This document shows, piece after piece, positions 1 through 64,000 of a DNA stretch of 64,000 nucleotides. Within the stretch, counting starts at the first letter, position 1. Each line of letters starts with the position of its first letter. The notes beneath the pieces are model-generated. The model saw nothing but the letters and a program-made list of their open reading frames with translations. It ran no database searches and was not told the DNA's origin. This DNA is from Alloalcanivorax marinus. Its GTDB lineage: Bacteria; Pseudomonadota; Gammaproteobacteria; Pseudomonadales; Alcanivoracaceae. Position numbers and translations under genes: made by a program. Where the stretch lies: positions 1 through 64,000 of the forward strand of contig NZ_JADDOL010000005.1 of the NCBI RefSeq assembly GCF_016906305.1, read 5' to 3'.

Positions 1-126
1 TTGACTTGTTCAAAGCCGATGTCTATTGAGACATCCAACTCCGAACAGGTCCCACACGTTTGCTTGCCTGATTGTTAAAGAGCCGCGGGGCTGAGCGTTT
101 CGTCGTTGCCCCGTCGAGGAGTGCGC
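1..126 (-). other. leader of a ribosomal RNA operon (16S gene itself is outside the window)
   Basis: Read on the minus strand, this stretch carries the boxA antitermination element and the typical gammaproteobacterial pre-16S leader (GCAAGCAAACGTGTGGG and following). Transcription starts near 115-120 and runs left, off the window edge. I see no 16S sequence before position 1. tyrS lying just upstream of an rrn operon is a familiar arrangement. The leader identification rests on motif recognition; the 16S gene beyond the edge is inferred. Confidence 0.8.
71..84 (-). promoter_or_regulatory. boxA antitermination signal of the rrn leader
   Basis: The minus strand reads GGCTCTTTAACAAT, matching the boxA consensus TGCTCTTTAACA that loads the Nus/SuhB antitermination complex on rRNA transcripts. 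It lies about 45 nt downstream of the promoter at 127-154. Confidence 0.85.
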
Positions 127-154
127 ATTCTACGGATCGGGCCGGACCTGTCAA
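127..154 (-). promoter_or_regulatory. rrn P1-type promoter
   Basis: On the minus strand a perfect -35 TTGACA (149-154) and a -10 TAGAAT (127-132) are separated by 16 bp, the spacing typical of stringently controlled rrn promoters. The GC-rich start region (GCGCACTCC) resembles the ppGpp/DksA-sensitive discriminator. The A/T-rich segment at about 155-182 upstream of the -35 is placed like an UP element. Confidence 0.85.
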
Positions 155-253
155 ACCTTTTTTCGAGCTTTTCTCGAAATTCTTTGCAAGCGGTCAGAAT
201 TCGTCCGACCCGGACCGCCCGCCAGACGCCCGAAAGCCCCTGAAAGCCCCGGT

Positions 254-1585
254 TTACTTGATGGTCACCCGGGCGATCTTCTTTTTGCCCGCCTGGATCA
301 CCGCGCTTTCGCCGCGGGCGAAACTGCGCTCCTCAGTGAGCTGGGCGCCATCCACGTACACCGCGCCCCGCCCGAACACATCCTTGGCGGCCTTGCCGTT
401 CTGAGCCAGGCCGGCGAGGCGCAGCAGCGGCACCACGTGAATCTCGTCGCCCTCCTCGAGGACCACTTCCACTTCCGGCACGTTGTCCGGGATTTCGCCC
501 AGAGCGGTCAGGTTACCCGCTGAGCGGGGCGCCACAATTGCCGCCTGCGCGTCATGGAAGCGAGCCACTAATTCCCCAGCCAAAAGCTTCTTCGCATCTT
601 GAACAGAGGATATCAGCCCAGCTTCCTCACTCAACACCTCTTTGATGTCCAAATTTTTGGCGCCTGAATCTCGGCAGTCATACAGCCGAGAACAAAAACG
701 ATCGTAATCAAATTCATGCACCCATTCGACCCCATCAACCACCCCTTTCGCACAACGCTCTTTAAGCATCAGCAAGTCCTTAGTGCCTATGAGGCTAAGC
801 AATTCGAAATACCTCCAGGTTAGGACGTCCGGAATCGACAGCAGCTTGCGGTACATGTCGCCGGGGGCATCGTTGACGCCCACATAGTTCTTCAGCGACT
901 TGGACATCTTCTGTACCCCGTCCAAGCCCTCCAGGATCGGCATGGTCAGGCAGATCTGCGGCCGCTGGCCGTGGGCTTTCTGCAGGGTGCGCCCCATCAG
1001 CAGGTTGAACTTCTGATCGGTGCCGCCCAGCTCCACGTCCGCTTCCATGGCCACCGAGTCGTAGCCCTGCACCAGCGGGTAGAGGAATTCGTGCACCGCG
1101 ATCGGCTGGTTGGCCCGGTAGCGCTTGTCGAAGTCGTCGCGCTCCAGCATGCGCGCCACCGTGTACTGGCTGGCCAGCTTGATCATGCCGGCGGCGCCCA
1201 GCTTGTTCATCCAGCTGGAGTTGAACACCACCTCGGTCTTGTCCGGATCCAGGATCTTGAACACCTGCTCCTTATAGGTTTCCGCGTTGCGCTCGATTTC
1301 CTCCGGCGTGAGCGGCGGCCGGGTGGCGCTCTTGCCGGTGGGGTCACCGATCAGGCCGGTGAAATCGCCGATCAGGAACATGACGTGGTGGCCCAGCTCC
1401 TGGAACTGGCGCAGCTTGTTGATCAGCACCGTGTGGCCCAGATGCAGATCCGGGGCGGTGGGATCGAACCCGGCCTTGACCCGCAGCGGCTTGCCACTGG
1501 CGATCCGTTCGCGCAGTTCGTCTTCCTGAATGATTTCATCGGCGCCCCGCGACAGCAGCGCCATTTGCTCTTCGACCTTGACCAT
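254..1585 (-). CDS. tyrS: tyrosyl-tRNA synthetase with an unusual lower-GC internal segment
   Basis: Charges tRNA-Tyr with tyrosine in the cytoplasm. The 443-residue protein has the class I signature HLGH at residues 48-51, KMSKS at 226-230 and a C-terminal S4 RNA-binding domain from about 375 (ending [11 protein letters not shown]). The ATG is preceded by GAGG at 6 nt. The relatives I know of this TyrS type are about 400 residues. The extra length sits at residues 264-339 (569-796), where the usual ~32-residue linker between the RYFELL helix and VARFH is replaced by ~76 residues rich in Cys, Lys and Ser. GC over 601-780 is about 48% by hand count, against 60-65% in nearby parts of the gene. 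The reading frame is intact and catalytic motifs lie outside the segment. It is divergent from the mepM-like gene and directly upstream of an rrn promoter. Confidence 0.95.
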
Positions 1586-1798
1586 GAACTACCTCAAATA
1601 CTTCGGACCACCCCGGCGGCGGGTCCGGACTGACGGGGAACCCGACCGGCCCGCGACGGTCAGAAAGGCCGATCGCCGGGGCTTCCGGACCCGGAAAAGC
1701 GGGCTATTGTAGCACTTGAAGGCGCCGGTAGAAGGCGGGTATCTTTGCTGCAATTCAAGGATCCTCCCCCGCGTACCCGAATGGCCGGAGGCTCCGCC

Positions 1799-3214
1799 AT
1801 GAATGCCCAAAGGCGGCCTACTCAGAGTGTAGCGACCAGCATGAGAATGAAACTATCCGCCCTCGGCCGCATGGCGCGCCGATTCCCCCGTGCCCATCTT
1901 GCCGTTTCCGCCGCCCTCGGCCTCACCGTGGTGATCATGGCCCTGGCGCCGGAGTCCGGAGAAAGCCGCCCCGAGCGAACACGGACCGTGGCGCTGACCG
2001 AGTCGGCGTCCCGCCCGGCCCCGGCGCTGAAACCGCAGCCGGCGCCGCCGGCTCCGGGCCGGGCCCAGACCGCCGCCGAACCCGTTCCCCGGGAACCGGA
2101 GCCGGACTGGGTGGAACTGACGGTGCAATCCGGCGATACCCTCTCCACCCTGCTGCAATCCCACGGCGTCACCGCCGCCCAGGTACACCGCCTGGTCACC
2201 GGCGACAAACAACTGGCGGAACTGGCCAATCTGCGCCCCGGCGACAGCCTCAACATCACCGTGGACGATGAAGGGGAACTGACCGCGCTCAGCTACCACC
2301 CGTCCCGCATCGAGACCGTCAAGGCGATCCTCGAGGACGACGGTCGCTGGCGGGTGGAGAATGAAAAACGCCAATACCAGCGCCGTACCCGCTTCGCCGA
2401 AGCCACCATCGACAACTCCCTGTTTCTGGCCGGCCACGCCGCCGGCATGAGCGACAACCTGACCATGCAGCTGGCCAACATCTTCGGCTGGGACATCGAT
2501 TTCGTGCTGGATATTCGCAACGGCGACCGCTTCCGCGTGCTCTACGAAGAGCTGTACCTGGACGGCGAGAAGGTGGGCGAAGGCAATATCCTGGCGGCGG
2601 AATTCTGGAACCAGGGCCGCCACCTCACCGCCTACCGATTCCAGACCCGCTCCGGCGACACCGATTACTTCGACAGCCAGGGGCGCTCCATGCGCAAGGC
2701 GTTCATCCGCACGCCGGTGGCGTTTTCGCGGATCAGCTCGCGCTTCAACCTGGGCCGCAAGCACCCGATCCTTAACAAGGTCCGCGCCCACCGGGGCATC
2801 GACTACGCCGCGCCCAGCGGCACGCCGATCAAGTCCGCCGGCAAGGGCAAGGTGATCTTCGCCGGGGTCAAGGGCGGCTACGGCAACGTGCTGATTCTCC
2901 AGCACGGCCAGCGCTACAGCACCCTGTACGCGCACATGCGCGGGTTCGCCAAGGGCATTCACGTGGGCAGCCGCGTCAACCAGGGCCAGACCATCGGTTA
3001 CGTGGGCATGTCCGGTCTGGCCACCGGCCCGCATCTGCATTACGAGTTCCGCGTGGACGGCGTCCACCGCAACCCGCAAACCGTGGAGTTGCCCAAGGCG
3101 GAGAGCGTGACCAACAACGAGAAGCCGCAATTCCTGGTTCAGGCCAAACGCATGGAGGCCCAGATGACGCTGTTCGCGGAGGCCGCCACGCTGGCCAGCA
3201 GCAATGTCTTCTGA
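1799..3214 (+). CDS. mepM: M23 family murein endopeptidase with OapA/LysM-like domain (MepM type)
   Basis: Envelope peptidase expected to cut cross-links in peptidoglycan to allow wall growth. The 471-residue protein has a positively charged N-terminus, one membrane anchor at about 31-50, a Pro/Ala-rich linker, an OapA/LysM-like domain at about 103-160 (VQSGDTLSTLL), a middle domain, and an M23 domain with zinc ligands H331 and D335 (HRGID) and H412-L-H414, plus H378. I chose the ATG at 1799 because GGAGG lies 7 nt upstream; an earlier in-frame ATG at 1745 has no such site. It overlaps anmK by 11 bp, linking wall cleavage with recycling of the released anhydro sugar. Confidence 0.9.
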   Translation: MNAQRRPTQSVATSMRMKLSALGRMARRFPRAHLAVSAALGLTVVIMALAPESGESRPERTRTVALTESASRPAPALKPQPAPPAPGRAQTAAEPVPREPEPDWVELTVQSGDTLSTLLQSHGVTAAQVHRLVTGDKQLAELANLRPGDSLNITVDDEGELTALSYHPSRIETVKAILEDDGRWRVENEKRQYQRRTRFAEATIDNSLFLAGHAAGMSDNLTMQLANIFGWDIDFVLDIRNGDRFRVLYEELYLDGEKVGEGNILAAEFWNQGRHLTAYRFQTRSGDTDYFDSQGRSMRKAFIRTPVAFSRISSRFNLGRKHPILNKVRAHRGIDYAAPSGTPIKSAGKGKVIFAGVKGGYGNVLILQHGQRYSTLYAHMRGFAKGIHVGSRVNQGQTIGYVGMSGLATGPHLHYEFRVDGVHRNPQTVELPKAESVTNNEKPQFLVQAKRMEAQMTLFAEAATLASSNVF

Positions 3215-4316
3215 TACCCCCGCGTCCGGGGCACCGCTCTTCGCCGGTCTGATGACCGGCACCAGCCTGGACGGAATCGACGCCGTCCTGGCCCGCTTCG
3301 AGAACCAGGGCGTGGACATCCTGGCCACCCACTCCGCCCCCCTGCCCCCGACGTTGCGGGAGCGCTTGCTGGCGCTGACCCGCCCCGGCGACGACGAGAT
3401 CGACCGGGCCGGCCCCTGCCACCGGGCCCTGGGCCGGGAATACACCGCCGCCATCCTGGCGCTGCTGGCCGGCGCCGACCTGAACGCCGAGGCGGTCACC
3501 GCCATCGGCTGCCACGGCCAGACCGTGCGCCACCGCCCCGGCGACGACGGCTTCAGCCTGCAGCTGGGTTGCGCGGACACCCTGGCCACCGGCACCGGCC
3601 TGCCCGTCATCAGTGATTTCCGCAACAAGGATATGGTGCTGGGCGGCCAGGGCGCGCCCCTGGCGCCACGCTTTCATGAATACCTGTTCGGCGCGCCCGA
3701 CGCCCGGGTGGCGGTGCTGAACCTGGGCGGCATCGCCAATGTCAGCCTGCTGGACCACGGCACCCTCACCGGTGGCTTCGACACCGGCCCCGCCAACACG
3801 CTGCTGGATCTGTGGTACCAGCGCCACCAGGGCCGCGGCTTCGACGCGGACGGCGCCTGGGCCGCCGGCGGCCGGGTACTGCCGGTGTTGCTGGACGCGC
3901 TGCTGGCCGATCCCTATTTCCAACTGGCGCCGCCCAAGAGCACCGGCCGCGAATACTTCCATCTGGACTGGCTGATGAACACCCTGGAGGGGAATGCCGC
4001 CCCCCGCGATGTGCAGGCCACCCTGGCGGAGCTCACCGCCCGCAGCGTGGCGGACGCGCTGGCGCCGTTCGCCCCCGACCGCTTGCTGGTGTGCGGCGGC
4101 GGCGCCCACAACCGGGATCTGATGGCGCGCTTGGAGCGTTGTCTGGGCGTGCCGGTGGCCGCCAGCTCGGAAGCGGGCCTGGCACCGGACTGGGTGGAAG
4201 CGGCGGCCTTCGCCTGGCTGGCCTGGGCCTGGTGGCATCGGGTGCCGGGTAATGCGCCGGCGGTCACCGGCGCCCGCCGACCGGCGGTGCTGGGCCGGCT
4301 TACCCTGCCGGACTGA
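3204..4316 (+). CDS. anmK: anhydro-N-acetylmuramic acid kinase
   Basis: Phosphorylates and opens 1,6-anhydro-MurNAc to MurNAc-6-phosphate in peptidoglycan recycling. At 370 residues it has normal family length. The phosphate-binding GTSLDG motif is at residues 19-24, followed by LNLGGIANVS and GFDTGPANTLLD. The start lies inside the last codons of the upstream mepM-like gene (11 bp overlap), so the two are probably translationally coupled. Its 3' end is convergent with the PAP2 gene, with an 18 bp gap. Confidence 0.96.
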   Translation: MSSDTPASGAPLFAGLMTGTSLDGIDAVLARFENQGVDILATHSAPLPPTLRERLLALTRPGDDEIDRAGPCHRALGREYTAAILALLAGADLNAEAVTAIGCHGQTVRHRPGDDGFSLQLGCADTLATGTGLPVISDFRNKDMVLGGQGAPLAPRFHEYLFGAPDARVAVLNLGGIANVSLLDHGTLTGGFDTGPANTLLDLWYQRHQGRGFDADGAWAAGGRVLPVLLDALLADPYFQLAPPKSTGREYFHLDWLMNTLEGNAAPRDVQATLAELTARSVADALAPFAPDRLLVCGGGAHNRDLMARLERCLGVPVAASSEAGLAPDWVEAAAFAWLAWAWWHRVPGNAPAVTGARRPAVLGRLTLPD

Positions 4317-4334
4317 GCGGTAGCCGCCCGGCGA

Positions 4335-4868
4335 TCAGCCGACCAGAACCACCCCGGCCAGGGCACACACCGCGCCGAGCAGCGCGCCGGCGGCGATATC
4401 GGAAGGATAGTGCACCCCCAGCAGTACCCGGGACAGACCCACCAGGGTGGCGAACGCCAGCATCAGTGAGGCCCCCACCGGATAGAACACCCCCATCAGG
4501 GTGGCCATCACGAAGGCCGCGGCGGTGTGGCCGGAGGGAAAGCTGAACCGGTCCGCCGGCTTCAGGAACACACAGAGGGTGGTGTCCATGTCCGCCGGGC
4601 GCGGCCGTTTGATCAGGTGTTTGAGAAGCATGAAGGCGGGCACTTCCAGCCCGTAGGCGATCACCGCCGCCTGGGCGAAGCGGGCGCCGTCGGTGCTGTC
4701 CAGCAGCCAGATCACCAGCGCCAGAAAGACGTAGAGCGGGCCGTCGCCCAGCCGCGAGATGCCGCGGGCCAGTTGCGCCCGATGGGCGGCCCGGGGTTGC
4801 CGCAGCAGCCAGCACATGGCGCGGGCGTCGGCGGCGGTCATACGTTGCAGTGAAGGTCGCTGTATCAT
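4335..4868 (-). CDS. PAP2-family membrane phosphatase
   Basis: Type 2 phosphatidic acid phosphatase/undecaprenyl-pyrophosphatase-like membrane enzyme. The three family motifs are present in order: KHLIKRPRP, PSGH and SRVLLGVHYPSD, the last two carrying the catalytic histidines. Several hydrophobic segments make it an integral membrane protein. Which lipid phosphate it uses cannot be told from sequence; cell-wall carrier recycling or phospholipid turnover are both possible. I chose the ATG at 4868 because GAGGGG lies just upstream; ATGs at 4871 and 4883 are in frame, the latter without a ribosome site. Confidence 0.88.
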   Translation of the reverse strand: MIQRPSLQRMTAADARAMCWLLRQPRAAHRAQLARGISRLGDGPLYVFLALVIWLLDSTDGARFAQAAVIAYGLEVPAFMLLKHLIKRPRPADMDTTLCVFLKPADRFSFPSGHTAAAFVMATLMGVFYPVGASLMLAFATLVGLSRVLLGVHYPSDIAAGALLGAVCALAGVVLVG

Positions 4869-4949
4869 CATGCCCCTCAGCATCCGTGCTGTTGACGACA
4901 GTAATCTGATACTTTGATGACTGTTTTGTGACCCTCGAAGTTCCCGGGC

Positions 4950-5318
4950 TTACACCGAGAACGAGGACCCGCAGCCACAGGTGGTGGCGGCGTTGGGGTT
5001 GTGGACGATGAAGCGGGAGCCCATCAGGCCCTGTTCATAGTCCACCTCGGACCCGTCCAGATACTGAATGCTCATGGCGTCCACCAGCAGGGTCACGTCC
5101 TCGCGGTTCACCGAGGTGTCGTCCTCGTTGACCTGCTCGTCGAAGGTGAAGCCATAGGAAAACCCCGCACAGCCGCCGCCGGTGATGTACACCCGCAGCT
5201 TGAGATCGGGGTTGCCTTCGTCGTCCCGCAGCTCGCGCACCTTGGCGGCGGCGCGCTCGGTCAGAATAATGGGATTGGAATCGCTCATGTCGGCCTGAAC
5301 TGCTGTTACGGAGGTCAT
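4950..5318 (-). CDS. erpA: iron-sulfur cluster insertion protein ErpA (A-type carrier)
   Basis: Carries [Fe-S] clusters to target apoproteins, classically those of isoprenoid synthesis and respiration. The three cluster-binding cysteines are visible: one in [12 protein letters not shown] and two in [11 protein letters not shown] at the C-terminus. Close to E. coli ErpA in the segment [15 protein letters not shown]. The start is uncertain: ATG at 5318 (122 residues), ATG at 5285 (111 residues, closest to the E. coli length) or TTG at 5345. The upstream IscR-type site at 5325-5349 would overlap the promoter, which favours one of the two ATGs. The upstream bactofilin gene ends inside that site. 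Confidence 0.95.
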
Positions 5319-5324
5319 GGTCCA

Positions 5325-5349
5325 ATACCCGAGTGTTACAGTCAAGAAT
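5325..5349 (-). promoter_or_regulatory. candidate type 1 IscR operator before erpA
   Basis: The minus strand contains TTGACTGTAACACTCGGG flanked by ATTC and TAT. I count agreement with the E. coli type 1 IscR consensus at 23 of 25 positions. In E. coli erpA is an IscR-repressed gene, so position and identity fit. The site overlaps the last codon of the bactofilin gene and ends 6 bp before the ATG at 5318. Inferred; not tested. Confidence 0.6.
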
Positions 5350-5782
5350 TGTCCGTGGCCGTCGACGCACCGGCGGGGGCCGCCCCCGGCTTCTCCGGCG
5401 CCGGCAGGTTGCGGCGCTCCTCGTCCAGGCGCACCAGCTTGCCGTTGACGCGGGCGCCGATCAGCATCTCGATGGTCACATAGAACACATTGCCTTCCAC
5501 CTGGGCCTTGCTGGCCAGCTCCAGATGCTCGGTGGCGTTCACGTCGCCCTCCACCCGGCCATTGATGGTGATTCTGGGCACGCGGATCTCACCACGCACC
5601 ACGCCGGTCTCGCCGATCACCAGCTGGCCGCCTTCGCTGCCCACGGTGATATTGCCGTCCACTTCCCCCTGGACGTGCAGACCGCCATTGAATTCGATGT
5701 CCCCCACGATGCGGGCACTGGGCGCGATCAGGGTGTGGTCGCGGAAACTCTGCTGGCCACTGTTCTTCTTGTCTCGCCTCAT
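5342..5782 (-). CDS. bactofilin-family cytoskeletal protein
   Basis: Bactofilins polymerise into filaments through a right-handed beta-helix and organise wall synthesis or polarity. This 146-residue protein has a short charged N-terminal tail, a glycine/valine-rich repeated central domain ([35 protein letters not shown]) and a Pro/Ala-rich C-terminal tail, the usual architecture. The start may be ATG 5782 or GTG 5785; AGGAG lies upstream of both. It is the middle gene of a leftward group with the DUF6776-type protein and erpA. Confidence 0.9.
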
Positions 5783-5815
5783 CACCTGCTCTCTCCTGCT
5801 AGTCGGTCGGTTGAT

Positions 5816-6541
5816 TCACCAGGGCAGACTGCGCGACACCTCCGCGCGCCGGCCGCCGGTGGAGCGCGCCGTGACTTCCAGCGAGCTCACCTCGAAACCC
5901 TCGGGCACCGTCAGAATACCGGAAAGCTCCTGAAAATAACGGAACCTGAAGCCCAAATCAGCGCCGTCTCCAAGCAGCTCACCGCCCTCCAGGGTTTCCG
6001 GCTCGCCATCGCGCAGCCCCTTGAGCGCCAGATCCACCCGACCGGACAGGTAACCCCGGTTGTCACCGGCCTGCACCAGGATCAGCCGGTAGCGGAAGCG
6101 GCGCTCGCCGTCGGCGGGCGCCACCTCCAGCTTCTGCACCTGCAGCGGCTGGTCGGCGGCACCCGGCGACATGACGTTCTTGTAGAACGCCACCGCCTCT
6201 TCCAGTTCCGCCGACTGGTCGCGCAGGGCACGGATTTCCTGGCGCAGTTGTTCGCCGGCCTGGTCGGACACCTCCGAGTCGGCCCGGTAGCGGGCCAGAT
6301 CCTGGCGCGCCGCGCCCAGATTGTCGCGGGTCTCGCGCAGCTCGGCGCGCAGGTCCTGAATGCGCCGCCCGGTGTCCAGGGCGCCGCCCTGGCCCAGCCA
6401 GAAGCCGCCGCCGAACGCCACCAGCACCGCCAGCACCGTGGTCACCAGCAACCCCACCCGCCGACGCCGGCGCCGGGACGGGCTGACCGGCACCAGCACC
6501 ACATCGTCGACGCCGGCGCGGGGTCGGTCACGGCGCGCCAT
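5816..6541 (-). CDS. DUF6776-type inner-membrane coiled-coil protein, function unknown
   Basis: 241 residues: an Arg-rich cytoplasmic start (SRRRRRRV), one membrane segment at about residues 29-52 with a GGGFWLGQGG motif, a predicted coiled coil at about 57-120 (heptad-like Leu/Glu/Arg spacing) and a periplasmic beta-rich domain. It resembles the protein found next to bactofilin in pseudomonads, which I recall as DUF6776. It lies 33 bp upstream of the bactofilin gene on the same strand, suggesting a joint envelope or shape role, which is inference. Confidence 0.75.
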   Translation of the reverse strand: MARRDRPRAGVDDVVLVPVSPSRRRRRRVGLLVTTVLAVLVAFGGGFWLGQGGALDTGRRIQDLRAELRETRDNLGAARQDLARYRADSEVSDQAGEQLRQEIRALRDQSAELEEAVAFYKNVMSPGAADQPLQVQKLEVAPADGERRFRYRLILVQAGDNRGYLSGRVDLALKGLRDGEPETLEGGELLGDGADLGFRFRYFQELSGILTVPEGFEVSSLEVTARSTGGRRAEVSRSLPW

Positions 6542-6669
6542 CAGTGGCCGCGCCCGGTCATGAAACGGCGATTTCGGATCGGCAGGGCCATGGTCCGCAC
6601 GTCCTCATACTTTTCTCTGAAAGGGCGATGATAGGCACCGCATGCGGGCCGGGCAACTCGCGGCGGCGC

Positions 6670-8055
6670 TCAGCGCTTCTCGTCGCCGCCGTCGGCGCTG
6701 ACCACGCGGGCCCGATCCAGCGCCATGCCCTCCCCTTCCTGGAGCCGGTCGGCCAGGGAATCGTAGAGCGGCTTGAGCCAGACGATCTTGGACACCGCCG
6801 CCGCCAGAAAGGCCCCGGCCATCAGCGGCAGCAGAATATCGTGGCGGTTGCCGGTCAGCTCCATGACGATCACGAAGGAAGTGATCGGCCGCTGGATCAC
6901 CGCCGCCAGAAACGCCGCCATGGCCACCAGGGTCAGCCCGACCACGGACACCCCGGGGAACAGCCCGCCAATGACATTGCCGACCCCGGCGCCGGCCGCC
7001 AGGCTGGGCGAAAACAACCCGCCCGGCATACCGGTGAAGTAGGACACCAGGGTGGCGCCCATCTTCGCCAGGGGGAAGAACCAGTCGCCCTGGCTTTCAC
7101 CGGACAACAGGTGACGCGCCTGCTCGTAGCCGCTGCCATAGGTGGCGCCGCCGGTGAGCAAGCCGAGAAACACCACCACCAGGGCGCACATCAGCACCAC
7201 CCGGTACGGATGATTGCGGGCATAGGGGGAGAGAAAGCGGCTGCCGGCGATCAGCAGGCGGCTGAAGGCGCCGCCGAGCAGCCCGCAGACCAGAGCGGTG
7301 ACACCCACCGCCAGCCATTCATGGGTGAGGTCCAGAACCCCTTCCGGGTGGCCGAAATAGCTGTAATGACCGGCGATGGACAGCACCACCACCCCGGACA
7401 GCAGAATCGCCAGAATCAGGGTACCGCTGGTGCGCTGCTCGAAGGACCCGGCCAGCTCCTCGATGGCGAACACGATCCCCGCCAGCGGCGCGTTGAACGC
7501 CGCCGATACGCCGGCGGCGCCGCCGGCCACGATCAGGGAGGTGTCCACGTATTTCTGCTGCAGCCGGCCGATCTTGCCGGCGGAATACATGATCGCCGCG
7601 CCGATCTGCACGCTGGGCCCCTCGCGCCCGATGCTGGCGCCGCAAAGCAGCCCCAGACAGGTCAGCCCGAACTTGCTGACGATCACGCGCAGTGACAGGA
7701 AGGTGGGACGCAGCCAGTGATAGCGTTGCTTGAGCACCACCAGCACCTGGGGAATGCCGCTGCCCTGGGATTCCGGCCCGGTGCGCCGCATGATCGCGGT
7801 CACCAGCAGCATGCCCGCCGGCGTGATCAGGATCGGCCACAGGGACGATTGGCGTTGCAACTGAAAAAACAGGGAGGCGCAGTATTCGGCCACCCAGGCG
7901 AAGCTCACGGTGACCAGGCCGACCAGCAGGGCGCCGATCCAGAACACCACCCGCATCTTCCAGTCCTGAAGCGTGCCGAGTTGCCTGCGGGTCAGACGTC
8001 GAGTGCGAAACAGGTAGTATCGCATCACACGGCTGGCGCGCATCGGCTTGCTCAC
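6670..8055 (-). CDS. ClC-family chloride channel or H+/Cl- antiporter
   Basis: Integral membrane anion transporter of 461 residues. Signature segments are present: GSGIP, the gating glutamate in GREGPSVQ, and MPGGLFSPSL near the second half. A glutamate at the GREGP site is needed for gating and proton coupling, so activity is plausible; channel and exchanger cannot be separated by eye. No C-terminal CBS pair is visible. Translation starts at GTG 8055 with GAGGAG 5 nt upstream. It is divergent from hemJ. Confidence 0.92.
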   Translation of the reverse strand: MSKPMRASRVMRYYLFRTRRLTRRQLGTLQDWKMRVVFWIGALLVGLVTVSFAWVAEYCASLFFQLQRQSSLWPILITPAGMLLVTAIMRRTGPESQGSGIPQVLVVLKQRYHWLRPTFLSLRVIVSKFGLTCLGLLCGASIGREGPSVQIGAAIMYSAGKIGRLQQKYVDTSLIVAGGAAGVSAAFNAPLAGIVFAIEELAGSFEQRTSGTLILAILLSGVVVLSIAGHYSYFGHPEGVLDLTHEWLAVGVTALVCGLLGGAFSRLLIAGSRFLSPYARNHPYRVVLMCALVVVFLGLLTGGATYGSGYEQARHLLSGESQGDWFFPLAKMGATLVSYFTGMPGGLFSPSLAAGAGVGNVIGGLFPGVSVVGLTLVAMAAFLAAVIQRPITSFVIVMELTGNRHDILLPLMAGAFLAAAVSKIVWLKPLYDSLADRLQEGEGMALDRARVVSADGGDEKR

Positions 8056-8229
8056 GGCACTCCTCTTGTCCGGTTCTGGTCCGGTCCGGGCGGTCCAGGC
8101 GACCGCGCTTTGGTGACGGGGAAAGGCCCGGTAGTATAGCCCGTCTGGCGGTCAACACTCCAATGACGTTGACCCGTTCACTTGTAAGCAAGCGCGACCG
8201 CCCACCCGTTCGTTTTCGGAGAGATCTCC

Positions 8230-8652
8230 ATGTTGTGGCTGAAAGCCTTCCATATCATCGCCGTGATCTGCTGGTTCGCCGGCATTTTCTACCTGCCCCG
8301 TCTGTTCGTGTACCACGCCATGGCCGAGGACCAGCCCAGCCGCGAGCGCTTCAAGATCATGGAGCGCAAGCTGTACCGCGGCATCATGAACCCCTCCATG
8401 ATCGCCACCCTGGTGCTGGGCATCTGGATGCTGGCGCTGAACTGGGACTACTACAAAACCCAGGGCTGGCTACACGCCAAGCTGGCGCTGGTGGTACTGC
8501 TGATCGGCTATCACCATATGTGCCTGGCCTATTTGAAAAAGTTCGCCGCCGACGCCAACACCAAGAGCGACCGGTTCTACCGGATCTTCAACGAAATACC
8601 AGTGCTGCTGCTCATCGCCATCGTGATCCTGGTGGTGGTCCGTCCGTTCTGA
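8230..8652 (+). CDS. hemJ: protoporphyrinogen IX oxidase HemJ
   Basis: Oxidises protoporphyrinogen IX to protoporphyrin IX in heme synthesis at the inner membrane. The 140-residue protein has the HemJ (UPF0093) pattern: LKAFHIIAVICWFAGIFYLPRLFVYH at the N-terminus with the conserved histidine, four hydrophobic segments, and AKLALVVLLIGYHH. GGAGA lies 8 nt before the ATG. It precedes thiD-thiE-hemL on the same strand, so two heme genes and two thiamine genes lie together. Confidence 0.93.
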   Translation: MLWLKAFHIIAVICWFAGIFYLPRLFVYHAMAEDQPSRERFKIMERKLYRGIMNPSMIATLVLGIWMLALNWDYYKTQGWLHAKLALVVLLIGYHHMCLAYLKKFAADANTKSDRFYRIFNEIPVLLLIAIVILVVVRPF

Positions 8653-8743
8653 CCTTGACGCGACCCGCCCGGCGCCGGACGCTGGGTGGTCGCGCCCTCC
8701 ACGGGCCGCAAGCGCCCTTCCCCAGCCAAGCCAACGGAGCGCC

Positions 8744-9508
8744 ATGAAACCCAATATTCTGGTGATCGCCGGCCACGACCCTTCCGGGGGCGCCGGCATC
8801 CACGCCGACATCGAGGCGGTGCACAGCCTGGGCGGCTTCGCCAGCACCCTGATCACCGCCCTGACGGTACAGAACAGCCGCAACGTGAGCGGCTTCCAGC
8901 TCACTCCCATTGATCTGCTGGAACAGCAGGCCGATGCCCTGCTCGCCGACTATGAATTCCAGGCGGTGAAAATCGGCATGACCGGGTCGGTGGAGATGGT
9001 GGAGTGGATCGCCCGCCTGCTGGCGCGCCTGCCCGGCGTGCCGGTGGTGCTGGACCCGGTGCTGGCCGCCGAGGCCGGGGGCAGTCTGGCCCGTGGCAAC
9101 CTGGCGGAGGTCATGCTGACGCGGTTGGCCCCACTCACCACCGTACTCACCCCCAACCTGCCCGAGGCCGAGCTGCTGGCCGGCACCGGCGGCGTGCAGG
9201 CGGCCGGCCCGTGTATCGTGGAGCGCTGCGGGCGCGCGGTGCTGGTCACCGGCACCCACGACGACACCGACCAGGTCAGCAATCATCTGTTCGACGGCGA
9301 CCGTTGCCGACGCTGGGACTGGCCCCGGCTGCCGCACGTCTACCACGGTTCTGGCTGCTCCCTGGCCTCGGCCATGGCCTGCCGGCTGGCCCTGGGCGAC
9401 GATCTGGACAGCGCCGCGGAGACCGCGCAGCGCTGGCTGCACCAGGCCCTGCGCGACGCCTGGCGCCCCGGCGGCGGCCAGCACGTTCCCGACCGGAGAC
9501 CCCTATGA
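8744..9508 (+). CDS. thiD: hydroxymethylpyrimidine (phosphate) kinase
   Basis: Phosphorylates HMP and HMP-P to HMP-PP for thiamine synthesis. The N-terminal IAGHDPSGGAGIHADI motif, KIGMTGSVE and the ATP-site HGSGCSLASAMA motif are typical of ThiD. Length 254 residues is normal. The stop codon overlaps the thiE start (ATGA at 9505-9508), so ThiD and ThiE, which supply and use HMP-PP, are translationally coupled. I saw no TPP riboswitch fold in the 90 bp before it. Confidence 0.93.
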   Translation: MKPNILVIAGHDPSGGAGIHADIEAVHSLGGFASTLITALTVQNSRNVSGFQLTPIDLLEQQADALLADYEFQAVKIGMTGSVEMVEWIARLLARLPGVPVVLDPVLAAEAGGSLARGNLAEVMLTRLAPLTTVLTPNLPEAELLAGTGGVQAAGPCIVERCGRAVLVTGTHDDTDQVSNHLFDGDRCRRWDWPRLPHVYHGSGCSLASAMACRLALGDDLDSAAETAQRWLHQALRDAWRPGGGQHVPDRRPL

Positions 9509-10167
9509 ACCGCCCCGATGCCAGCCGCGTGCGCGGCCTGTACGCCATCACCGATCCACGCCTGACACCCGGTGACAGCATGCTGAGCGCCGCCGAGGCC
9601 GCCCTGCGCGGCGGCGCCTCCATGCTGCAGTACCGGGACAAGCACGCGGACACCGCCACCCGCCGGCACCGGGCGGCGCGGCTGGCCCTGCTTTGCCAGG
9701 ACCACGGCGCCCTGTTCATCGTCAACGACGACGCGGCCCTGGCCGCGGAGGTGGAAGCGGACGGCGTGCACCTGGGTCAGAGCGACGGCGCGGTGGACAG
9801 CGCCCGCCGCCTGCTGGGCAGCGACAAGCTGATCGGCGTGTCCTGCCACGGCCGGCTGGAACTGGCGCAAAAGGCCGCCGACGAAGGCGCCGACTACCTG
9901 GCCCTGGGCCGTTTTTTCGACTCCCGGACCAAACCCGAGGCGCCGCCGGCCACGCTGGAAACCCTGCGCCGGGCCCGGCGCCGCTTTCAACAACCCCTGG
10001 TGGCGATCGGTGGGGTGAATGCGCATAATGCCGGCCAGCTGATCGAGGCCGGCGCCGACGCCGTGGCCGTGATCCATGCCCTGTTCGGGCTGGCCGACCC
10101 CGCCGACGTCACTCACGCCGGCGTGGAGGCCGCCGCCCGCCAGCTGGCCGGCCTGTTCAACCGCTAA
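9505..10167 (+). CDS. thiE: thiamine phosphate synthase
   Basis: Joins HMP-PP and the thiazole phosphate to give thiamine monophosphate. TIM-barrel enzyme of 220 residues with YAITDPRL at the start, QYRDK, VNDD, GVHLGQ and the phosphate-binding segment [24 protein letters not shown]. It starts inside the thiD stop codon. hemL follows 19 bp later with its own ribosome site. Confidence 0.95.
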
Positions 10168-10186
10168 CGCCCGTCAAGGAGTCCCC

Positions 10187-11473
10187 ATGAGTCGCACGCA
10201 ATCCGAACAACTGTTCCGCCGCGCCCAGAAGCACATCCCCGGGGGCGTGAACTCGCCGGTGCGCGCGTTCAAGGGCGTGGGCGGCACGCCGGTGTTTTTC
10301 CATCGCGCCGAGGGGCCCTATCTGTACGACGAGGACGACAATCGCTACGTGGATTACGTCGGCTCCTGGGGGCCGATGATCCTCGGCCACAACCACCCGG
10401 AAGTGCGCGAGGCGGTGCAGCGGGCGGTGGCCGACGGGCTCAGCTTTGGCGCGCCCACCGCCGCCGAGGTGGAGATGGCGGATCTGGTCTGCGAGATGGT
10501 GCCCTCCATGGACATGGTGCGCATGGTCAACTCCGGCACCGAGGCGACCATGACCGCCATCCGCCTGGCCCGGGGCTATACCGGCCGCGACAAGATCATC
10601 AAATTCGAAGGCTGCTACCACGGCCACGTGGACAGCCTGCTGGTGAAGGCGGGCTCCGGGGCGCTGACCCTGGGCACGCCCAGTTCACCAGGCGTACCCA
10701 AGGCGGTCACCGACGACACCCTGACGCTGAACTACAACGACGCCGGCGGTCTGGAAGAGGTGTTCAAGGCCCGCGGCGGGGAGATCGCCGCGGTGATCGT
10801 GGAGCCGGTGGCCGGCAACATGAACTGCGTGCCGCCTACCCAGGGTTTTCTCGAAGCCCTGCGCCAGTACTGCGACGAACACGGGGCGGTGCTGATCTTC
10901 GACGAAGTGATGACCGGCTTCCGGGTGGCCCGGGGCGGCGCCCAGGCGCTCTACGGGGTCACGCCGGACCTGACCACCCTGGGCAAGATCATCGGCGGCG
11001 GCATGCCGGTGGGCGCCCTGGGTGGCAAGAAAGCGGTCATGGAGCACCTGTCGCCGCTGGGGCCGGTTTACCAGGCCGGCACCCTGTCCGGTAACCCGGT
11101 GGCCATGGCCGCCGGCCTGGCCACCCTGCGTCAGCTGCGGCGGGAGGGCTTCTACGAGGAACTGGAAGCGAAGACCGAAACGCTCACCGAGGGGCTCGCC
11201 ACCATCGCCCGCGAGGCGGGCATCGGTTTCCACACCACCCGTGCCGGCGGCATGTTCGGGCTCTACTTCACCGAGCAGACCCGCATCACCCGCTTCGATG
11301 AGGTGATGGCCTGCGACGCGGCGCGCTTCGGCACCTTCTTCAACGCCATGCTCGATCGGGGGGTCTATCTGGCGCCCAGCGCCTTTGAAGCGGGCTTCGT
11401 GTCCATCGCCCATGACGACGCGGACATCGAAGCCACCCTGAACGCCGCCCGCGAAGCCTTCGCCGCCCTCTAA
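10187..11473 (+). CDS. hemL: glutamate-1-semialdehyde 2,1-aminomutase
   Basis: PLP enzyme that converts glutamate-1-semialdehyde to 5-aminolevulinate in the C5 heme route. The catalytic lysine is K267 in [15 protein letters not shown], with the PLP-contacting aspartate in [11 protein letters not shown]. Length 428 is standard. AAGGA sits 6 nt before the ATG. Last gene of the hemJ-thiD-thiE-hemL group; a REP-type palindrome follows. Confidence 0.97.
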
Positions 11474-11485
11474 TACCGGCGCCGG

Positions 11486-11541
11486 ATCGCGGCTGAAGCC
11501 GCTCCTGCCAGCGATGATGCGGCACGGGCTTCAGCCACGAT
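11486..11541. repeat. REP-type palindromic element, degenerate copy
   Basis: Left arm ATCGCGGCTGAAGCCGCTCC followed by TGC at 11486-11508 and a degenerate inverted arm GGGCTTCAGCCACGAT at 11526-11541. The same unit occurs at 34944-35008 and 59809-59860. It fills the gap between the convergent hemL and ybaK genes and touches the ybaK stop codon. Confidence 0.8.
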
Positions 11542-12008
11542 CACTGGCGCGCCAGCGGCGCCAGCCGGCCGCCGGTCAGCGCCAGCAGATCCGCCGGCGC
11601 CATTTCAATTTCCAGGCCCCGCCGGCCGGCACTCATATAAAGGGTCTCGTGCCGGTCGGCGCTGGCGTCCAGCCATAAAGGCAACCGCTTTTTCTGCCCC
11701 AGCGGGCTGATACCACCCAGCACATAACCGGTGAGCCGCTCCGCCAGGGCGCCGTCGGCCATCACCGCCTTCTTGCCACCGGCCGCCCGCGCCAGTGCCT
11801 TCAAATCCAGACTGCGATCCACCGGCACCATCGCCACCTGGGTGCGTCCGTCCACGTCCGCCAGCAGCGTCTTGAACACCCGGTCCGCCGGCAGACCCAG
11901 CCGCTCGGCGGCCTCCAGCCCGTAGCTCTCAGCCTGGGGATCGTGCTGATACTCGTGCAGTCGGAAGCGGACGCCGCCTTTCTCGGCGGCCTTGACCGCC
12001 GGTGTCAT
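11541..12008 (-). CDS. ybaK: YbaK/EbsC-type aminoacyl-tRNA deacylase
   Basis: Trans-editing enzyme, in this subfamily usually a Cys-tRNA(Pro) deacylase. 155 residues with the YbaK pattern: YGLEAAERLGLPADRVFKTLLADVDG, the lysine in VFKTL, and GYVLGGISPLGQKKRLP. The start ATG overlaps the stop of the upstream TPR lipoprotein gene (ATGA), which sets the start at 12008 although the frame is open further upstream. Confidence 0.92.
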   Translation of the reverse strand: MTPAVKAAEKGGVRFRLHEYQHDPQAESYGLEAAERLGLPADRVFKTLLADVDGRTQVAMVPVDRSLDLKALARAAGGKKAVMADGALAERLTGYVLGGISPLGQKKRLPLWLDASADRHETLYMSAGRRGLEIEMAPADLLALTGGRLAPLARQ

Positions 12009-12496
12009 GCCCGGCCCCCGCGCAGTTTCTCGGCCTGGTCGCGGGCGGCGTCGGCGCCGTCCGGATCGTTCATTTCCGCGCGGGCGGCGGCCACCAGCTC
12101 CCACAGATCGGCCCGGTAAGCGTCATTGTCCGGCGACAGGCGCAGGGCGCGGCGGGCCAGCCCCTCGGCCGCCGCCGGATCGCCCTCTTCCAGACGCAGC
12201 AGGGCCAGCTCCCGGTACAGCCAGGAGGAATTCGGCGCCATCGTCAGCGCCCGCTCCAGATAGCGGCCGGCGGCGGCGTTCTGCCCGCTGTCCCGGGCCT
12301 GCTCGGCGCGGGCCAGCAGCGAACGGGCCGGCGAGCCCGCCAGTTCGGTGTCGGCGGTCACCGGCGTCTGCGGCGTTTCCGTGGGCGGCACGGCGGCGCA
12401 GCCGGACAGCAGCAGCGCCACCAGCACCAGCCAGCGCAGTGGCGCCGTCAGGCTCAGGGTGGGCGGTTTCGGCATCGGCGAGGTCACGGACGGCAT
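12005..12496 (-). CDS. lipoprotein with TPR-like repeats
   Basis: 163 residues with a signal peptide and lipobox LLSGCA, giving a lipidated cysteine at about residue 33. The mature part holds helical repeats of TPR type (AGRYLERALTMAPNSSWLYRELALLRLEEGDPAAAEGLARRALRLSPD). AAGGAA precedes the ATG by about 8 nt. Probably an outer-membrane scaffold; the partner is unknown. Overlaps ybaK by 4 bp, but a functional link is not evident. Confidence 0.85.
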   Translation of the reverse strand: MPSVTSPMPKPPTLSLTAPLRWLVLVALLLSGCAAVPPTETPQTPVTADTELAGSPARSLLARAEQARDSGQNAAAGRYLERALTMAPNSSWLYRELALLRLEEGDPAAAEGLARRALRLSPDNDAYRADLWELVAAARAEMNDPDGADAARDQAEKLRGGRA

Positions 12497-12595
12497 GGAT
12501 CGCGTTCCTTCTGGTTGAGTCGGCAGGTTGCGTCGGTTTGCGGTGCGGATGGCGCCATTCTACAGTTGTGAACCCTTCAGCACACCGGGACTGCC

Positions 12596-13429
12596 ATGGC
12601 ACTCAGCGCACAGGACCTCGCCGACCTGGAAAAGGCGGTCGACCTGCTCACCTCGCCCGGTCTGGTGGCGCGGCTCTCCCATCTGGTCGGCTCGCCGCTG
12701 GAAGGCGCGGTCCGGAAACTGCCCGCCGGCGCCTCCTCACGCATCAACACGGCGGTGGAGACGGCTTTGCGCAAGGCGGTGGACGCCGCCCTGTGGAGTC
12801 TGGACAACCAGCCCCGGCCCGCCTCCCGCCGGCTGCACAAACTGTACGCCGCCGCCTCCGGGGCGGTGGGTGGTGCCTTCGGGCTGACCTCCCTGCTGGC
12901 GGAGTTGCCGGTGTCCACCACCATCATGATGCGCGCGGTGGCCGACGTGGCCCGGGGCGAGGGCTTCGACCTGGACGACCCGGACACCCAGGCGGCCTGC
13001 ATCGAGGTGTTCGCCATGGGCGGCCCCGGCGACCAGGATGACGCCGCCGAAACCGGCTATTACATGACCCGCGGCTTCGCCACCCAGGCCATGCACCAGC
13101 TTTCCCGGGAGCTGGCCGACATCGCCGCCCGCCAGGGCGCCGGCCAGACCGCCGGGCTGATGACCAGCACCCAGGCGGGCAAGTGGCTGGCGCGGTTGAT
13201 CGAAAAGGTGGCGGAGCGCTTCGGCGTGGTGATCACCAACAAGGTGGCGGCCCAGGCGGTGCCGATCATCGGCGCGGTCACCGGCGCCACCCTCAATACC
13301 CTGTTCACCGACTTCTATCAGGACATGGCGCTGGGCCACTTCACCGTCAAGCGGCTGGAAAACCGCTACGGCGCGGAGGTCATCCGCGCCGAGTTCGAAC
13401 GGCTGGCCCGGGCCCGCAACCAGCACTGA
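12596..13429 (+). CDS. EcsC-family protein
   Basis: 277-residue protein with the EcsC family pattern: alternating helices with Gly/Ala-rich hydrophobic stretches (AAASGAVGGAFGLTSLLAELPVSTTIMMRAVADVA, then KVAAQAVPIIGAVTGATLNTLF) and a C-terminal HFTVKRLENRYG. In Bacillus EcsC is linked with the EcsAB transporter; here no such genes are adjacent, so the role is unknown. It ends exactly where the convergent mrcB gene ends. Confidence 0.85.
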   Translation: MALSAQDLADLEKAVDLLTSPGLVARLSHLVGSPLEGAVRKLPAGASSRINTAVETALRKAVDAALWSLDNQPRPASRRLHKLYAAASGAVGGAFGLTSLLAELPVSTTIMMRAVADVARGEGFDLDDPDTQAACIEVFAMGGPGDQDDAAETGYYMTRGFATQAMHQLSRELADIAARQGAGQTAGLMTSTQAGKWLARLIEKVAERFGVVITNKVAAQAVPIIGAVTGATLNTLFTDFYQDMALGHFTVKRLENRYGAEVIRAEFERLARARNQH

Positions 13430-15772
13430 TCAGTCGAACAGGCCCTTGAACCAGTCCACCACGCCCTTGCCGGCCTTGCGTACCGCGCCACCGTCGCCGC
13501 AGCCGTCGCTTTGCGTCGGAATCGACGCTTCCATCATCGGGTACTGACGGGCGTCGCGGCAGTTTTCGCCGCTGGTTTTGTCACCGGACGGCGCCATCCA
13601 GACGTTCTCGACCCCGGGCGGCGGCGTGTCCGGCAGACTGGTCTGCGGCAGCGCCGCCATCACCTGGCTCCACACCGGCAGCGCGCCGGTGGCGCCGGTG
13701 ACCTGGGCGGTCTGGTTGTTGTCGCGGCCCACCCAGACCACCGCCAGGTGGTTGCCGGAGAAGCCGGCGAACCAGGCGTCCCGGTACTGGTCACTGGTGC
13801 CGGTCTTGCCGGCCACGCGCAGATCCTGCGGCAACACACGGCGGGCGCCCCGGCCGGTGCCGGAGTTGATCACCTGCTGCATGGCCCACTGGGTCAGGTA
13901 GGCGGGGCCGGAATCCAGCACCTCGGAGGTCTCCACCGGATAGCGGGCCAGCGGCTCGCCGTCCTTATCCAGCACGTCGGTGATCGAGCGCAGCGGCGTG
14001 GCGAAGCCGCCGGTGGCCAGGGGCTGGTACCACATGGCCACCTCGAAGGGGGTCATATTGATGCTGCCCAGCAGAATGCTCGGATAGGCGGGAATCTTGC
14101 GGCGCACGCCCAACTGCTCCAGGGTTTTCACCACTTCGCCGGGGCCCAGATCCATGCCCAGGTTGACGGTGCCCTGGTTGTAGGAATGCACCAGCACATC
14201 CAGCAGCGGCACCGGCCCGTGGGACTCGCCGCTGAAGTTCTGCGGCGTCCAGGTCTTGCCGTTAGCCAGCGGCACGGTGATCGGCTGATCCGGGACCGGC
14301 GTGGCCAGGCTGTAACGCTTGGGCTGCTTGAGCGCGGTGAGCACCACCGCCGGCTTGATCAGCGAGCCGATCTGCCGGCTTGCGTCCAGGGCCCGGTTGT
14401 AGCCGTGATCGCGGGGCTTGCGGCTGCTCACCAGGGCCAGCACGTCGCCCTGGGAGGGCGCCACCACCACCACCGAGCCGTTGAGCCGGTCGCCGCTGCC
14501 GTCGATGCGGTTCAGGTGATCGCGCAGGGCGCTTTCCGAGGCCAGCTGCGCCAGCACGTCCAGGGTGGAGTGAATACGCAGGCCGTCTTCGCCGAGCACC
14601 TCCGGCGGATAATCCCGGGCCAGCTGACGGCGCACCAGATCGATAAAGGCCGGGAAGGCGTACAACGGCGAGGCACCCCGAGGCACCACCTCCAGGCCGC
14701 GCTCCTTGTAGCGCTGGAAATCCCGGTCGCTGAGCGCCCCCTCGTCGTTGGCGACACGCAGCACCGTATTGCGGCGCGCCTTGGCGCGTTCCTCGTTGCG
14801 ACGCGGGTCGTAGTAGCTGGGTCCCTTGAGCAGCGCCACCAGGGTGGCCAGTTGGTGGGGTTCCAGCTCCTCCAGGGGCCGGCCGAAATAGAACTGGGCG
14901 CCCAGCCCCATGCCGTGGATGGCGCGGTTGCCGTCCTGGCCCAGATAAACCTCGTTCAGGTAGGCCTCGAGAATCTGCTCCTTGCTGTAGTGCAGCTCCA
15001 GCAGCACCGCCATGGGCATTTCCACCAGCTTGCGCGCCAGGGTGCGATCCTGGGTGAGCCAGAAATTCTTCACCAGCTGCTGGGTCAGGGTGCTGCCGCC
15101 CTGCACCAGGCCGCCGGCCTTGACGTTGGCCACCATGGCCCGGGCCAGGCCGCGCGGGGAAATACCATGGTGGTCGTAGAAGTCCCGGTCCTCGGTGGCG
15201 ATCAGCATCTGCACCAGCAGCGGAGGCACCCGGTCCAGGGGCACGAACACCCGGTCCTCGGTGTGGCCGGGGTGGATGCTGCCGATCTGCAGCGGCTCAA
15301 GGCGCGCCACCGAATCGTCACCGCCGCCACCGCTGAGGCCGCGGATGCGGTCGCCACTGAGGGTGACACGGATGCGCTCGGCGCGTTCGCCGCCGTCACT
15401 GTCGCGGAAGCCCCGGGTATGGATGACCAGCGTGTTGCCGTCGCTGCTGTAGCTGCCCGGCGTGGGCGCGCCGGCGGCGCGCCGATAACGCATCAGCTCC
15501 AGCAGCTTGAGCATGTCGTTGCGTGACAGCACCCGCCCGGGATACAGCTCCACCGGCCGGGCATAGACCCGCGCCGGCAACTGCCAGACGTGACTGTCGA
15601 AGCGGTCGCGCACCCAGGCGTCCAGGTAAATCAGCCCGGCGGCCGCCAGCAACAGCAGCACCACCGCCAGCTTGCCGATGAAGCGCCAGCTCCACCAGCG
15701 CCGGCCCTGCCGGGTGGCCTTACGCTTTTTCGAGGATCTCGATGATTTTGATGTTTTCGCTTTCTTCGCCAT
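13430..15772 (-). CDS. mrcB: penicillin-binding protein 1B, bifunctional transglycosylase/transpeptidase
   Basis: Class A PBP that polymerises glycan strands and cross-links peptides on the outer face of the inner membrane. 780 residues: Lys/Arg-rich cytoplasmic tail, membrane anchor at about 33-50, UB2H-like region, GT51 domain with catalytic E194 in ATEDRDFYDH and QGGSTLTQQLVKN, and a transpeptidase with S470-x-x-K473, S530-Y-N532 and K656-T-G. All catalytic motifs are intact. Its UB2H region suggests activation by an LpoB-like lipoprotein, not found nearby. Confidence 0.96.
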   Translation of the reverse strand: MAKKAKTSKSSRSSKKRKATRQGRRWWSWRFIGKLAVVLLLLAAAGLIYLDAWVRDRFDSHVWQLPARVYARPVELYPGRVLSRNDMLKLLELMRYRRAAGAPTPGSYSSDGNTLVIHTRGFRDSDGGERAERIRVTLSGDRIRGLSGGGGDDSVARLEPLQIGSIHPGHTEDRVFVPLDRVPPLLVQMLIATEDRDFYDHHGISPRGLARAMVANVKAGGLVQGGSTLTQQLVKNFWLTQDRTLARKLVEMPMAVLLELHYSKEQILEAYLNEVYLGQDGNRAIHGMGLGAQFYFGRPLEELEPHQLATLVALLKGPSYYDPRRNEERAKARRNTVLRVANDEGALSDRDFQRYKERGLEVVPRGASPLYAFPAFIDLVRRQLARDYPPEVLGEDGLRIHSTLDVLAQLASESALRDHLNRIDGSGDRLNGSVVVVAPSQGDVLALVSSRKPRDHGYNRALDASRQIGSLIKPAVVLTALKQPKRYSLATPVPDQPITVPLANGKTWTPQNFSGESHGPVPLLDVLVHSYNQGTVNLGMDLGPGEVVKTLEQLGVRRKIPAYPSILLGSINMTPFEVAMWYQPLATGGFATPLRSITDVLDKDGEPLARYPVETSEVLDSGPAYLTQWAMQQVINSGTGRGARRVLPQDLRVAGKTGTSDQYRDAWFAGFSGNHLAVVWVGRDNNQTAQVTGATGALPVWSQVMAALPQTSLPDTPPPGVENVWMAPSGDKTSGENCRDARQYPMMEASIPTQSDGCGDGGAVRKAGKGVVDWFKGLFD

Positions 15773-15883
15773 GGCGCGAGTATAGAGAGAGTCGAGGGAA
15801 CCGCCTACGGACCGGGTTCCGGTTTTACACTGTTACATGGCGTCACCATAATAGGCGCCTTCGCCAACCCGTTCGGAGTCTCC

Positions 15884-16888
15884 ATGGAGAAGAAATACGA
15901 CGTTTACGCCATCGGCAACGCCCTGGTGGATACCGAAATCGAGGTCAGCGACGACTTCCTCGCCCGCATGGACCTGGGCAAGGGCCTGATGACCCTGGTC
16001 GACGAGGCCCGCCAGCGCGAGCTGCTGGCCGCCCTGGCCGGCGAGGCCGAGCCGCACAACCACACTTGCGGCGGTTCCGCCTGCAACACCGTGGTGGCCA
16101 CCCGCTACTTTGGCGGCCGGGGTTACTACGCCTGCAAGGTGGCCGATGACGACACCGGCACCTTCTTCGTGGACGCCCTGCGCGCCGCCGGCGTCGACAC
16201 CAATATGGGCGGCCAGCGCGAGGCCGGCACCTCCGGCAAATGCCTGGTGATGATCACTCCGGACGCGGAACGGACCATGAACAGCTTTCTGGGCATCTCG
16301 CAGACGGTGAGCGAGGCCGAGCTGGACGAAGACGCCATCGCCGCCTCCCGCTACGTGTACCTGGAAGGCTATCTGGTCAGCTCCGACAGCGGTCGCGCCG
16401 CCGCCGTGCGCCTGCGCGAACTGGCGGAGCAATATGGCGTGCGCACCTCGCTGACGTTTTCCGACCCGGCCATGGTGCAATTGTTCCGCGACGGGCTGGT
16501 GGAAATGCTGGGCACCGGCGTGGACCTGCTGTTCTGCAACGAGGCGGAAGCCCTGGGCTTCACCGGCACCGACTCGCCGGAGGCGGCCCTGGAGGCCCTC
16601 AAACCGATCTGCAACGGCCTGGCCATGACGCTGGGCGCCCGGGGCGCGCTGCTGTGGGACGGCGAAACCACTCACCATGTGGAAGCGGAGCCGGTGAAAC
16701 CGATCGACACCAACGGCGCCGGCGACATGTTCGCGGGGGCCTTTCTCTATGCGCTCACCCAGGGGCACGATTTTCCCACCGCCGGCCGCCTGGCCAGCGC
16801 CGCCTGCGCGCGCCTGATTCGCGAATTCGGCCCGCGCCTGCCGGCGGAAGCGCACCTGGAAATCCGCCGCCGGGTGCTCGGCCAATGA
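15884..16888 (+). CDS. PfkB-family sugar/nucleoside kinase (adenosine kinase-like)
   Basis: Ribokinase-fold kinase of 334 residues. The PfkB signature with the catalytic base is clear in IDTNGAGDMFAGAFLYAL, and the N-terminal substrate lid contains GGSACNTVVATRYFGG. In related gammaproteobacteria it is usually annotated adenosine kinase; the substrate cannot be fixed by eye. A TCTCC-rich spacer precedes the ATG. Its stop overlaps the next start (ATGA), forming a tight three-gene unit with the Rieske protein and srkA. Confidence 0.88.
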   Translation: MEKKYDVYAIGNALVDTEIEVSDDFLARMDLGKGLMTLVDEARQRELLAALAGEAEPHNHTCGGSACNTVVATRYFGGRGYYACKVADDDTGTFFVDALRAAGVDTNMGGQREAGTSGKCLVMITPDAERTMNSFLGISQTVSEAELDEDAIAASRYVYLEGYLVSSDSGRAAAVRLRELAEQYGVRTSLTFSDPAMVQLFRDGLVEMLGTGVDLLFCNEAEALGFTGTDSPEAALEALKPICNGLAMTLGARGALLWDGETTHHVEAEPVKPIDTNGAGDMFAGAFLYALTQGHDFPTAGRLASAACARLIREFGPRLPAEAHLEIRRRVLGQ

Positions 16889-17226
16889 GCGGGCAGCACG
16901 CGGTGTGCGCCGTGGAGGACGTGCCCCACGAAAGCGCCCGGGAGTTTCAGGTGGGCGATCAGTCGGTGGTGGTGGTGCGCTTCGACGGTCAGTTTCACGC
17001 CTACCTGAACTGGTGCCCGCACCTGGGCATCGAGCTCAATTTCATGCCCGACCAGTTCATGGACGACGACGGTCGCTTCCTGGTGTGCGCCAACCACGGC
17101 GCCCTGTTCGAACCGGAGAACGGCCATTGCCTGTCCGGGCCCTGCAGCGGCGAGGCGCTCACCGCGGTGCCGCTGGAAGTGCGCGACGACACCGTCTGGG
17201 TGGGCCCGGTGGGAGCGCCGGCGTGA
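16885..17226 (+). CDS. small Rieske [2Fe-2S] protein
   Basis: 113 residues consisting of a single Rieske domain. Cluster ligands are the Cys/His pairs of NWCPHLG and VCANHGALF, followed by the GxCxxGPC-like loop (GHCLSGPCSGEAL). Such small stand-alone Rieske proteins often act as electron carriers to or within oxygenases, but no oxygenase is adjacent. Overlaps the kinase upstream by 4 bp and srkA downstream by 4 bp. Confidence 0.9.
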   Translation: MSGQHAVCAVEDVPHESAREFQVGDQSVVVVRFDGQFHAYLNWCPHLGIELNFMPDQFMDDDGRFLVCANHGALFEPENGHCLSGPCSGEALTAVPLEVRDDTVWVGPVGAPA

Positions 17227-18209
17227 ATCAGGGCGGCGCCGGGCATCATCCGTTCGACGATCTGACGCCGGACGTGATTCTGGATGCGGTGGACGGCGCC
17301 GGCTTTCTCACCGACGGGCGCCTGCTGGCGCTCAACAGTTTCGAGAACCGGGTCTATCAGGTGGGGCTGGAAGAGGCCGACCCGGTGGTGACCAAGTTCT
17401 ACCGGCCGGCCCGCTGGAGCGACGCGCAGATTCTGGAGGAGCACGCCTTCAGCCGGTTTCTGCGCGACCAGGACCTGCCGGTGGTGGCGCCGCTGGCCAA
17501 CGCCGCCGGCGACACCCTGTTCGTGCACGCCGGCTTCCGCTTCGCGGTGTTCCCGCGCCAGGGCGGCCATGCTCCGGAACTGGACAACGACGATCATCTC
17601 CGTCTGCTCGGGCGCACCCTGGCGCGCTGGCACGCCGCCGGCAACGACCGCCCATTTCAGGCACGTCCGGTGCTGGACATCGTCGGCGACAGCCGCGCCG
17701 CGGCGGACTACGTCAACGGCGGCGTGGTGGACCCCAACTTCGCCGGCCGCTACCGGGATCTCAGCGCCGCCCTGCTGGAAGCGATGACGGAACGGCTGCG
17801 CGACCAGAGCTGGGTCGCCATCAACGTGCACGGCGACTGCCACACCGGCAATATTCTGTGGCGCGACGACAAGCCGCACTTCGTGGATCTGGACGACAGC
17901 CTGCGCGGGCCGGCCATGCAGGACCTGTGGATGCTGCTCTCCGGCGACCATCTGGAAAACCAGCAGCAACTGCGGGTGCTGGCCGAGGGCTACGAAACCT
18001 TTCTGCCGTTTCCCTGGGCCCAGCGCCGCCTGATCGAACCGTTGCGCACCCGGCGCATCCTGCGCCACAGCGCCTGGCTGGCCGAGCGCTGGGACGACCC
18101 GGCCTTCCCGCCGGCGTTCCCCTGGTTCGAGTCACCGCGCTATTGGCAGGACCATCTCAACGATCTGGAACAGCAGCTGGCCGCGCTGACCCGGGAGGAT
18201 CGCGGCTGA
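17223..18209 (+). CDS. srkA: stress response serine/threonine kinase SrkA (YihE)
   Basis: Eukaryotic-like protein kinase that in E. coli protects cells from stress-induced death. 328 residues, normal length. The catalytic loop HGDCHTGNILW and the metal-binding DLDD segment of the aminoglycoside-phosphotransferase/kinase fold are present. GTG start overlaps the Rieske stop (GTGA), so the three genes from 15884 form one translational unit. Confidence 0.93.
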   Translation: MNQGGAGHHPFDDLTPDVILDAVDGAGFLTDGRLLALNSFENRVYQVGLEEADPVVTKFYRPARWSDAQILEEHAFSRFLRDQDLPVVAPLANAAGDTLFVHAGFRFAVFPRQGGHAPELDNDDHLRLLGRTLARWHAAGNDRPFQARPVLDIVGDSRAAADYVNGGVVDPNFAGRYRDLSAALLEAMTERLRDQSWVAINVHGDCHTGNILWRDDKPHFVDLDDSLRGPAMQDLWMLLSGDHLENQQQLRVLAEGYETFLPFPWAQRRLIEPLRTRRILRHSAWLAERWDDPAFPPAFPWFESPRYWQDHLNDLEQQLAALTREDRG

Positions 18210-18214
18210 GACGA

Positions 18215-18940
18215 TCAGTCCAGCGTCACCGGCACCGGGACGTCCAGTTCGAAACCGTCCGGCGCCAGCCGGGTGCGCCAGGCCAGCACTTCCACCCCGG
18301 CCGCCGCCGCCTCGCGCAGCAACTGTCCGTAGCGGGCATCGATATGATCCGCGGGGCCGGCCTGGCGGGCACCGCTGTGCTGCACGCAGAAGAACAGCAC
18401 CGCCCGACCGCCGCCGCGCACCACCGCCATCAGCGAGCGCAGGTGTTTCTGACCCCGCTCGGTGACCGAATCGGGAAAACGGATTTCGCCGTGGTCCGGG
18501 TCGTCCGGCCCCGGGCCCAGGGTCACGTTCTTCACTTCGATATAGGTGTGCGGCGCGGTGCGCGCGCCCAGCGCCAGGTCGAAGCGGCTGTCACCGAATA
18601 CCACCTCCCGCTCGACCCCGTCGCCGGGATCCAGTTCCGGTACCCGTCCCGCCAGCACCGCTTCCGCCACCAGCGCATTGGTGCGGCCGGTGTTGACCCC
18701 GGCCCAGTGGCCGTGGGCCACCTGCACCGCCTCCAGGGTGTGACGGTACTTGCGCTTGGGGTTGCCGCTGTCGGAAATCAGCGCCGGCTGCTCCACCCCG
18801 GGCAACACGCAATACTTCATGGAGCCGGTGTTGGGGCAGTGCACGGTGATCTCCTCACCGTCCGGCAGCCGCACGTCGGCCAGGAAACGTTTGTAGCGGC
18901 GCAACAGCGTAACCGCCCGCAGAGGCGGCTCGAACTTCAC
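18215..18940 (-). CDS. sfsA: SfsA DNA-binding/sugar fermentation stimulation protein homologue
   Basis: 241 residues with the SfsA pattern LLRRYKRFLADVRLPDG, HCPNTGSM, EVKNVTLG and FPDSVTERGQKHL; the acidic/Lys residues in EVKNVT resemble a nuclease-like core. E. coli SfsA affects maltose genes; the general role is poorly understood. GTG start at 18940 overlaps the stop of the aminotransferase upstream (GTGA). Convergent with srkA, 5 bp apart. Confidence 0.93.
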   Translation of the reverse strand: MKFEPPLRAVTLLRRYKRFLADVRLPDGEEITVHCPNTGSMKYCVLPGVEQPALISDSGNPKRKYRHTLEAVQVAHGHWAGVNTGRTNALVAEAVLAGRVPELDPGDGVEREVVFGDSRFDLALGARTAPHTYIEVKNVTLGPGPDDPDHGEIRFPDSVTERGQKHLRSLMAVVRGGGRAVLFFCVQHSGARQAGPADHIDARYGQLLREAAAAGVEVLAWRTRLAPDGFELDVPVPVTLD

Positions 18941-20175
18941 CGGCGCTCCAGGTAATCGGCGATGCGGCGCAGCGCCTCGCGCAGGCGGGCCTCGTCGCAG
19001 GTGTACGCCAGCCGCAGATAGCGCTCCGGCTGATGGCTGGCGCCGAAGTCCAGCCCCGGCGTCAGGGCCACCCCGGCCTTTTCCAGCAGATCCTGGCAAA
19101 AGGCGAAGCTGTCATCGGTATGGGCGCTGACGTCCAGATACAGGTAAAAGGCGCCCTCGGCGCCACCGACCACCGGCAAGCCCAGGGCCGGCAACGATTC
19201 CGTCAGCAGGGTGCGGCGCCGCTCCAGCATTTGCCGGCGCTGTTCGGCGATCAGCAGGGTTTCCTCGTCGAACGCCGCCAGCGCCGCGTGCTGGGCCACC
19301 GTGGCCGGCGCCAGAAACCAGTTCTGGGCCAGCCGCTCGATGGCCGGTACCAGCGCCCGGGGCGCCACCAGCCAGCCCAACCGCCAGCCGGTCATGCCGA
19401 AATACTTGCTGAAGCTGTTGATCACCACCGCCTCGTCGCCGTGGCGCAGCACCGTGTCCGCCGGCGCGTCGTAGCACAGGCCCTGGTAGATCTCGTCCAC
19501 CACCAGGGTGCCCCGACGGCCCGCGCACCAGCGCGCCATCTCCGCCAGCTCGGCGCCGTCCAGGCGATTGCCGGTGGGATTGTCCGGGCTGGCCACCATC
19601 GCCAGCCGGGTGCGCTCGCCCCACTGGGCGGCCAGCCGTTCGCCGCTGAGGCGGAACTGTTCCGCCGGGTCCAGCGTCAGCGGCCGGGGCACGCCGCCGG
19701 CCAGGGTCACGAACTGACGGTTGCAGGGGTAACCGGGGTCACAGAGCAGCGCTTCGTCACCGGGATTGAGCAGGGCCGCCATCACCAGCTGCAGCGCCCC
19801 GGACGCGCCCGGGGTCACCACCACCTGTTCGGCGGTCACCGGCGCGCCCAGGCGGCGGCGATAATCCAGAGCGATGGCCTCGCGCAGGGCCGGCAGCCCC
19901 GCCGCCGGGGTGTAGCGTGTATCACCGCGTTCCAGAGCGGCTCCGGCGGCGGCCATGATCGGCGCCGGACAGGGGAAATCCGGCTCGCCCACCTCCAGGT
20001 GAAGGATGTCCCTGCCCTGCGCCTGCAGGGCCTGGGCGCGCTCCAGCAGCGCCATGACATGGAAAGGGGGCGTCTCCCGGGCCAGCTCGGACAGCGGCGC
20101 GCCGCCGCCGGCGTCCTCGGGGCGAGTATCGTCTGACCGGCCCTCGCCGGGCGCGGTGGAATGGGTGCCAGTCAA
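18937..20175 (-). CDS. class I/II PLP-dependent aminotransferase
   Basis: Fold-type I aminotransferase of 412 residues. The PLP lysine is in INSFSKYFGMTGWRLGW, with NPTG in ASPDNPTGN and DEIYQG for cofactor binding. The N-terminal segment ETPPFHVMALLERA is typical of the aspartate/aromatic-type group; the amino donor is not certain. The start appears to be TTG 20175, with GAGG 6 nt before it, because the family N-terminus needs residues upstream of the first internal ATG. A polar ~30-residue extension precedes the fold. Confidence 0.88.
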   Translation of the reverse strand: MTGTHSTAPGEGRSDDTRPEDAGGGAPLSELARETPPFHVMALLERAQALQAQGRDILHLEVGEPDFPCPAPIMAAAGAALERGDTRYTPAAGLPALREAIALDYRRRLGAPVTAEQVVVTPGASGALQLVMAALLNPGDEALLCDPGYPCNRQFVTLAGGVPRPLTLDPAEQFRLSGERLAAQWGERTRLAMVASPDNPTGNRLDGAELAEMARWCAGRRGTLVVDEIYQGLCYDAPADTVLRHGDEAVVINSFSKYFGMTGWRLGWLVAPRALVPAIERLAQNWFLAPATVAQHAALAAFDEETLLIAEQRRQMLERRRTLLTESLPALGLPVVGGAEGAFYLYLDVSAHTDDSFAFCQDLLEKAGVALTPGLDFGASHQPERYLRLAYTCDEARLREALRRIADYLERR

Positions 20176-20262
20176 GAAAAACCTCTTTTTCCGCGGGGAA
20201 AGCTTTGCTATACCTTCGTCGCTTCGGCCTTGCGCGGGGCTGGTGGTTCCGCGCGGCTCGGC

Positions 20263-20268
20263 TATAAT
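20263..20268 (+). promoter_or_regulatory. possible -10 box of the dksA promoter
   Basis: A perfect TATAAT lies about 200 bp upstream of the dksA start in the 293 bp gap between the aminotransferase and dksA. The -35 side (TGGTGG, 16 bp away) is weak. Nothing else clear was seen in this gap. Confidence 0.4.
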
Positions 20269-20468
20269 CGCCGCGCCTCGCGCCAGCGCCGGTCCGCCCG
20301 TCAGGGCACCGGCGGCAATGGTGACAAGGGTCGCACTAAAACGGTAAGGTCGAAGCTTACACTATCGTCCGTCCCGAGGCGGCACTCGCCGGGCGCCCCG
20401 CCAGGCCGGCCCTCATTCGGGGAAGCCCAGGATAGCGAGTTGCGACTATGTTAAGGGAGTTGATCAAA

Positions 20469-21761
20469 ATGGCCACCGGAAGCAAAAGCAAAAGCAAAAA
20501 AAGCACGGCCAGTAAAAAGAGCGCGGCGAAAAGCACTGCATCCAAAAGCACCGTGGCCAAAAGCGGCACCGCCAAGAAGGCAGCCGCAAAAAAAAGCGCG
20601 GTAAAGACCCCGGCCCGGACGAAGAGCGCCAGCAAAGCCTCGGCAAAGACCGCATCGGTAAAGAAAGCGCCGGCGAAGAAAGCCGCGTCCAAGAAAGCGG
20701 CCGCCAAGAAGGCTGTCGCCAGGAAAGCGGCGCCGAAAAAAGCCGCCTCAAAGGCCGCTCCCAAAAAGGCAGCCCCGAAGAAGGCCACCGCGAAAAAGGT
20801 CGCGGCCAAAAAAGCCGCCGCCAGCAAAACCGCTCCCGCCCGCAAGACCGCCGCCCGGAAAGCCACCGCCGGCAAGACCCCGGTGAAGAAAGCGCCGACC
20901 AAACCAGCGACGGCGAAGAAAGCCGCGGCCAGCAAAGCCAAGCCGGCGAAGGCCTCCGCGACGAAGACCACCGCGACAAAAGCCACCGCGAAGAGAAGCG
21001 CAGCGTCCAAACCGGCGGCCCCCCGCAAGGCGGCGCCGAAGACCACCGCCAGCAAAGCCACGGCCGGAAAAGCCGCGGTGAAAAGCAAGCCCGCCGCCAA
21101 GGCCGGCCCGAAGAACACCCGACCGGCGGCCAAGAGCGCGCCGGCAAAATCGATTCCGGCCGCGGCCCCCAAGAAGGCCGCGACCCGACCCGCCGCCCCG
21201 GCGGCCCGGACTCCCGAACCTCAGCGTCCCACCCGGGCCGCCAGGACGGCGTCAGGAAGCCTCTCCCGGGCTTCAACCCGTTCTCCATCTTCCAATCAGG
21301 TGACATCCAAGGTGAACAAATCCCCCTCCACCGCCAGCAAGGCGGAAACGCTCATTCATGGTTTTATGCCGTACGTGCCCAAGGACGGCGAGGAGTACAT
21401 GAACGAAGCCCAGCGCGCGCACTTCCGTCAGATTCTTCTGGCCTGGCGCCAGGAACTGATGGAGGAAGCCGACCGCACCATGCACCACCTCCAGGATGAG
21501 GTGGCGAACCTGCCCGATCCCGCCGACCGGGCCACCCAGGAAGAGGAATTCGCCCTGGAGCTGCGCACCCGTGATCGGGAGCGCAAGCTGCTCAAGAAGA
21601 TCGAGAAGGCCCTGGATAAGATCGACAAGGACGACTACGGCTTCTGCGAAGCCTGCGGCGTGGAAATCGGTATCCGCCGTCTCGAGGCCCGTCCCACCGC
21701 CGAGCTGTGCATCGACTGCAAGGAGCTGGCGGAAATCAAGGAAAAACAACTGGCGGGGTGA
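20469..21761 (+). CDS. dksA: DksA with a ~290-residue histone-H1-like Lys/Ala tail
   Basis: DksA binds the RNA polymerase secondary channel and, with ppGpp, retunes rRNA and biosynthetic promoters. Here residues 299-430 are the complete DksA core: coiled coil with the tip motif DPADRA and a four-cysteine zinc finger (CEACG and CIDC). Residues 1 to about 290 are a low-complexity tail built of KKAA, SKSK and KATA-type repeats ending in a Pro/Arg-rich stretch, like the C-terminal tail of AlgP or histone H1. E. coli DksA is 151 residues. I chose ATG 20469 because AAGGGAG lies 9 nt upstream; ATG 20448 is in frame but lacks a site. The stop overlaps gluQ (GTGA). The tail should bind nucleic acid and disorder is likely; its role is inferred. 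Confidence 0.92.
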
Positions 21762-22654
21762 GCCGCCGTTACGTCGGGCGGTTCGCGCCCACGCCGTCGG
21801 GGCCGCTGCATTTCGGCTCCCTGGTCACGGCCCTGGCCAGTTGGCTGGACGCCCGCCATCACGGCGGGCGCTGGCTGCTGCGGGTGGACGACCTGGATCC
21901 GCCCCGCCAGCAGCCCGGCGCCGTGGACACCATCCTTCATCAACTGGACCGCTTCGGCCTGCACTGGGACGACACACCGCTGTATCAAAGCCGCCGTGGT
22001 CCGGCCTATGCCGATGCGGTGGGGCGATTGCTGGCCGCCGGCCTCGCTTTCCACTGCACCCTGTCCCGCAAGCAGCTTCAGGCCCTGGACAATATCCATC
22101 CCGGCCCGGCCGTGGCGCAACCGCCCGGCCCCGACCGGGCGGTGCGCCTGACCGTGCCGGACGGCCAGGTCTGTTTCGAGGACCGCATCCAGGGCCGGGT
22201 GTGCGCCGATCTGGCCCGGGAAGGCGGGCCGTTCGTGATCCGGCGCCGGGACGGCCTGTTCGCCTATCAGCTGGCCTGCGCGCTGGATGATGCGGACCAG
22301 GGCATCACCGATGTGGTACGCGGCAGCGACCTGCTGGCCTCGACGCTGCGGCAACGGCGTGTGCTGCAGTGCCTGGGGGCGCCGGCGCCCGACTACGCCC
22401 ATTTGCCGGTGATCATGGATCCGGCCGGTGGCAAGATGAGCAAGTCCGCCGGCGCCGCGGCGCTGGACACGGCCCGCCCGTCCGGCGCCCTGTTCGCCGC
22501 GCTGAGCTGCGTCGGCCTGCGTCCGGAGAAGGATCTGGCCGGCGCCGGGGTCGACGAGCAATTGGCCTGGGCCCGCGCCCATTGGCGCCCGGAGCAGCTG
22601 CCGCGAGGTCGGCGCCAGCCGCCCCCCGCGTTTTTGCGACCGGCGCGGGATTGA
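21758..22654 (+). CDS. gluQ: glutamyl-Q tRNA(Asp) synthetase
   Basis: Truncated GluRS paralogue that attaches glutamate to queuosine-34 of tRNA-Asp. 298 residues with the HIGH-like HFGSL after FAPTPSGP, and KMSKS. There is no anticodon-binding domain, as expected. In E. coli zinc is held by a CxC pair plus Tyr and Cys; here the segment reads [10 protein letters not shown] with only one Cys, so the zinc site looks lost. The GTG start overlaps the dksA stop, the dksA-gluQ pairing being common in gammaproteobacteria. Confidence 0.93.
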
Positions 22655-22678
22655 TATGCTGGTCACCAGGGAGCCGCC

Positions 22679-22855
22679 ATGTACACCGACCGCCTGCTGA
22701 TTATCTTTATTCTCGGCACCTACCTGCTTTCCCCGGCGCTGATCGACTGGTGGAGCGAGGGTGGGCGTGCCTGGTATCGCCCTTATCTGGTCTGGCTGGG
22801 ACTGATCGCCCTCAGCTATTGGATCGCCAGGAGCCGGGACGTCGATGGCCTATAG
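22679..22855 (+). CDS. cbrX: small membrane protein upstream of cbrA (CbrX-like)
   Basis: 58 residues, starting MYTDRLLIIFILGTYLLSPAL, with two hydrophobic segments (about residues 6-20 and 36-50) and an Arg/Asp-rich end. GGGAG lies 6 nt before the ATG. The last 11 bp overlap the start of cbrA, so translation is probably coupled. Pseudomonas carries a small ORF named cbrX in the same place; identity is assigned by position and character, not by alignment. Confidence 0.75.
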   Translation: MYTDRLLIIFILGTYLLSPALIDWWSEGGRAWYRPYLVWLGLIALSYWIARSRDVDGL

Positions 22856-25784
22856 CGTTAGCGAACTGATCCTGATCGCCGGCGGCTACCTGCTGTTCCT
22901 GTTCCTGGTCGCCTGGATCACCGAAAAGGGCCGGATTCCGGCACGGCTGGTGCGCCATCCGGCGGTGTTCGTGTTCTCCCTGGGGGTCTATGCCAGCGCC
23001 TGGGCGATCTACGGCTCGGTGGGCTACGCCCACGACTACGGCTACAACTTCCTGGCCTATTTCCTGGGCATCTCCGGGGTGTTCCTGCTGGCGCCGATTC
23101 TACTGGCGCCGATCCTGCGGCTGACCACCACCTATCAGCTCGGCTCCCTGGCGGACCTGTTCGCGTTCCGCTACCGCAGCCGTCTGGCCGGCGCCCTGAC
23201 CACCCTGATGATGGTGGTGGGGATGCTGCCGCTGCTGTCCATGCAGATCAAAGCGGTGGCGGAGTCGATCCAGATTCTCACCGGCGAGCCGGATCCGGCC
23301 TGGGTGGCGCTGTGGTTCTGTTTGCTGATCACCCTGTTCGCGATCCTGTTCGGCGCCCGCCATGCCACCGCCCGGGAACGCCACGAAGGTCTGGTGGTAG
23401 CGATCGCCACGGAATCCCTGATCAAGCTGGTGGCGTTCGTGGCGGTGGCGCTGATCGGCCTGTTCGGCGTGTTCGACGGGCCCGGCGGGCTGGGCCAGTG
23501 GCTGGACGCCCACCCGGAAATGCTGGCGCGCCTTTACGGCCCGCTGCAGAACGGCAGCTGGCACAGCCTGATCATGGCCTTCTTCGTGTCCGCCGTGGTG
23601 ATGCCGCACATGTTCCATATGGCCTTCACCGAAAACCTGAACCCCCGCGCCCTGGTCTCGGCCAGTTGGGGCCTGCCGCTGCTGTTCCTGGTGATGGCGC
23701 TGTGCGTGCCGGTGATTCTGTGGGCGGCCCTGGCCAGCAACGCGCCCACCTCGCCGGACTATTTCACCCTGGGCGTGGGGCTGGCCAATGGCGGCGGCGC
23801 CGTGCTCGGCTATCTGGCCGGGCTGGCCGGGGCCAGTGGTATGCTGATCGTCGCCACCCTGGCGCTGTCGGGAATGAGCCTCAATCACCTGGTACTGCCC
23901 GCCAGCCCGCTCAGTTCCGCCCAGGATCTGTACCGCAACCTGCTGTGGACCCGGCGGGTGCTGATCGCCGCCATCCTGGCCCTGGCCTACGGCTTCTACC
24001 GGCTGGCCGGGCCGGGGCACAGCGCCGTGGAACTGGGCGTGCTGTCGTTCGTGGCGGCGTTGCAGTTCGTGCCCGGGCTGATCGGCACCCTGTTCTGGCC
24101 GTCGGGCAACCGCAACGGCCTGTTCGCCGGCATCGCGGTGGGCTTCGCGGTCTGGCTGCTGGCGCTGCTGATTCCGATCACCTTTCCCCAGTGGCAGGCC
24201 TCCGCCCTGCTGGAATGGATCGGCCTGCACGAACGCCAGGGCATGGCGCATTGGAACCAGGCGGCGATCGCCTCCCTGAGCCTGAACGGGCTGATCTATG
24301 CCATCGTGTCGATCATCACGCCCACCTCCCGCGCCGAGCGCACCGCCGCCGAAGCCTGCGCGGTGGACAGCCTGCGCCGGCCCTACCGCTGGGACCTGGG
24401 CGCGCGCAGCGTGGACGAGTTCGTGGCCGCCCTGAGCGGCCCCCTGGGCCCGGTGACCGCCGGCCGCGAGGTGGACATGGCCCTGCGCGACCTGCGTCTG
24501 GGCCGGGAGGAAACCCGCCCCTATGCGCTGCGCCGGCTGCGCGACCAGCTGGAGACCAACCTGTCCGGCCTGCTCGGCCCCTCGGTGGCCCACCAGCTGA
24601 TGGACGACAACCTGCCCTACCGGCCCCAGGAGGGCGAGTCCGAGGACATCCGCTTTATCGAAACCCGCCTGGAGCAGTACCGCGACAAGCTGTCCGGGCT
24701 GGCGGCGGAGCTGGACAGCCTGCGGCGCTTCCACCGGCAGACGCTGCTGGAACTGCCCATGGGGGTGATTTCCCTGGGCGCCGACGGTGAGATCATCGGC
24801 TGGAACCGGGCCGCCGAGGCGCTCACCGGCATCGACGCCGAGGACACCATCGGCTCGCGCCTTGGCCATCTGCCCACGCCCTGGGGCGAACTGCTGGCGG
24901 AATTCAGCCACGGGGTCACCGAGCACGATCCGCAGCGGCATGTGGAAGTGGACGGCCAGCCCCGCTGGCTGAGCCTGCACCGCTCACTGATCCACAGCCC
25001 GGGCCCCACCGAGCAGGCCGGCGGCCAGGTGCTGGTGATCGAGGACATCACCGATCTGCGGCAAATGGAATCCCATCTGGCCCACAACGAACGGCTGGCG
25101 TCCATCGGCCGGCTGGCCGCCGGCGTGGCCCACGAAATCGGCAACCCGGTGACCGCCATCGCCTGCCTGGCACAGAATCTGGACGGTCATTGCGACGAGG
25201 ACGAGCAGCGCCAGGGCGCCCGCCAGATCGTGGAGCAGACCCGGCGCATCACCCGCATCGTCGAGTCGCTGGTGACGTTCAGCCACTCCGGCGGCGTGCG
25301 CGACACCATCCAGGGCCCGGTCAACCTGTCCGCCACCGTGGCCGAGGCCATCGCCCTGCTGCTGCTCGACCCGGACCATCGGCAGCAGCGTTTTGATAAC
25401 CTGTGTCCGGCGGACCAGGAAGTGACCGGCGACCCGCAGCGGCTGTTGCAGGTGTTCGTCAACCTGCTCGGCAACGCCGCCGACGCCAGCCGGGACGATC
25501 TGCCCATCGTGGTGCGCAGCGAGCGCCACGATCAGCGCCTGCGCATCACCGTGGAAGATCAGGGCCACGGGGTGCCGGCGGAATTGCGCGATGCGCTGTT
25601 CGAACCGTTCGTGACCAGCAAACCCCCCGGCCGTGGCACGGGGCTGGGTCTGGCACTGGTTTACAGTATCATCGAGGACCATCGCGGCACGGTGCGGGTG
25701 GAAAGCCCCATCGACGACGGCCGGGGCACCCGCTTCGTGATCGAGCTGCCCGCCTTCGCCAACGACCGGCCGCCCGCGGAATAA
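22845..25784 (+). CDS. cbrA: CbrA: transporter-linked sensor histidine kinase
   Basis: Membrane sensor for carbon/nitrogen balance. 979 residues: an N-terminal sodium/solute symporter-like domain of about 13 membrane segments (to about residue 500), a linker, a PAS domain (ELPMGVISLGADGEIIGWNRAAEALTG) and a kinase core. The phosphorylated histidine is H763 in GVAHEIGNP; N box LLGNAADAS and G boxes DQGHGVP and GTGLGLALVYS are intact. CbrA of Pseudomonas is known to transport histidine as well as signal. It starts inside cbrX and is 18 bp ahead of cbrB. Confidence 0.96.
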   Translation: MAYSVSELILIAGGYLLFLFLVAWITEKGRIPARLVRHPAVFVFSLGVYASAWAIYGSVGYAHDYGYNFLAYFLGISGVFLLAPILLAPILRLTTTYQLGSLADLFAFRYRSRLAGALTTLMMVVGMLPLLSMQIKAVAESIQILTGEPDPAWVALWFCLLITLFAILFGARHATARERHEGLVVAIATESLIKLVAFVAVALIGLFGVFDGPGGLGQWLDAHPEMLARLYGPLQNGSWHSLIMAFFVSAVVMPHMFHMAFTENLNPRALVSASWGLPLLFLVMALCVPVILWAALASNAPTSPDYFTLGVGLANGGGAVLGYLAGLAGASGMLIVATLALSGMSLNHLVLPASPLSSAQDLYRNLLWTRRVLIAAILALAYGFYRLAGPGHSAVELGVLSFVAALQFVPGLIGTLFWPSGNRNGLFAGIAVGFAVWLLALLIPITFPQWQASALLEWIGLHERQGMAHWNQAAIASLSLNGLIYAIVSIITPTSRAERTAAEACAVDSLRRPYRWDLGARSVDEFVAALSGPLGPVTAGREVDMALRDLRLGREETRPYALRRLRDQLETNLSGLLGPSVAHQLMDDNLPYRPQEGESEDIRFIETRLEQYRDKLSGLAAELDSLRRFHRQTLLELPMGVISLGADGEIIGWNRAAEALTGIDAEDTIGSRLGHLPTPWGELLAEFSHGVTEHDPQRHVEVDGQPRWLSLHRSLIHSPGPTEQAGGQVLVIEDITDLRQMESHLAHNERLASIGRLAAGVAHEIGNPVTAIACLAQNLDGHCDEDEQRQGARQIVEQTRRITRIVESLVTFSHSGGVRDTIQGPVNLSATVAEAIALLLLDPDHRQQRFDNLCPADQEVTGDPQRLLQVFVNLLGNAADASRDDLPIVVRSERHDQRLRITVEDQGHGVPAELRDALFEPFVTSKPPGRGTGLGLALVYSIIEDHRGTVRVESPIDDGRGTRFVIELPAFANDRPPAE

Positions 25785-25795
25785 AAAAGAAGGAA
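25780..25795 (+). promoter_or_regulatory. A-rich (AAN)n segment over the cbrB ribosome-binding site, possible Hfq/Crc site
   Basis: AATAAAAAAGAAGGAA includes the cbrA stop and the cbrB Shine-Dalgarno (AGAAGGAA, 7 nt before the ATG). It contains AANAANAA, the motif bound by Hfq with Crc in pseudomonads. Translational repression of cbrB is an inference from this sequence. Confidence 0.4.
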
Positions 25796-25802
25796 CGGCA
25801 CC

Positions 25803-27131
25803 ATGAGCCATATCCTGATCGTCGAGGATGAACCCGTTATCCGGGGCGCCCTGCGCAAGCTGCTGGAGCGCCACGATCATTCGGTGACGGAAGCGGAATC
25901 CGTGGAACAGGCCCGGGAGAAGGGTTTGAGCCAGTGCGACCTGATCATCAGCGATCTGCGCCTGCCCGGCGAGCCCGGCACCGCGCTGATCGAGCAGGCC
26001 CGGCCGGTGCCGGTGCTGATCATGACCAGTTACGCCAGCCTGCGCTCGGCGGTGGACGCCATGCGCCAGGGGGCGGTGGACTACATTCCCAAACCCTTCG
26101 ACCACGATGAAATGCTGCTGGCGGTGGAGCGGGTGCTCAAGGAGGGCCGCATCAGCCGCGGCAATCAGGTGCTGCGCCGGGATCTGGAGCGGACCTACCC
26201 GGTGCGGTCGATGATCGGCGAGTGCGACGCCATGCGCGAGCTCAAGCACCGCATCAGCCGGGTGGGCCCCACCCACACGCCGGTGTTGATTCTGGGCGAG
26301 GCCGGCACCGGCAAGGAGCTCACCGCCCGCGCCCTGCACGAGCACAGCGAACGGGCCGGCGCGCCGCTGGTCACGGTGCACTGCGCGGCGCTGCCCAAGG
26401 CCCTGCAGCTGCAGGAGCTGTTCGGCGACGAGGCCCACGCCGGCCGCATCGAGGAAGCGGACGGCGGCACCCTGTTTCTGGACGAGGTGGGAGAACTGAC
26501 CCCGGAAGCGCAGAGCCGGCTGCTGACCCTGCTTGAACAGGGCGAGATCCACCGCCAGGAATCCCTGGCGACGCGGCGGGTGGACGTGCGCGTGATCGCC
26601 AGCAGCCAGACCGAACTGCCGGCCCGGGTCAGCGACGGGCGCTTCCGCGACGACCTGTACTACCGTCTCAATGTGATGGAGCTGGAACTGCCGCCGCTGC
26701 GCGAACGGGACGAGGACGTGGAGGAACTGGCCCGGGCGCTGCTGGCCCGCAGCTGCGAGAAGATGCACCGTGGCGAGCTTTACTTCACCGAGGAGGCGCT
26801 CTCCGCCATGCGCCGCTATGCCTGGCCGGGCAACGTGCGGGAACTGGAAAACGTGATCGAGCGCGCGGTCATTCTCACCGAGGAAGACGGCATCGGCCCG
26901 GCCCAGCTGGGGCTGAACCCGAACCGCACGCCCCAGCGCCAGAGCCGCGCCAGCCTGGATCCGTCCGAGGATCTGTCCCTGGAGGACTACTTCACCCGCT
27001 TCGTGATGGAAAACCAGGACAACATGACCGAGACGGAGCTGGCCCAGAAGCTTGGCATCAGCCGCAAGAGCCTCTGGGAACGCCGCCAGCGCCTGGGCAT
27101 CCAGCGCCCCAAACGCGGCGCCCGCCGCTAG
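25803..27131 (+). CDS. cbrB: CbrB-type response regulator lacking the GAFTGA sigma-54 loop
   Basis: NtrC-family response regulator of 442 residues. Receiver with phospho-acceptor D51 (LIISDLRLPG), AAA+ ATPase with Walker A at 165-171 (GEAGTGK) and Walker B LFLDE at 224-228, and a C-terminal HTH (ETELAQKLGISRKSLWERRQRLG). Between ELFG (205-208) and EEADGG, NtrC relatives have HEKGAFTGA plus several residues; here only DEAHAGRI remains, so the L1 loop that contacts sigma-54 is missing. The DNA shows no frameshift. ATP hydrolysis motifs remain. By analogy with TyrR-like members, it may work with sigma-70 RNA polymerase. A terminator follows at 27145. Confidence 0.95.
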   Translation: MSHILIVEDEPVIRGALRKLLERHDHSVTEAESVEQAREKGLSQCDLIISDLRLPGEPGTALIEQARPVPVLIMTSYASLRSAVDAMRQGAVDYIPKPFDHDEMLLAVERVLKEGRISRGNQVLRRDLERTYPVRSMIGECDAMRELKHRISRVGPTHTPVLILGEAGTGKELTARALHEHSERAGAPLVTVHCAALPKALQLQELFGDEAHAGRIEEADGGTLFLDEVGELTPEAQSRLLTLLEQGEIHRQESLATRRVDVRVIASSQTELPARVSDGRFRDDLYYRLNVMELELPPLRERDEDVEELARALLARSCEKMHRGELYFTEEALSAMRRYAWPGNVRELENVIERAVILTEEDGIGPAQLGLNPNRTPQRQSRASLDPSEDLSLEDYFTRFVMENQDNMTETELAQKLGISRKSLWERRQRLGIQRPKRGARR

Positions 27132-27144
27132 CCGGCCCACCCCG

Positions 27145-27172
27145 CCGGCCGGGCGTCGCCCCGGCCGGTTTT
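27145..27172 (+). terminator. terminator after cbrB
   Basis: Perfect 9-bp stem CCGGCCGGG / CCCGGCCGG with loop CGTCGC, followed by TTTT. It separates cbrXAB from the small RNA downstream, which therefore needs its own promoter. Confidence 0.8.
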
Positions 27173-27296
27173 ACAATTCTTCCGACCTTTCCCGTCGCTC
27201 TTTCGCCCTCCGGTCCGGCGCCGGCCAACATTTTTTTGCCGTTTTCGCGCTTGCTTCCCGCCGGTCGAGGACAGTCCGCGGCGCGACCCCCACGAA

Positions 27297-27336
27297 GTGT
27301 TACCTTACTACCCAGCGCGGTAACACGTGCGTTACC
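27297..27336. promoter_or_regulatory. candidate CbrB operator: GTGTTACC-N14-GGTAACAC plus a third GTTACC half-site
   Basis: Perfect 8-bp inverted repeat (27297-27304 and 27319-27326) with 14 bp between arms, and another GTTACC at 27331-27336. GTTAC-type repeats are what I recall for CbrB sites before crcZ in Pseudomonas. It lies 100-150 bp upstream of the A-rich RNA. Function inferred. Confidence 0.6.
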
Positions 27337-27445
27337 GAGGCCGCCCACCTTCACGTGCCTATTTTTCAAAATTTCTGTAAGTTGTTGATTTTTAAGGGAT
27401 CAACAAGCTGTTGCAATGAAAAATCCATCCATGCACTATGAATCC

Positions 27446-27638
27446 CACGCCACATAACGAAAACAACAACGGCGGCGAGGCTCAGAATAAGAACAAGAAA
27501 AGAAGAAGAATAAAGCTTGAGCCGAACAAACATGCCGTAGCGGAAATTGGTTACGGCGCAAGGCAGAAAACAAAACAAAAAATAACAACAACAGAATCAG
27601 CGCATAGGGGACCACGACCAAGGTTGTGGTCCCTTTTT
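27446..27638 (+). ncRNA. crcZ: CrcZ-like A-rich small RNA (Hfq/Crc decoy)
   Basis: Non-coding stretch between cbrB and pcnB, exactly where Pseudomonas has CrcZ. It is strikingly A-rich against a GC-rich genome and holds clusters of AANAANAA motifs: AAAACAACAAC (27460), a run AATAAGAACAAG...AAGAAGAATAAAG (27486-27515), and AAAACAAAACAAAAAATAAC with ACAACAACAG (27567-27594). It ends in a strong terminator. CrcZ-type RNAs titrate the Hfq-Crc repressor when good carbon sources run out. The 5' end is uncertain (27360-27450); a TTGCAA-17-CACTAT pair at 27411-27439 is one sigma-70 option. Small ORFs crossing it have no ribosome site. Confidence 0.75.
27608..27638 (+). terminator. terminator of the CrcZ-like RNA
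   Basis: 12-bp dyad GGGACCACGACC / GGTTGTGGTCCC, with one G-U pair, followed by TTTTT. Confidence 0.9.
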
Positions 27639-27883
27639 ACTTTTCGGGCCTGGTGGACCAGAGCGGAAGTGTACCCCACTCCCCCGTCCTTTCTCCATAT
27701 CGGATGACCGATGACGGCGAAAAAGTGCTACCATGCCGCCTTTCATCTCGTCAGGACGTTTTTTGCTCAATGGCATCCAGATTCGTAGAGCGTTCAGCGG
27801 CATTCTTTCCGCTCCTGTGGACTCTCATTTCAAGACCCTTCATCTCCCTCTGGACCCGACTCCTGCGCAAAGGTTCCTTTGAC

Positions 27884-29230
27884 ATGCCCCGGCTTCCCGA
27901 AGCAAGGGTGATCCCCCGCGACCAGCACCCGATCTCCCGCAAGGACATCTCCCGCGCCGCCCTGAATGTGCTCTACGGACTGCACAAGGCCGGGTTCGAG
28001 GCATATCTGGTCGGCGGCTGCCTGCGCGACCTGCTGTGCGGGCGCCAGCCCAAGGACTTCGACGTGGTCACCGACGCCACGCCGGACGAGGTGCACCGCC
28101 TGTTCAAGCGCAGCCGCATCATCGGCCGCCGCTTCCAGATCGTGCACGTGCGCTTCGGCCGCGAGGTCATCGAGGTGTCCACCTTCCGGGCCTTCCAGCG
28201 GGACGATCTGGACGACGACCAGCACCTGGCCCATGAGGAAACCGGGCTGGTGTTGCGCGACAACGCCTGGGGCAGCATCGAGGAAGACGCCCTGCGCCGG
28301 GATTTCACCGTCAACGCCCTTTACTACAACATCGCCGACTTCGCCCTGTACGACTTCGTGCAGAGCCGGCGCGACATCGAGCGCGGCGTGCTGCGCCTGA
28401 TCGGCGACCCGGAGCAACGCTACCGGGAAGACCCGGTGCGCATGCTGCGCGCCGCCCGTTTCGCCGCCAAGCTGGGGTTCGAGCCGGACCGGGCCACCGC
28501 CGAGCCGATTCCGCGTCTGGCGGAACTGCTGCTGCAGGTACCGCCGGCCCGCTTGTTCGATGAGGTGCTCAAGCTGTTTCTCAGCGGTCACGCCCGCGCC
28601 TCCTACAACGAGCTCCGCGACCTGGGCCTGTTCCCCTTCCTGTTCCCGGAAACCGACCGGTGCCTGCGCGGCGACCAGGGCGACATGTGGGACGACCTGA
28701 TTCTGGCGGCCATGGACAACACCGACGCGCGCCTGGCCGAGGACAAGCCGGTGACCCCGGCCTTTATCTTCGCCGTGCTGCTGTGGCCGGTGGTGGTGGC
28801 GCGCCTGGACAAGCACCGCGCCGACGGCGTGCCGCCGGCGCCGGCCCTGCACAAGGCGGCCAGCTGGGCGCTGGACCAGCAGATCCGCCACACCGCCGTG
28901 CCGCGCCGCTTCTCCACCGTGATGCGCGAAATGTGGGATCTTCAGCAGCGGCTGCCGCGCCGGGGCGGCAAACGCGCCGATACCCTGCTGCAGCATCCGC
29001 GCTTCCGCGCCGCCTACGATTTTCTGTTGCTGCGCGAGCAGGCCGGCGAGCTGCGTGCCGGGCTGGGCGCCTGGTGGACCCGCTACCAGCAGGTCGACGA
29101 GTCGGAACGCTACGCCATGACCCAGGCCCTGGGCCCCAACCAGGGCGGTGGGGGTGGCGGCAGCGGCGCCAATGGCGGCCGCCGCCGACGGCGCCGGCGC
29201 TCCGGGCGCTCCTCGTCCAACCAGGATTGA
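27884..29230 (+). CDS. pcnB: poly(A) polymerase I
   Basis: Adds 3' poly(A) tails that promote RNA decay. Nucleotidyltransferase head with LVGGCLRDLL, DFDVVTDAT (catalytic aspartates) and RRDFTVNALYYN; RNA-binding domains follow, and the tail ends in a Gly-rich and Arg/Ser-rich stretch. I chose ATG 27884 (448 residues), with AAAGG 10 nt upstream and the conserved IPRDQHPISRKDIS soon after. The frame is open upstream, including ATG 27770, and the E. coli protein has about 30 extra residues here, so a longer form is possible. Same order as in Pseudomonas: crcZ-pcnB-folK. Confidence 0.94.
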   Translation: MPRLPEARVIPRDQHPISRKDISRAALNVLYGLHKAGFEAYLVGGCLRDLLCGRQPKDFDVVTDATPDEVHRLFKRSRIIGRRFQIVHVRFGREVIEVSTFRAFQRDDLDDDQHLAHEETGLVLRDNAWGSIEEDALRRDFTVNALYYNIADFALYDFVQSRRDIERGVLRLIGDPEQRYREDPVRMLRAARFAAKLGFEPDRATAEPIPRLAELLLQVPPARLFDEVLKLFLSGHARASYNELRDLGLFPFLFPETDRCLRGDQGDMWDDLILAAMDNTDARLAEDKPVTPAFIFAVLLWPVVVARLDKHRADGVPPAPALHKAASWALDQQIRHTAVPRRFSTVMREMWDLQQRLPRRGGKRADTLLQHPRFRAAYDFLLLREQAGELRAGLGAWWTRYQQVDESERYAMTQALGPNQGGGGGGSGANGGRRRRRRRSGRSSSNQD

Positions 29231-29249
29231 GCGCCGGGGGAGTGGTGGC

Positions 29250-29750
29250 ATGGTGGTGATCGGCCTGGGCAGCAATCTCAACGACCCGGCGCATCAGGTG
29301 ACGGCGGCGCTGGGCGCCCTGGCCGCCCTGCCGGAAACGCGCCTGATCGGCCATTCCGATCTGTACAGCACCGCCCCGGTGGGCCCCCAGGATCAGCCCG
29401 ATTACGTCAACGCGGTGGCGCTGCTGGACACCACGCTGGACCCGCTGGCGCTGCTCGACGCCCTGCAGGCGCTGGAGCGGGCCGCCGGCCGCCGGCGCCT
29501 GCGCCACTGGGGCGAACGCACCCTGGATCTGGATATACTGCTGTGGGACCAGGCCAGCGTGCGCCTGCCGCGCCTGCGCATTCCGCACCCGGAAATGACG
29601 CACCGCGCCTTCGTGCTGCGGCCGCTGCTCGACCGGCTGCCGGACTGCCGCTTGCCGGACGGCACGCCCCTGGCGGACCATTGGCCGGCGGTGGCCGAAC
29701 AGCCGCTGCACCGCCTGCACCGTCTGGAGGAGGACCGGTTTGCTGACTGA
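29250..29750 (+). CDS. folK: HPPK: hydroxymethyldihydropterin pyrophosphokinase
   Basis: Transfers pyrophosphate to 6-hydroxymethyl-dihydropterin before FolP (whose gene is at 50780). 166 residues with GLGSNL, YVNAVA, and the catalytic signature RTLDLDILLW plus IPHPEMTHRAFVLRPL. GGGGGAG precedes the ATG. It ends within the first codons of the kinase gene that follows (11 bp overlap). Confidence 0.96.
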   Translation: MVVIGLGSNLNDPAHQVTAALGALAALPETRLIGHSDLYSTAPVGPQDQPDYVNAVALLDTTLDPLALLDALQALERAAGRRRLRHWGERTLDLDILLWDQASVRLPRLRIPHPEMTHRAFVLRPLLDRLPDCRLPDGTPLADHWPAVAEQPLHRLHRLEEDRFAD

Positions 29751-30417
29751 ACGCATCAATGCGCTGCGCGCCAGCGGCGAGCTGCCCCGCTTTATCGCCG
29801 TGGAGGGCCCCATCGGCGTCGGCAAGACCACCCTGGCGCGGCGGCTGGCGGACACCTTCGGCTTCGACACCCTGCTGGAGCAGGCCGAGGACAACCCGTT
29901 CCTGACCCGCTTCTACCAGGACCCGGCCCGCTTTGCCCTGCAGACCGAGCTGTTCTTTCTGTTCCAGCGCGCCGACCAGCTCCGCCAGCTTCAGCAGCAG
30001 GACCTGTTCACCGGTCCCAAGGTGGCGGACTTCCTGGTCGACAAGAACCGTCTGTTCGCCGAGGTGAACCTGGACGAGGATGAGTTCGCCCTCTACGACA
30101 ATGTGTTCCGGCACATGCTGCTGGACGCCCCGGCGCCGGACCTGGTGATCTATCTGCAGGCGCCCACCGGGGTGTTGCGCCAGCGGGTGCAGAAACGCGG
30201 CCACGACTTCGAGCAGCGCGTGGACCCGGGCTATCTGGGCCGTCTCAACGACGCCTACACCCGCTTCTTCCACTTCTACGACGCGGCGCCGCTGCTGATC
30301 GTCAATGCCGCCGAGATCGACCTGGTCAGCGGCGAGGCGGACTACCAGCAGCTGGTGGGCGAGTTGCTGGACATCCGCACGGGCCGCCACTATTTTAACC
30401 CCCGCCCGCTGGTGTAA
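29740..30417 (+). CDS. deoxynucleoside kinase
   Basis: P-loop kinase of 225 residues resembling the deoxyadenosine/deoxyguanosine kinase family: VEGPIGVGKTTLARRL at the N-terminus, ENPF-like EDNPFL after it, and an Arg-rich lid (RQRVQKRGHDFEQRV). TTG start with GGAGGAGG about 7 nt upstream. Role is salvage of deoxynucleosides; the specific base is not determinable. Sits between folK and panB, an order shared with Pseudomonas and relatives. Confidence 0.9.
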   Translation: MLTERINALRASGELPRFIAVEGPIGVGKTTLARRLADTFGFDTLLEQAEDNPFLTRFYQDPARFALQTELFFLFQRADQLRQLQQQDLFTGPKVADFLVDKNRLFAEVNLDEDEFALYDNVFRHMLLDAPAPDLVIYLQAPTGVLRQRVQKRGHDFEQRVDPGYLGRLNDAYTRFFHFYDAAPLLIVNAAEIDLVSGEADYQQLVGELLDIRTGRHYFNPRPLV

Positions 30418-30455
30418 TACCCGATGCCAGTGTGAACCGGCCCAGGGAGCAGCCC

Positions 30456-31244
30456 ATGCCCGTTACCATCCGCACCCTCAAGAAACGCAAGGACGACGGG
30501 GAAAAGTTCTCCGTCCTGACCGCCTACGACGCCACCTTTTCGCGCCTGATCAGCGAAGCCGGCGTGGACGCCATCCTGATCGGCGATTCCCTCGGCAATG
30601 TGATCCAGGGCCAGGACAGCACCGTGCCGGTGACCCTGGAGCAGATGGTCTACCACACCGAGTGCGTGGCCCGCGGTAATCAGGGCAGCCTGATCATCGC
30701 CGACGTGCCCTTCATGGGCGCCGCCACCCTGGAAAGCACCCTCGACGCGGCCACCGCGCTGATGCAGGCCGGCGCCAACGTGATCAAGCTGGAAGGCGGC
30801 GCCTGGCTGGCGGACGCCATCACCGTGCTCAAACGCAATGGCGTGCCGGTGTGCGCGCACATGGGCCTGACCCCGCAATCGGTGAACGCCTTCGGCGGCT
30901 ACCGGGTGCAGGGCAAGGACGAGGCCGGCGCCCGGGAACTGCTGGACGCCGCCTATACCCTGGACCGGGCCGGCGCCGCCCTGTTCGTGCTGGAATGCGT
31001 GCCGCGCACCCTGAGCGCCGAGATCACCGCCGCCGTGGAAGCGCCGGTGATCGGCATCGGCGCCGCCCCGGAGTGCGACGGCCAGGTGCTGGTGATGCAC
31101 GACATGCTGGGCCTGAATCCGCGGCCGGCCCGGTTCGTGAAGGATTTCATGGCGGAATCCGACGGTGGCGTCGCCGGCGCCTTCCGGGCCTATCATGAAG
31201 CGGTCAAAAGCGGCCGCTTTCCCGCCGACGAACACTGTTTCTGA
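30456..31244 (+). CDS. panB: 3-methyl-2-oxobutanoate hydroxymethyltransferase
   Basis: First step of pantothenate synthesis, forming ketopantoate with methylene-THF. TIM-barrel enzyme of 262 residues; Mg-binding and active-site segments TAYDATFSRL, IGDSLGNV, KLEGG and GIGAAPECDGQVLVMHDMLG are present. AGGGAG lies 6 nt before the ATG. Followed 2 bp later by panC. Confidence 0.97.
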   Translation: MPVTIRTLKKRKDDGEKFSVLTAYDATFSRLISEAGVDAILIGDSLGNVIQGQDSTVPVTLEQMVYHTECVARGNQGSLIIADVPFMGAATLESTLDAATALMQAGANVIKLEGGAWLADAITVLKRNGVPVCAHMGLTPQSVNAFGGYRVQGKDEAGARELLDAAYTLDRAGAALFVLECVPRTLSAEITAAVEAPVIGIGAAPECDGQVLVMHDMLGLNPRPARFVKDFMAESDGGVAGAFRAYHEAVKSGRFPADEHCF

Positions 31245-31246
31245 CC

Positions 31247-32101
31247 ATGGACATCCTGCATAGCGTCGCCGAGGTGCGGGCGCGCGTGGCGCAATGGCGC
31301 CGCGACGGCCGCACCGTCGGCCTGGTGCCCACCATGGGCAATCTCCACGACGGCCACCTGAGCCTGGTACAGGCCGCTCGCCAGGAGTGCGACGCGGTGG
31401 TGGTGTCGGTGTTCGTCAACCCCACCCAGTTCGGCCCCGGCGAGGATTTCGACGCCTACCCGCGCACCCTGGACGCGGACGCCGACCGGCTCCGCGACGC
31501 CAACGTGGAGGTGCTGTTCGCCCCTTCGGTGGAAGAAATGTATCCGCTGGGCGCCAACCGCTCCTGGGTGGAGGTGGACGAGCTGGGCGATTATCTGTGC
31601 GGCGCCGACCGGCCCGGTCATTTCCGGGGCGTGACCACGGTGGTCAGCAAGCTGTTCCATATCGTCCAGCCGGACGTGGCGGTGTTCGGCGAGAAGGATT
31701 TTCAGCAGCTGGCGATTCTGCGCCGCATGACCGAGGAACTGCTGTTCCCGATCCGCATCGTCGGCGCCCCCACCGCCCGTGAGGCGGACGGCCTGGCGAT
31801 GAGCTCGCGCAACGGCTATCTGACCGAGCAGGAACGGGCCCTTGCCCCGCGGCTGCAGCACCATCTGCGCCAGGCCCGCCAGGCGCTGGAAGACGGCGAA
31901 CGGGACTTCCGGACGCTGGAAGTCAGGACCGCCGAGGCGCTCGGGAAGGACGGTTTCGGGGTGGACTATGTGACCGTGGCCAACGCCCGCACCCTGGTGC
32001 CGGCGGCCCCCGGGGACCGGGAGCTGGTGATCGCCGCCGCCGCCCGGCTCGGCAAGCCGAGATTGATCGACAATCTGACGCTGACGCTGCCCGCGTCCTG
32101 A
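31247..32101 (+). CDS. panC: pantothenate synthetase
   Basis: Condenses pantoate and beta-alanine using ATP. 284 residues with VPTMGNLHDGHLSLV, VSVFVNPTQFGP, FGEKDFQQL and the KMSKS-like MSSRNGYL. Directly follows panB and precedes panD, so the whole branch to pantothenate is in one cluster. Confidence 0.97.
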   Translation: MDILHSVAEVRARVAQWRRDGRTVGLVPTMGNLHDGHLSLVQAARQECDAVVVSVFVNPTQFGPGEDFDAYPRTLDADADRLRDANVEVLFAPSVEEMYPLGANRSWVEVDELGDYLCGADRPGHFRGVTTVVSKLFHIVQPDVAVFGEKDFQQLAILRRMTEELLFPIRIVGAPTAREADGLAMSSRNGYLTEQERALAPRLQHHLRQARQALEDGERDFRTLEVRTAEALGKDGFGVDYVTVANARTLVPAAPGDRELVIAAAARLGKPRLIDNLTLTLPAS

Positions 32102-32146
32102 TAAGCTGCGTCGCAAAATGGCCCGAAACAGCCTGTTTCCCCTTTC

Positions 32147-32175
32147 TTGTATGTGACCGGGGGTTCATGCATACT
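32147..32175 (+). promoter_or_regulatory. putative panD promoter
   Basis: TTGTAT and CATACT separated by 17 bp in the 138 bp gap between panC and panD, about 65 bp before the panD ATG. It suggests panD can be expressed apart from panBC. Confidence 0.5.
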
Positions 32176-32239
32176 GCCGGCCCCTCGCAGAGGCCGGCCC
32201 CAAGGGCCGATCCAGGGGTTGTTCAGAGAGGTACCCGAC

Positions 32240-32620
32240 ATGCAGTGCACCATGCTGAAAGCCAAGTTGCACCAGGCCCGCGTGACCCACGCGGAACTCG
32301 AGTATGAAGGCTCCTGCGCCATCGACGGCGAGTTGATGGACATGGCCGGCATTCTTGAGTATGAGCAAATCCAGATCTACAACCTGGATAACGGCGAGCG
32401 CTTCGAAACCTACGCCATTCGTGGCGAGGAGGGTTCCAAGATTATCTCCGTGAATGGCGCCGCCGCCCATAAAGCGCAGCCCGGCCACCGGGTGATCATT
32501 TGCGCCTATGCCAACTACTCCAGCTCCGAGCTGATCAATTACAAGCCGCGCCTGATCTACATGGGCGAAGGCAATGCCGTGAAAGGCACCAGCAACGCCA
32601 TTCCGGTTCAGGTGGCCTGA
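32240..32620 (+). CDS. panD: aspartate 1-decarboxylase proenzyme
   Basis: Makes beta-alanine from aspartate. 126-residue pyruvoyl enzyme that cleaves itself between G24 and S25 (EGSCAID), the serine becoming the pyruvoyl cofactor. The catalytic segment ANYSS and the family pattern [15 protein letters not shown] are intact. GAGAGG precedes the ATG. A terminator follows. Confidence 0.97.
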
Positions 32621-32647
32621 TCGCCACCCGGCTTTTTGCCCTCTCCA

Positions 32648-32674
32648 AACGCCGGCCTCGCGCCGGCGTTTTTT
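32648..32674 (+). terminator. terminator after panD
   Basis: Stem ACGCCGGC / GCCGGCGT with loop CTCGC, followed by six T. Confidence 0.88.
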
Positions 32675-32966
32675 GTTGTCCCCAGCCTACCGCCTGATCG
32701 CGCCGACGCCATTCGCCTTTGGTCTTAGTCCCGCTTTCCCGCCACGGGATGCACCGCCCGCCCTTCCCCTCTAAAGTAGTACGCAACGCCGACCGGCGGA
32801 CGACCGGCCGGTTATAGACCATGGTGGAATTCAGCCGGCGCCGCGGCGGCGGGATAATGCGTGGCCATGCGCCTGCCGGCGGGATCCGGCCACGTCACGG
32901 CGCACCGGACTCCCGCGCCGTGCGGGAAGAACAAGACAACCAGCGGGCAGTACGAAGGAGACAGCC
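32675..32966 (+). other. acs upstream region, no gene seen
   Basis: Gap before acs. Short open frames here lack ribosome sites and family features. A GATAAT at 32853-32858 with weak TTCAGC 17 bp upstream could be a promoter. AAGAACAA at 32927-32934, 32 nt before the acs ATG, fits the AANAANAA motif of Hfq/Crc targets. Confidence 0.4.
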
Positions 32967-34910
<1,944 letters not shown>

Positions 34911-34943
34911 CGCCGGCCCCGGACCGGGCCCCGGACCGCAAAT

Positions 34944-35008
34944 GTAGGAGCGACTTCAGTCGCGATGCCAGCGGCACCGCCGTTGATCGCGGCTGAAGCC
35001 GCTCCTAC
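34944..35008. repeat. REP-type inverted pair
   Basis: GTAGGAGCGACTTCAGTCGC plus GAT (34944-34966) faces ATCGCGGCTGAAGCCGCTCC plus TAC (34986-35008) with 19 bp between, in the gap between the convergent acs and emrB-like genes. Each arm is itself a small palindrome around CTTCAG/CTGAAG. Confidence 0.88.
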
Positions 35009-35017
35009 ACGCCCCCC

Positions 35018-36502
35018 CTACGCGGGCCGACGTTGTTGGTGACGCAGCAGCAGCACCAGCGGTATCGCCGCCATGTTGATCCACATCAGCAGCCGGAAAT
35101 CGTTCATGTAGCTGATCTCCGCCGCCTGCGCCATCAGTGTCTGATACACCGCCGCCGGCACCCCGCTCACCATCTCCTTGATGGGCAGCCCCTGGGCGAT
35201 CCAGGCCCCCGGTTGCAGATGCTCGCCGAGCTGCTGCTGGTTGATCCACATATTCCGCGCCAGCATGGCGGTCATGATCGAGATGCCGACACTGGAGCCC
35301 AGGTTGCGCGACAACGAGAACAGGGAGGCCCCCTCGGTGCGCAGTTCCGGTTTGAGGGTGGCGTAGGTCAGCGCGCTGGCGGGCACGAACACCAGCCCCA
35401 GGCCCAGGCCCTGCAGTACGCCGGTCCAGATCAAGGTGTCGCGGCTCACTTCCAGGGTGAAGCCGGCCATTTCGTGCAGCGAAGCGGTAATGAACAGCAG
35501 CCCGGTGACCACCAGGACACGCGGATCCAGCCGGGTGCGCATCAACCGGCCCACCAGCATCATCGAGAACATGGACCCCAGCCCGCGCGGCGCCAGCACC
35601 AGCCCGGTGGTGACCGCCGGATAGTCCTTCCACTGCTGCAGGAACGGCGGCAGCAGCGCCATGGTGGCCAACAGAATGATGCCGACCACGAAGATGAACA
35701 CCACGCCGGTGGCGAAATTGCGGTCCTTGAACAGACTCAGATTGATAAAGGGGTCTTTCTTGGTGAACGAATGCACCAGGAACAGGTAGAAGCCGAGCAC
35801 CGCCAGCAAGGCCTCGACCTGAATCTCGAAGCTCTCGAACCACTTTTCCTGCTCGCCCCGGTCCAGCATCAGCTGGAAGGCGCCGATGGCCAGCCCCAGG
35901 AAGGCGAAGCCCATCATATCGAAGCGCACCTTGCGGGTGTCCGTCTCCGCCACGCTCAGCCAGATGCCGGCGAAGGCCAGCAGGCCGAACGGCAGGTTGA
36001 TGTAGAACACCCAGCGCCAGCTGTACCACTCGGTCAGCCAGCCGCCCAGGGTGGGCCCGAGAATCGGCCCCACCATCACGCCCATGCCCCAGATCGCCAT
36101 GGCCTGGCCGTGTTTCTCCACCGGGTAGGAATCCAGCAGCACCGACTGGGACAGCGGCACCAGGGCGGCCCCGAAGATGCCCTGCAGGATGCGGAACATC
36201 ACCATCTGATCCAGGTTGGCGGACAGACCGCACAGGCCCGAGGCCACCGTGAAACCGGCCACCGACCACAGGAACAGCCGGCGCCGGCCCAGCCGGCCGG
36301 CGAAGAAACCCACCGCCGGGGTCATGATCGCCGCCGACACGATGTAGGAGGTCAGCACCCAGGTGATCTGGTCGGTGCTGGCCGACAGGCTGCCCTGCAT
36401 GTGCGGCAGGGCCACGTTGGCGATGGTGGTGTCCAGCACCTGCATCACCGTGGCCAGCATGATGCTGACGGTGACCAGGCGCTGGTCGTTAATGCGCGGC
36501 AT
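35018..36502 (-). CDS. DHA2-family MFS drug efflux transporter (EmrB type)
   Basis: Inner-membrane proton-driven exporter of 494 residues with about 14 hydrophobic segments. DHA2 features: LDTTIANVALPHM in segment 1, WVLTSYI, the GRLGRRR motif A loop, and GPTLGGWLTEWYSWRWVFYINLPFG (motif C region). It works with the adaptor encoded just upstream; the starts and stops overlap by 14 bp. A matching outer-membrane factor is not in the window. Confidence 0.93.
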   Translation of the reverse strand: MPRINDQRLVTVSIMLATVMQVLDTTIANVALPHMQGSLSASTDQITWVLTSYIVSAAIMTPAVGFFAGRLGRRRLFLWSVAGFTVASGLCGLSANLDQMVMFRILQGIFGAALVPLSQSVLLDSYPVEKHGQAMAIWGMGVMVGPILGPTLGGWLTEWYSWRWVFYINLPFGLLAFAGIWLSVAETDTRKVRFDMMGFAFLGLAIGAFQLMLDRGEQEKWFESFEIQVEALLAVLGFYLFLVHSFTKKDPFINLSLFKDRNFATGVVFIFVVGIILLATMALLPPFLQQWKDYPAVTTGLVLAPRGLGSMFSMMLVGRLMRTRLDPRVLVVTGLLFITASLHEMAGFTLEVSRDTLIWTGVLQGLGLGLVFVPASALTYATLKPELRTEGASLFSLSRNLGSSVGISIMTAMLARNMWINQQQLGEHLQPGAWIAQGLPIKEMVSGVPAAVYQTLMAQAAEISYMNDFRLLMWINMAAIPLVLLLRHQQRRPA

Positions 36503-37541
36503 CGGCGGTCCGGGCCGGTTCGCCGGCGTCGCCGAACAGGGAGACGCCGGTGTCGATGGCGATTTCCGCGCTCATGCCGGCGCGCAGGGGCGGCTTGCCG
36601 TCCAGGTCCTCCAGACGCAGTTTCACCGGCACCCGTTGCACCACCTTCACCCAGTTGCCGCTGGCGTTCTGCGGCGGGATCAGGGCGTACTCCGAGCCGG
36701 TGGCCGGGCTCAGGCTCTGCACCGTGGCCTTCCATACCACGCCCGGGTAACTGTCCACTTCCACTTCCACGCTCTGCCCTTCGCGGACGTTGGTGAGCTG
36801 GGTTTCCTTGAGGTTGGCTTCCACCCAGGCGGAGCGGTTCTTGGCCAGGGTGAACACCGGCACACCGGCGTTGACGCGCTCGCCGACCAGCGGCGTGCTG
36901 CCACCGATCACGCCGTCCGCCGGCGCCACGATGCGGGTGTGGGCCAGGTCATAGCGGGCCCGGTCCAGCTTGGCGGTGGCCGCCTGATAATCCGGGTGCT
37001 CCTCCACGGCCACGTCCGGGCCGCCGCCCAGCTTGGCCTTGAGGCTGGCCAGTTCCTGCTCGGTCACCGACGCCTGGGCGCCGGCCTGATCCCGTTTCTG
37101 GCGGGCGCCGTCCAGCTGTGAGCGCGACACCGCCACCCGGTCCAGGCCCTGATAACGCTCCAGCTCCCGCTGATGGTAGGCCAGGTCCCGTTCCGCCTGG
37201 GCGTGCTGGGCCTGAAGACGGGCGTAATCGGCCCGCTCGGAGAGAATGCGGTTGCGCACCGCCTGCTGGTCGGCGCGGGCTTCCTCCAGGGCGATGCGAT
37301 AGGGTTCCGGGTCCACTTCGGCGAGTACCTGGCCCTGTTGCACGGCCTGATTGCGCTCCACCTCCACCCGCGTCAGCGGTCCGCTCACATCGGCGGTGAG
37401 CGAGATCATGTCGATTTTCACGTAGGCGTTTTCGGTGCTGACGTAGCGGCGACCGCCGAACGCCAGCCAGAGCACCACCGCCAGGGCGACGATCAAACCC
37501 AGGCCCATGGCCAGGCGGCGGTTACGTTGTGTCGTGGTCAC
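36489..37541 (-). CDS. HlyD/EmrA-type membrane fusion protein
   Basis: Periplasmic adaptor of 350 residues: one N-terminal membrane anchor (LAMGLGLIVALAVVLWLAF), lipoyl half (STENAYVKIDMISLTADVSG), a long Ala/Arg/Glu-rich coiled-coil hairpin at about 85-190, the second lipoyl half (TRIVAPADGVIGG) and a beta-barrel. Lies 4 bp downstream of the marR gene and overlaps the transporter gene. Confidence 0.93.
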   Translation of the reverse strand: MTTTQRNRRLAMGLGLIVALAVVLWLAFGGRRYVSTENAYVKIDMISLTADVSGPLTRVEVERNQAVQQGQVLAEVDPEPYRIALEEARADQQAVRNRILSERADYARLQAQHAQAERDLAYHQRELERYQGLDRVAVSRSQLDGARQKRDQAGAQASVTEQELASLKAKLGGGPDVAVEEHPDYQAATAKLDRARYDLAHTRIVAPADGVIGGSTPLVGERVNAGVPVFTLAKNRSAWVEANLKETQLTNVREGQSVEVEVDSYPGVVWKATVQSLSPATGSEYALIPPQNASGNWVKVVQRVPVKLRLEDLDGKPPLRAGMSAEIAIDTGVSLFGDAGEPARTADAAH

Positions 37542-37545
37542 GAGG

Positions 37546-37995
37546 TTATTCCCCTTGTTCGGTGTGATCGGTGCGCTGGCAAAGATTGGCGCGCATGCGC
37601 CGCAGTACCCGGGTCAGGGTCTCGATGTCCTCCGCCGCGATGCCGTCCAGCGCCTGACGGCGGGTTTCCATGGCCAGTTCCCGCAGCCGCGCCAGCGCCG
37701 GCGCCGCCTGCTCGGTCAGATAGACCCGACGCCGCCGGCGGTCGGTGGCGTCCGCGCGCCGCTCCACCAGCCCTTCCTGCTCCAGCCGCTCCAGCTGGCG
37801 GGTCAGGGAGATCGGCGCCACATCCATGATCTCGGCCAGGGCGGCCTGGTGAATGCCTTCCCGGTGGGTCAGGTTCCACAGCACCTGCCAGCGGGCCCGG
37901 GTGAGCCCCTGCTCCCGGGCCCGGCGGTCGAATTCGCGGCGCAGCATGCGCGCCACGTCGTGCAACCCCAGGCCCACGGTGGTGTCCTTGTTCAT
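37546..37995 (-). CDS. MarR-family transcriptional regulator of the efflux operon
   Basis: 149-residue winged-helix regulator: LTRARWQVLWNLTHREGIHQAALAEIMDVAPISLTRQLERLEQEGLVERRADATDRRRRRVYLT covers the recognition helix and the wing with its DRR motif (shown in pieces, typical of MarR). I chose ATG 37995 for the GAGG 6 nt upstream; ATG 38007 is possible. First gene of the leftward operon with the EmrA- and EmrB-like genes; two dyads just upstream are probable operators for autorepression. Confidence 0.92.
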   Translation of the reverse strand: MNKDTTVGLGLHDVARMLRREFDRRAREQGLTRARWQVLWNLTHREGIHQAALAEIMDVAPISLTRQLERLEQEGLVERRADATDRRRRRVYLTEQAAPALARLRELAMETRRQALDGIAAEDIETLTRVLRRMRANLCQRTDHTEQGE

Positions 37996-38008
37996 CAACG
38001 GCCTCATT

Positions 38009-38038
38009 CATAAGCCAACTTATGGTAAGGAAGCTTAC
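38009..38038. promoter_or_regulatory. tandem dyads, probable MarR operators
   Basis: CATAAG-CCAA-CTTATG (38009-38024) is directly followed by GTAAG-GAAG-CTTAC (38025-38038). Both are perfect inverted repeats of the size bound by MarR dimers and lie 14 bp before the chosen marR start. Confidence 0.65.
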
Positions 38039-38143
38039 AACCGGCAGAACAGTAAAGCAACTTGCCTTATATTTCAGGCCCGGGCGAAGAAGGTGGGATT
38101 GAGGCGGCTTCCACGCGGGCGGTGGAAGCCGGAGGGCGTAACG

Positions 38144-38692
38144 TCAGTGGGTGGCGGCGGGGCCCGTCACGGTATTGGCGGAGACCTGATCGCCCAGCGG
38201 GGCGGCGGCGCTCTTCTCCTCCGTGGCGGGTGTTTCGGGGGCCGGCGTCACCGGCGCGGCGGGCGCCAGGGGCGGCTCCACGATTGGCGTTTCCTCCAGC
38301 CCCACCAGGACCTGGTCGTCCAGCTTCCACATGGCGCCGGTGGCCGGATCCACGATCAGAATACCGAGCAGGCCGCCAAAAATAATATTGCCCCAGTACC
38401 AACCGTCCATGGAGGCATTCAGCGGCACCGAGGAACTGTTAAACCCCTCATGCTCGAAGGTGACCTGATATTTCGCCCCCGAGAAAAATCCGTTTTTGGC
38501 GGGCAGGCTGATCATGGCCGGCGTAACGCCGGCGGCAATACGTTGCCCGGAACGCTGGTTGGTCACCACATAATTGGCGCGTTCGGGGGAACTTTGCAGG
38601 CTGACGGAATAAGAAGAGTCGGAGACGATGGACGCGCAACCCGATAATTGAAGGGCGGCGGCCAGAGCCACCGCACCGGTTATTGCTTTCAT
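38144..38692 (-). CDS. lipoprotein with PEGA-like domain, function unknown
   Basis: 182 residues, starting MKAITGAVALAAALQLSGCAS with a lipobox LSGC. A beta-rich PEGA-like part (SSPERANYVVTNQRSGQRIAAGVTPAMISL in outline) is followed by a hydrophobic WYWGNIIFGGLLGILIVDPATG segment seen in a family of small envelope lipoproteins, and a Pro/Ala/Thr-rich tail. GGAAGGG precedes the ATG. Single gene between the marR operon and the pnp terminator; the promoter was not identified. Confidence 0.82.
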   Translation of the reverse strand: MKAITGAVALAAALQLSGCASIVSDSSYSVSLQSSPERANYVVTNQRSGQRIAAGVTPAMISLPAKNGFFSGAKYQVTFEHEGFNSSSVPLNASMDGWYWGNIIFGGLLGILIVDPATGAMWKLDDQVLVGLEETPIVEPPLAPAAPVTPAPETPATEEKSAAAPLGDQVSANTVTGPAATH

Positions 38693-38714
38693 TTTATATT
38701 CCCTTCCATTAGGC

Positions 38715-38748
38715 AAAAAAAAGCCCGCCGATACGGGCGGGCTTTTTA
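38715..38748 (-). terminator. bidirectional terminator after pnp
   Basis: Stem AAGCCCGCC / GGCGGGCTT with a 6-nt loop; eight A on the left give the U-run for leftward pnp transcripts, and five T on the right could stop rightward ones. Confidence 0.9.
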
Positions 38749-38783
38749 TTCTAGCCAAATGTAAAAGGAATGTAATACTCCTT

Positions 38784-40877
38784 TTAAACTTCCTTGGCTT
38801 CCTTCATGGACAGCTTGATGCGGCCGCGCTGATCCACGTCCAGGACTTTCACCTTGATGATGTCGCCCTCGTTGACGTAATCGGTGACCTTCTCCACCCG
38901 CTCCTCGGCGATCTGGGAGATGTGCAGCAGGCCTTCGGTACCGGGCATGATCTGCACGAAGGCACCGAAGTCCACCACGCGCATCACCTTGCCTTCGTAG
39001 ATCTTGTCGATCTCGGCCTCGGCGGTGATCTCCTCCACGCGGCGCTGGGCCTCGGCGGCGGCTTCGCGGGTTTCACCGTAGATCTTGACGCTGCCATCGT
39101 CCTCGATGTCGATGGTGCACTTGGTTTCCTCGGTGAGCGCACGGATGGTGGCGCCGCCCTTGCCGATCACGTCGCGGATTTTCTCCGGGTTGATCTTCAG
39201 GGTGATCAGGGTGGGGGCGTTCTCGGACACCTGGCTGCGCGACTCGCGGATCGCCTTGCTCATTTCGCCGAGAATGTGGAGGCGGCCTTCGCGGGCCTGC
39301 TCCAGGGCCTTCTCCATGATCTCTTCGGTGATGCCCTCGATCTTGATGTCCATCTGCAGGGCGGTGACGCCGCGCTCGGTGCCGGCCACCTTGAAGTCCA
39401 TGTCGCCCAGGTGGTCTTCGTCACCGAGGATATCGGACAGTACCGCGTAGCGGCCGTCGCCTTCCTTCACCAGGCCCATGGCGATACCGGCCACCGGGGC
39501 GCTCAGGGGCACGCCGGCGTCCATCAGCGCCATGGAGGTGCCGCACACGGACGCCATGGAGGAGGAGCCGTTGGACTCGGTGATCTCGGAGACCACGCGG
39601 ATGGTGTAGGGGAAGTCCTGCTCGTTGGGCACCACCGCTTCCACGCCGCGACGGGCGAGACGGCCGTGGCCGATCTCACGACGCTTGGGAGAACCCATCA
39701 TGCCGGTTTCGCCCACGCAGTACGGGGGGAAGTTGTACTGCAGCATGAAGTGATCCTGGCGGGAGCCTTCCAGGGCGTCGATCAGCTGCGCGTCACGCAT
39801 GCCGCCCAGGGTGGCGGTGACGATGGCCTGGGTTTCACCGCGGGTGAACAGGGCGGAACCGTGGGTCTTCTTGAGCACGCCCACCTGGCAGTCGATGGCG
39901 CGCACCGCGTTCAGGGCACGGCCGTCGATGCGCGGCTTGCCGGACAGCACGCCTTCGCGCACCACGCTCTTCTCCACCTTGCCGAACAGGTCCTTGACCT
40001 CGCCGGCTTCCGGGGCGCCTTCCTCACCGGTGGCGAACTCGGCCACGCAGGCGTCACGCAGTTCGCCCACCTTCTGGTAGCGGGCCATTTTCTCGGTGAT
40101 GGTGTACGCCTCCACCAGGGCCCCTTCGTACTTGGCCTTGATGGCGCTCTTCAGGGTGTCGTTGTCCTGGGGTGCCTGCCAGTCCCAGGCCGGCTTGCCG
40201 GCCTCGGCGGCGAATTCCTTGACGCCGGTGATCACCGCCTGCATTTCCTGGTGCCCGAACAGCACCGCGCCCAGCATCTGGTCTTCGCTGAGTTCCTCGG
40301 CTTCGGATTCCACCATCAGCACCGCGGCCTCGGTACCGGCCACCACCAGGTTCAGATTGGAGGATTCCAGCTCGGTGTAGCTCGGGTTGAGCAGGTAGAA
40401 GCCGTCCTTGAAACCGACCCGGGCGGCGCCGATCGGGCCGTTGAAGGGAATGCCGGAAATCGCCAGGGCGGCGGAGGTGCCGATCATGGCGGCGATATCC
40501 GGGTCCTGGTCCTTGTCCGAGGACATGACGGTGGCCACCACCTGCACTTCATTCATGAAGCCGTTCGGGAACAGCGGGCGGATCGGCCGGTCGATCAGCC
40601 GGCTGGTCAGGGTTTCCTTCTCGCTGGGACGGCCTTCGCGCTTGAGGAAGCCGCCGGGAATGCGGCCGGTGGAGTAGGTTTTTTCCTGGTAGTTCACGGT
40701 CAGCGGGAAGAACGGCTTGCCCGGATCCGCTTCTTTTTTGCCAACCACGGTCACCAGTACCTGGGTGTTACCAATGGTCACCATCACGGCGGCGGTGGCC
40801 TGGCGGGCAATGCGGCCCGTCTCCAGCACCACGGTGTGGTCGCCGTATTGAATTTCCTTGCGTACTGTATTGAACAT
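38784..40877 (-). CDS. pnp: polynucleotide phosphorylase
   Basis: 3'-5' exoribonuclease of the degradosome. 697 residues: two RNase PH-like halves joined by a helical domain, the [30 protein letters not shown] and [15 protein letters not shown] segments, then KH ([17 protein letters not shown]) and S1 ([26 protein letters not shown]). Follows rpsO on the same strand as in E. coli; the rpsO terminator lies between, so pnp probably has read-through plus its own promoter. The 118 bp before the start may form hairpins, but I could not assign an RNase III site. Confidence 0.98.
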
Positions 40878-40995
40878 ATCGCGTCTCTTCTCTCGTTCGT
40901 CGCTTACTCTGCGTCTCTATCCTTTCCGCCGGGGCATGATAACCCGCCACCGGCCGGCACCACAGCCTTTTACGGCGGCGGTAAATACGGTGTCC

Positions 40996-41032
40996 CAAAA
41001 CAACGGAAGCCCGGCACCGGGGCCGAGCTTCC
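40996..41032 (-). terminator. terminator after rpsO
   Basis: On the minus strand GGAAGC...GCTTCC with inner CGGC...GCCG forms a long hairpin followed by GTTGTTTT. The imperfect U-run suits partial read-through into pnp. Confidence 0.75.
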
Positions 41033-41056
41033 GAGGTATCGCGGTCGGGGGGCTGC

Positions 41057-41326
41057 TTAGCGGCGCAGGCCCAGACGCTCGATCAGCTTCAGGTAGCGGT
41101 CGCGGTTCTTGCCGGCCAGGTAGTCCAGCAGCTTACGGCGCTGGTTGACCATGCGGATCAGGCCGCGGCGGCTGTGGTGATCCTTGTTGTGGTCCTTGAA
41201 GTGACCCTGCAGCTGATTGATGTTCTCGGTCAGCAGGGCAACCTGGACTTCCGGGGAACCGGTGTCGCCTTCCTTCACGCCGAAGTCCTTCAGGATCTGT
41301 GCTTTCTGTTCGGTGCTCAAAGCCAT
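41057..41326 (-). CDS. rpsO: 30S ribosomal protein S15
   Basis: 89 residues, same length as E. coli S15, with [29 protein letters not shown] and the end [16 protein letters not shown] lies 8 nt before the ATG. Binds 16S rRNA early in small-subunit assembly. Lies between truB and pnp as in most gammaproteobacteria. Confidence 0.98.
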
Positions 41327-41387
41327 TGTCATTGCTCCAATATGCAATTGTGTCACGGCCGGCCGTGCATATTTACAGCCGCCGTCC

Positions 41388-42305
41388 TCAGGAAACCAGA
41401 CGACGCGGCGCGATGCGCCCGTCCTCCAGCACTTCACCGACCCCCATGAAGGTGTCGGTGGAAGCTTCATAAATACTGACCCAGCCCTCGAGAGGCCGGT
41501 CTCCGGCCATCACCGGCTGCCCCTGGCGCAGGTAATAGGCCGCATTGTCGCCCAGGGCGACGCGCGGCCAGTCTGCCACGCTGGTGGATAAAGGCAAGAG
41601 GTAATCGTCCAGGGCCTCGAAGCCCCCCTCCGCCTTGATCTCCCCCAGTTGCTCCAGGGTCATCATGCGCTCCGCCGGGTAGGGCCCGGCGGACAACCGC
41701 CGCAGCCCGATCACGTGGGCGCCGCAGCCCAGCACCTCACCCACGTCCTCCACCAGGGAGCGCACGTAGGTGCCCTTGGAGCAGGCCACTTCGAATTCCA
41801 GCCGGTCGCCGTCCAGCAGCCGCGCGTCACGGATCTCGTGGATGGTCACCGCCCGCGGCTTGCGCTCCACGGTGATGCCCTCGCGGGCCAGCTTATAAAG
41901 CGGCGTGCCGTTGTGCTTGATCGCCGAGTACATGCTCGGCACCTGCTCGATGTCGCCCAGAAAGCGGTCCAGGGCTTCCAGCGCCCGGGCCTCGCTGACG
42001 TCCACCGGCCGGGTGTCGCGCACCTCGCCGTCGGCGTCGCCGGTTTCCGTGGTCACGCCCAACCGCGCGGTGACCTGGTAACGCTTGTCCGCGTCCAGCA
42101 GGAACTGACTGAACTTGGTGGCCTCGCCAAAGCAGATCGGCAGCATGCCGGTGGCCAGCGGATCCAGGCTGCCGGTATGGCCGGCCTTGGCGGCGGCGAA
42201 CATTTTCTTGGCCATCTGCAGGGCGCCGTTACTGGTCACGCCCTGGCTCTTGTCGAGCAACAGAATGCCATTGAGAGTACGACCTCCACGGCGCCGTTTT
42301 CCCAC
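41388..42305 (-). CDS. truB: tRNA pseudouridine-55 synthase
   Basis: Makes pseudouridine 55 in the T-loop of tRNAs. 305 residues with the catalytic aspartate in [15 protein letters not shown] and the end domain of PUA type. GTG start at 42305 with GGAG 8 nt upstream and the conserved [16 protein letters not shown] shortly after. Gap to rbfA is 16 bp. Confidence 0.97.
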
Positions 42306-42321
42306 AGTCTTTGCTCCGTGA

Positions 42322-42729
42322 TCAATCGTTATCGGTGTCGTCTTCCGGGCGCAATTCCCGGTCCTCGGCACGGGCTTCGTCGATCAGCTTGGACAGCTCC
42401 GACGCCCGCTCCGGGGTCTTGTCGTAGTGAAACCGCAGGCGCGGCGTGGTGCGGGTGTTCAGCGACTGGGCCAGGGACGAGCGCAGGAAACCGGCGGCGC
42501 CGGTGAGCACCTGCTCGGCTTCGCGGCCGGCGTCCTCGCCCTCACCCAGCAGGGTGAAGTAGACGTCCGCGTAGGCCAGGTCCCGGGCCACGGTCACGTC
42601 CTGCACCGTCACCAGCCCGATGCGCGGGTCCTTCAGTTCAAACTGAAGCACCCGCGACAGCTCGCGCTGGATCTGGTCGGCGATGCGGTCGGTACGCTGG
42701 AACCCGCTGGGGCGACGGTGACGGCTCAT
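42322..42729 (-). CDS. rbfA: 30S ribosome-binding factor A
   Basis: Cold-shock factor for 16S maturation, 135 residues. RIADQIQRELSRVLQFELKDPRI and the KH-like core with YADVYFTLL and TTPRLRFHYD identify it. Acidic C-terminal tail (ELRPEDDTDND). Lies 12 bp after infB in the conserved nusA-infB-rbfA-truB operon. Confidence 0.97.
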   Translation of the reverse strand: MSRHRRPSGFQRTDRIADQIQRELSRVLQFELKDPRIGLVTVQDVTVARDLAYADVYFTLLGEGEDAGREAEQVLTGAAGFLRSSLAQSLNTRTTPRLRFHYDKTPERASELSKLIDEARAEDRELRPEDDTDND

Positions 42730-42741
42730 GGCTTGGCGCGC

Positions 42742-45438
42742 TTACAAGCTGCGCGCCACCTCCTTCACTTCGAACACTTCGATCTTGTCGCCTTCCTTGA
42801 CGTCGTTGTAGCTCTTCACGGCGATACCGCACTCCATGCCATTGCGCACTTCCGCCACGTCGTCCTTGAAGCGACGCAGGGATTCCAGCTCGCCTTCGAA
42901 CACCACCACGTCGTCACGCAGCACGCGGATCGGCCGGTTGCGGTAGAGGGTCCCCTCCACCACCATGCAGCCGGCCACGGCACCGAACTTGGAGGAACGG
43001 AACACGTCGCGGACTTCCGCGGTGCCGAGGATTTCCTCGCGTTTCTCCGGCGCCAGCAGACCGCTCATGGCCTGTTTCACGTCGTCGATCAGCTCGTAGA
43101 TCACGCTGTAGTAGCGCAGATCAATGCCTTCCTGCTCGCACAGGCGCTTGGCCTTGGAGTCGGCGCGCACGTTGAAGCCCAGCAGCACCGCCTCGCTGGT
43201 CATCGCCAGGTTGACGTCGGACTCGTTGATCGCGCCCACGCCGGCGGACACCAGGCTCACCTTCACTTCGTCGGTGGACAGGTCGTTGAGCGCGCCGATC
43301 AGCGCTTCCAGGGAACCGCGCACGTCGGTCTTCAGCACGATATTGACCTGGCTGGCCTCGGCGCTGCCCATGTTCTCGAACAGGTTCTCCAGCTTGGAGG
43401 CCTGCTGGCGCTTGAGTTTGACGTCGCGGTCCCGCTCCTGACGGAATTCCGCCACTTCCCGGGCTTTCTTCTCGTCGGGCAGCACCTGCACCTGCTCGCC
43501 GGCTTCCGGCGCGCCGTCCAGACCCAGCACTTCCACCGGAATGGAGGGGCCGGCTTTCTTCACCTGCTGACCGTTCTCGTCCACCAGGGCGCGCACGCGG
43601 CCGTAGTGGGCACCGGCCAGCAGCATGTCGCCGACATTCAGTTCGCCGGACTGCACCAGAATCGATGCCACGGTACCGCGGCCTTTCTCGACGCGGGATT
43701 CGATCACCACGCCGCTGGCCGGGCCGGTGGCCGGCGCTTTCAGTTCCAGCAGCTCCGCCTGCAGCAGCACCGCGTCGAGCAGATCATCGATGCCCTGCCC
43801 GGAATGGGCGGACACATTGATGAACTGGTACTCGCCGCCCCACTCCTCGGGGATCACGTCCTTGGTGGCCAGCTCGTTCTTGACCCGGTCCGGATCGGCG
43901 TTTTCCTTGTCGATCTTGTTGACCGCGATGATCAGCGGCACGCCGGCGGCCTTGGCGTGGTTGATCGCTTCCTCGGTCTGCGGCATCACGCCGTCGTCCG
44001 CCGCCACCACGATGATGACGATGTCGGTGGCCTTGGCGCCACGGGCGCGCATGGCGGTGAACGCCGCGTGGCCCGGGGTATCCAGGAAGGTGATCATGCC
44101 CTTCTCATGCGGCACGTGGTAGGCGCCGATGTGCTGGGTAATGCCGCCGGCTTCGCCGGCCGCCACCTTGGCCTTGCGGATATAGTCGAGCAGCGAGGTC
44201 TTGCCGTGGTCCACGTGACCCATGATGGTCACCACCGGAGCGCGGGACTCGCTGTCGATGCCGCTGTAGTCGGCCAGGGTCGCCAGATCGTCTTCCAGCG
44301 CCTCTTCCTCGCCCTTCACCAGCTTCGGCGTGTGGCCCATTTCCTCGGTAAGCAGTACCGCCGTTTCCTGGTCGATGTACTGGTTCACGGTGGCCATTTC
44401 GCCCATCTTCATCATCGCCTTGATCAGTTCCTTGGCTTTGATGTTCATGCGCTGGGCCAGCTCGGCCACGGTGATGGTTTCGGGAATTTCGACGTCGTAG
44501 ACCATTTTCTCCGTGGGGCTCTTGAACCCGTGCTGTTTGTTCATGGAGCTCTTCATCTGGCCGTGGGCCACGCCGGCACTCTTCGGCTTGCGGCGGCGAC
44601 GGCGGGACTGACGCTCCTCGGTGCGGTAGCCGGCTTCAACGGCGTCGCGGACGATGGAGGAACTCTTGTCGTCCTCCTCCTCACGCGGCTGTTCCTGCCC
44701 TTCGCCACCGCGCTTCTCCAGCTCCTCGGCGATGCGCTTGGCTTCCTCGGCGGTACGCCGGGCGGCCTCTTCCTCGGCTTTCTTGCGCTGTTCGGCTTCC
44801 TGCTTGCGGCGCGCCTCCTCGGCTTCGCGCTGCTTGCGCTCCTCGGCCTCGCGCTGGGCGCGCTCTTCCTCGGTTTCTTCCTTCTGCGCTTTCTTGGCGG
44901 TTTTCGGCACGCTGGCGCGTTTGGATTTCTCCTGGGAGGCTTTCTCTTCCTCGGCGGCGCGCTCCTTCTCGGCGCGGGCCTTGGCTTCCTGCTCGCGACG
45001 CAGGGCCTCTTCCTCTTCCGCCTTGCGCTTGGCCTCTTCTTCCTCGGCCTTGCGCTTGGCTTCTTCCTCGGCCAGACGCGCCGCTTCTTCCTCGGCCGCC
45101 TTGCGCTCGGCTTCCAGCCGCTCTTCTTCCTCGATCGCCGCGCGCTTCACGTAGGTACGCTTCTTGCGCACTTCCACGTTCACGGTCTTCGCCTTGCCCG
45201 CCGCGCCGGTGGTCTTGATGGTGCTCGTGGAGCGGCGTTTCAGGGTGATCTTGCTGGGCTCCGACGCCTGGGCACCATGGGACTTGCGCAGGTGCGCGAG
45301 CAGCTGCTGCTTCTGTTCATCGGAGACCCCTTCACCGGCATCGGTGTGGGGCAGTCCGGCTTCCTTCATCTGCGTGAGCAGCGTGTCCACCGGAATACCT
45401 ACCACATCGGCCAGTTTCTTTACGGTCGTTTCTGCCAT
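42742..45438 (-). CDS. infB: translation initiation factor IF-2
   Basis: GTPase that places fMet-tRNA on the 30S subunit. 898 residues: IF2-N domain ([23 protein letters not shown]), a long charged Ala/Glu/Lys/Arg-rich helical stretch at about 110-275, then the G domain with [18 protein letters not shown] and NKID, and C-terminal barrels. The start is set by MAETTVKK at 45438; upstream codons in frame do not fit the family. Sits downstream of nusA with a 55 bp gap. Confidence 0.98.
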
Positions 45439-45493
45439 GTCAGCAACACTCTCCTGTCCGCGTCTGGGTGGCGCCCTGCTAATCCGGCCAGCG

Positions 45494-46999
45494 TTACTCG
45501 CCGGCTTCCTCGCCTGCAAACCAGGGGGCGCGAGCGGTCATGATCAATTGGGCCGCGCGCTCTTCGTCCATCCCCTCGATGTCGAGCAGGTCGTCCACCG
45601 CTTGTTCGGCAAGGTCCTCCATGGAGACGATGCCTTTTGAGGCCAGCTCCACCGCCAGATCACGATCCATGCCCTCCATGTTGAGCAGATCATCGGCGGG
45701 TTCGGCCTGTTCGAATTTCTCTTCGGACACCAGGGCCCGGGTCAGCAGCGCGTCCTTGGCGCGCTGGCGCAGGGCTTCCACGATCTCCTCGTCGAAGCCC
45801 TCGATGGCGAGCATCTCCTCGGTGGGCACGTAGGCCACTTCCTCGAGGGTGGAGAAACCTTCCTCCACCAGCACCGCGGCCACGTCCTCGTCCACGTCCA
45901 GATACTCGATAAAGCTCTGCAGCGCCTGTTCCGCTTCCTGCTGCTGCTTGTTCTCCGCCTCGTCGATGGTCATCACGTTCAGCTCCCAGCCGGTCAGCTC
46001 GGAGGCGAGGCGGATGTTCTGGCCGCTGCGACCGATGGCCTGGGCCAGGGCGGATTCGTCTTCCACCGCGATGTCCATGGTGTGGCTTTCCTCGTCCACC
46101 ACGATGGACGCCACTTCCGCCGGCTGCATGGCGTTGATCACCAGCTGCGCCGGGTTGTCGTCCCACAGCACGATGTCGATGCGCTCGCCGGCCAGTTCGT
46201 TGGACACCGCCTGCACACGCGCGCCGCGCATGCCCACGCAGGCGCCCACCGGGTCGATGCGCTGATCGTTGGTTTTCACCGCGATCTTGGCGCGGGAACC
46301 GGGATCGCGGGCGGCGCCCTTGATCTCGATCAGCTCCTCGCCGATCTCCGGCACCTCGATCTTGAACAGCTCGATGAGCATTTCCGGGCAGGCACGGCTG
46401 GCGAACAGCTGCGGGCCACGGTTCTCTTCGTTGACGCCCAGCAGGTAGGCGCGCAGACGGTCGTTCTGGCGCACGCTTTCGCGGGTGATCATGTGCTCGC
46501 GGGTGATCAGCGCCTCGGCGTTGCCGCCCAGGTCGAGCACGATGGCGTCGCGGCTGGATTTCTTCACCACGCCGCTGATCAGCTCGCCGATGCGGTCCCG
46601 GTATTCCTCGATGATCTGCCGGCGTTCCGCTTCGCGGACCTTCTGCACGATCACCTGCTTGGCGGTCTGGGCGGCAATGCGGCCGAACGCCTCGGATTCG
46701 ATTTCCTCTTCGTGGATATCGCCGATCTGCAGGCTTTCGTCCTGTTCGTGGGCTTCGTCCAGCGTCAGCTGACGGCCGAATTCGAACAGGTCTTCGTCGG
46801 GCACCACGTGCCAGACGCGGAAGGTGCGGTAATCGCCGCTGACGCGGTCGATCTGCACGCGGATTTCCACGTCTTCTTCCTTGAAGCGTTTCTTGGTCGC
46901 CGCCGCCAGGGCCGATTCGATGGCCTCGAAAATCACATCGCGGCTGACGCCTTTCTCGTTGGAAACGGTTTCCGCTACCAGCAGGATCTCTTTGTTCAT
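45494..46999 (-). CDS. nusA: transcription termination/antitermination protein NusA
   Basis: 501 residues: N-terminal RNA polymerase-binding domain, S1 domain ([20 protein letters not shown]), two KH domains ([38 protein letters not shown]) and two C-terminal acidic repeats (each with LLx[14 protein letters not shown]). Works at the boxA of the rrn leader seen at the left end of this window. Second gene of the rimP-nusA-infB operon. Confidence 0.98.
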
Positions 47000-47032
47000 G
47001 GCCAGGCCTTTACCTATGTCTCCGGGGCGTGC

Positions 47033-47488
47033 TCAGTCGAAGCGGGGCTTCAATCGGGCACGGTCCACCTGACTGTAGGGAATACGCAGCGTGTCGCCGT
47101 CGAGCGTCACCACCAGCGTATCGCCATCCACGGCGACCAGGGTCGCCGTCAGTTTACGCTTGCCCGCCACCGGAGCCAGCAGCGTCAACTGCACGTCCTC
47201 GCCCTGGTAGCGGTCAAATTGGGAAAGTTCGAAGAGTGGGCGATCCAGCCCCGGAGAGGAAACTTCCAGGTTGTATTCGCCGGGGATCGGGTCTTCCACG
47301 TCGAGCAGGCCGCTGACTTCGTTGCTTACGCGGGCACAATCGTCAACGGTGATGCCGTCTTCATGATCAATGAAAAGGCGCAATACCGCACCACGCCCCT
47401 GGAGGTACTGGATACCCCAAAGCGTGTAACCCAGGTCTTCCACCAACGGAGCCAGAAGCTCCTTGAGTTGTTCGGTGCGTTTCGACAT
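47033..47488 (-). CDS. rimP: ribosome maturation factor RimP
   Basis: 30S maturation factor of 151 residues. ALRLFID-like VLRLFIDHEDGITVDDCARVS and EVSSPGLDRPLF are the family hallmarks. First protein gene of the operon; it follows tRNA-fMet, with a terminator at 47589-47616 between them. Confidence 0.97.
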   Translation of the reverse strand: MSKRTEQLKELLAPLVEDLGYTLWGIQYLQGRGAVLRLFIDHEDGITVDDCARVSNEVSGLLDVEDPIPGEYNLEVSSPGLDRPLFELSQFDRYQGEDVQLTLLAPVAGKRKLTATLVAVDGDTLVVTLDGDTLRIPYSQVDRARLKPRFD

Positions 47489-47588
47489 CTAACCTCTGCG
47501 TCGTGGTCTTTTGCCGGCATCCTTTACCGGCGTCACAAACAAAAAATGGGCCTGACGCCCATTTCCCACTATCGACCCGGTTGTATAG

Positions 47589-47616
47589 CAAAAAGCCCCT
47601 ATAGAGGGGCTTTTTG
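47589..47616 (-). terminator. terminator between tRNA-fMet and rimP (bidirectional)
   Basis: Stem AGCCCCT / AGGGGCT with loop ATAG and runs of A and T on both sides. On the minus strand it ends the tRNA transcript or attenuates entry into rimP-nusA-infB. Confidence 0.85.
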
Positions 47617-47645
47617 TTGTTCAGAACCGGATCGGTTCCGACAAG

Positions 47646-47722
<77 letters not shown>

Positions 47723-47832
47723 CTTGAAATCGAGCGCAAATACTAAGGATTCGCGCGGGCTTTGTCAATCCGATTCGAGAAAAAAGTATTTATTTTTCCG
47801 AATCTTAAGGAGCGGGTTCCGCCACGAACCCA

Positions 47833-47854
47833 TCCTTATTTTGGTGCCGAAGGC
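47833..47854. repeat. second copy of the tRNA-Leu 3' end (22-bp direct repeat)
   Basis: These 22 bp are identical to 47969-47990, which spans the last 13 nt of tRNA-Leu, including CCA, and the following 9 nt. Both copies are followed on the minus strand by a GGTTCC-type hairpin, so the duplication originally extended to about 45 bp. The 114 bp between copies hold GC-rich palindromes and no gene. It resembles an attachment-site scar or a slipped tRNA duplication. Confidence 0.8.
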
Positions 47855-47977
47855 TGGGCGGAAAGCCCCGCTTTCCGCGCCAACGCAGCGGCGGGATATC
47901 GCCCGCCGCGTCTCGGCGTTGGCCGGCAGGCCGGCCGAGAAACATAAGAAGGTTCCGAACGGAACCTGTCCTTATTT

Positions 47978-48064
47978 TGGTGCCGAAGGCCGGACTTGAA
48001 CCGGCACGACCGTAAGGTCACTACCCCCTCAAGATAGCGTGTCTACCAATTCCACCACTTCGGC
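47978..48064 (-). tRNA. tRNA-Leu (GAG), with encoded CCA
   Basis: 87 nt class II tRNA with a long variable arm. Anticodon stem CTATC / GGTAG and loop TTGAGGG give anticodon GAG; acceptor GCCGAAG pairs with CTTCGGC. It lies 11 bp after secG, as E. coli leuU does, and is probably co-transcribed with it. Confidence 0.96.
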
Positions 48065-48075
48065 GAAGAACACGT

Positions 48076-48576
48076 TTACTGCGCCGGCTGAGACGGTGCC
48101 TCATCCGGGGCCGGGGATTCTAACTCAGCCGCCGGCACATCTAAAGCCTCATTTTGAGAATTCGCCGCGGCGGGCGCGTCACCGGATTCCATGGCCGGCA
48201 CGTCGCCGCTGGATTCCCCGGCCCCGGGCACGTCGCTGGACGGCGCGCCGTTGGCGGGCACATCACCGCCCTGCGGGTCCATGGCCGGCACGTCCTGCTC
48301 ATCCACCGATTCCAGCGCCGGCAGGATGCTGCCACCGCCGGAAATCTCCTGGCGCGCCATCCAGGCCAGGCCCAGGCTGGTGATGAAGAACACCACCGCC
48401 AGAATGGCCGTGGAACGGGTCAGGAAATTGGCGGAGCCGGCACTGCCGAACACGGTCTGCGAACCGCCACCACCAAAGGAGGCGCCGGCGTCGGCACCCT
48501 TGCCGTGCTGAATCAGGATCAGGCCGATAAGACCCAACGCCGCCAGCACGTGCACCACATGAAGCACAATATCCAT
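48076..48576 (-). CDS. secG: SecG translocase subunit with a long acidic repeat tail
   Basis: Small membrane subunit of SecYEG. The core is normal: segment 1 (about 4-22), LIQHGKGADAGASFGGGGSQTVFGSAGSANFLTRST in pieces typical of SecG, and segment 2 (about 55-75). E. coli SecG is 110 residues; this one is 166 because of a C-terminal tail with four to five DVPA units among Gly/Ser/Pro/Asp residues. Start at ATG 48576, 3 bp after the tpiA stop. Confidence 0.94.
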   Translation of the reverse strand: MDIVLHVVHVLAALGLIGLILIQHGKGADAGASFGGGGSQTVFGSAGSANFLTRSTAILAVVFFITSLGLAWMARQEISGGGSILPALESVDEQDVPAMDPQGGDVPANGAPSSDVPGAGESSGDVPAMESGDAPAAANSQNEALDVPAAELESPAPDEAPSQPAQ

Positions 48577-48578
48577 AA

Positions 48579-49328
48579 TCAACCTGCCGCCCGACAAATG
48601 GCGATAAATTCTTCTGCCTTCAGGGATGCCCCGCCAATCAGACCACCGTCGATGTCCGGCTGGGCAAACAGAGGGGCGGCATTATCCGCCTTTACACTGC
48701 CGCCGTAAAGGATACGCAGCCGCCCGGCGATGTCCGCGTCGCGATCCGCCACCGCCGCGCGCAGGCCGGCGTGCACCGCCTGGGCCTGTTCCGGCGTGGC
48801 GGTGAGGCCGGTACCAATGGCCCAGACCGGCTCATAGGCCAGCACCGCCCGCTCCAGGGCCTCCACGCCGGCAGCTTCCACCACCGCCATCAATTGCCGC
48901 ACCACCACCTGGTCGGTCTCTTCCGCTTCGCGCTGGCGCAGTGTCTCGCCCACGCACAGGATCGGCGTGAGCCCCGCTTCCCGGGCACGCAGAAACTTGC
49001 TCGCCACCTGATCGTCATCCTCGCCATACAGCTCGCGGCGCTCGGAATGGCCGACGATGGCGAAGCGGCAGCCGAACTCCAGCAGCATCTCCGCGGACAC
49101 TTCGCCGGTGAGGGCGCCGTCCGCACGGTCCGCCAGATTCTGGGCCCCCAGGGCCAGGCCGGAGCCGGACAGGGCCTCCGCCAGCGCCGGCAGATAGGGA
49201 TAGGGCGGGCACAACGCCACCTCCACGCCCTCCGGTTTCGCGTCCCGCAGCGCCCCGGCCAGTTCCCGCACCAGGGCCAGGCTGCCGTTCATTTTCCAGT
49301 TACCCGCCACCAGCGGTGTTCTTGTCAT
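48579..49328 (-). CDS. tpiA: triosephosphate isomerase
   Basis: Interconverts DHAP and glyceraldehyde-3-phosphate. 249 residues; N-terminal AGNWKMNGS with catalytic Lys, His in VGHSERR, Glu in AYEPVWAIGTG, and phosphate loop YGGSVKADN. Part of the leftward run folP-glmM-tpiA-secG. Confidence 0.98.
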   Translation of the reverse strand: MTRTPLVAGNWKMNGSLALVRELAGALRDAKPEGVEVALCPPYPYLPALAEALSGSGLALGAQNLADRADGALTGEVSAEMLLEFGCRFAIVGHSERRELYGEDDDQVASKFLRAREAGLTPILCVGETLRQREAEETDQVVVRQLMAVVEAAGVEALERAVLAYEPVWAIGTGLTATPEQAQAVHAGLRAAVADRDADIAGRLRILYGGSVKADNAAPLFAQPDIDGGLIGGASLKAEEFIAICRAAG

Positions 49329-49378
49329 TCCCGGTTTCCCCTTGATCCGCATCCGTGTCTTTCGCGGCGACGACCTCT

Positions 49379-50713
49379 TCAGGCGATCGCCGCCTCGACG
49401 GCCTTGGCCAGCCGCCGGCAAAGCCGCTCTACCTGCTCGCCGTCCTTACCTTCCACCATTACCCGCACCAGCGGCTCGGTGCCGGACGGGCGCAACAATA
49501 CGCGGCCGTTCTTGCCCAGCTCCCGCTCCACCGCGGCCAGCTCGTCGCGTAGATGAGCGTCATCCTGATAACCGTCGCGGCGGGCGCCGCGCACATTGAT
49601 CAGCGTCTGCGGCAGCAACGGCGCCTCCGCCGCCACCTCGCGCAGGGTGCGCTGTTCGCGGCGCAGCGCGTCCAGCACCTGCAGGGCGGCCACGGTGCCG
49701 TCGCCGGTGGAGGTGCGGTCCAGGCACACCAGGTGGCCGGAGTTTTCGCCGCCCAGCAGCCAGCCCCGGTCGTCGAGCTGCTCCATGACATAGCGGTCGC
49801 CGACCTTGGCGCGGGCGAACGGAATGTCCAGGGCGCCCAGCGCCAGCTCCAGGCCCAGGTTGGACATCAGCGTGCCGACCACGCCGCCGTCCAGGCGCCC
49901 CCGGCGGTGCCGGTCGCGGGCGATGATATAAAGCAGCTGGTCACCGTCCACCACCTGCCCCCGGTCGTCCACCATGATCAGCCGGTCGGCGTCGCCGTCC
50001 AGGGCCAGGCCCAGGTCCGCCTTTTCCTCCAGCACCCGCCGGCAAAGCGCGTCGGGCTTGGTGGAGCCGCATTCCCGGTTGATATTGAAACCGTCCGGCC
50101 GGTTGGCCATGGGCACCACGTCGGCGCCCAATTCCTCCAGCACATCCGGCGTGATGTGGTAGGCGGCGCCGTTGGCGGTGTCCACCACGATCTTGAGCCC
50201 GTGCAGGGCCAGGCCCGGCGCCGTGCTCTTGCAGAATTCGATATAGCGACCCCGGGCATCGTCGATGCGCCGCACCTTGCCGAGCCGGTCGGTGGCCACC
50301 ACCGAGATCGGCTCGTCGAGCATGCGCTCGATCTCCAGCTCGATCTGGTCGTTGAGTTTACGACCGTCGCCGCCAAAGAACTTGATGCCGTTGTCGGTGT
50401 AGGCGTTGTGGGAGGCGGAAATAACGATGCCCGCCTGGGCGTGCAGGGTACGGGTCAGGTAGGCGATGGCCGGCGTCGGCATCGGCCCCAGCAGACGCAC
50501 GTCCACACCGGCGGCGGAGATGCCGGCCTCCAGGGCGGACTCGAACATATAGCCGGAAATGCGCGTGTCCTTGCCGATCAGAATCTTGCTGCCGCCCCGG
50601 GCGGCCAGCACCCGGCCGGCGGCCCAGCCCAGCTTGAGCACGAAATCCGGGGTGATCGGCGGCTCGCCGACGGTACCGCGAATGCCATCGGTACCAAAAT
50701 ACTTGCGACTCAT
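49379..50713 (-). CDS. glmM: phosphoglucosamine mutase
   Basis: Converts glucosamine-6-P to glucosamine-1-P for UDP-GlcNAc. 444 residues; active serine in [16 protein letters not shown], metal loop DGDADRL, sugar-binding GGENSGH and phosphate-binding [12 protein letters not shown]. Lies after folP (66 bp), the usual ftsH-folP-glmM order. Confidence 0.98.
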
Positions 50714-50779
50714 CCATTGTCTCCTTTATGGGACGCCTCTATCGGGCCGTCCCGCGCCGCCAGGCCCGACCGGAGCCGG

Positions 50780-51634
50780 TCAGGGGCGGCGATTTTTGTG
50801 ATTGAGGACCGCGTGGGCGAAACGCACGCCATCCACCGTGGCCTTGACGTCGTGGGCGCGCACGATGCGCGCGCCGCGCTCCACGCACATCACCGCCGCC
50901 GCCAGGGAGCCGGGCAGGCGCTGGTCCACCGGACGGTCCAGCACCTTGCCGATCATGCCCTTGCGCGACAGGCCCACCAGAATCGGCAGATCCAGCGCCT
51001 TCAACTGTTCCAGTTCCGCCAGCAGCCGCAGGTTGTGGTCCACGGTCTTGGCGAACCCGAAGCCCGGGTCCACCAGCAGCCGCTCCCGGGGGATGCCGGC
51101 GGCCAGGCAGGCCGCCACCCGCTCGCGCAGAAAGGCCACCACCTCGACGGTGACATTCTCATAATGGGGATTATCCTGCATGTTGCCGGGCTCGCCGACC
51201 ATATGCATCACGCACACCGGCAGGCCGGTTCGCGCCGCCGCCTCCAGAGCGCCGGGGCGGCGCAGGGAACGCACGTCATTGATCAGCCCGGCGCCGACGG
51301 CGGCGGTCTCGCGAATCACCGCCGGCGTGCTGGTGTCCACCGACACCACCGCGCCCAGCTCCCGGGCCAGGGCCTCGACCACCGGCACCACCCGGTCCAG
51401 CTCCTCCTGCTCGGCCACCGGCTCGGCGCCCGGGCGGGTGGACTCGCCGCCCACGTCGATGATCGCCGCGCCCTCGTCCAGCAGCCGTCGCGCCTGACGC
51501 AGGGCGGCGTCCCGCGTGGTGTAGCGGCCGCCGTCGGAGAAGGAATCCGGGGTCACGTTCAGGACCCCCATAACGAGGGGCGCGGACAGGTTCAGTGTCC
51601 GCGCCCCACAGCTCAGGCTGGTTGTTTCGCTCAT
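50780..51634 (-). CDS. folP: dihydropteroate synthase
   Basis: Joins pABA with the pterin pyrophosphate made by FolK; the sulfonamide target. 284 residues with MGVLNVTPDSFSDGG, DVGGESTRPGA, NDV, and VGLSRKGMIG. The start is placed at ATG 51634, just 10 bp after ftsH; the frame is open upstream but only into ftsH. Confidence 0.97.
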   Translation of the reverse strand: MSETTSLSCGARTLNLSAPLVMGVLNVTPDSFSDGGRYTTRDAALRQARRLLDEGAAIIDVGGESTRPGAEPVAEQEELDRVVPVVEALARELGAVVSVDTSTPAVIRETAAVGAGLINDVRSLRRPGALEAAARTGLPVCVMHMVGEPGNMQDNPHYENVTVEVVAFLRERVAACLAAGIPRERLLVDPGFGFAKTVDHNLRLLAELEQLKALDLPILVGLSRKGMIGKVLDRPVDQRLPGSLAAAVMCVERGARIVRAHDVKATVDGVRFAHAVLNHKNRRP

Positions 51635-51644
51635 CGACCCGGAA

Positions 51645-53579
51645 TCAGTGCGTGTTCGCCGGTCCGCCGATGGCGTCGTCGCCGGGCTTGGCATCGCCGG
51701 CGGTGTCCTCGTCACGGGACGAGGAGGCACCGCTGCCCGGGCCCTGGTCGCGCCAGTCACGGGGCGGGCGCGGCTTGTGGCCGGCCATGATGTCGTTGAT
51801 CTGCTCGGCGTCGATGGTCTCGTACTGCATCAGCGCTTCCGCCATCAAGTCCAGTTTGTCCCGGTTTTCCTCCAGGATGGTCTTGGCCCGTGAGTAGCAG
51901 CTGTCGATGATGGCGCGCACTTCCCGATCGATCTCCTCGGAGGTCTGCTCGGACACGTGCTTGCGCTGGGACATCTGTTTGCCCAGGAACACCTCGCCCT
52001 CGTCTTCCTCGTAGGCGAGCGGCCCCATTTTTTCGCTCAGGCCCCACTTGGTGACCATGGCCCGGGCCATCTTGGTGGCCCGCTCGATGTCGTTGGAGGC
52101 ACCGGTGGTCACGCCGTCGAAGCCCAGGGTCATTTCTTCCGCCAGGCGGCCGCCGTACAGCGAGCAGATCGCCGATTCGATGGCGCGCTTGGACTGGGAA
52201 TACTTGTCCTCCTCGGGGAGGTACATGGTCACGCCCAGGGCACGGCCACGGGGAATGATGCTGACCTTGTAGACCGGGTCGTGATCCGGCACCAGCCGGC
52301 CGACAATGGCGTGGCCGGATTCGTGGTAGGCGGTGTTGAGCTTCTCTTTCTCGCTCATCACCATGGAGCGGCGTTCCGCACCCATCAGGATCTTGTCCTT
52401 GGCCTTCTCGAACTCCTCCATGCCCACCATGCGCTTGTTGGCGCGGGCGGCGAACAGGGCGGCCTCGTTGACCAGGTTGGCCAGATCGGCGCCGGAGAAA
52501 CCCGGAGTACCACGGGCGATCACGCTGGGATCCACGTCCTCGGCCACCGGCACCGGACGCATGTGCACCTTGAGCACCTGCTCGCGGCCACGGATGTCCG
52601 GCAGCGGCACCGTCACCTGACGGTCGAAGCGGCCCGGGCGCAGCAGCGCCGGGTCGAGCACGTCCGGACGGTTGGTGGCGGCGATCACGATGATGCCGTC
52701 GTTGGCGTCGAAGCCGTCCATTTCCACCAGCAGCTGGTTCAGGGTCTGCTCGCGCTCGTCGTGCCCGCCGCCGAGACCGGCGCCCCGGGAACGGCCCACC
52801 GCGTCGATCTCGTCGATAAAGATGATGCAGGGCGCGTGCTTCTTGGCCTGATCGAACATATCGCGCACGCGGGACGCGCCCACGCCGACGAACATTTCCA
52901 CGAAGTCGGAACCGGAAATGCTGAAGAACGGCACCTTGGCTTCGCCGGCGATGGCCTTGGCGAGCAGGGTTTTACCGGTACCCGGCGAGCCCACCATCAG
53001 CACGCCGCGGGGAATCTTGCCGCCCAGACGCTGGAATTTGGCCGGATCGCGCAGGAACTCCACCAGCTCCTGCACTTCTTCCTTGGCCTCTTCCACGCCG
53101 GCCACATCGGCGAAGGTGGTCTTGATCTGATCCTCGCCCATGAGACGGGCCTTGGACTTGCCAAAGGTCATCGGGCCACCGCCGCCCTTGCCGCCGCCCT
53201 GCATCTGCCGCATGAAGAAGATGAAGATCGCCAGGATCAGCAGAATCGGCAGCACCGACAGGAACAGCTGGGTCAGGAAACCCTGGCGCTCCGGCTCCTT
53301 GCCGGTGACCTGCACGTCGTTCTGGATCAGCGTGGGGATCAGGTTGGTGTCCATGGCCGGCGGCTTGACCGTTTCAAAGCGGCTGCCGTCCTTCATCTCC
53401 CCGGAAATGCGGGTGTCGCCGATGGTGACCTGGTCCACATTGCCACTCTCCACGTTATGGATGAACGAGGAGTAGTTCAGCATCTGCTGGGAAGGCTGCG
53501 GGTTGATGCTGGAGGCCACTACATAGAGCACCCCGGCAATCACCAGCCACAGCACGATATTCTTGGTCATGTCGTTCAA
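51645..53579 (-). CDS. ftsH: ATP-dependent zinc metalloprotease FtsH
   Basis: Membrane-anchored AAA+ protease for sigma-32, LpxC and membrane protein quality control. 644 residues: two membrane segments around a periplasmic domain, Walker A GSPGTGKT (most relatives have GPPGTGKT), Walker [13 protein letters not shown] region, and zinc site HESGH (commonly HEAGH). Both substitutions keep the required motif positions. TTG 53579 has GAGG 6 nt upstream and gives the MNDM start I recall from Pseudomonas; ATG 53570 is the alternative. Confidence 0.97.
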
Positions 53580-53636
53580 GGGAGACCTCGACTTACTGAG
53601 CGCGATAGCGCGTACTGACAGACTTGCAACTCTACA

Positions 53637-54254
53637 CTACTTCAGGTGTGACCCCAATTGGTACACCTCGGTGGAGCGCGGCCGGCTGGCCGCCGGTTTA
53701 CGGCTGACCACCTTCTTGAAGGCGCCCTGCAGGGAACGTCGATACTCGTCGAACCCCTCGCCCTGAAACACCTTGACCAGAAACTGGCCGCGCGGCTGCA
53801 ACACATTGACCGCCATATCCAGCGCCAGTTCGGCCAGATACATGGCCCGCGGCAGATCCACGGCCCGGTTACCACTCATATTGGGGGCCATGTCCGACAT
53901 TACAAGGTCGACCTTCTGCTCACCGAGCAATGCAATGATTTGCTCATACACCGCCTCCTCCCGGAAATCCCCCTGCACGAAGGTCACGTCCGGGACGGCG
54001 TCCATGGCCAGAATGTCACTGGCCACGATAGTGCCCCGTGAACCCACCAGCCGGGCGGCCACCTGGGACCAGCCGCCGGGGGCGGCGCCCAGGTCCAGCA
54101 CCCGCATGCCGGGCCGGAACAGCTTGTCCTTTTCGTGGATTTCCAGCAGCTTGAAACTGGCCCGGGAGCGGTACCCCTCCGCCTGCGCCTTCGCCACCCA
54201 GTGGTCGTCGAAGTGCTCGCGGAGCCAGCGCTGGCTGCTTTTTGATCGCGCCAT
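53637..54254 (-). CDS. rlmE: 23S rRNA 2'-O-ribose U2552 methyltransferase
   Basis: Heat-shock methyltransferase (RrmJ/FtsJ), 205 residues. SAM site [15 protein letters not shown], catalytic K-D-K-E tetrad carried by [24 protein letters not shown] and the final Glu region. Lies 57 bp before ftsH; the rlmE-ftsH pair is conserved. Divergent from yhbY. Confidence 0.97.
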
Positions 54255-54321
54255 CGGTCAGCGCCCCTCGCATCGGTGCGTTTCGGGGTCTAGAATAGCG
54301 CCCCCGTTTTTGGAGAAGATC

Positions 54322-54636
54322 ATGCCCCTGAGCCCGTTGGACAAGAAACGCCTGCGCCGTATCGGCCACCACCTCAAGCCGGTGCTGCTGTCCGGCGACA
54401 AGGGCCTCAGCGACACCTTCGTGGAAGAGCTTCAGGCGCGGCTGGAAGATCATGAACTGATCAAGGTGAAGATCAGCGCGCCCACCCGGGACGAGCGCGC
54501 CCGCATGATCGACGAACTGTGCGAGCGCAGCGGCGCCGAGCTGGTGCAGCGCATCGGCAATATCGCCCTGCTCTACCGCGCCGCCGCCAAACCCAATCCC
54601 AAGCTGTCCAATATCCTGCGCGCCCAGGATCAGTGA
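54322..54636 (+). CDS. yhbY: YhbY-family CRM-domain RNA-binding protein
   Basis: 104-residue single CRM domain associated with pre-50S particles. KRLRRIGHHLKPVLLSGDKGLSD, ELIKVKIS and the end GNIALLYRAA are typical. TGGAGA precedes the ATG. Only rightward gene between pcnB-panD/acs and the right edge; divergent from rlmE, convergent with greA. Confidence 0.95.
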   Translation: MPLSPLDKKRLRRIGHHLKPVLLSGDKGLSDTFVEELQARLEDHELIKVKISAPTRDERARMIDELCERSGAELVQRIGNIALLYRAAAKPNPKLSNILRAQDQ

Positions 54637-54651
54637 TTCACGGGGAGCGCC

Positions 54652-55128
54652 TCAGAGGTGCTCCACCTTGTCCACTTCGTATTCCTTGACGCCACCCGGC
54701 GTTTCGATCTGCACCACGTCGCCTTCCTCGCGGCCGATCAGGCCCCGGGCGATGGGTGAGTTGACGCTCAGTTTGCCGTTTTTGATGTCCGACTCGTCGT
54801 CACCGACGATCTGGTAGACCTTCTCTTCGTCGGTGTCCACGTCCAGGATGGTCACGGTGACCCCGAAAATCACCTTGCCGGTATTCTCCAGGCTGGTGAT
54901 GTCGATGATCTGGGCGTTGGAAAGCTTGCCCTCGATTTCCTGGATGCGCCCCTCACAGAACCCCTGCTGCTCACGGGCGGCATGGTATTCGGCGTTTTCC
55001 TTCAGATCGCCGTGCTCACGGGCTTCGGCGATGGCGGCGGAAATGCGTGGCCGCTCCACTTTCTTGAGCTGGTCGAGCTCCTTGCGCAGGGCATCGGCGC
55101 CGGCGACCGTCATGGGAACGCGTTGCAT
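54652..55128 (-). CDS. greA: transcript cleavage factor GreA
   Basis: Rescues backtracked RNA polymerase. 158 residues; N-terminal coiled coil with the tip acidic residues in [21 protein letters not shown], then the FKBP-like C-terminal domain ([16 protein letters not shown]). Follows carB by 67 bp, a space containing a strong GC hairpin without a U-run (55156-55179). Confidence 0.97.
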
Positions 55129-55155
55129 ATGATGTAACCTCTTTCGTCATCCTTG

Positions 55156-55179
55156 GGGCCGCCCCGGAAGGGACGGCCC
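55156..55179 (-). other. intercistronic hairpin between carB and greA
   Basis: GGGCCGTCCC / GGGGCGGCCC on the minus strand with loop TTCC and no U-run. It may stabilise or partly separate carB and greA messages. Confidence 0.5.
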
Positions 55180-55195
55180 TCCGGGACAGCGACGG

Positions 55196-58100
55196 TTAGT
55201 GCATTTCGGCGTGCAGGTCCTGCAGACGACGGACCTGCGGCTCACCGCTGATGGCCATGGCCTGGCAGACCGCGTAGGCCGCGGTGATGGTAGTGGTGTA
55301 GAACACCTTGTGCTGCAGGGCGGAACGGCGGATGGCGAAGGAATCGCGAATCGCCTGCTTGCCCTCGGTGGTGTTCACGATCAGCTTCACCTCGTCGTTC
55401 TTGATCATATCGACGATGTGCGGCCGGCCTTCCAGCACCTTGTTCACCGGCTTCACCGCCAGCCCGGCCTCGGTCAGGTGGGCGGCGGTACCGCGGGTGG
55501 CCACCAGCTCGAAGCCCAGCTCGATCAGCGAGCGCGCCACTTCCACCGCCACCGCCTTGTCGGCGTCGCGCACGGAAATAAAGGCGGTGCCGCCCTCCGG
55601 CAGGCGCTCGCCGGCGCCCAGGGAGGCCTTGCCGAAGGCTTCGGCGAAGGTCGCGCCGACGCCCATCACCTCACCGGTGGATTTCATTTCCGGGCCGAGG
55701 ATCGGGTCCACCTTCGGGAACTTGGCGAACGGGAACACCGCTTCCTTGACGAAGTAATGGCGCGGCGCCACTTCCTCGGTGAAGCCCTGCTCGGCCAGCG
55801 AGGTGCCGGCCATGCAGCGGGCCGCCACCTTGGCCAGGGACACGCCGATGCATTTGGACACATAGGGGACCGTGCGCGAGGCGCGCGGGTTCACTTCCAG
55901 CACATAGACTTCGTCGCCCTTGACCGCGAACTGCACGTTCATCAGGCCGATCACGCCCAGCTCCAGGGCCATGGCGGCGGCCTGCTCGCGCATCACGTCC
56001 TGCACCGCCGCGTCCAGGGAATAGGGCGGCAGGGAACAGGCCGAGTCGCCGGAATGCACGCCGGCCTGCTCGATGTGCTGCATAATGCCGCCGATCACCA
56101 CCTGCTTGCCGTCGCAGATGGCGTCCACGTCCACCTCGATGGCGTCATCCAGGAAGCGGTCCAGCAGCACCGGCGAGTCGTTGGACACGCTCACCGCGTT
56201 GTTCATGTAGCTGCGCAGTTCCGCCTCGTTGTAGACGATCTCCATGGCGCGGCCACCGAGCACGTAGGAAGGCCGCACCACCAGCGGGTAGCCGATTTCC
56301 TCGGCCAGCTTGATGCCCTCGTCCATGGAGCGCGCGGTACGGTTGGGCGGCTGCTTGAGGCCGAGCTTGTTGACCATCTGCTGGAAGCGCTCGCGGTCCT
56401 CGGCCTCGTCGATGGCGTCCGGGCTGGTACCGATGATCGGCACGCCGAACGCCTGCAGGTCGCGAGCCAGTTTCAGCGGCGTCTGGCCGCCATACTGGAC
56501 AATCACGCCCTTGGGCTTTTCCTTATCGACGATGGCCAGCACGTCTTCCAGGGTGATCGGCTCGAAGTAGAGCCGGTCGGAAGTGTCGTAGTCGGTGGAC
56601 ACGGTTTCCGGGTTGCAGTTGACCATGATGGTCTCGTAGCCGTCGTCCTTCATGGCGAAGGCGGCGTGGACACAACAATAATCGAACTCGATGCCCTGGC
56701 CGATACGGTTCGGCCCGCCGCCGATCACCATGATCTTGTCACGGTCGGAGGGGTTCGACTCGCACTCTTCGTCGTAGCTGGAGTACATGTAAGCGGTGCT
56801 GGTGCCGAATTCCGCCGCGCAGGTGTCGACCCGCTTGAACACCGGCATCACGTCCAGTTCGCGGCGCTTGAGGCGCACGTCCACTTCCTTGACGCCCAGC
56901 AGCTGTGCCAGACGCGCGTCGGAAAAGCCCTTGCGCTTGAGCTGATAGAGCCGCGTTTTGCCGAGATCGCTGAAGGTCCCGGCGGCCACCGCCTTCTCTT
57001 CGTTGATCAGGTCGGCGATCTGCACCAGGAACCAGCGATCTATCTGGGTGATGTTGAACACGTCGTCGACGCTCATCCCGCTGCGGAAGGCGTCGCCGAC
57101 GATCCAGATCCGCTCCGGCCCGGGCGTGGACAGCAGTTGGGCAATGCGCTCGGCGGCGTCCGGCGCGTCCAGATCGATGTGCGGGTCGAAACCGACGGAA
57201 TCGGTTTCCAGGCCGCGCAGGGCCTTGTGCAGGGATTCCTGGAAGTTGCGGCCGATGGACATCACCTCGCCCACGGACTTCATCTGGGTGGTGAGCACCG
57301 GATCGGCGGCGGCGAACTTCTCGAAGTTGAAGCGCGGAATCTTGGTGACCACGTAATCGATGGACGGCTCGAAGGACGCCGGGGTGGCACCACCGGTGAT
57401 CTCGTTCTGCAGCTCGTCCAGGGTGTAGCCCACCGCCAGCTTGGCGGCCACCTTGGCGATCGGGAAGCCGGTGGCCTTGGAGGCCAGCGCCGAGGACCGC
57501 GATACCCGCGGGTTCATCTCGATCACCACCATGCGGCCGGTGTCCGGGCACATGCCGAACTGCACGTTGGAGCCGCCGGTTTCCACGCCGATTTCGCGCA
57601 GCACCGCCAGGGAAGCATCGCGCATCACCTGGTATTCCTTGTCGGTGAGCGTTTGCGCCGGGGCCACGGTAATGGAGTCACCGGTGTGCACGCCCATCGG
57701 GTCGAAGTTCTCGATGGCGCAGACGATGATGCAGTTGTCGTTCTTGTCGCGAACGACCTCCATCTCGTATTCCTTCCAGCCCAGCAGCGATTCGTCGATC
57801 AGCAGCTCATGGGTCGGCGAGAGATCGAAACCGCGGGTGCAGATTTCCTCGAACTCTTCCTTGTTGTACGCCACACCGCCGCCGGAGCCGCCCATGGTGA
57901 ACGACGGCCGGATGATCGAGGGAAAGCCCAGCTCGGCCTGGATTTCCCAGGCCTCGTCCATGGTGCGGGCCACCTTGGCGCGCGGGCACTCCAGGCCGAT
58001 GTTGCGCATCGCCTTGTCGAAGCGGTCGCGGTTCTCGGCCTTGTCGATGGTGTCCGCGTTGGCGCCGATCATCTCGACGCCGAATTTTTCGAGCACGCCA

Positions 58101-58414
58101 TGGCGTTCCAGATCCAGGGCGCAGTTGAGCGCGGTCTGGCCGCCCATGGTGGGCAGCAGCGCGTCCGGGCGCTCCTTCTCGATGATCTTGGCCACCGTCT
58201 CCCAGGTGATGGGCTCGATGTAGGTGGCGTCCGCCATGGCCGGGTCGGTCATGATGGTGGCCGGGTTGGAGTTCACCAGGATCACCCGGAAACCTTCCTC
58301 GCGCAGCGCCTTGCAGGCCTGGGCGCCGGAATAATCGAACTCGCAGGCCTGACCGATAACGATCGGGCCGGCGCCGATGATGAGGATGCTCTGTATGTCG
58401 GTTCTCTTGGGCAT
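55196..58414 (-). CDS. carB: carbamoyl-phosphate synthase large subunit
   Basis: Makes carbamoyl phosphate for pyrimidines and arginine. 1072 residues: two homologous ATP-grasp halves ([13 protein letters not shown] and [13 protein letters not shown] mark their starts), an oligomerisation part between, and a C-terminal MGS-like allosteric domain ([15 protein letters not shown]). Full length, no break. 31 bp after carA. Confidence 0.99.
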
Positions 58415-58445
58415 AGGTGCTAACCGTCAGGCGTGAATTCGGTGT

Positions 58446-59582
58446 TCAGCGATCGGCCCCGTGGGCCTCCATCAGCTCGATGAAATGATCGAACAGCGGC
58501 GCGCAGTCGTGCGGGCCCGGGCTCGCTTCCGGGTGACCCTGGAAGCTGAAGGCCGGCTGGTCGGTGCGGTGAATCCCCTGCAGGGTGCCGTCGAACAGGG
58601 ACACATGGGTCACCTTGACGTTGTCCGGCAGGGTGTCGGCGTCCACCGCGAAACCGTGGTTCTGGCTGGTGATCATCACGGTGCCGTCGTCCAGGTTCTT
58701 GACCGGGTGGTTGGCGCCGTGGTGACCGTTCTTCATTTTCATGGTGCGCGCGCCGCTGGCCAGGCCGAGCAGCTGGTGCCCCAGGCAGATGCCGAAGGTG
58801 GGCAGGCCGCTGGCGACGATTTCGCGGATCGCGTCGATGGCGTAGTCGCAGGGCTCCGGGTCGCCGGGGCCGTTGGCCAGGAACACGCCGTCCGGCTGCA
58901 AGGCCAGCACCTCGGCGGCCGGGGTCTGCGCCGGCACCACGGTGAGGTCGCAGCCGCGATCGGCGAGCATGCGCAGAATATTGCGCTTGCAGCCGTAATC
59001 GTAGGCCACCACCTTGAAGCGCGGTTCACCGCCGGGGCGGTGCCCGGTGGCCCGTTCCCAGGTGCCCTCGGACCACTGGTAACGTTCCTTGACGCTCACT
59101 TCCCGGGCCAGGTCCATGCCTTTAAGACCGGGGAAGGCACGGGCGGCGGCCAGCGCTTTCTCCTCATCGATGTCCTCGCCGGCCAGGATGCAGCCGTTCT
59201 GCGCGCCCTTGTCGCGCAGAATGCGGGTCAGGCGGCGGGTATCGATGTCGGCGATGGCGACGATGCCGCGCTCCTTCAGGTAATCCGGCAGGGACTGCTG
59301 GGCCCGCCAGCTGCTTACCGTCAGGGTCAGATCGCGGATCACCAGGCCGGCGGCCCAGACGCGCGCGGACTCTTCGTCCTCCGGATTCACCCCGGTATTG
59401 CCGATATGCGGATAGGTCAGGGTCACGATCTGCTTGGCATAGGACGGATCGGTGAGAATTTCCTGATAGCCGGTCATGGCGGTGTTGAACACCACTTCAC
59501 CCACGGTTTCACCCGTGGCGCCAATGGCGACACCCCGAAAGAGACTACCGTCTTCCAGAGCAAGTATGGCGGGTACCGTCAA
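58446..59582 (-). CDS. carA: carbamoyl-phosphate synthase small subunit (glutaminase)
   Basis: Supplies ammonia from glutamine to CarB. 378 residues; nucleophile Cys in [13 protein letters not shown] and the His/Glu of [13 protein letters not shown] complete the class I amidotransferase triad. TTG start with AGGAGG 5 nt upstream. The leader carries a promoter and a terminator-like hairpin, so premature termination may control it. Confidence 0.98.
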
Positions 59583-59651
59583 CGCAACCTCCTGGCGGAT
59601 AGGGACTTGTGGAGATCGGTGGCGGGGGCCGGAACCCCTTGCGAGGTTCGC

Positions 59652-59681
59652 AAAAAAGCGAGATGGATTGCTCCACCTCGC
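59652..59681 (-). terminator. terminator or attenuator in the carA leader
   Basis: On the minus strand GCGAGGTGGA / TCCATCTCGC, one G-U pair, GNRA-type loop GCAA, followed by six T. It lies 70 bp before the carA start and downstream of the promoter at 59757-59785. A small TTGCGA / TCGCAA hairpin follows at 59639-59653. Confidence 0.8.
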
Positions 59682-59756
59682 TTTCAGGAAACGCGTTCTG
59701 AGGGAAAAACACCCGGTTTCACACGGCCACCCGCTCGCCCATCTTGGGCAGGCGGT

Positions 59757-59785
59757 ATTTTAGGACGTAACCGCCCTGGTGTCAC
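59757..59785 (-). promoter_or_regulatory. probable carAB promoter
   Basis: On the minus strand GTGACA (5 of 6) and TAAAAT (5 of 6) with exactly 17 bp between. Transcripts starting near 59750 would pass the hairpin at 59652-59681 before carA. A tiny frame MGERVAV lies in the leader; I cannot tell whether it is translated. Confidence 0.65.
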
Positions 59786-59808
59786 GTCGCAGGCTCGGAT
59801 TCGCGGTA

Positions 59809-59860
59809 ATCGCGGCTGAAGCCGCTCCTACACTTGCCGCAGGAGCGGCTTCAGCCGCGA
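59809..59860. repeat. REP-type inverted pair
   Basis: ATCGCGGCTGAAGCCGCTCC plus TAC (59809-59831) faces GCAGGAGCGGCTTCAGCCGC plus GA (59839-59860) with only 7 bp between. Located between the dapB stop and the carA promoter. Confidence 0.88.
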
Positions 59861-59868
59861 GAAGCGCC

Positions 59869-60702
<834 letters not shown>

Positions 60703-61830
60703 TCAGAGCCCTTCGAAGAACCGCTTGACGCCCTCGAACCAACTGGTGCGGCGCGGGTTGTGACGCTCACCGCCCTTTTCCAGGGAATCCTGGAACTGGC
60801 GCAGCAGGTCTTTCTGGTCCCCGGACAGCTTCACCGGGGTCTCCACCACCACCTTGCACAGCAGGTCGCCGGGCGGCCCGCCGCGTACCGGGGTGACGCC
60901 CTTGCCACGCAGCCGGAACAGTTTGCCGGTCTGGGTCTCCGGCGGCACCTTCAATTTGACCTGGCCGTTCAGGGTCGGCACGTCCAGTTCGCCGCCCAGG
61001 GCCGCGTCCACGAAGCTGAGCGGCACTTCCACGTGCAGGTTCTCGCCGTCGCGCTTGAAGATGTCGTGCTCACGGACCGCCACCTGCACATACAGGTCGC
61101 CGGGAGGGGCCCCGTTCATGCCCGCCTCGCCCTTGCCGGCCAGACGGATGCGGTCGCCGGTGTCGACGCCGGCGGGAATTTTCACCGACAGGGTGCGGGT
61201 GGTCTGTACCCGGCCCTGGCCGCCGCAATGGCCGCAGGGGTTTTCCACCACCTTGCCTTCGCCGTGGCAGGTGGGGCAGGCCTGCTGCACCGTGAAGAAA
61301 CCCTGCTGCATGCGCACCTGGCCCATGCCGTTACAGGTCGGGCAGGTCACCGGCTGCTCGCCGGCCTGGGCGCCGCTGCCGTCACAGACCTCGCAGGTGT
61401 CCCAGCTGGGCACGCGGATCTTTTCCTCGCAGCCACGCACCGCCTGTTCCAGGGTCAGCTCCAGGGTATAGCGCAGATCGGCGCCCCGGGCCGGGCCGCG
61501 CCGGCCACCGCCGCCGAAGATATCGCCGAAAATGTCACCGAAGATATCGCCGAAGCCGCCACCGCCGAAGCCCCCGGCGCCACCGCCGCCGAAGCCGCCC
61601 TGGCCATTGACCCCGGCATGGCCGAACTGGTCGTAGGCGGCGCGCTTCTGCTCGTCGGAGAGCACCTCGTAGGCTTCCTTGGCCTCCTTGAACTTGGCCA
61701 CCGCCTCCTGGTCATCCGGGTTGCGGTCCGGATGGTACTTCATGGCCAGGCGTCGGTAGGCCTTTTTCAGATCCTGCTGGCCGGCGTCCTTGCCCACCCC
61801 CAGCACTTCGTAATAATCACGTTTGGACAT
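60703..61830 (-). CDS. dnaJ: chaperone DnaJ
   Basis: Hsp40 co-chaperone of DnaK. 375 residues: J domain with HPD (YHPDRNPDD), Gly/Phe-rich linker ([14 protein letters not shown]), four zinc-binding repeats [24 protein letters not shown] and CGHCGGQG, and C-terminal substrate domains. Confidence 0.98.
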
Positions 61831-61858
61831 AGAAATTCAACTTGCCGTGAAGCAGAAA

Positions 61859-61936
61859 CGCCGGCGCTTTATGCCGGCGATAAATATGCTCTGACGCGTG
61901 ACCCCGAACGCTCAACGCTTAGCGTCGAGCGTTCGG
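61859..61936 (-). other. two hairpins between dnaK and dnaJ
   Basis: CGCCGGC-N7-GCCGGCG at 61859-61879 and CCGAACGCTC-N13-GAGCGTTCGG at 61904-61936; the second has a nested ACGCTTAGCGT palindrome in its loop. Neither has a U-run on the minus strand. They probably shape differential stability of the dnaK and dnaJ message segments. Confidence 0.6.
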
Positions 61937-61949
61937 TGTCGGGCCTCAA

Positions 61950-63875
61950 TCACTTCTTCTTATCGTCGTCGACTTCCTCGAACTCGGCGTCGACGACATC
62001 ATCACCGGAGGCCTTCTGCTGCTGGCCGGCGTCGGCGCCGCCCTGCTCGGCCTGCTGGGCTTCGGCATACATCTTCTGTGCCAGGGAACCGGAGGCCTCG
62101 GTGAGCGCCTTGGTCTTGGCCTCGATGTCGTCCTTGTCGCTGCCCTTGAGCGCCTGCTCCAGGTCGGAGATCGCCGTGTTGATGGCTTCCTTCTCCTCGT
62201 CGCTGGCCTTGTCACCCGCCTCTTCCAGGGTCTTGCGGGTGGCGTGCACCAGGTGGTCGCCCTGGTTGCGGGCCTGCACCAGCTCCTCGAACTTCTTGTC
62301 CTCGTCGGCGTGGGCCTCGGCGTCCTTGACCATCTGATCAATCTCGTCGTCGGACAGACCGGACGATGCCTTGATCTGGATCGATTGCTCCTTGCCGGTG
62401 GCCTTGTCCTTGGCGCCCACGTGCAGAATGCCGTTGGCGTCGATGTCGAAGGTCACCTCGATCTGCGGCACGCCGCGCGGCGCCGGCGGAATGTCTTCCA
62501 GGTTGAACTGACCCAGGGACTTGTTCTGCCCGGCCTGTTTGCGCTCGCCCTGCAGCACGTGCACGGTCACCGCGGTCTGGTTGTCCTCGGCGGTGGAGAA
62601 CACCTGCGACGCGTTGGTCGGGATGGTGGTGTTCTTCTCGATGATCGGCGTCATCACGCCACCCATGGTTTCGATACCCAGGGTCAGCGGGGTCACGTCG
62701 AGCAGCAGCACGTCCTTGACGTCGCCGGCCAGTACCGCGCCCTGAATGGCGGCACCGATGGCCACGGCCTCGTCCGGGTTGACGTCCTTACGGGCTTCCT
62801 TGCCGAAGAAGTCGGCCACTTTCTTCTGCACCATGGGCATGCGGGTCTGACCACCCACCAGGATCACGTCGGTGATGTCGGAGGCTTTCACGCCGGCATC
62901 GCTGAGCGCGGTCTTGCACGGCTCCAGGGAGCGGGTCACCAGCTGCTCCACCAGGGATTCCAGCTTGGCGCGGGTCAGCTTCACCACCAGGTGCTTGGGA
63001 CCGGTCTGGTCGGCGGTGATGTACGGCAGGTTGACCTCGGTCTGCTCCGCGGAGGACAGCTCGATCTTGGCTTTCTCGGCGGCTTCCTTGAGGCGCTGCA
63101 TGGCCAGGGCGTCACCGCCCAGGTCAATGCCGGAGTCCTTTTTGAACTGGTCGGCCAGGTAGTTGATGATCGCCAGGTCGAAGTCCTCGCCACCCAGGAA
63201 GGTGTCGCCGTTGGTGGCCAGCACCTCGAACTGATGCTCACCGTCCACTTCGGCGATCTCGATGATGGAGATGTCGAAGGTACCGCCACCCAGGTCGTAG
63301 ACCGCGATGGTGCGGTCGCCGCCTTTCTTGTCCAGACCATAGGCCAGGGCCGCGGCGGTGGGCTCGTTGATGATGCGCTTCACCTCGAGGCCGGCGATAC
63401 GACCGGCGTCCTTGGTGGCCTGGCGCTGGGAGTCATTGAAGTAGGCCGGCACGGTGATCACCGCCTCGGTGACTTCCTCGCCCAGGTAGTCTTCCGCGGT
63501 CTTCTTCATTTTCTTGAGGACCTGCGCGGAAATCTGCGGCGGCGCCTGCTTCTCGCCCTTCACTTCCACCCAGGCGTCACCGTTGTCGGCCTTGGTGATC
63601 TTGTAGGGCACCATCTTGATGTCCTTCTGCACCACGTCGTCTTCGAAACGACGGCCGATCAGACGCTTGACCGCGTACAGGGTGTTGGTGGGGTTGGTCA
63701 CCGCCTGACGCTTGGCGGCCTGACCGACGAGGATCTCGTTGTCCTCGGTGTAGGCGATGATGGACGGCGTGGTCCGCGCGCCCTCGGCGTTCTCGATTAC
63801 CTTGGTTTTGTCCCCTTCCATGACAGCGACACAGCTGTTGGTGGTGCCAAGGTCGATACCAATGATCTTACCCAT
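61950..63875 (-). CDS. dnaK: chaperone DnaK (Hsp70)
   Basis: 641 residues. ATPase domain with [26 protein letters not shown] and the [11 protein letters not shown] signature; substrate domain and C-terminal lid ending in an acidic [10 protein letters not shown] tail. AGGAG-like GAAGGAGA upstream of the ATG. The sigma-32-type promoter at 63953-63980 gives heat-shock control; grpE is not in the window. Confidence 0.99.
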
Positions 63876-63952
63876 AGTGCTCCATTCTCCTTCACACGGT
63901 CCGGACCCCTTTCAGGCCGCCCGGACAGCTGAACCTTATTGACTTGCCAGCT

Positions 63953-63980
63953 ATATGGCGGCTGGCTTGCGCTTTTCAAG
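63953..63980 (-). promoter_or_regulatory. sigma-32 heat-shock promoter of dnaK
   Basis: On the minus strand CTTGAA (63975-63980) and CGCCATAT (63953-63960) are 14 bp apart, close to the sigma-32 consensus CTTGAA and CCCCATNT (one mismatch). It lies about 80 bp before dnaK. Confidence 0.75.
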
Positions 63981-64000
63981 AGTGCCGCGACCGGGGCTCC

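Follow-up and report, generated by a model that had tools for sequence, protein, structure and literature searches.

The window, that is, the whole stretch of 64,000 nucleotides from Alloalcanivorax marinus that was analysed, carries a dksA gene whose product combines a long lysine- and alanine-rich N-terminal tail with DksA, a protein best known in the tail-less form of E. coli. The locus raises the question of what such a tail does, and of whether the gene yields the tailed protein alone or a tail-less DksA as well.

The DksA core

The open frame extends on the forward strand from position 20448 or 20469 to 21761, with the stop codon at 21759-21761, and encodes 437 or 430 amino acids, respectively. 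Its C-terminal part (21312-21758, forward strand), recognised by a PDB match and by conservation, comprises a coiled-coil with a DPADRA tip and a four-cysteine zinc finger. The NCBIfam model TIGR02420 matches residues 311-419 with 170.6 bits (cut-off 115.5), Pfam DksA_N is over its cut-off and the zinc finger family PF01258 scores 41.6 bits (cut-off 24.9). The stricter model PRK10778 stays below its cut-off (228.5 versus 289). The best PDB match of the core is E. coli DksA (1tjl, E 5.5e-65), with residues 6-149 aligned to 8-151. Within the DxxDxA tip, both Asp residues (21516-21518 and 21525-21527) and the Ala (21531-21533) are invariant in 22 family proteins and align to D71, D74 and A76 of 1tjl, the functional coiled-coil tip residues of E. 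coli DksA. The same invariance holds for the zinc finger residues C393 (21645-21647), C396, C414 and C417. Judged by all tested features except the PRK10778 cut-off, the C-terminal part is a member of DksA.

An earlier note on this DNA had suggested looking for a second, tail-less dksA. None was found in the genome, where TIGR02420 has a single match; the other zinc finger match belongs to a short PRK11019-type protein. Since the long gene encodes the only true DksA found, a tail-less DksA would need to come from this gene. A second DksA-like protein (102-117 bits) is present in the relatives G005-G008, G011, G012, G019 and G021, and no counterpart is matched in the window's genome. The frames of this second protein are long in G021 (334 codons) and G011 (231 codons; compare loci L049-L052).

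The lysine- and alanine-rich tail

The core is preceded by a tail of 281 residues (20469-21311, forward strand), recognised by composition, Pfam HC2 and an AlphaFold2 model. It consists of 32% Ala, 23.5% Lys, 12% Ser, 11% Thr, 9% Pro and 5% Arg, with one Glu, no Asp and a net charge of +79. Across 34 family tails, the length ranges from 197 to 306 residues and the net charge from +54 to +86, with zero to three acidic residues in each. Lysines recur with a period of five (mean autocorrelation 0.43 at lag 5 and 0.32 at lag 10), and KKxxxKK occurs 342 times in these tails versus 106 occurrences of KPAA. AlphaFold2 assigns pLDDT values of 38-50 per block and no helix to the tail, which is probably disordered; with a whole-model mean of 49 and a core that is modelled only moderately well, the prediction supports disorder weakly. 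Pfam HC2 scores 43.9 bits for 20469-21362 alone and 41.8 bits for the whole protein against a cut-off of 40, as a low-complexity model that is weak evidence of descent; the NCBIfam cut-offs for Hc2 (25.3 versus 135) and the Burkholderia H1-like model (36.4 versus 80) are not reached by the tail. In composition and repeat pattern, the tail resembles Hc2/histone H1.

The description of the gene in the earlier note, DksA with a histone-H1-like cationic tail, is thus borne out by the open frame, the TIGR02420 score and the charge. The tail coordinates given there (20469-21362) hold at their start, which is right or nearly so, and fail at their end, which falls inside the linker. The proposed fusion with an AlgP-like gene is not supported, in view of the period-5 repeat, the lack of an AlgP-type N-terminal domain and the Lys/Ala tails that, roughly scored, occur in 34 other families. 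Two more Lys/Ala-rich proteins of the same genome do have an AlgP-like layout, with a charged, probably helical part followed by a Lys/Ala tail (L135:976-1890 and L136:1138-1896).

The tail is under purifying selection. In 12 close pairs of family genes, dN of the tail is well below dS, at ratios of roughly 0.07-0.42. The reading frame remains intact even though the tail alignments are gapped in 11 of these pairs, so the tail is translated and maintained for its composition. The same ratios, together with the presence of the long frame in 24 of 25 family genomes searched and the length and charge ranges of the tails, rule out chance and an assembly artefact as the origin of the unbroken frame described before. 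They also bear on the idea that the tail is a functionless, neutral low-complexity sequence, grown by slippage in a GC-rich genome. Length and repeat order do change fast, as seen in the length range and the gapped pairs, one relative has no tail, and a comparable stretch is found in a flavin monooxygenase of this genome. Neutral growth accounts neither for the low dN/dS, nor for the near-absence of acidic residues from each of the 34 tails, nor for the occurrence of tails in nearly the whole family and, roughly scored, in 34 others, and is considered very improbable. The flavin monooxygenase (L137:46-1812, reverse strand, contig C11 of the window's genome G000; PF00743 and PF13738 over cut-off) has its Lys/Ala-rich stretch of about 60 residues in front of the FAD domain, and Lys/Ala tails may be appended to unrelated enzymes in this way.

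By analogy to HupB, Streptomyces TopA and AlgP, the most reasonable reading is that the tail would tether DksA to nucleic acid. Alternatively, its target might be polyphosphate or RNA and not the chromosome, and it would then store or inhibit DksA in starved cells. AlgP, with its Lys/Ala/Pro tail, is reported to associate with polyphosphate granules (PMC9239181), and the references of that paper include DksA control of E. coli polyphosphate. DNA binding fits equally well, and this alternative appears unlikely.

Distribution of tailed DksA

DksA length, the comparison proposed in the earlier note, was examined in the family and in the rest of its order. The long frame of those 24 family genomes measures 357-492 codons; elsewhere in the order, 13 genomes were covered, and 2 of them have a long frame (306 and 318 codons). 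Of the named relatives, Alcanivorax and Alloalcanivorax are the closest. The tail-less family member (L020/L087) is nested, on a long branch, inside the family in a tree of neighbouring genes; rpoB, which had no match in the tail-less genome, was left out of this tree. The nested position disfavours ancestral absence of the tail, although AU tests disagree: p is 0.096 for 40 rows under LG+G4, and 0.030 under a mixture model after removal of two outgroup rows. The tree suggests that this gene likely lost its tail secondarily.

In a class-wide sample, the DksA model was matched at E 1e-40 in 308 of 369 genomes. Among the 149 best-scoring of the 308 matches, a biased slice from which the window's genome was excluded, 75 loci have frames of at least 205 codons. 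Of these, 73 were read, and a Lys/Ala/Arg-rich tail of at least 50 residues was found in 57, from 34 families, by a rough script criterion whose regular expression missed plainly Lys-rich tails (e.g. L204) and perhaps admitted doubtful ones. By these counts, a tail on DksA is a widespread variant and not unique to the family.

Start and leader of the long form

ATG 20469 was taken as the start of the tail because of the strong ribosome site TAAGGGAG upstream of it (20452-20459, forward strand), and is the true start or close to it. This Shine-Dalgarno-like element is kept as DNA, within the stretch ATG-NTA-AGG-GAG (N = T, C or A), in all 34 genes compared out of 37 distinct family genes. Across these 34, the AGG GAG is invariant, the preceding codon always ends in TA, and the duplex energy ranges from -7.9 to -13.7 kcal/mol. 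The stretch was read as a ribosome site since it is conserved at the DNA level and uses rare Leu and Arg codons. Two further family genes encode the same peptide upstream of ATG 20469, and the tail-less gene has none of it. An in-frame ATG further upstream (20448-20450, forward strand), which adds MLRELIK, occurs in every family gene except the tail-less one (36 of 37). As it is conserved too, translation may begin at 20448 or 20469. The MLRELIK stretch (20448-20468) may be an extra start or a piece of a control element.

A TATAAT at 20263-20268 (forward strand), followed by the GC-rich CGCCGCGCC, is the likely -10 element of the dksA promoter. The hexamer occurs within 330 bases 5' of the first start in all 34 family genes examined, at about -115 to -299; a sigma-70 consensus scan upstream of dksA called no promoter. 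Between TATAAT and the start lies the leader box GGTAAGGTCGAAGCTTACACTAT (20343-20365, forward strand). It is found, as such or as a close variant and at varying distance, in 23 of 34 family loci. These coincide exactly with the 23 rows of the Alloalcanivorax/Alcanivorax clade in the tree. At up to two mismatches the window's genome contains one copy of the box, and the reversed-pattern control gives zero. The box is possibly a second promoter or a regulator site. An Rfam search of 19900-22100 for structured RNA at dksA found nothing at E values of 1 or below.

A conserved GTG at the tail/core junction

The junction between tail and core has the form CAG-GTR-N9-GTG. Its GTG, at 21312-21314 (forward strand), is a candidate internal start, singled out by codon conservation, that would yield a canonical DksA of 149 residues. 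The family set comprises 37 distinct genes, of which 36 are tailed and one is tail-less; 36 of the 37 have GTG as the candidate, and the remaining gene has ATG. The distance from GTG to the stop is 147-151 codons (153 for the ATG), close to the length of E. coli DksA, and this spacing is near-fixed while tail lengths differ by 109 residues. In the tail-less gene, too, a GTG is found at a distance of exactly 149 codons from the stop, although the start of this gene could also be an ATG four codons further on.

The codon choice was evaluated on a family tree built from two neighbouring genes. The third base of the junction GTG never changes on this tree, in which 33 of 34 rows have Val at this site. 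In the same alignment, 54 four- and six-fold degenerate columns have changed 5.6 times on average, and two of the columns are unchanged, namely the junction GTG and one Thr column (ACC, 29 of 29). As a control, 33 conserved Val columns of the two neighbour genes were counted on the same tree; none is invariant, with 2-13 changes and a mean of 7.2. Upstream of the GTG, 34 of 36 tailed genes have CAG-GTA or CAG-GTG. Where Gln occurs it is always encoded by CAG (34 of 34), and the Val that follows it by GTA (20) or GTG (14), GTA accounting for 80 of 1029 Val codons in the control columns. The exceptional gene L082/L040 lacks CAGGTR, and in the alignment its ATG falls outside the GTG column. The junction GTG and CAGGTR are conserved as DNA sequence.

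Around the GTG the mRNA shows less folding than at 97% of the codon positions of the gene on average, with a range of 81-100%. An SD-like AGGTGA (21298-21303, forward strand, within CAG GTG A) lies 8 bases before the GTG in the window, with -8.2 kcal/mol. The internal SD match is fair in Alloalcanivorax (-8.2 to -8.4 kcal/mol) and in L064 (-8.4); in most other species it is weak, with -3.8 to -6.3 kcal/mol and -1.8 in L082, and its mean rank among all codons of the gene is 0.19. On the codon-level evidence we propose that translation may start internally at GTG 21312, against which the weak SD matches and the 8-base gap in the window can be set. The earlier note overlooked this conserved start candidate, which could supply a tail-less form from the same gene, and named ATG 21366 as the possible alternative. 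That codon is not conserved, with Met in just 3 of 36 tailed family genes, and was rejected as an internal start.

Candidate junction starts in other families

A junction start is not a general trait of tailed DksA. In 61 tailed genes from 33 families beyond the own family and family f135, no ATG/GTG peak is present at the junction, so a junction start is no by-product of carrying a tail. Most tailed DksA in this sample apparently lack one. In f135, an ATG is found within the 16 junction codons of 14 of 22 tailed genes; 15 ATGs fall in these 16 codons versus 6 in the other 64 codons scanned, and their SD matches are mostly weak. Family f144 was considered as a further case and rejected: two genes are promising, yet ATG is found in 3 of 9 genes, with TTG in one more. 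On this sampling, the candidate internal start is lineage-bound.

This distribution bears on the reading that the long form is the sole product, in which the tail tethers DksA and the junction QVxxxVK is a protein motif, such as a docking peptide or hinge, and no start. It is consistent with the missing peak in the 33 other families, with the weak SD matches in most species, and with the conservation of the residues themselves (Gln and first Val in 34 of 36 tailed genes, second Val in 35 of 36). A protein motif, however, leaves unexplained why the second Val is GTG without exception when all 33 control Val columns have changed, why the first is limited to GTA and GTG and the Gln to CAG, and why the tail-less gene has a GTG. 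The long form as the sole product is therefore regarded as rather unlikely.

Disordered, lysine-rich tails are easily cut, and a short DksA might be produced by proteolysis at the junction. In keeping with this, the smaller DksA product that is also seen in Xanthomonas euvesicatoria is termed a processed variant by the authors of PMC5559785. Cleavage gives no reason to expect that particular codons would be conserved at the junction, and appears decidedly unlikely as the source of the short form.

A proposed model: one gene, two forms of DksA

The reading proposed here, to which we give an even chance, is that one gene supplies two forms, a long DksA tethered to nucleic acid and a free canonical DksA initiated at GTG 21312. 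Initiation at ATG 20469 (or 20448) would give DksA with a disordered N-terminal tail of about 280 residues and a charge of +79. The tail would bind DNA and RNA with no sequence preference and hold DksA in the vicinity of the nucleoid and of RNA polymerase engaged in transcription, and the core would enter the secondary channel in the manner of E. coli DksA. On the same mRNA, a start at GTG 21312 would give the free canonical DksA of about 149 residues, and the ratio of long to short form would set the tethered fraction of DksA. The calculated masses of the two forms are 44.8 and 17.2 kDa, and Lys-rich proteins migrate slowly in gels.

A wider version is put forward more tentatively and is itself somewhat doubtful: in at least two gammaproteobacterial families, two proteoforms from separately regulated starts might divide stringent control into a nucleoid-bound and a free branch. 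AGGGA, which could be a CsrA site, occurs at the long start and is absent from the internal one. CsrA is reported to repress E. coli dksA post-transcriptionally (PMC7652899), and it is our guess that CsrA at AGGGA could separate the two starts.

If tails are as common as 57 among the best 149 of 308 matches, models of the stringent response that assume free diffusion of DksA may not transfer. The family offers a clean test, as the core is identical, the tail is on or off, and one synonymous base change is expected to separate the forms.

Comparison with known systems

A literature search returned no description of a Lys/Ala tail on DksA among the open-licence matches listed, and no protein or ribosome data on DksA of Alcanivoracaceae. 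In a paper on DksA of X. citri (PMC6804348), the terms 'N-terminal' and 'lysine' are absent from the main text.

E. coli DksA (1tjl) has the same core, including coiled-coil tip and zinc finger, in a protein of 151 residues without a tail. A parallel for a longer DksA is X. euvesicatoria, where, according to PMC5559785, the detected length is 256 aa instead of the annotated 147 and the upstream start is backed by peptides and start-codon mutants. Like that of the window, this DksA is read from far upstream, and its extension amounts to about 109 aa or more.

Chlamydial Hc2 contains pentad repeats. The Lys/Ala composition and a pentad lysine repeat are common to Hc2/histone H1-like proteins and the window's tail; Hc2, in contrast, is a free nucleoprotein, and here the tail sits on an RNA polymerase factor. 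For AlgP/PhaF of Pseudomonas, PMC9239181 describes a Lys/Ala/Pro-rich tail that is predicted to be disordered and for which DNA binding is reported. Its KPAA tetrads lie C-terminal to a helical domain, whereas mainly KKxxx pentads lie N-terminal to DksA in the window. Basic lysine-repeat tails are likewise reported to stabilise DNA binding of mycobacterial HupB and Streptomyces TopA (PMC5676037, PMC7398561). These tails are C-terminal, actinobacterial and not on secondary-channel factors, in contrast to the N-terminal tail on DksA.

For the use of two starts, the comparable system is AerR of Rhodobacter capsulatus, a regulator gene with two in-frame starts, whose products differ in function and vary in ratio with growth (PMC6199135). 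AerR differs from the window's DksA in being an unrelated protein with an extension of 40 residues, in that its two forms are experimentally shown, and in the second promoter that serves its short form.
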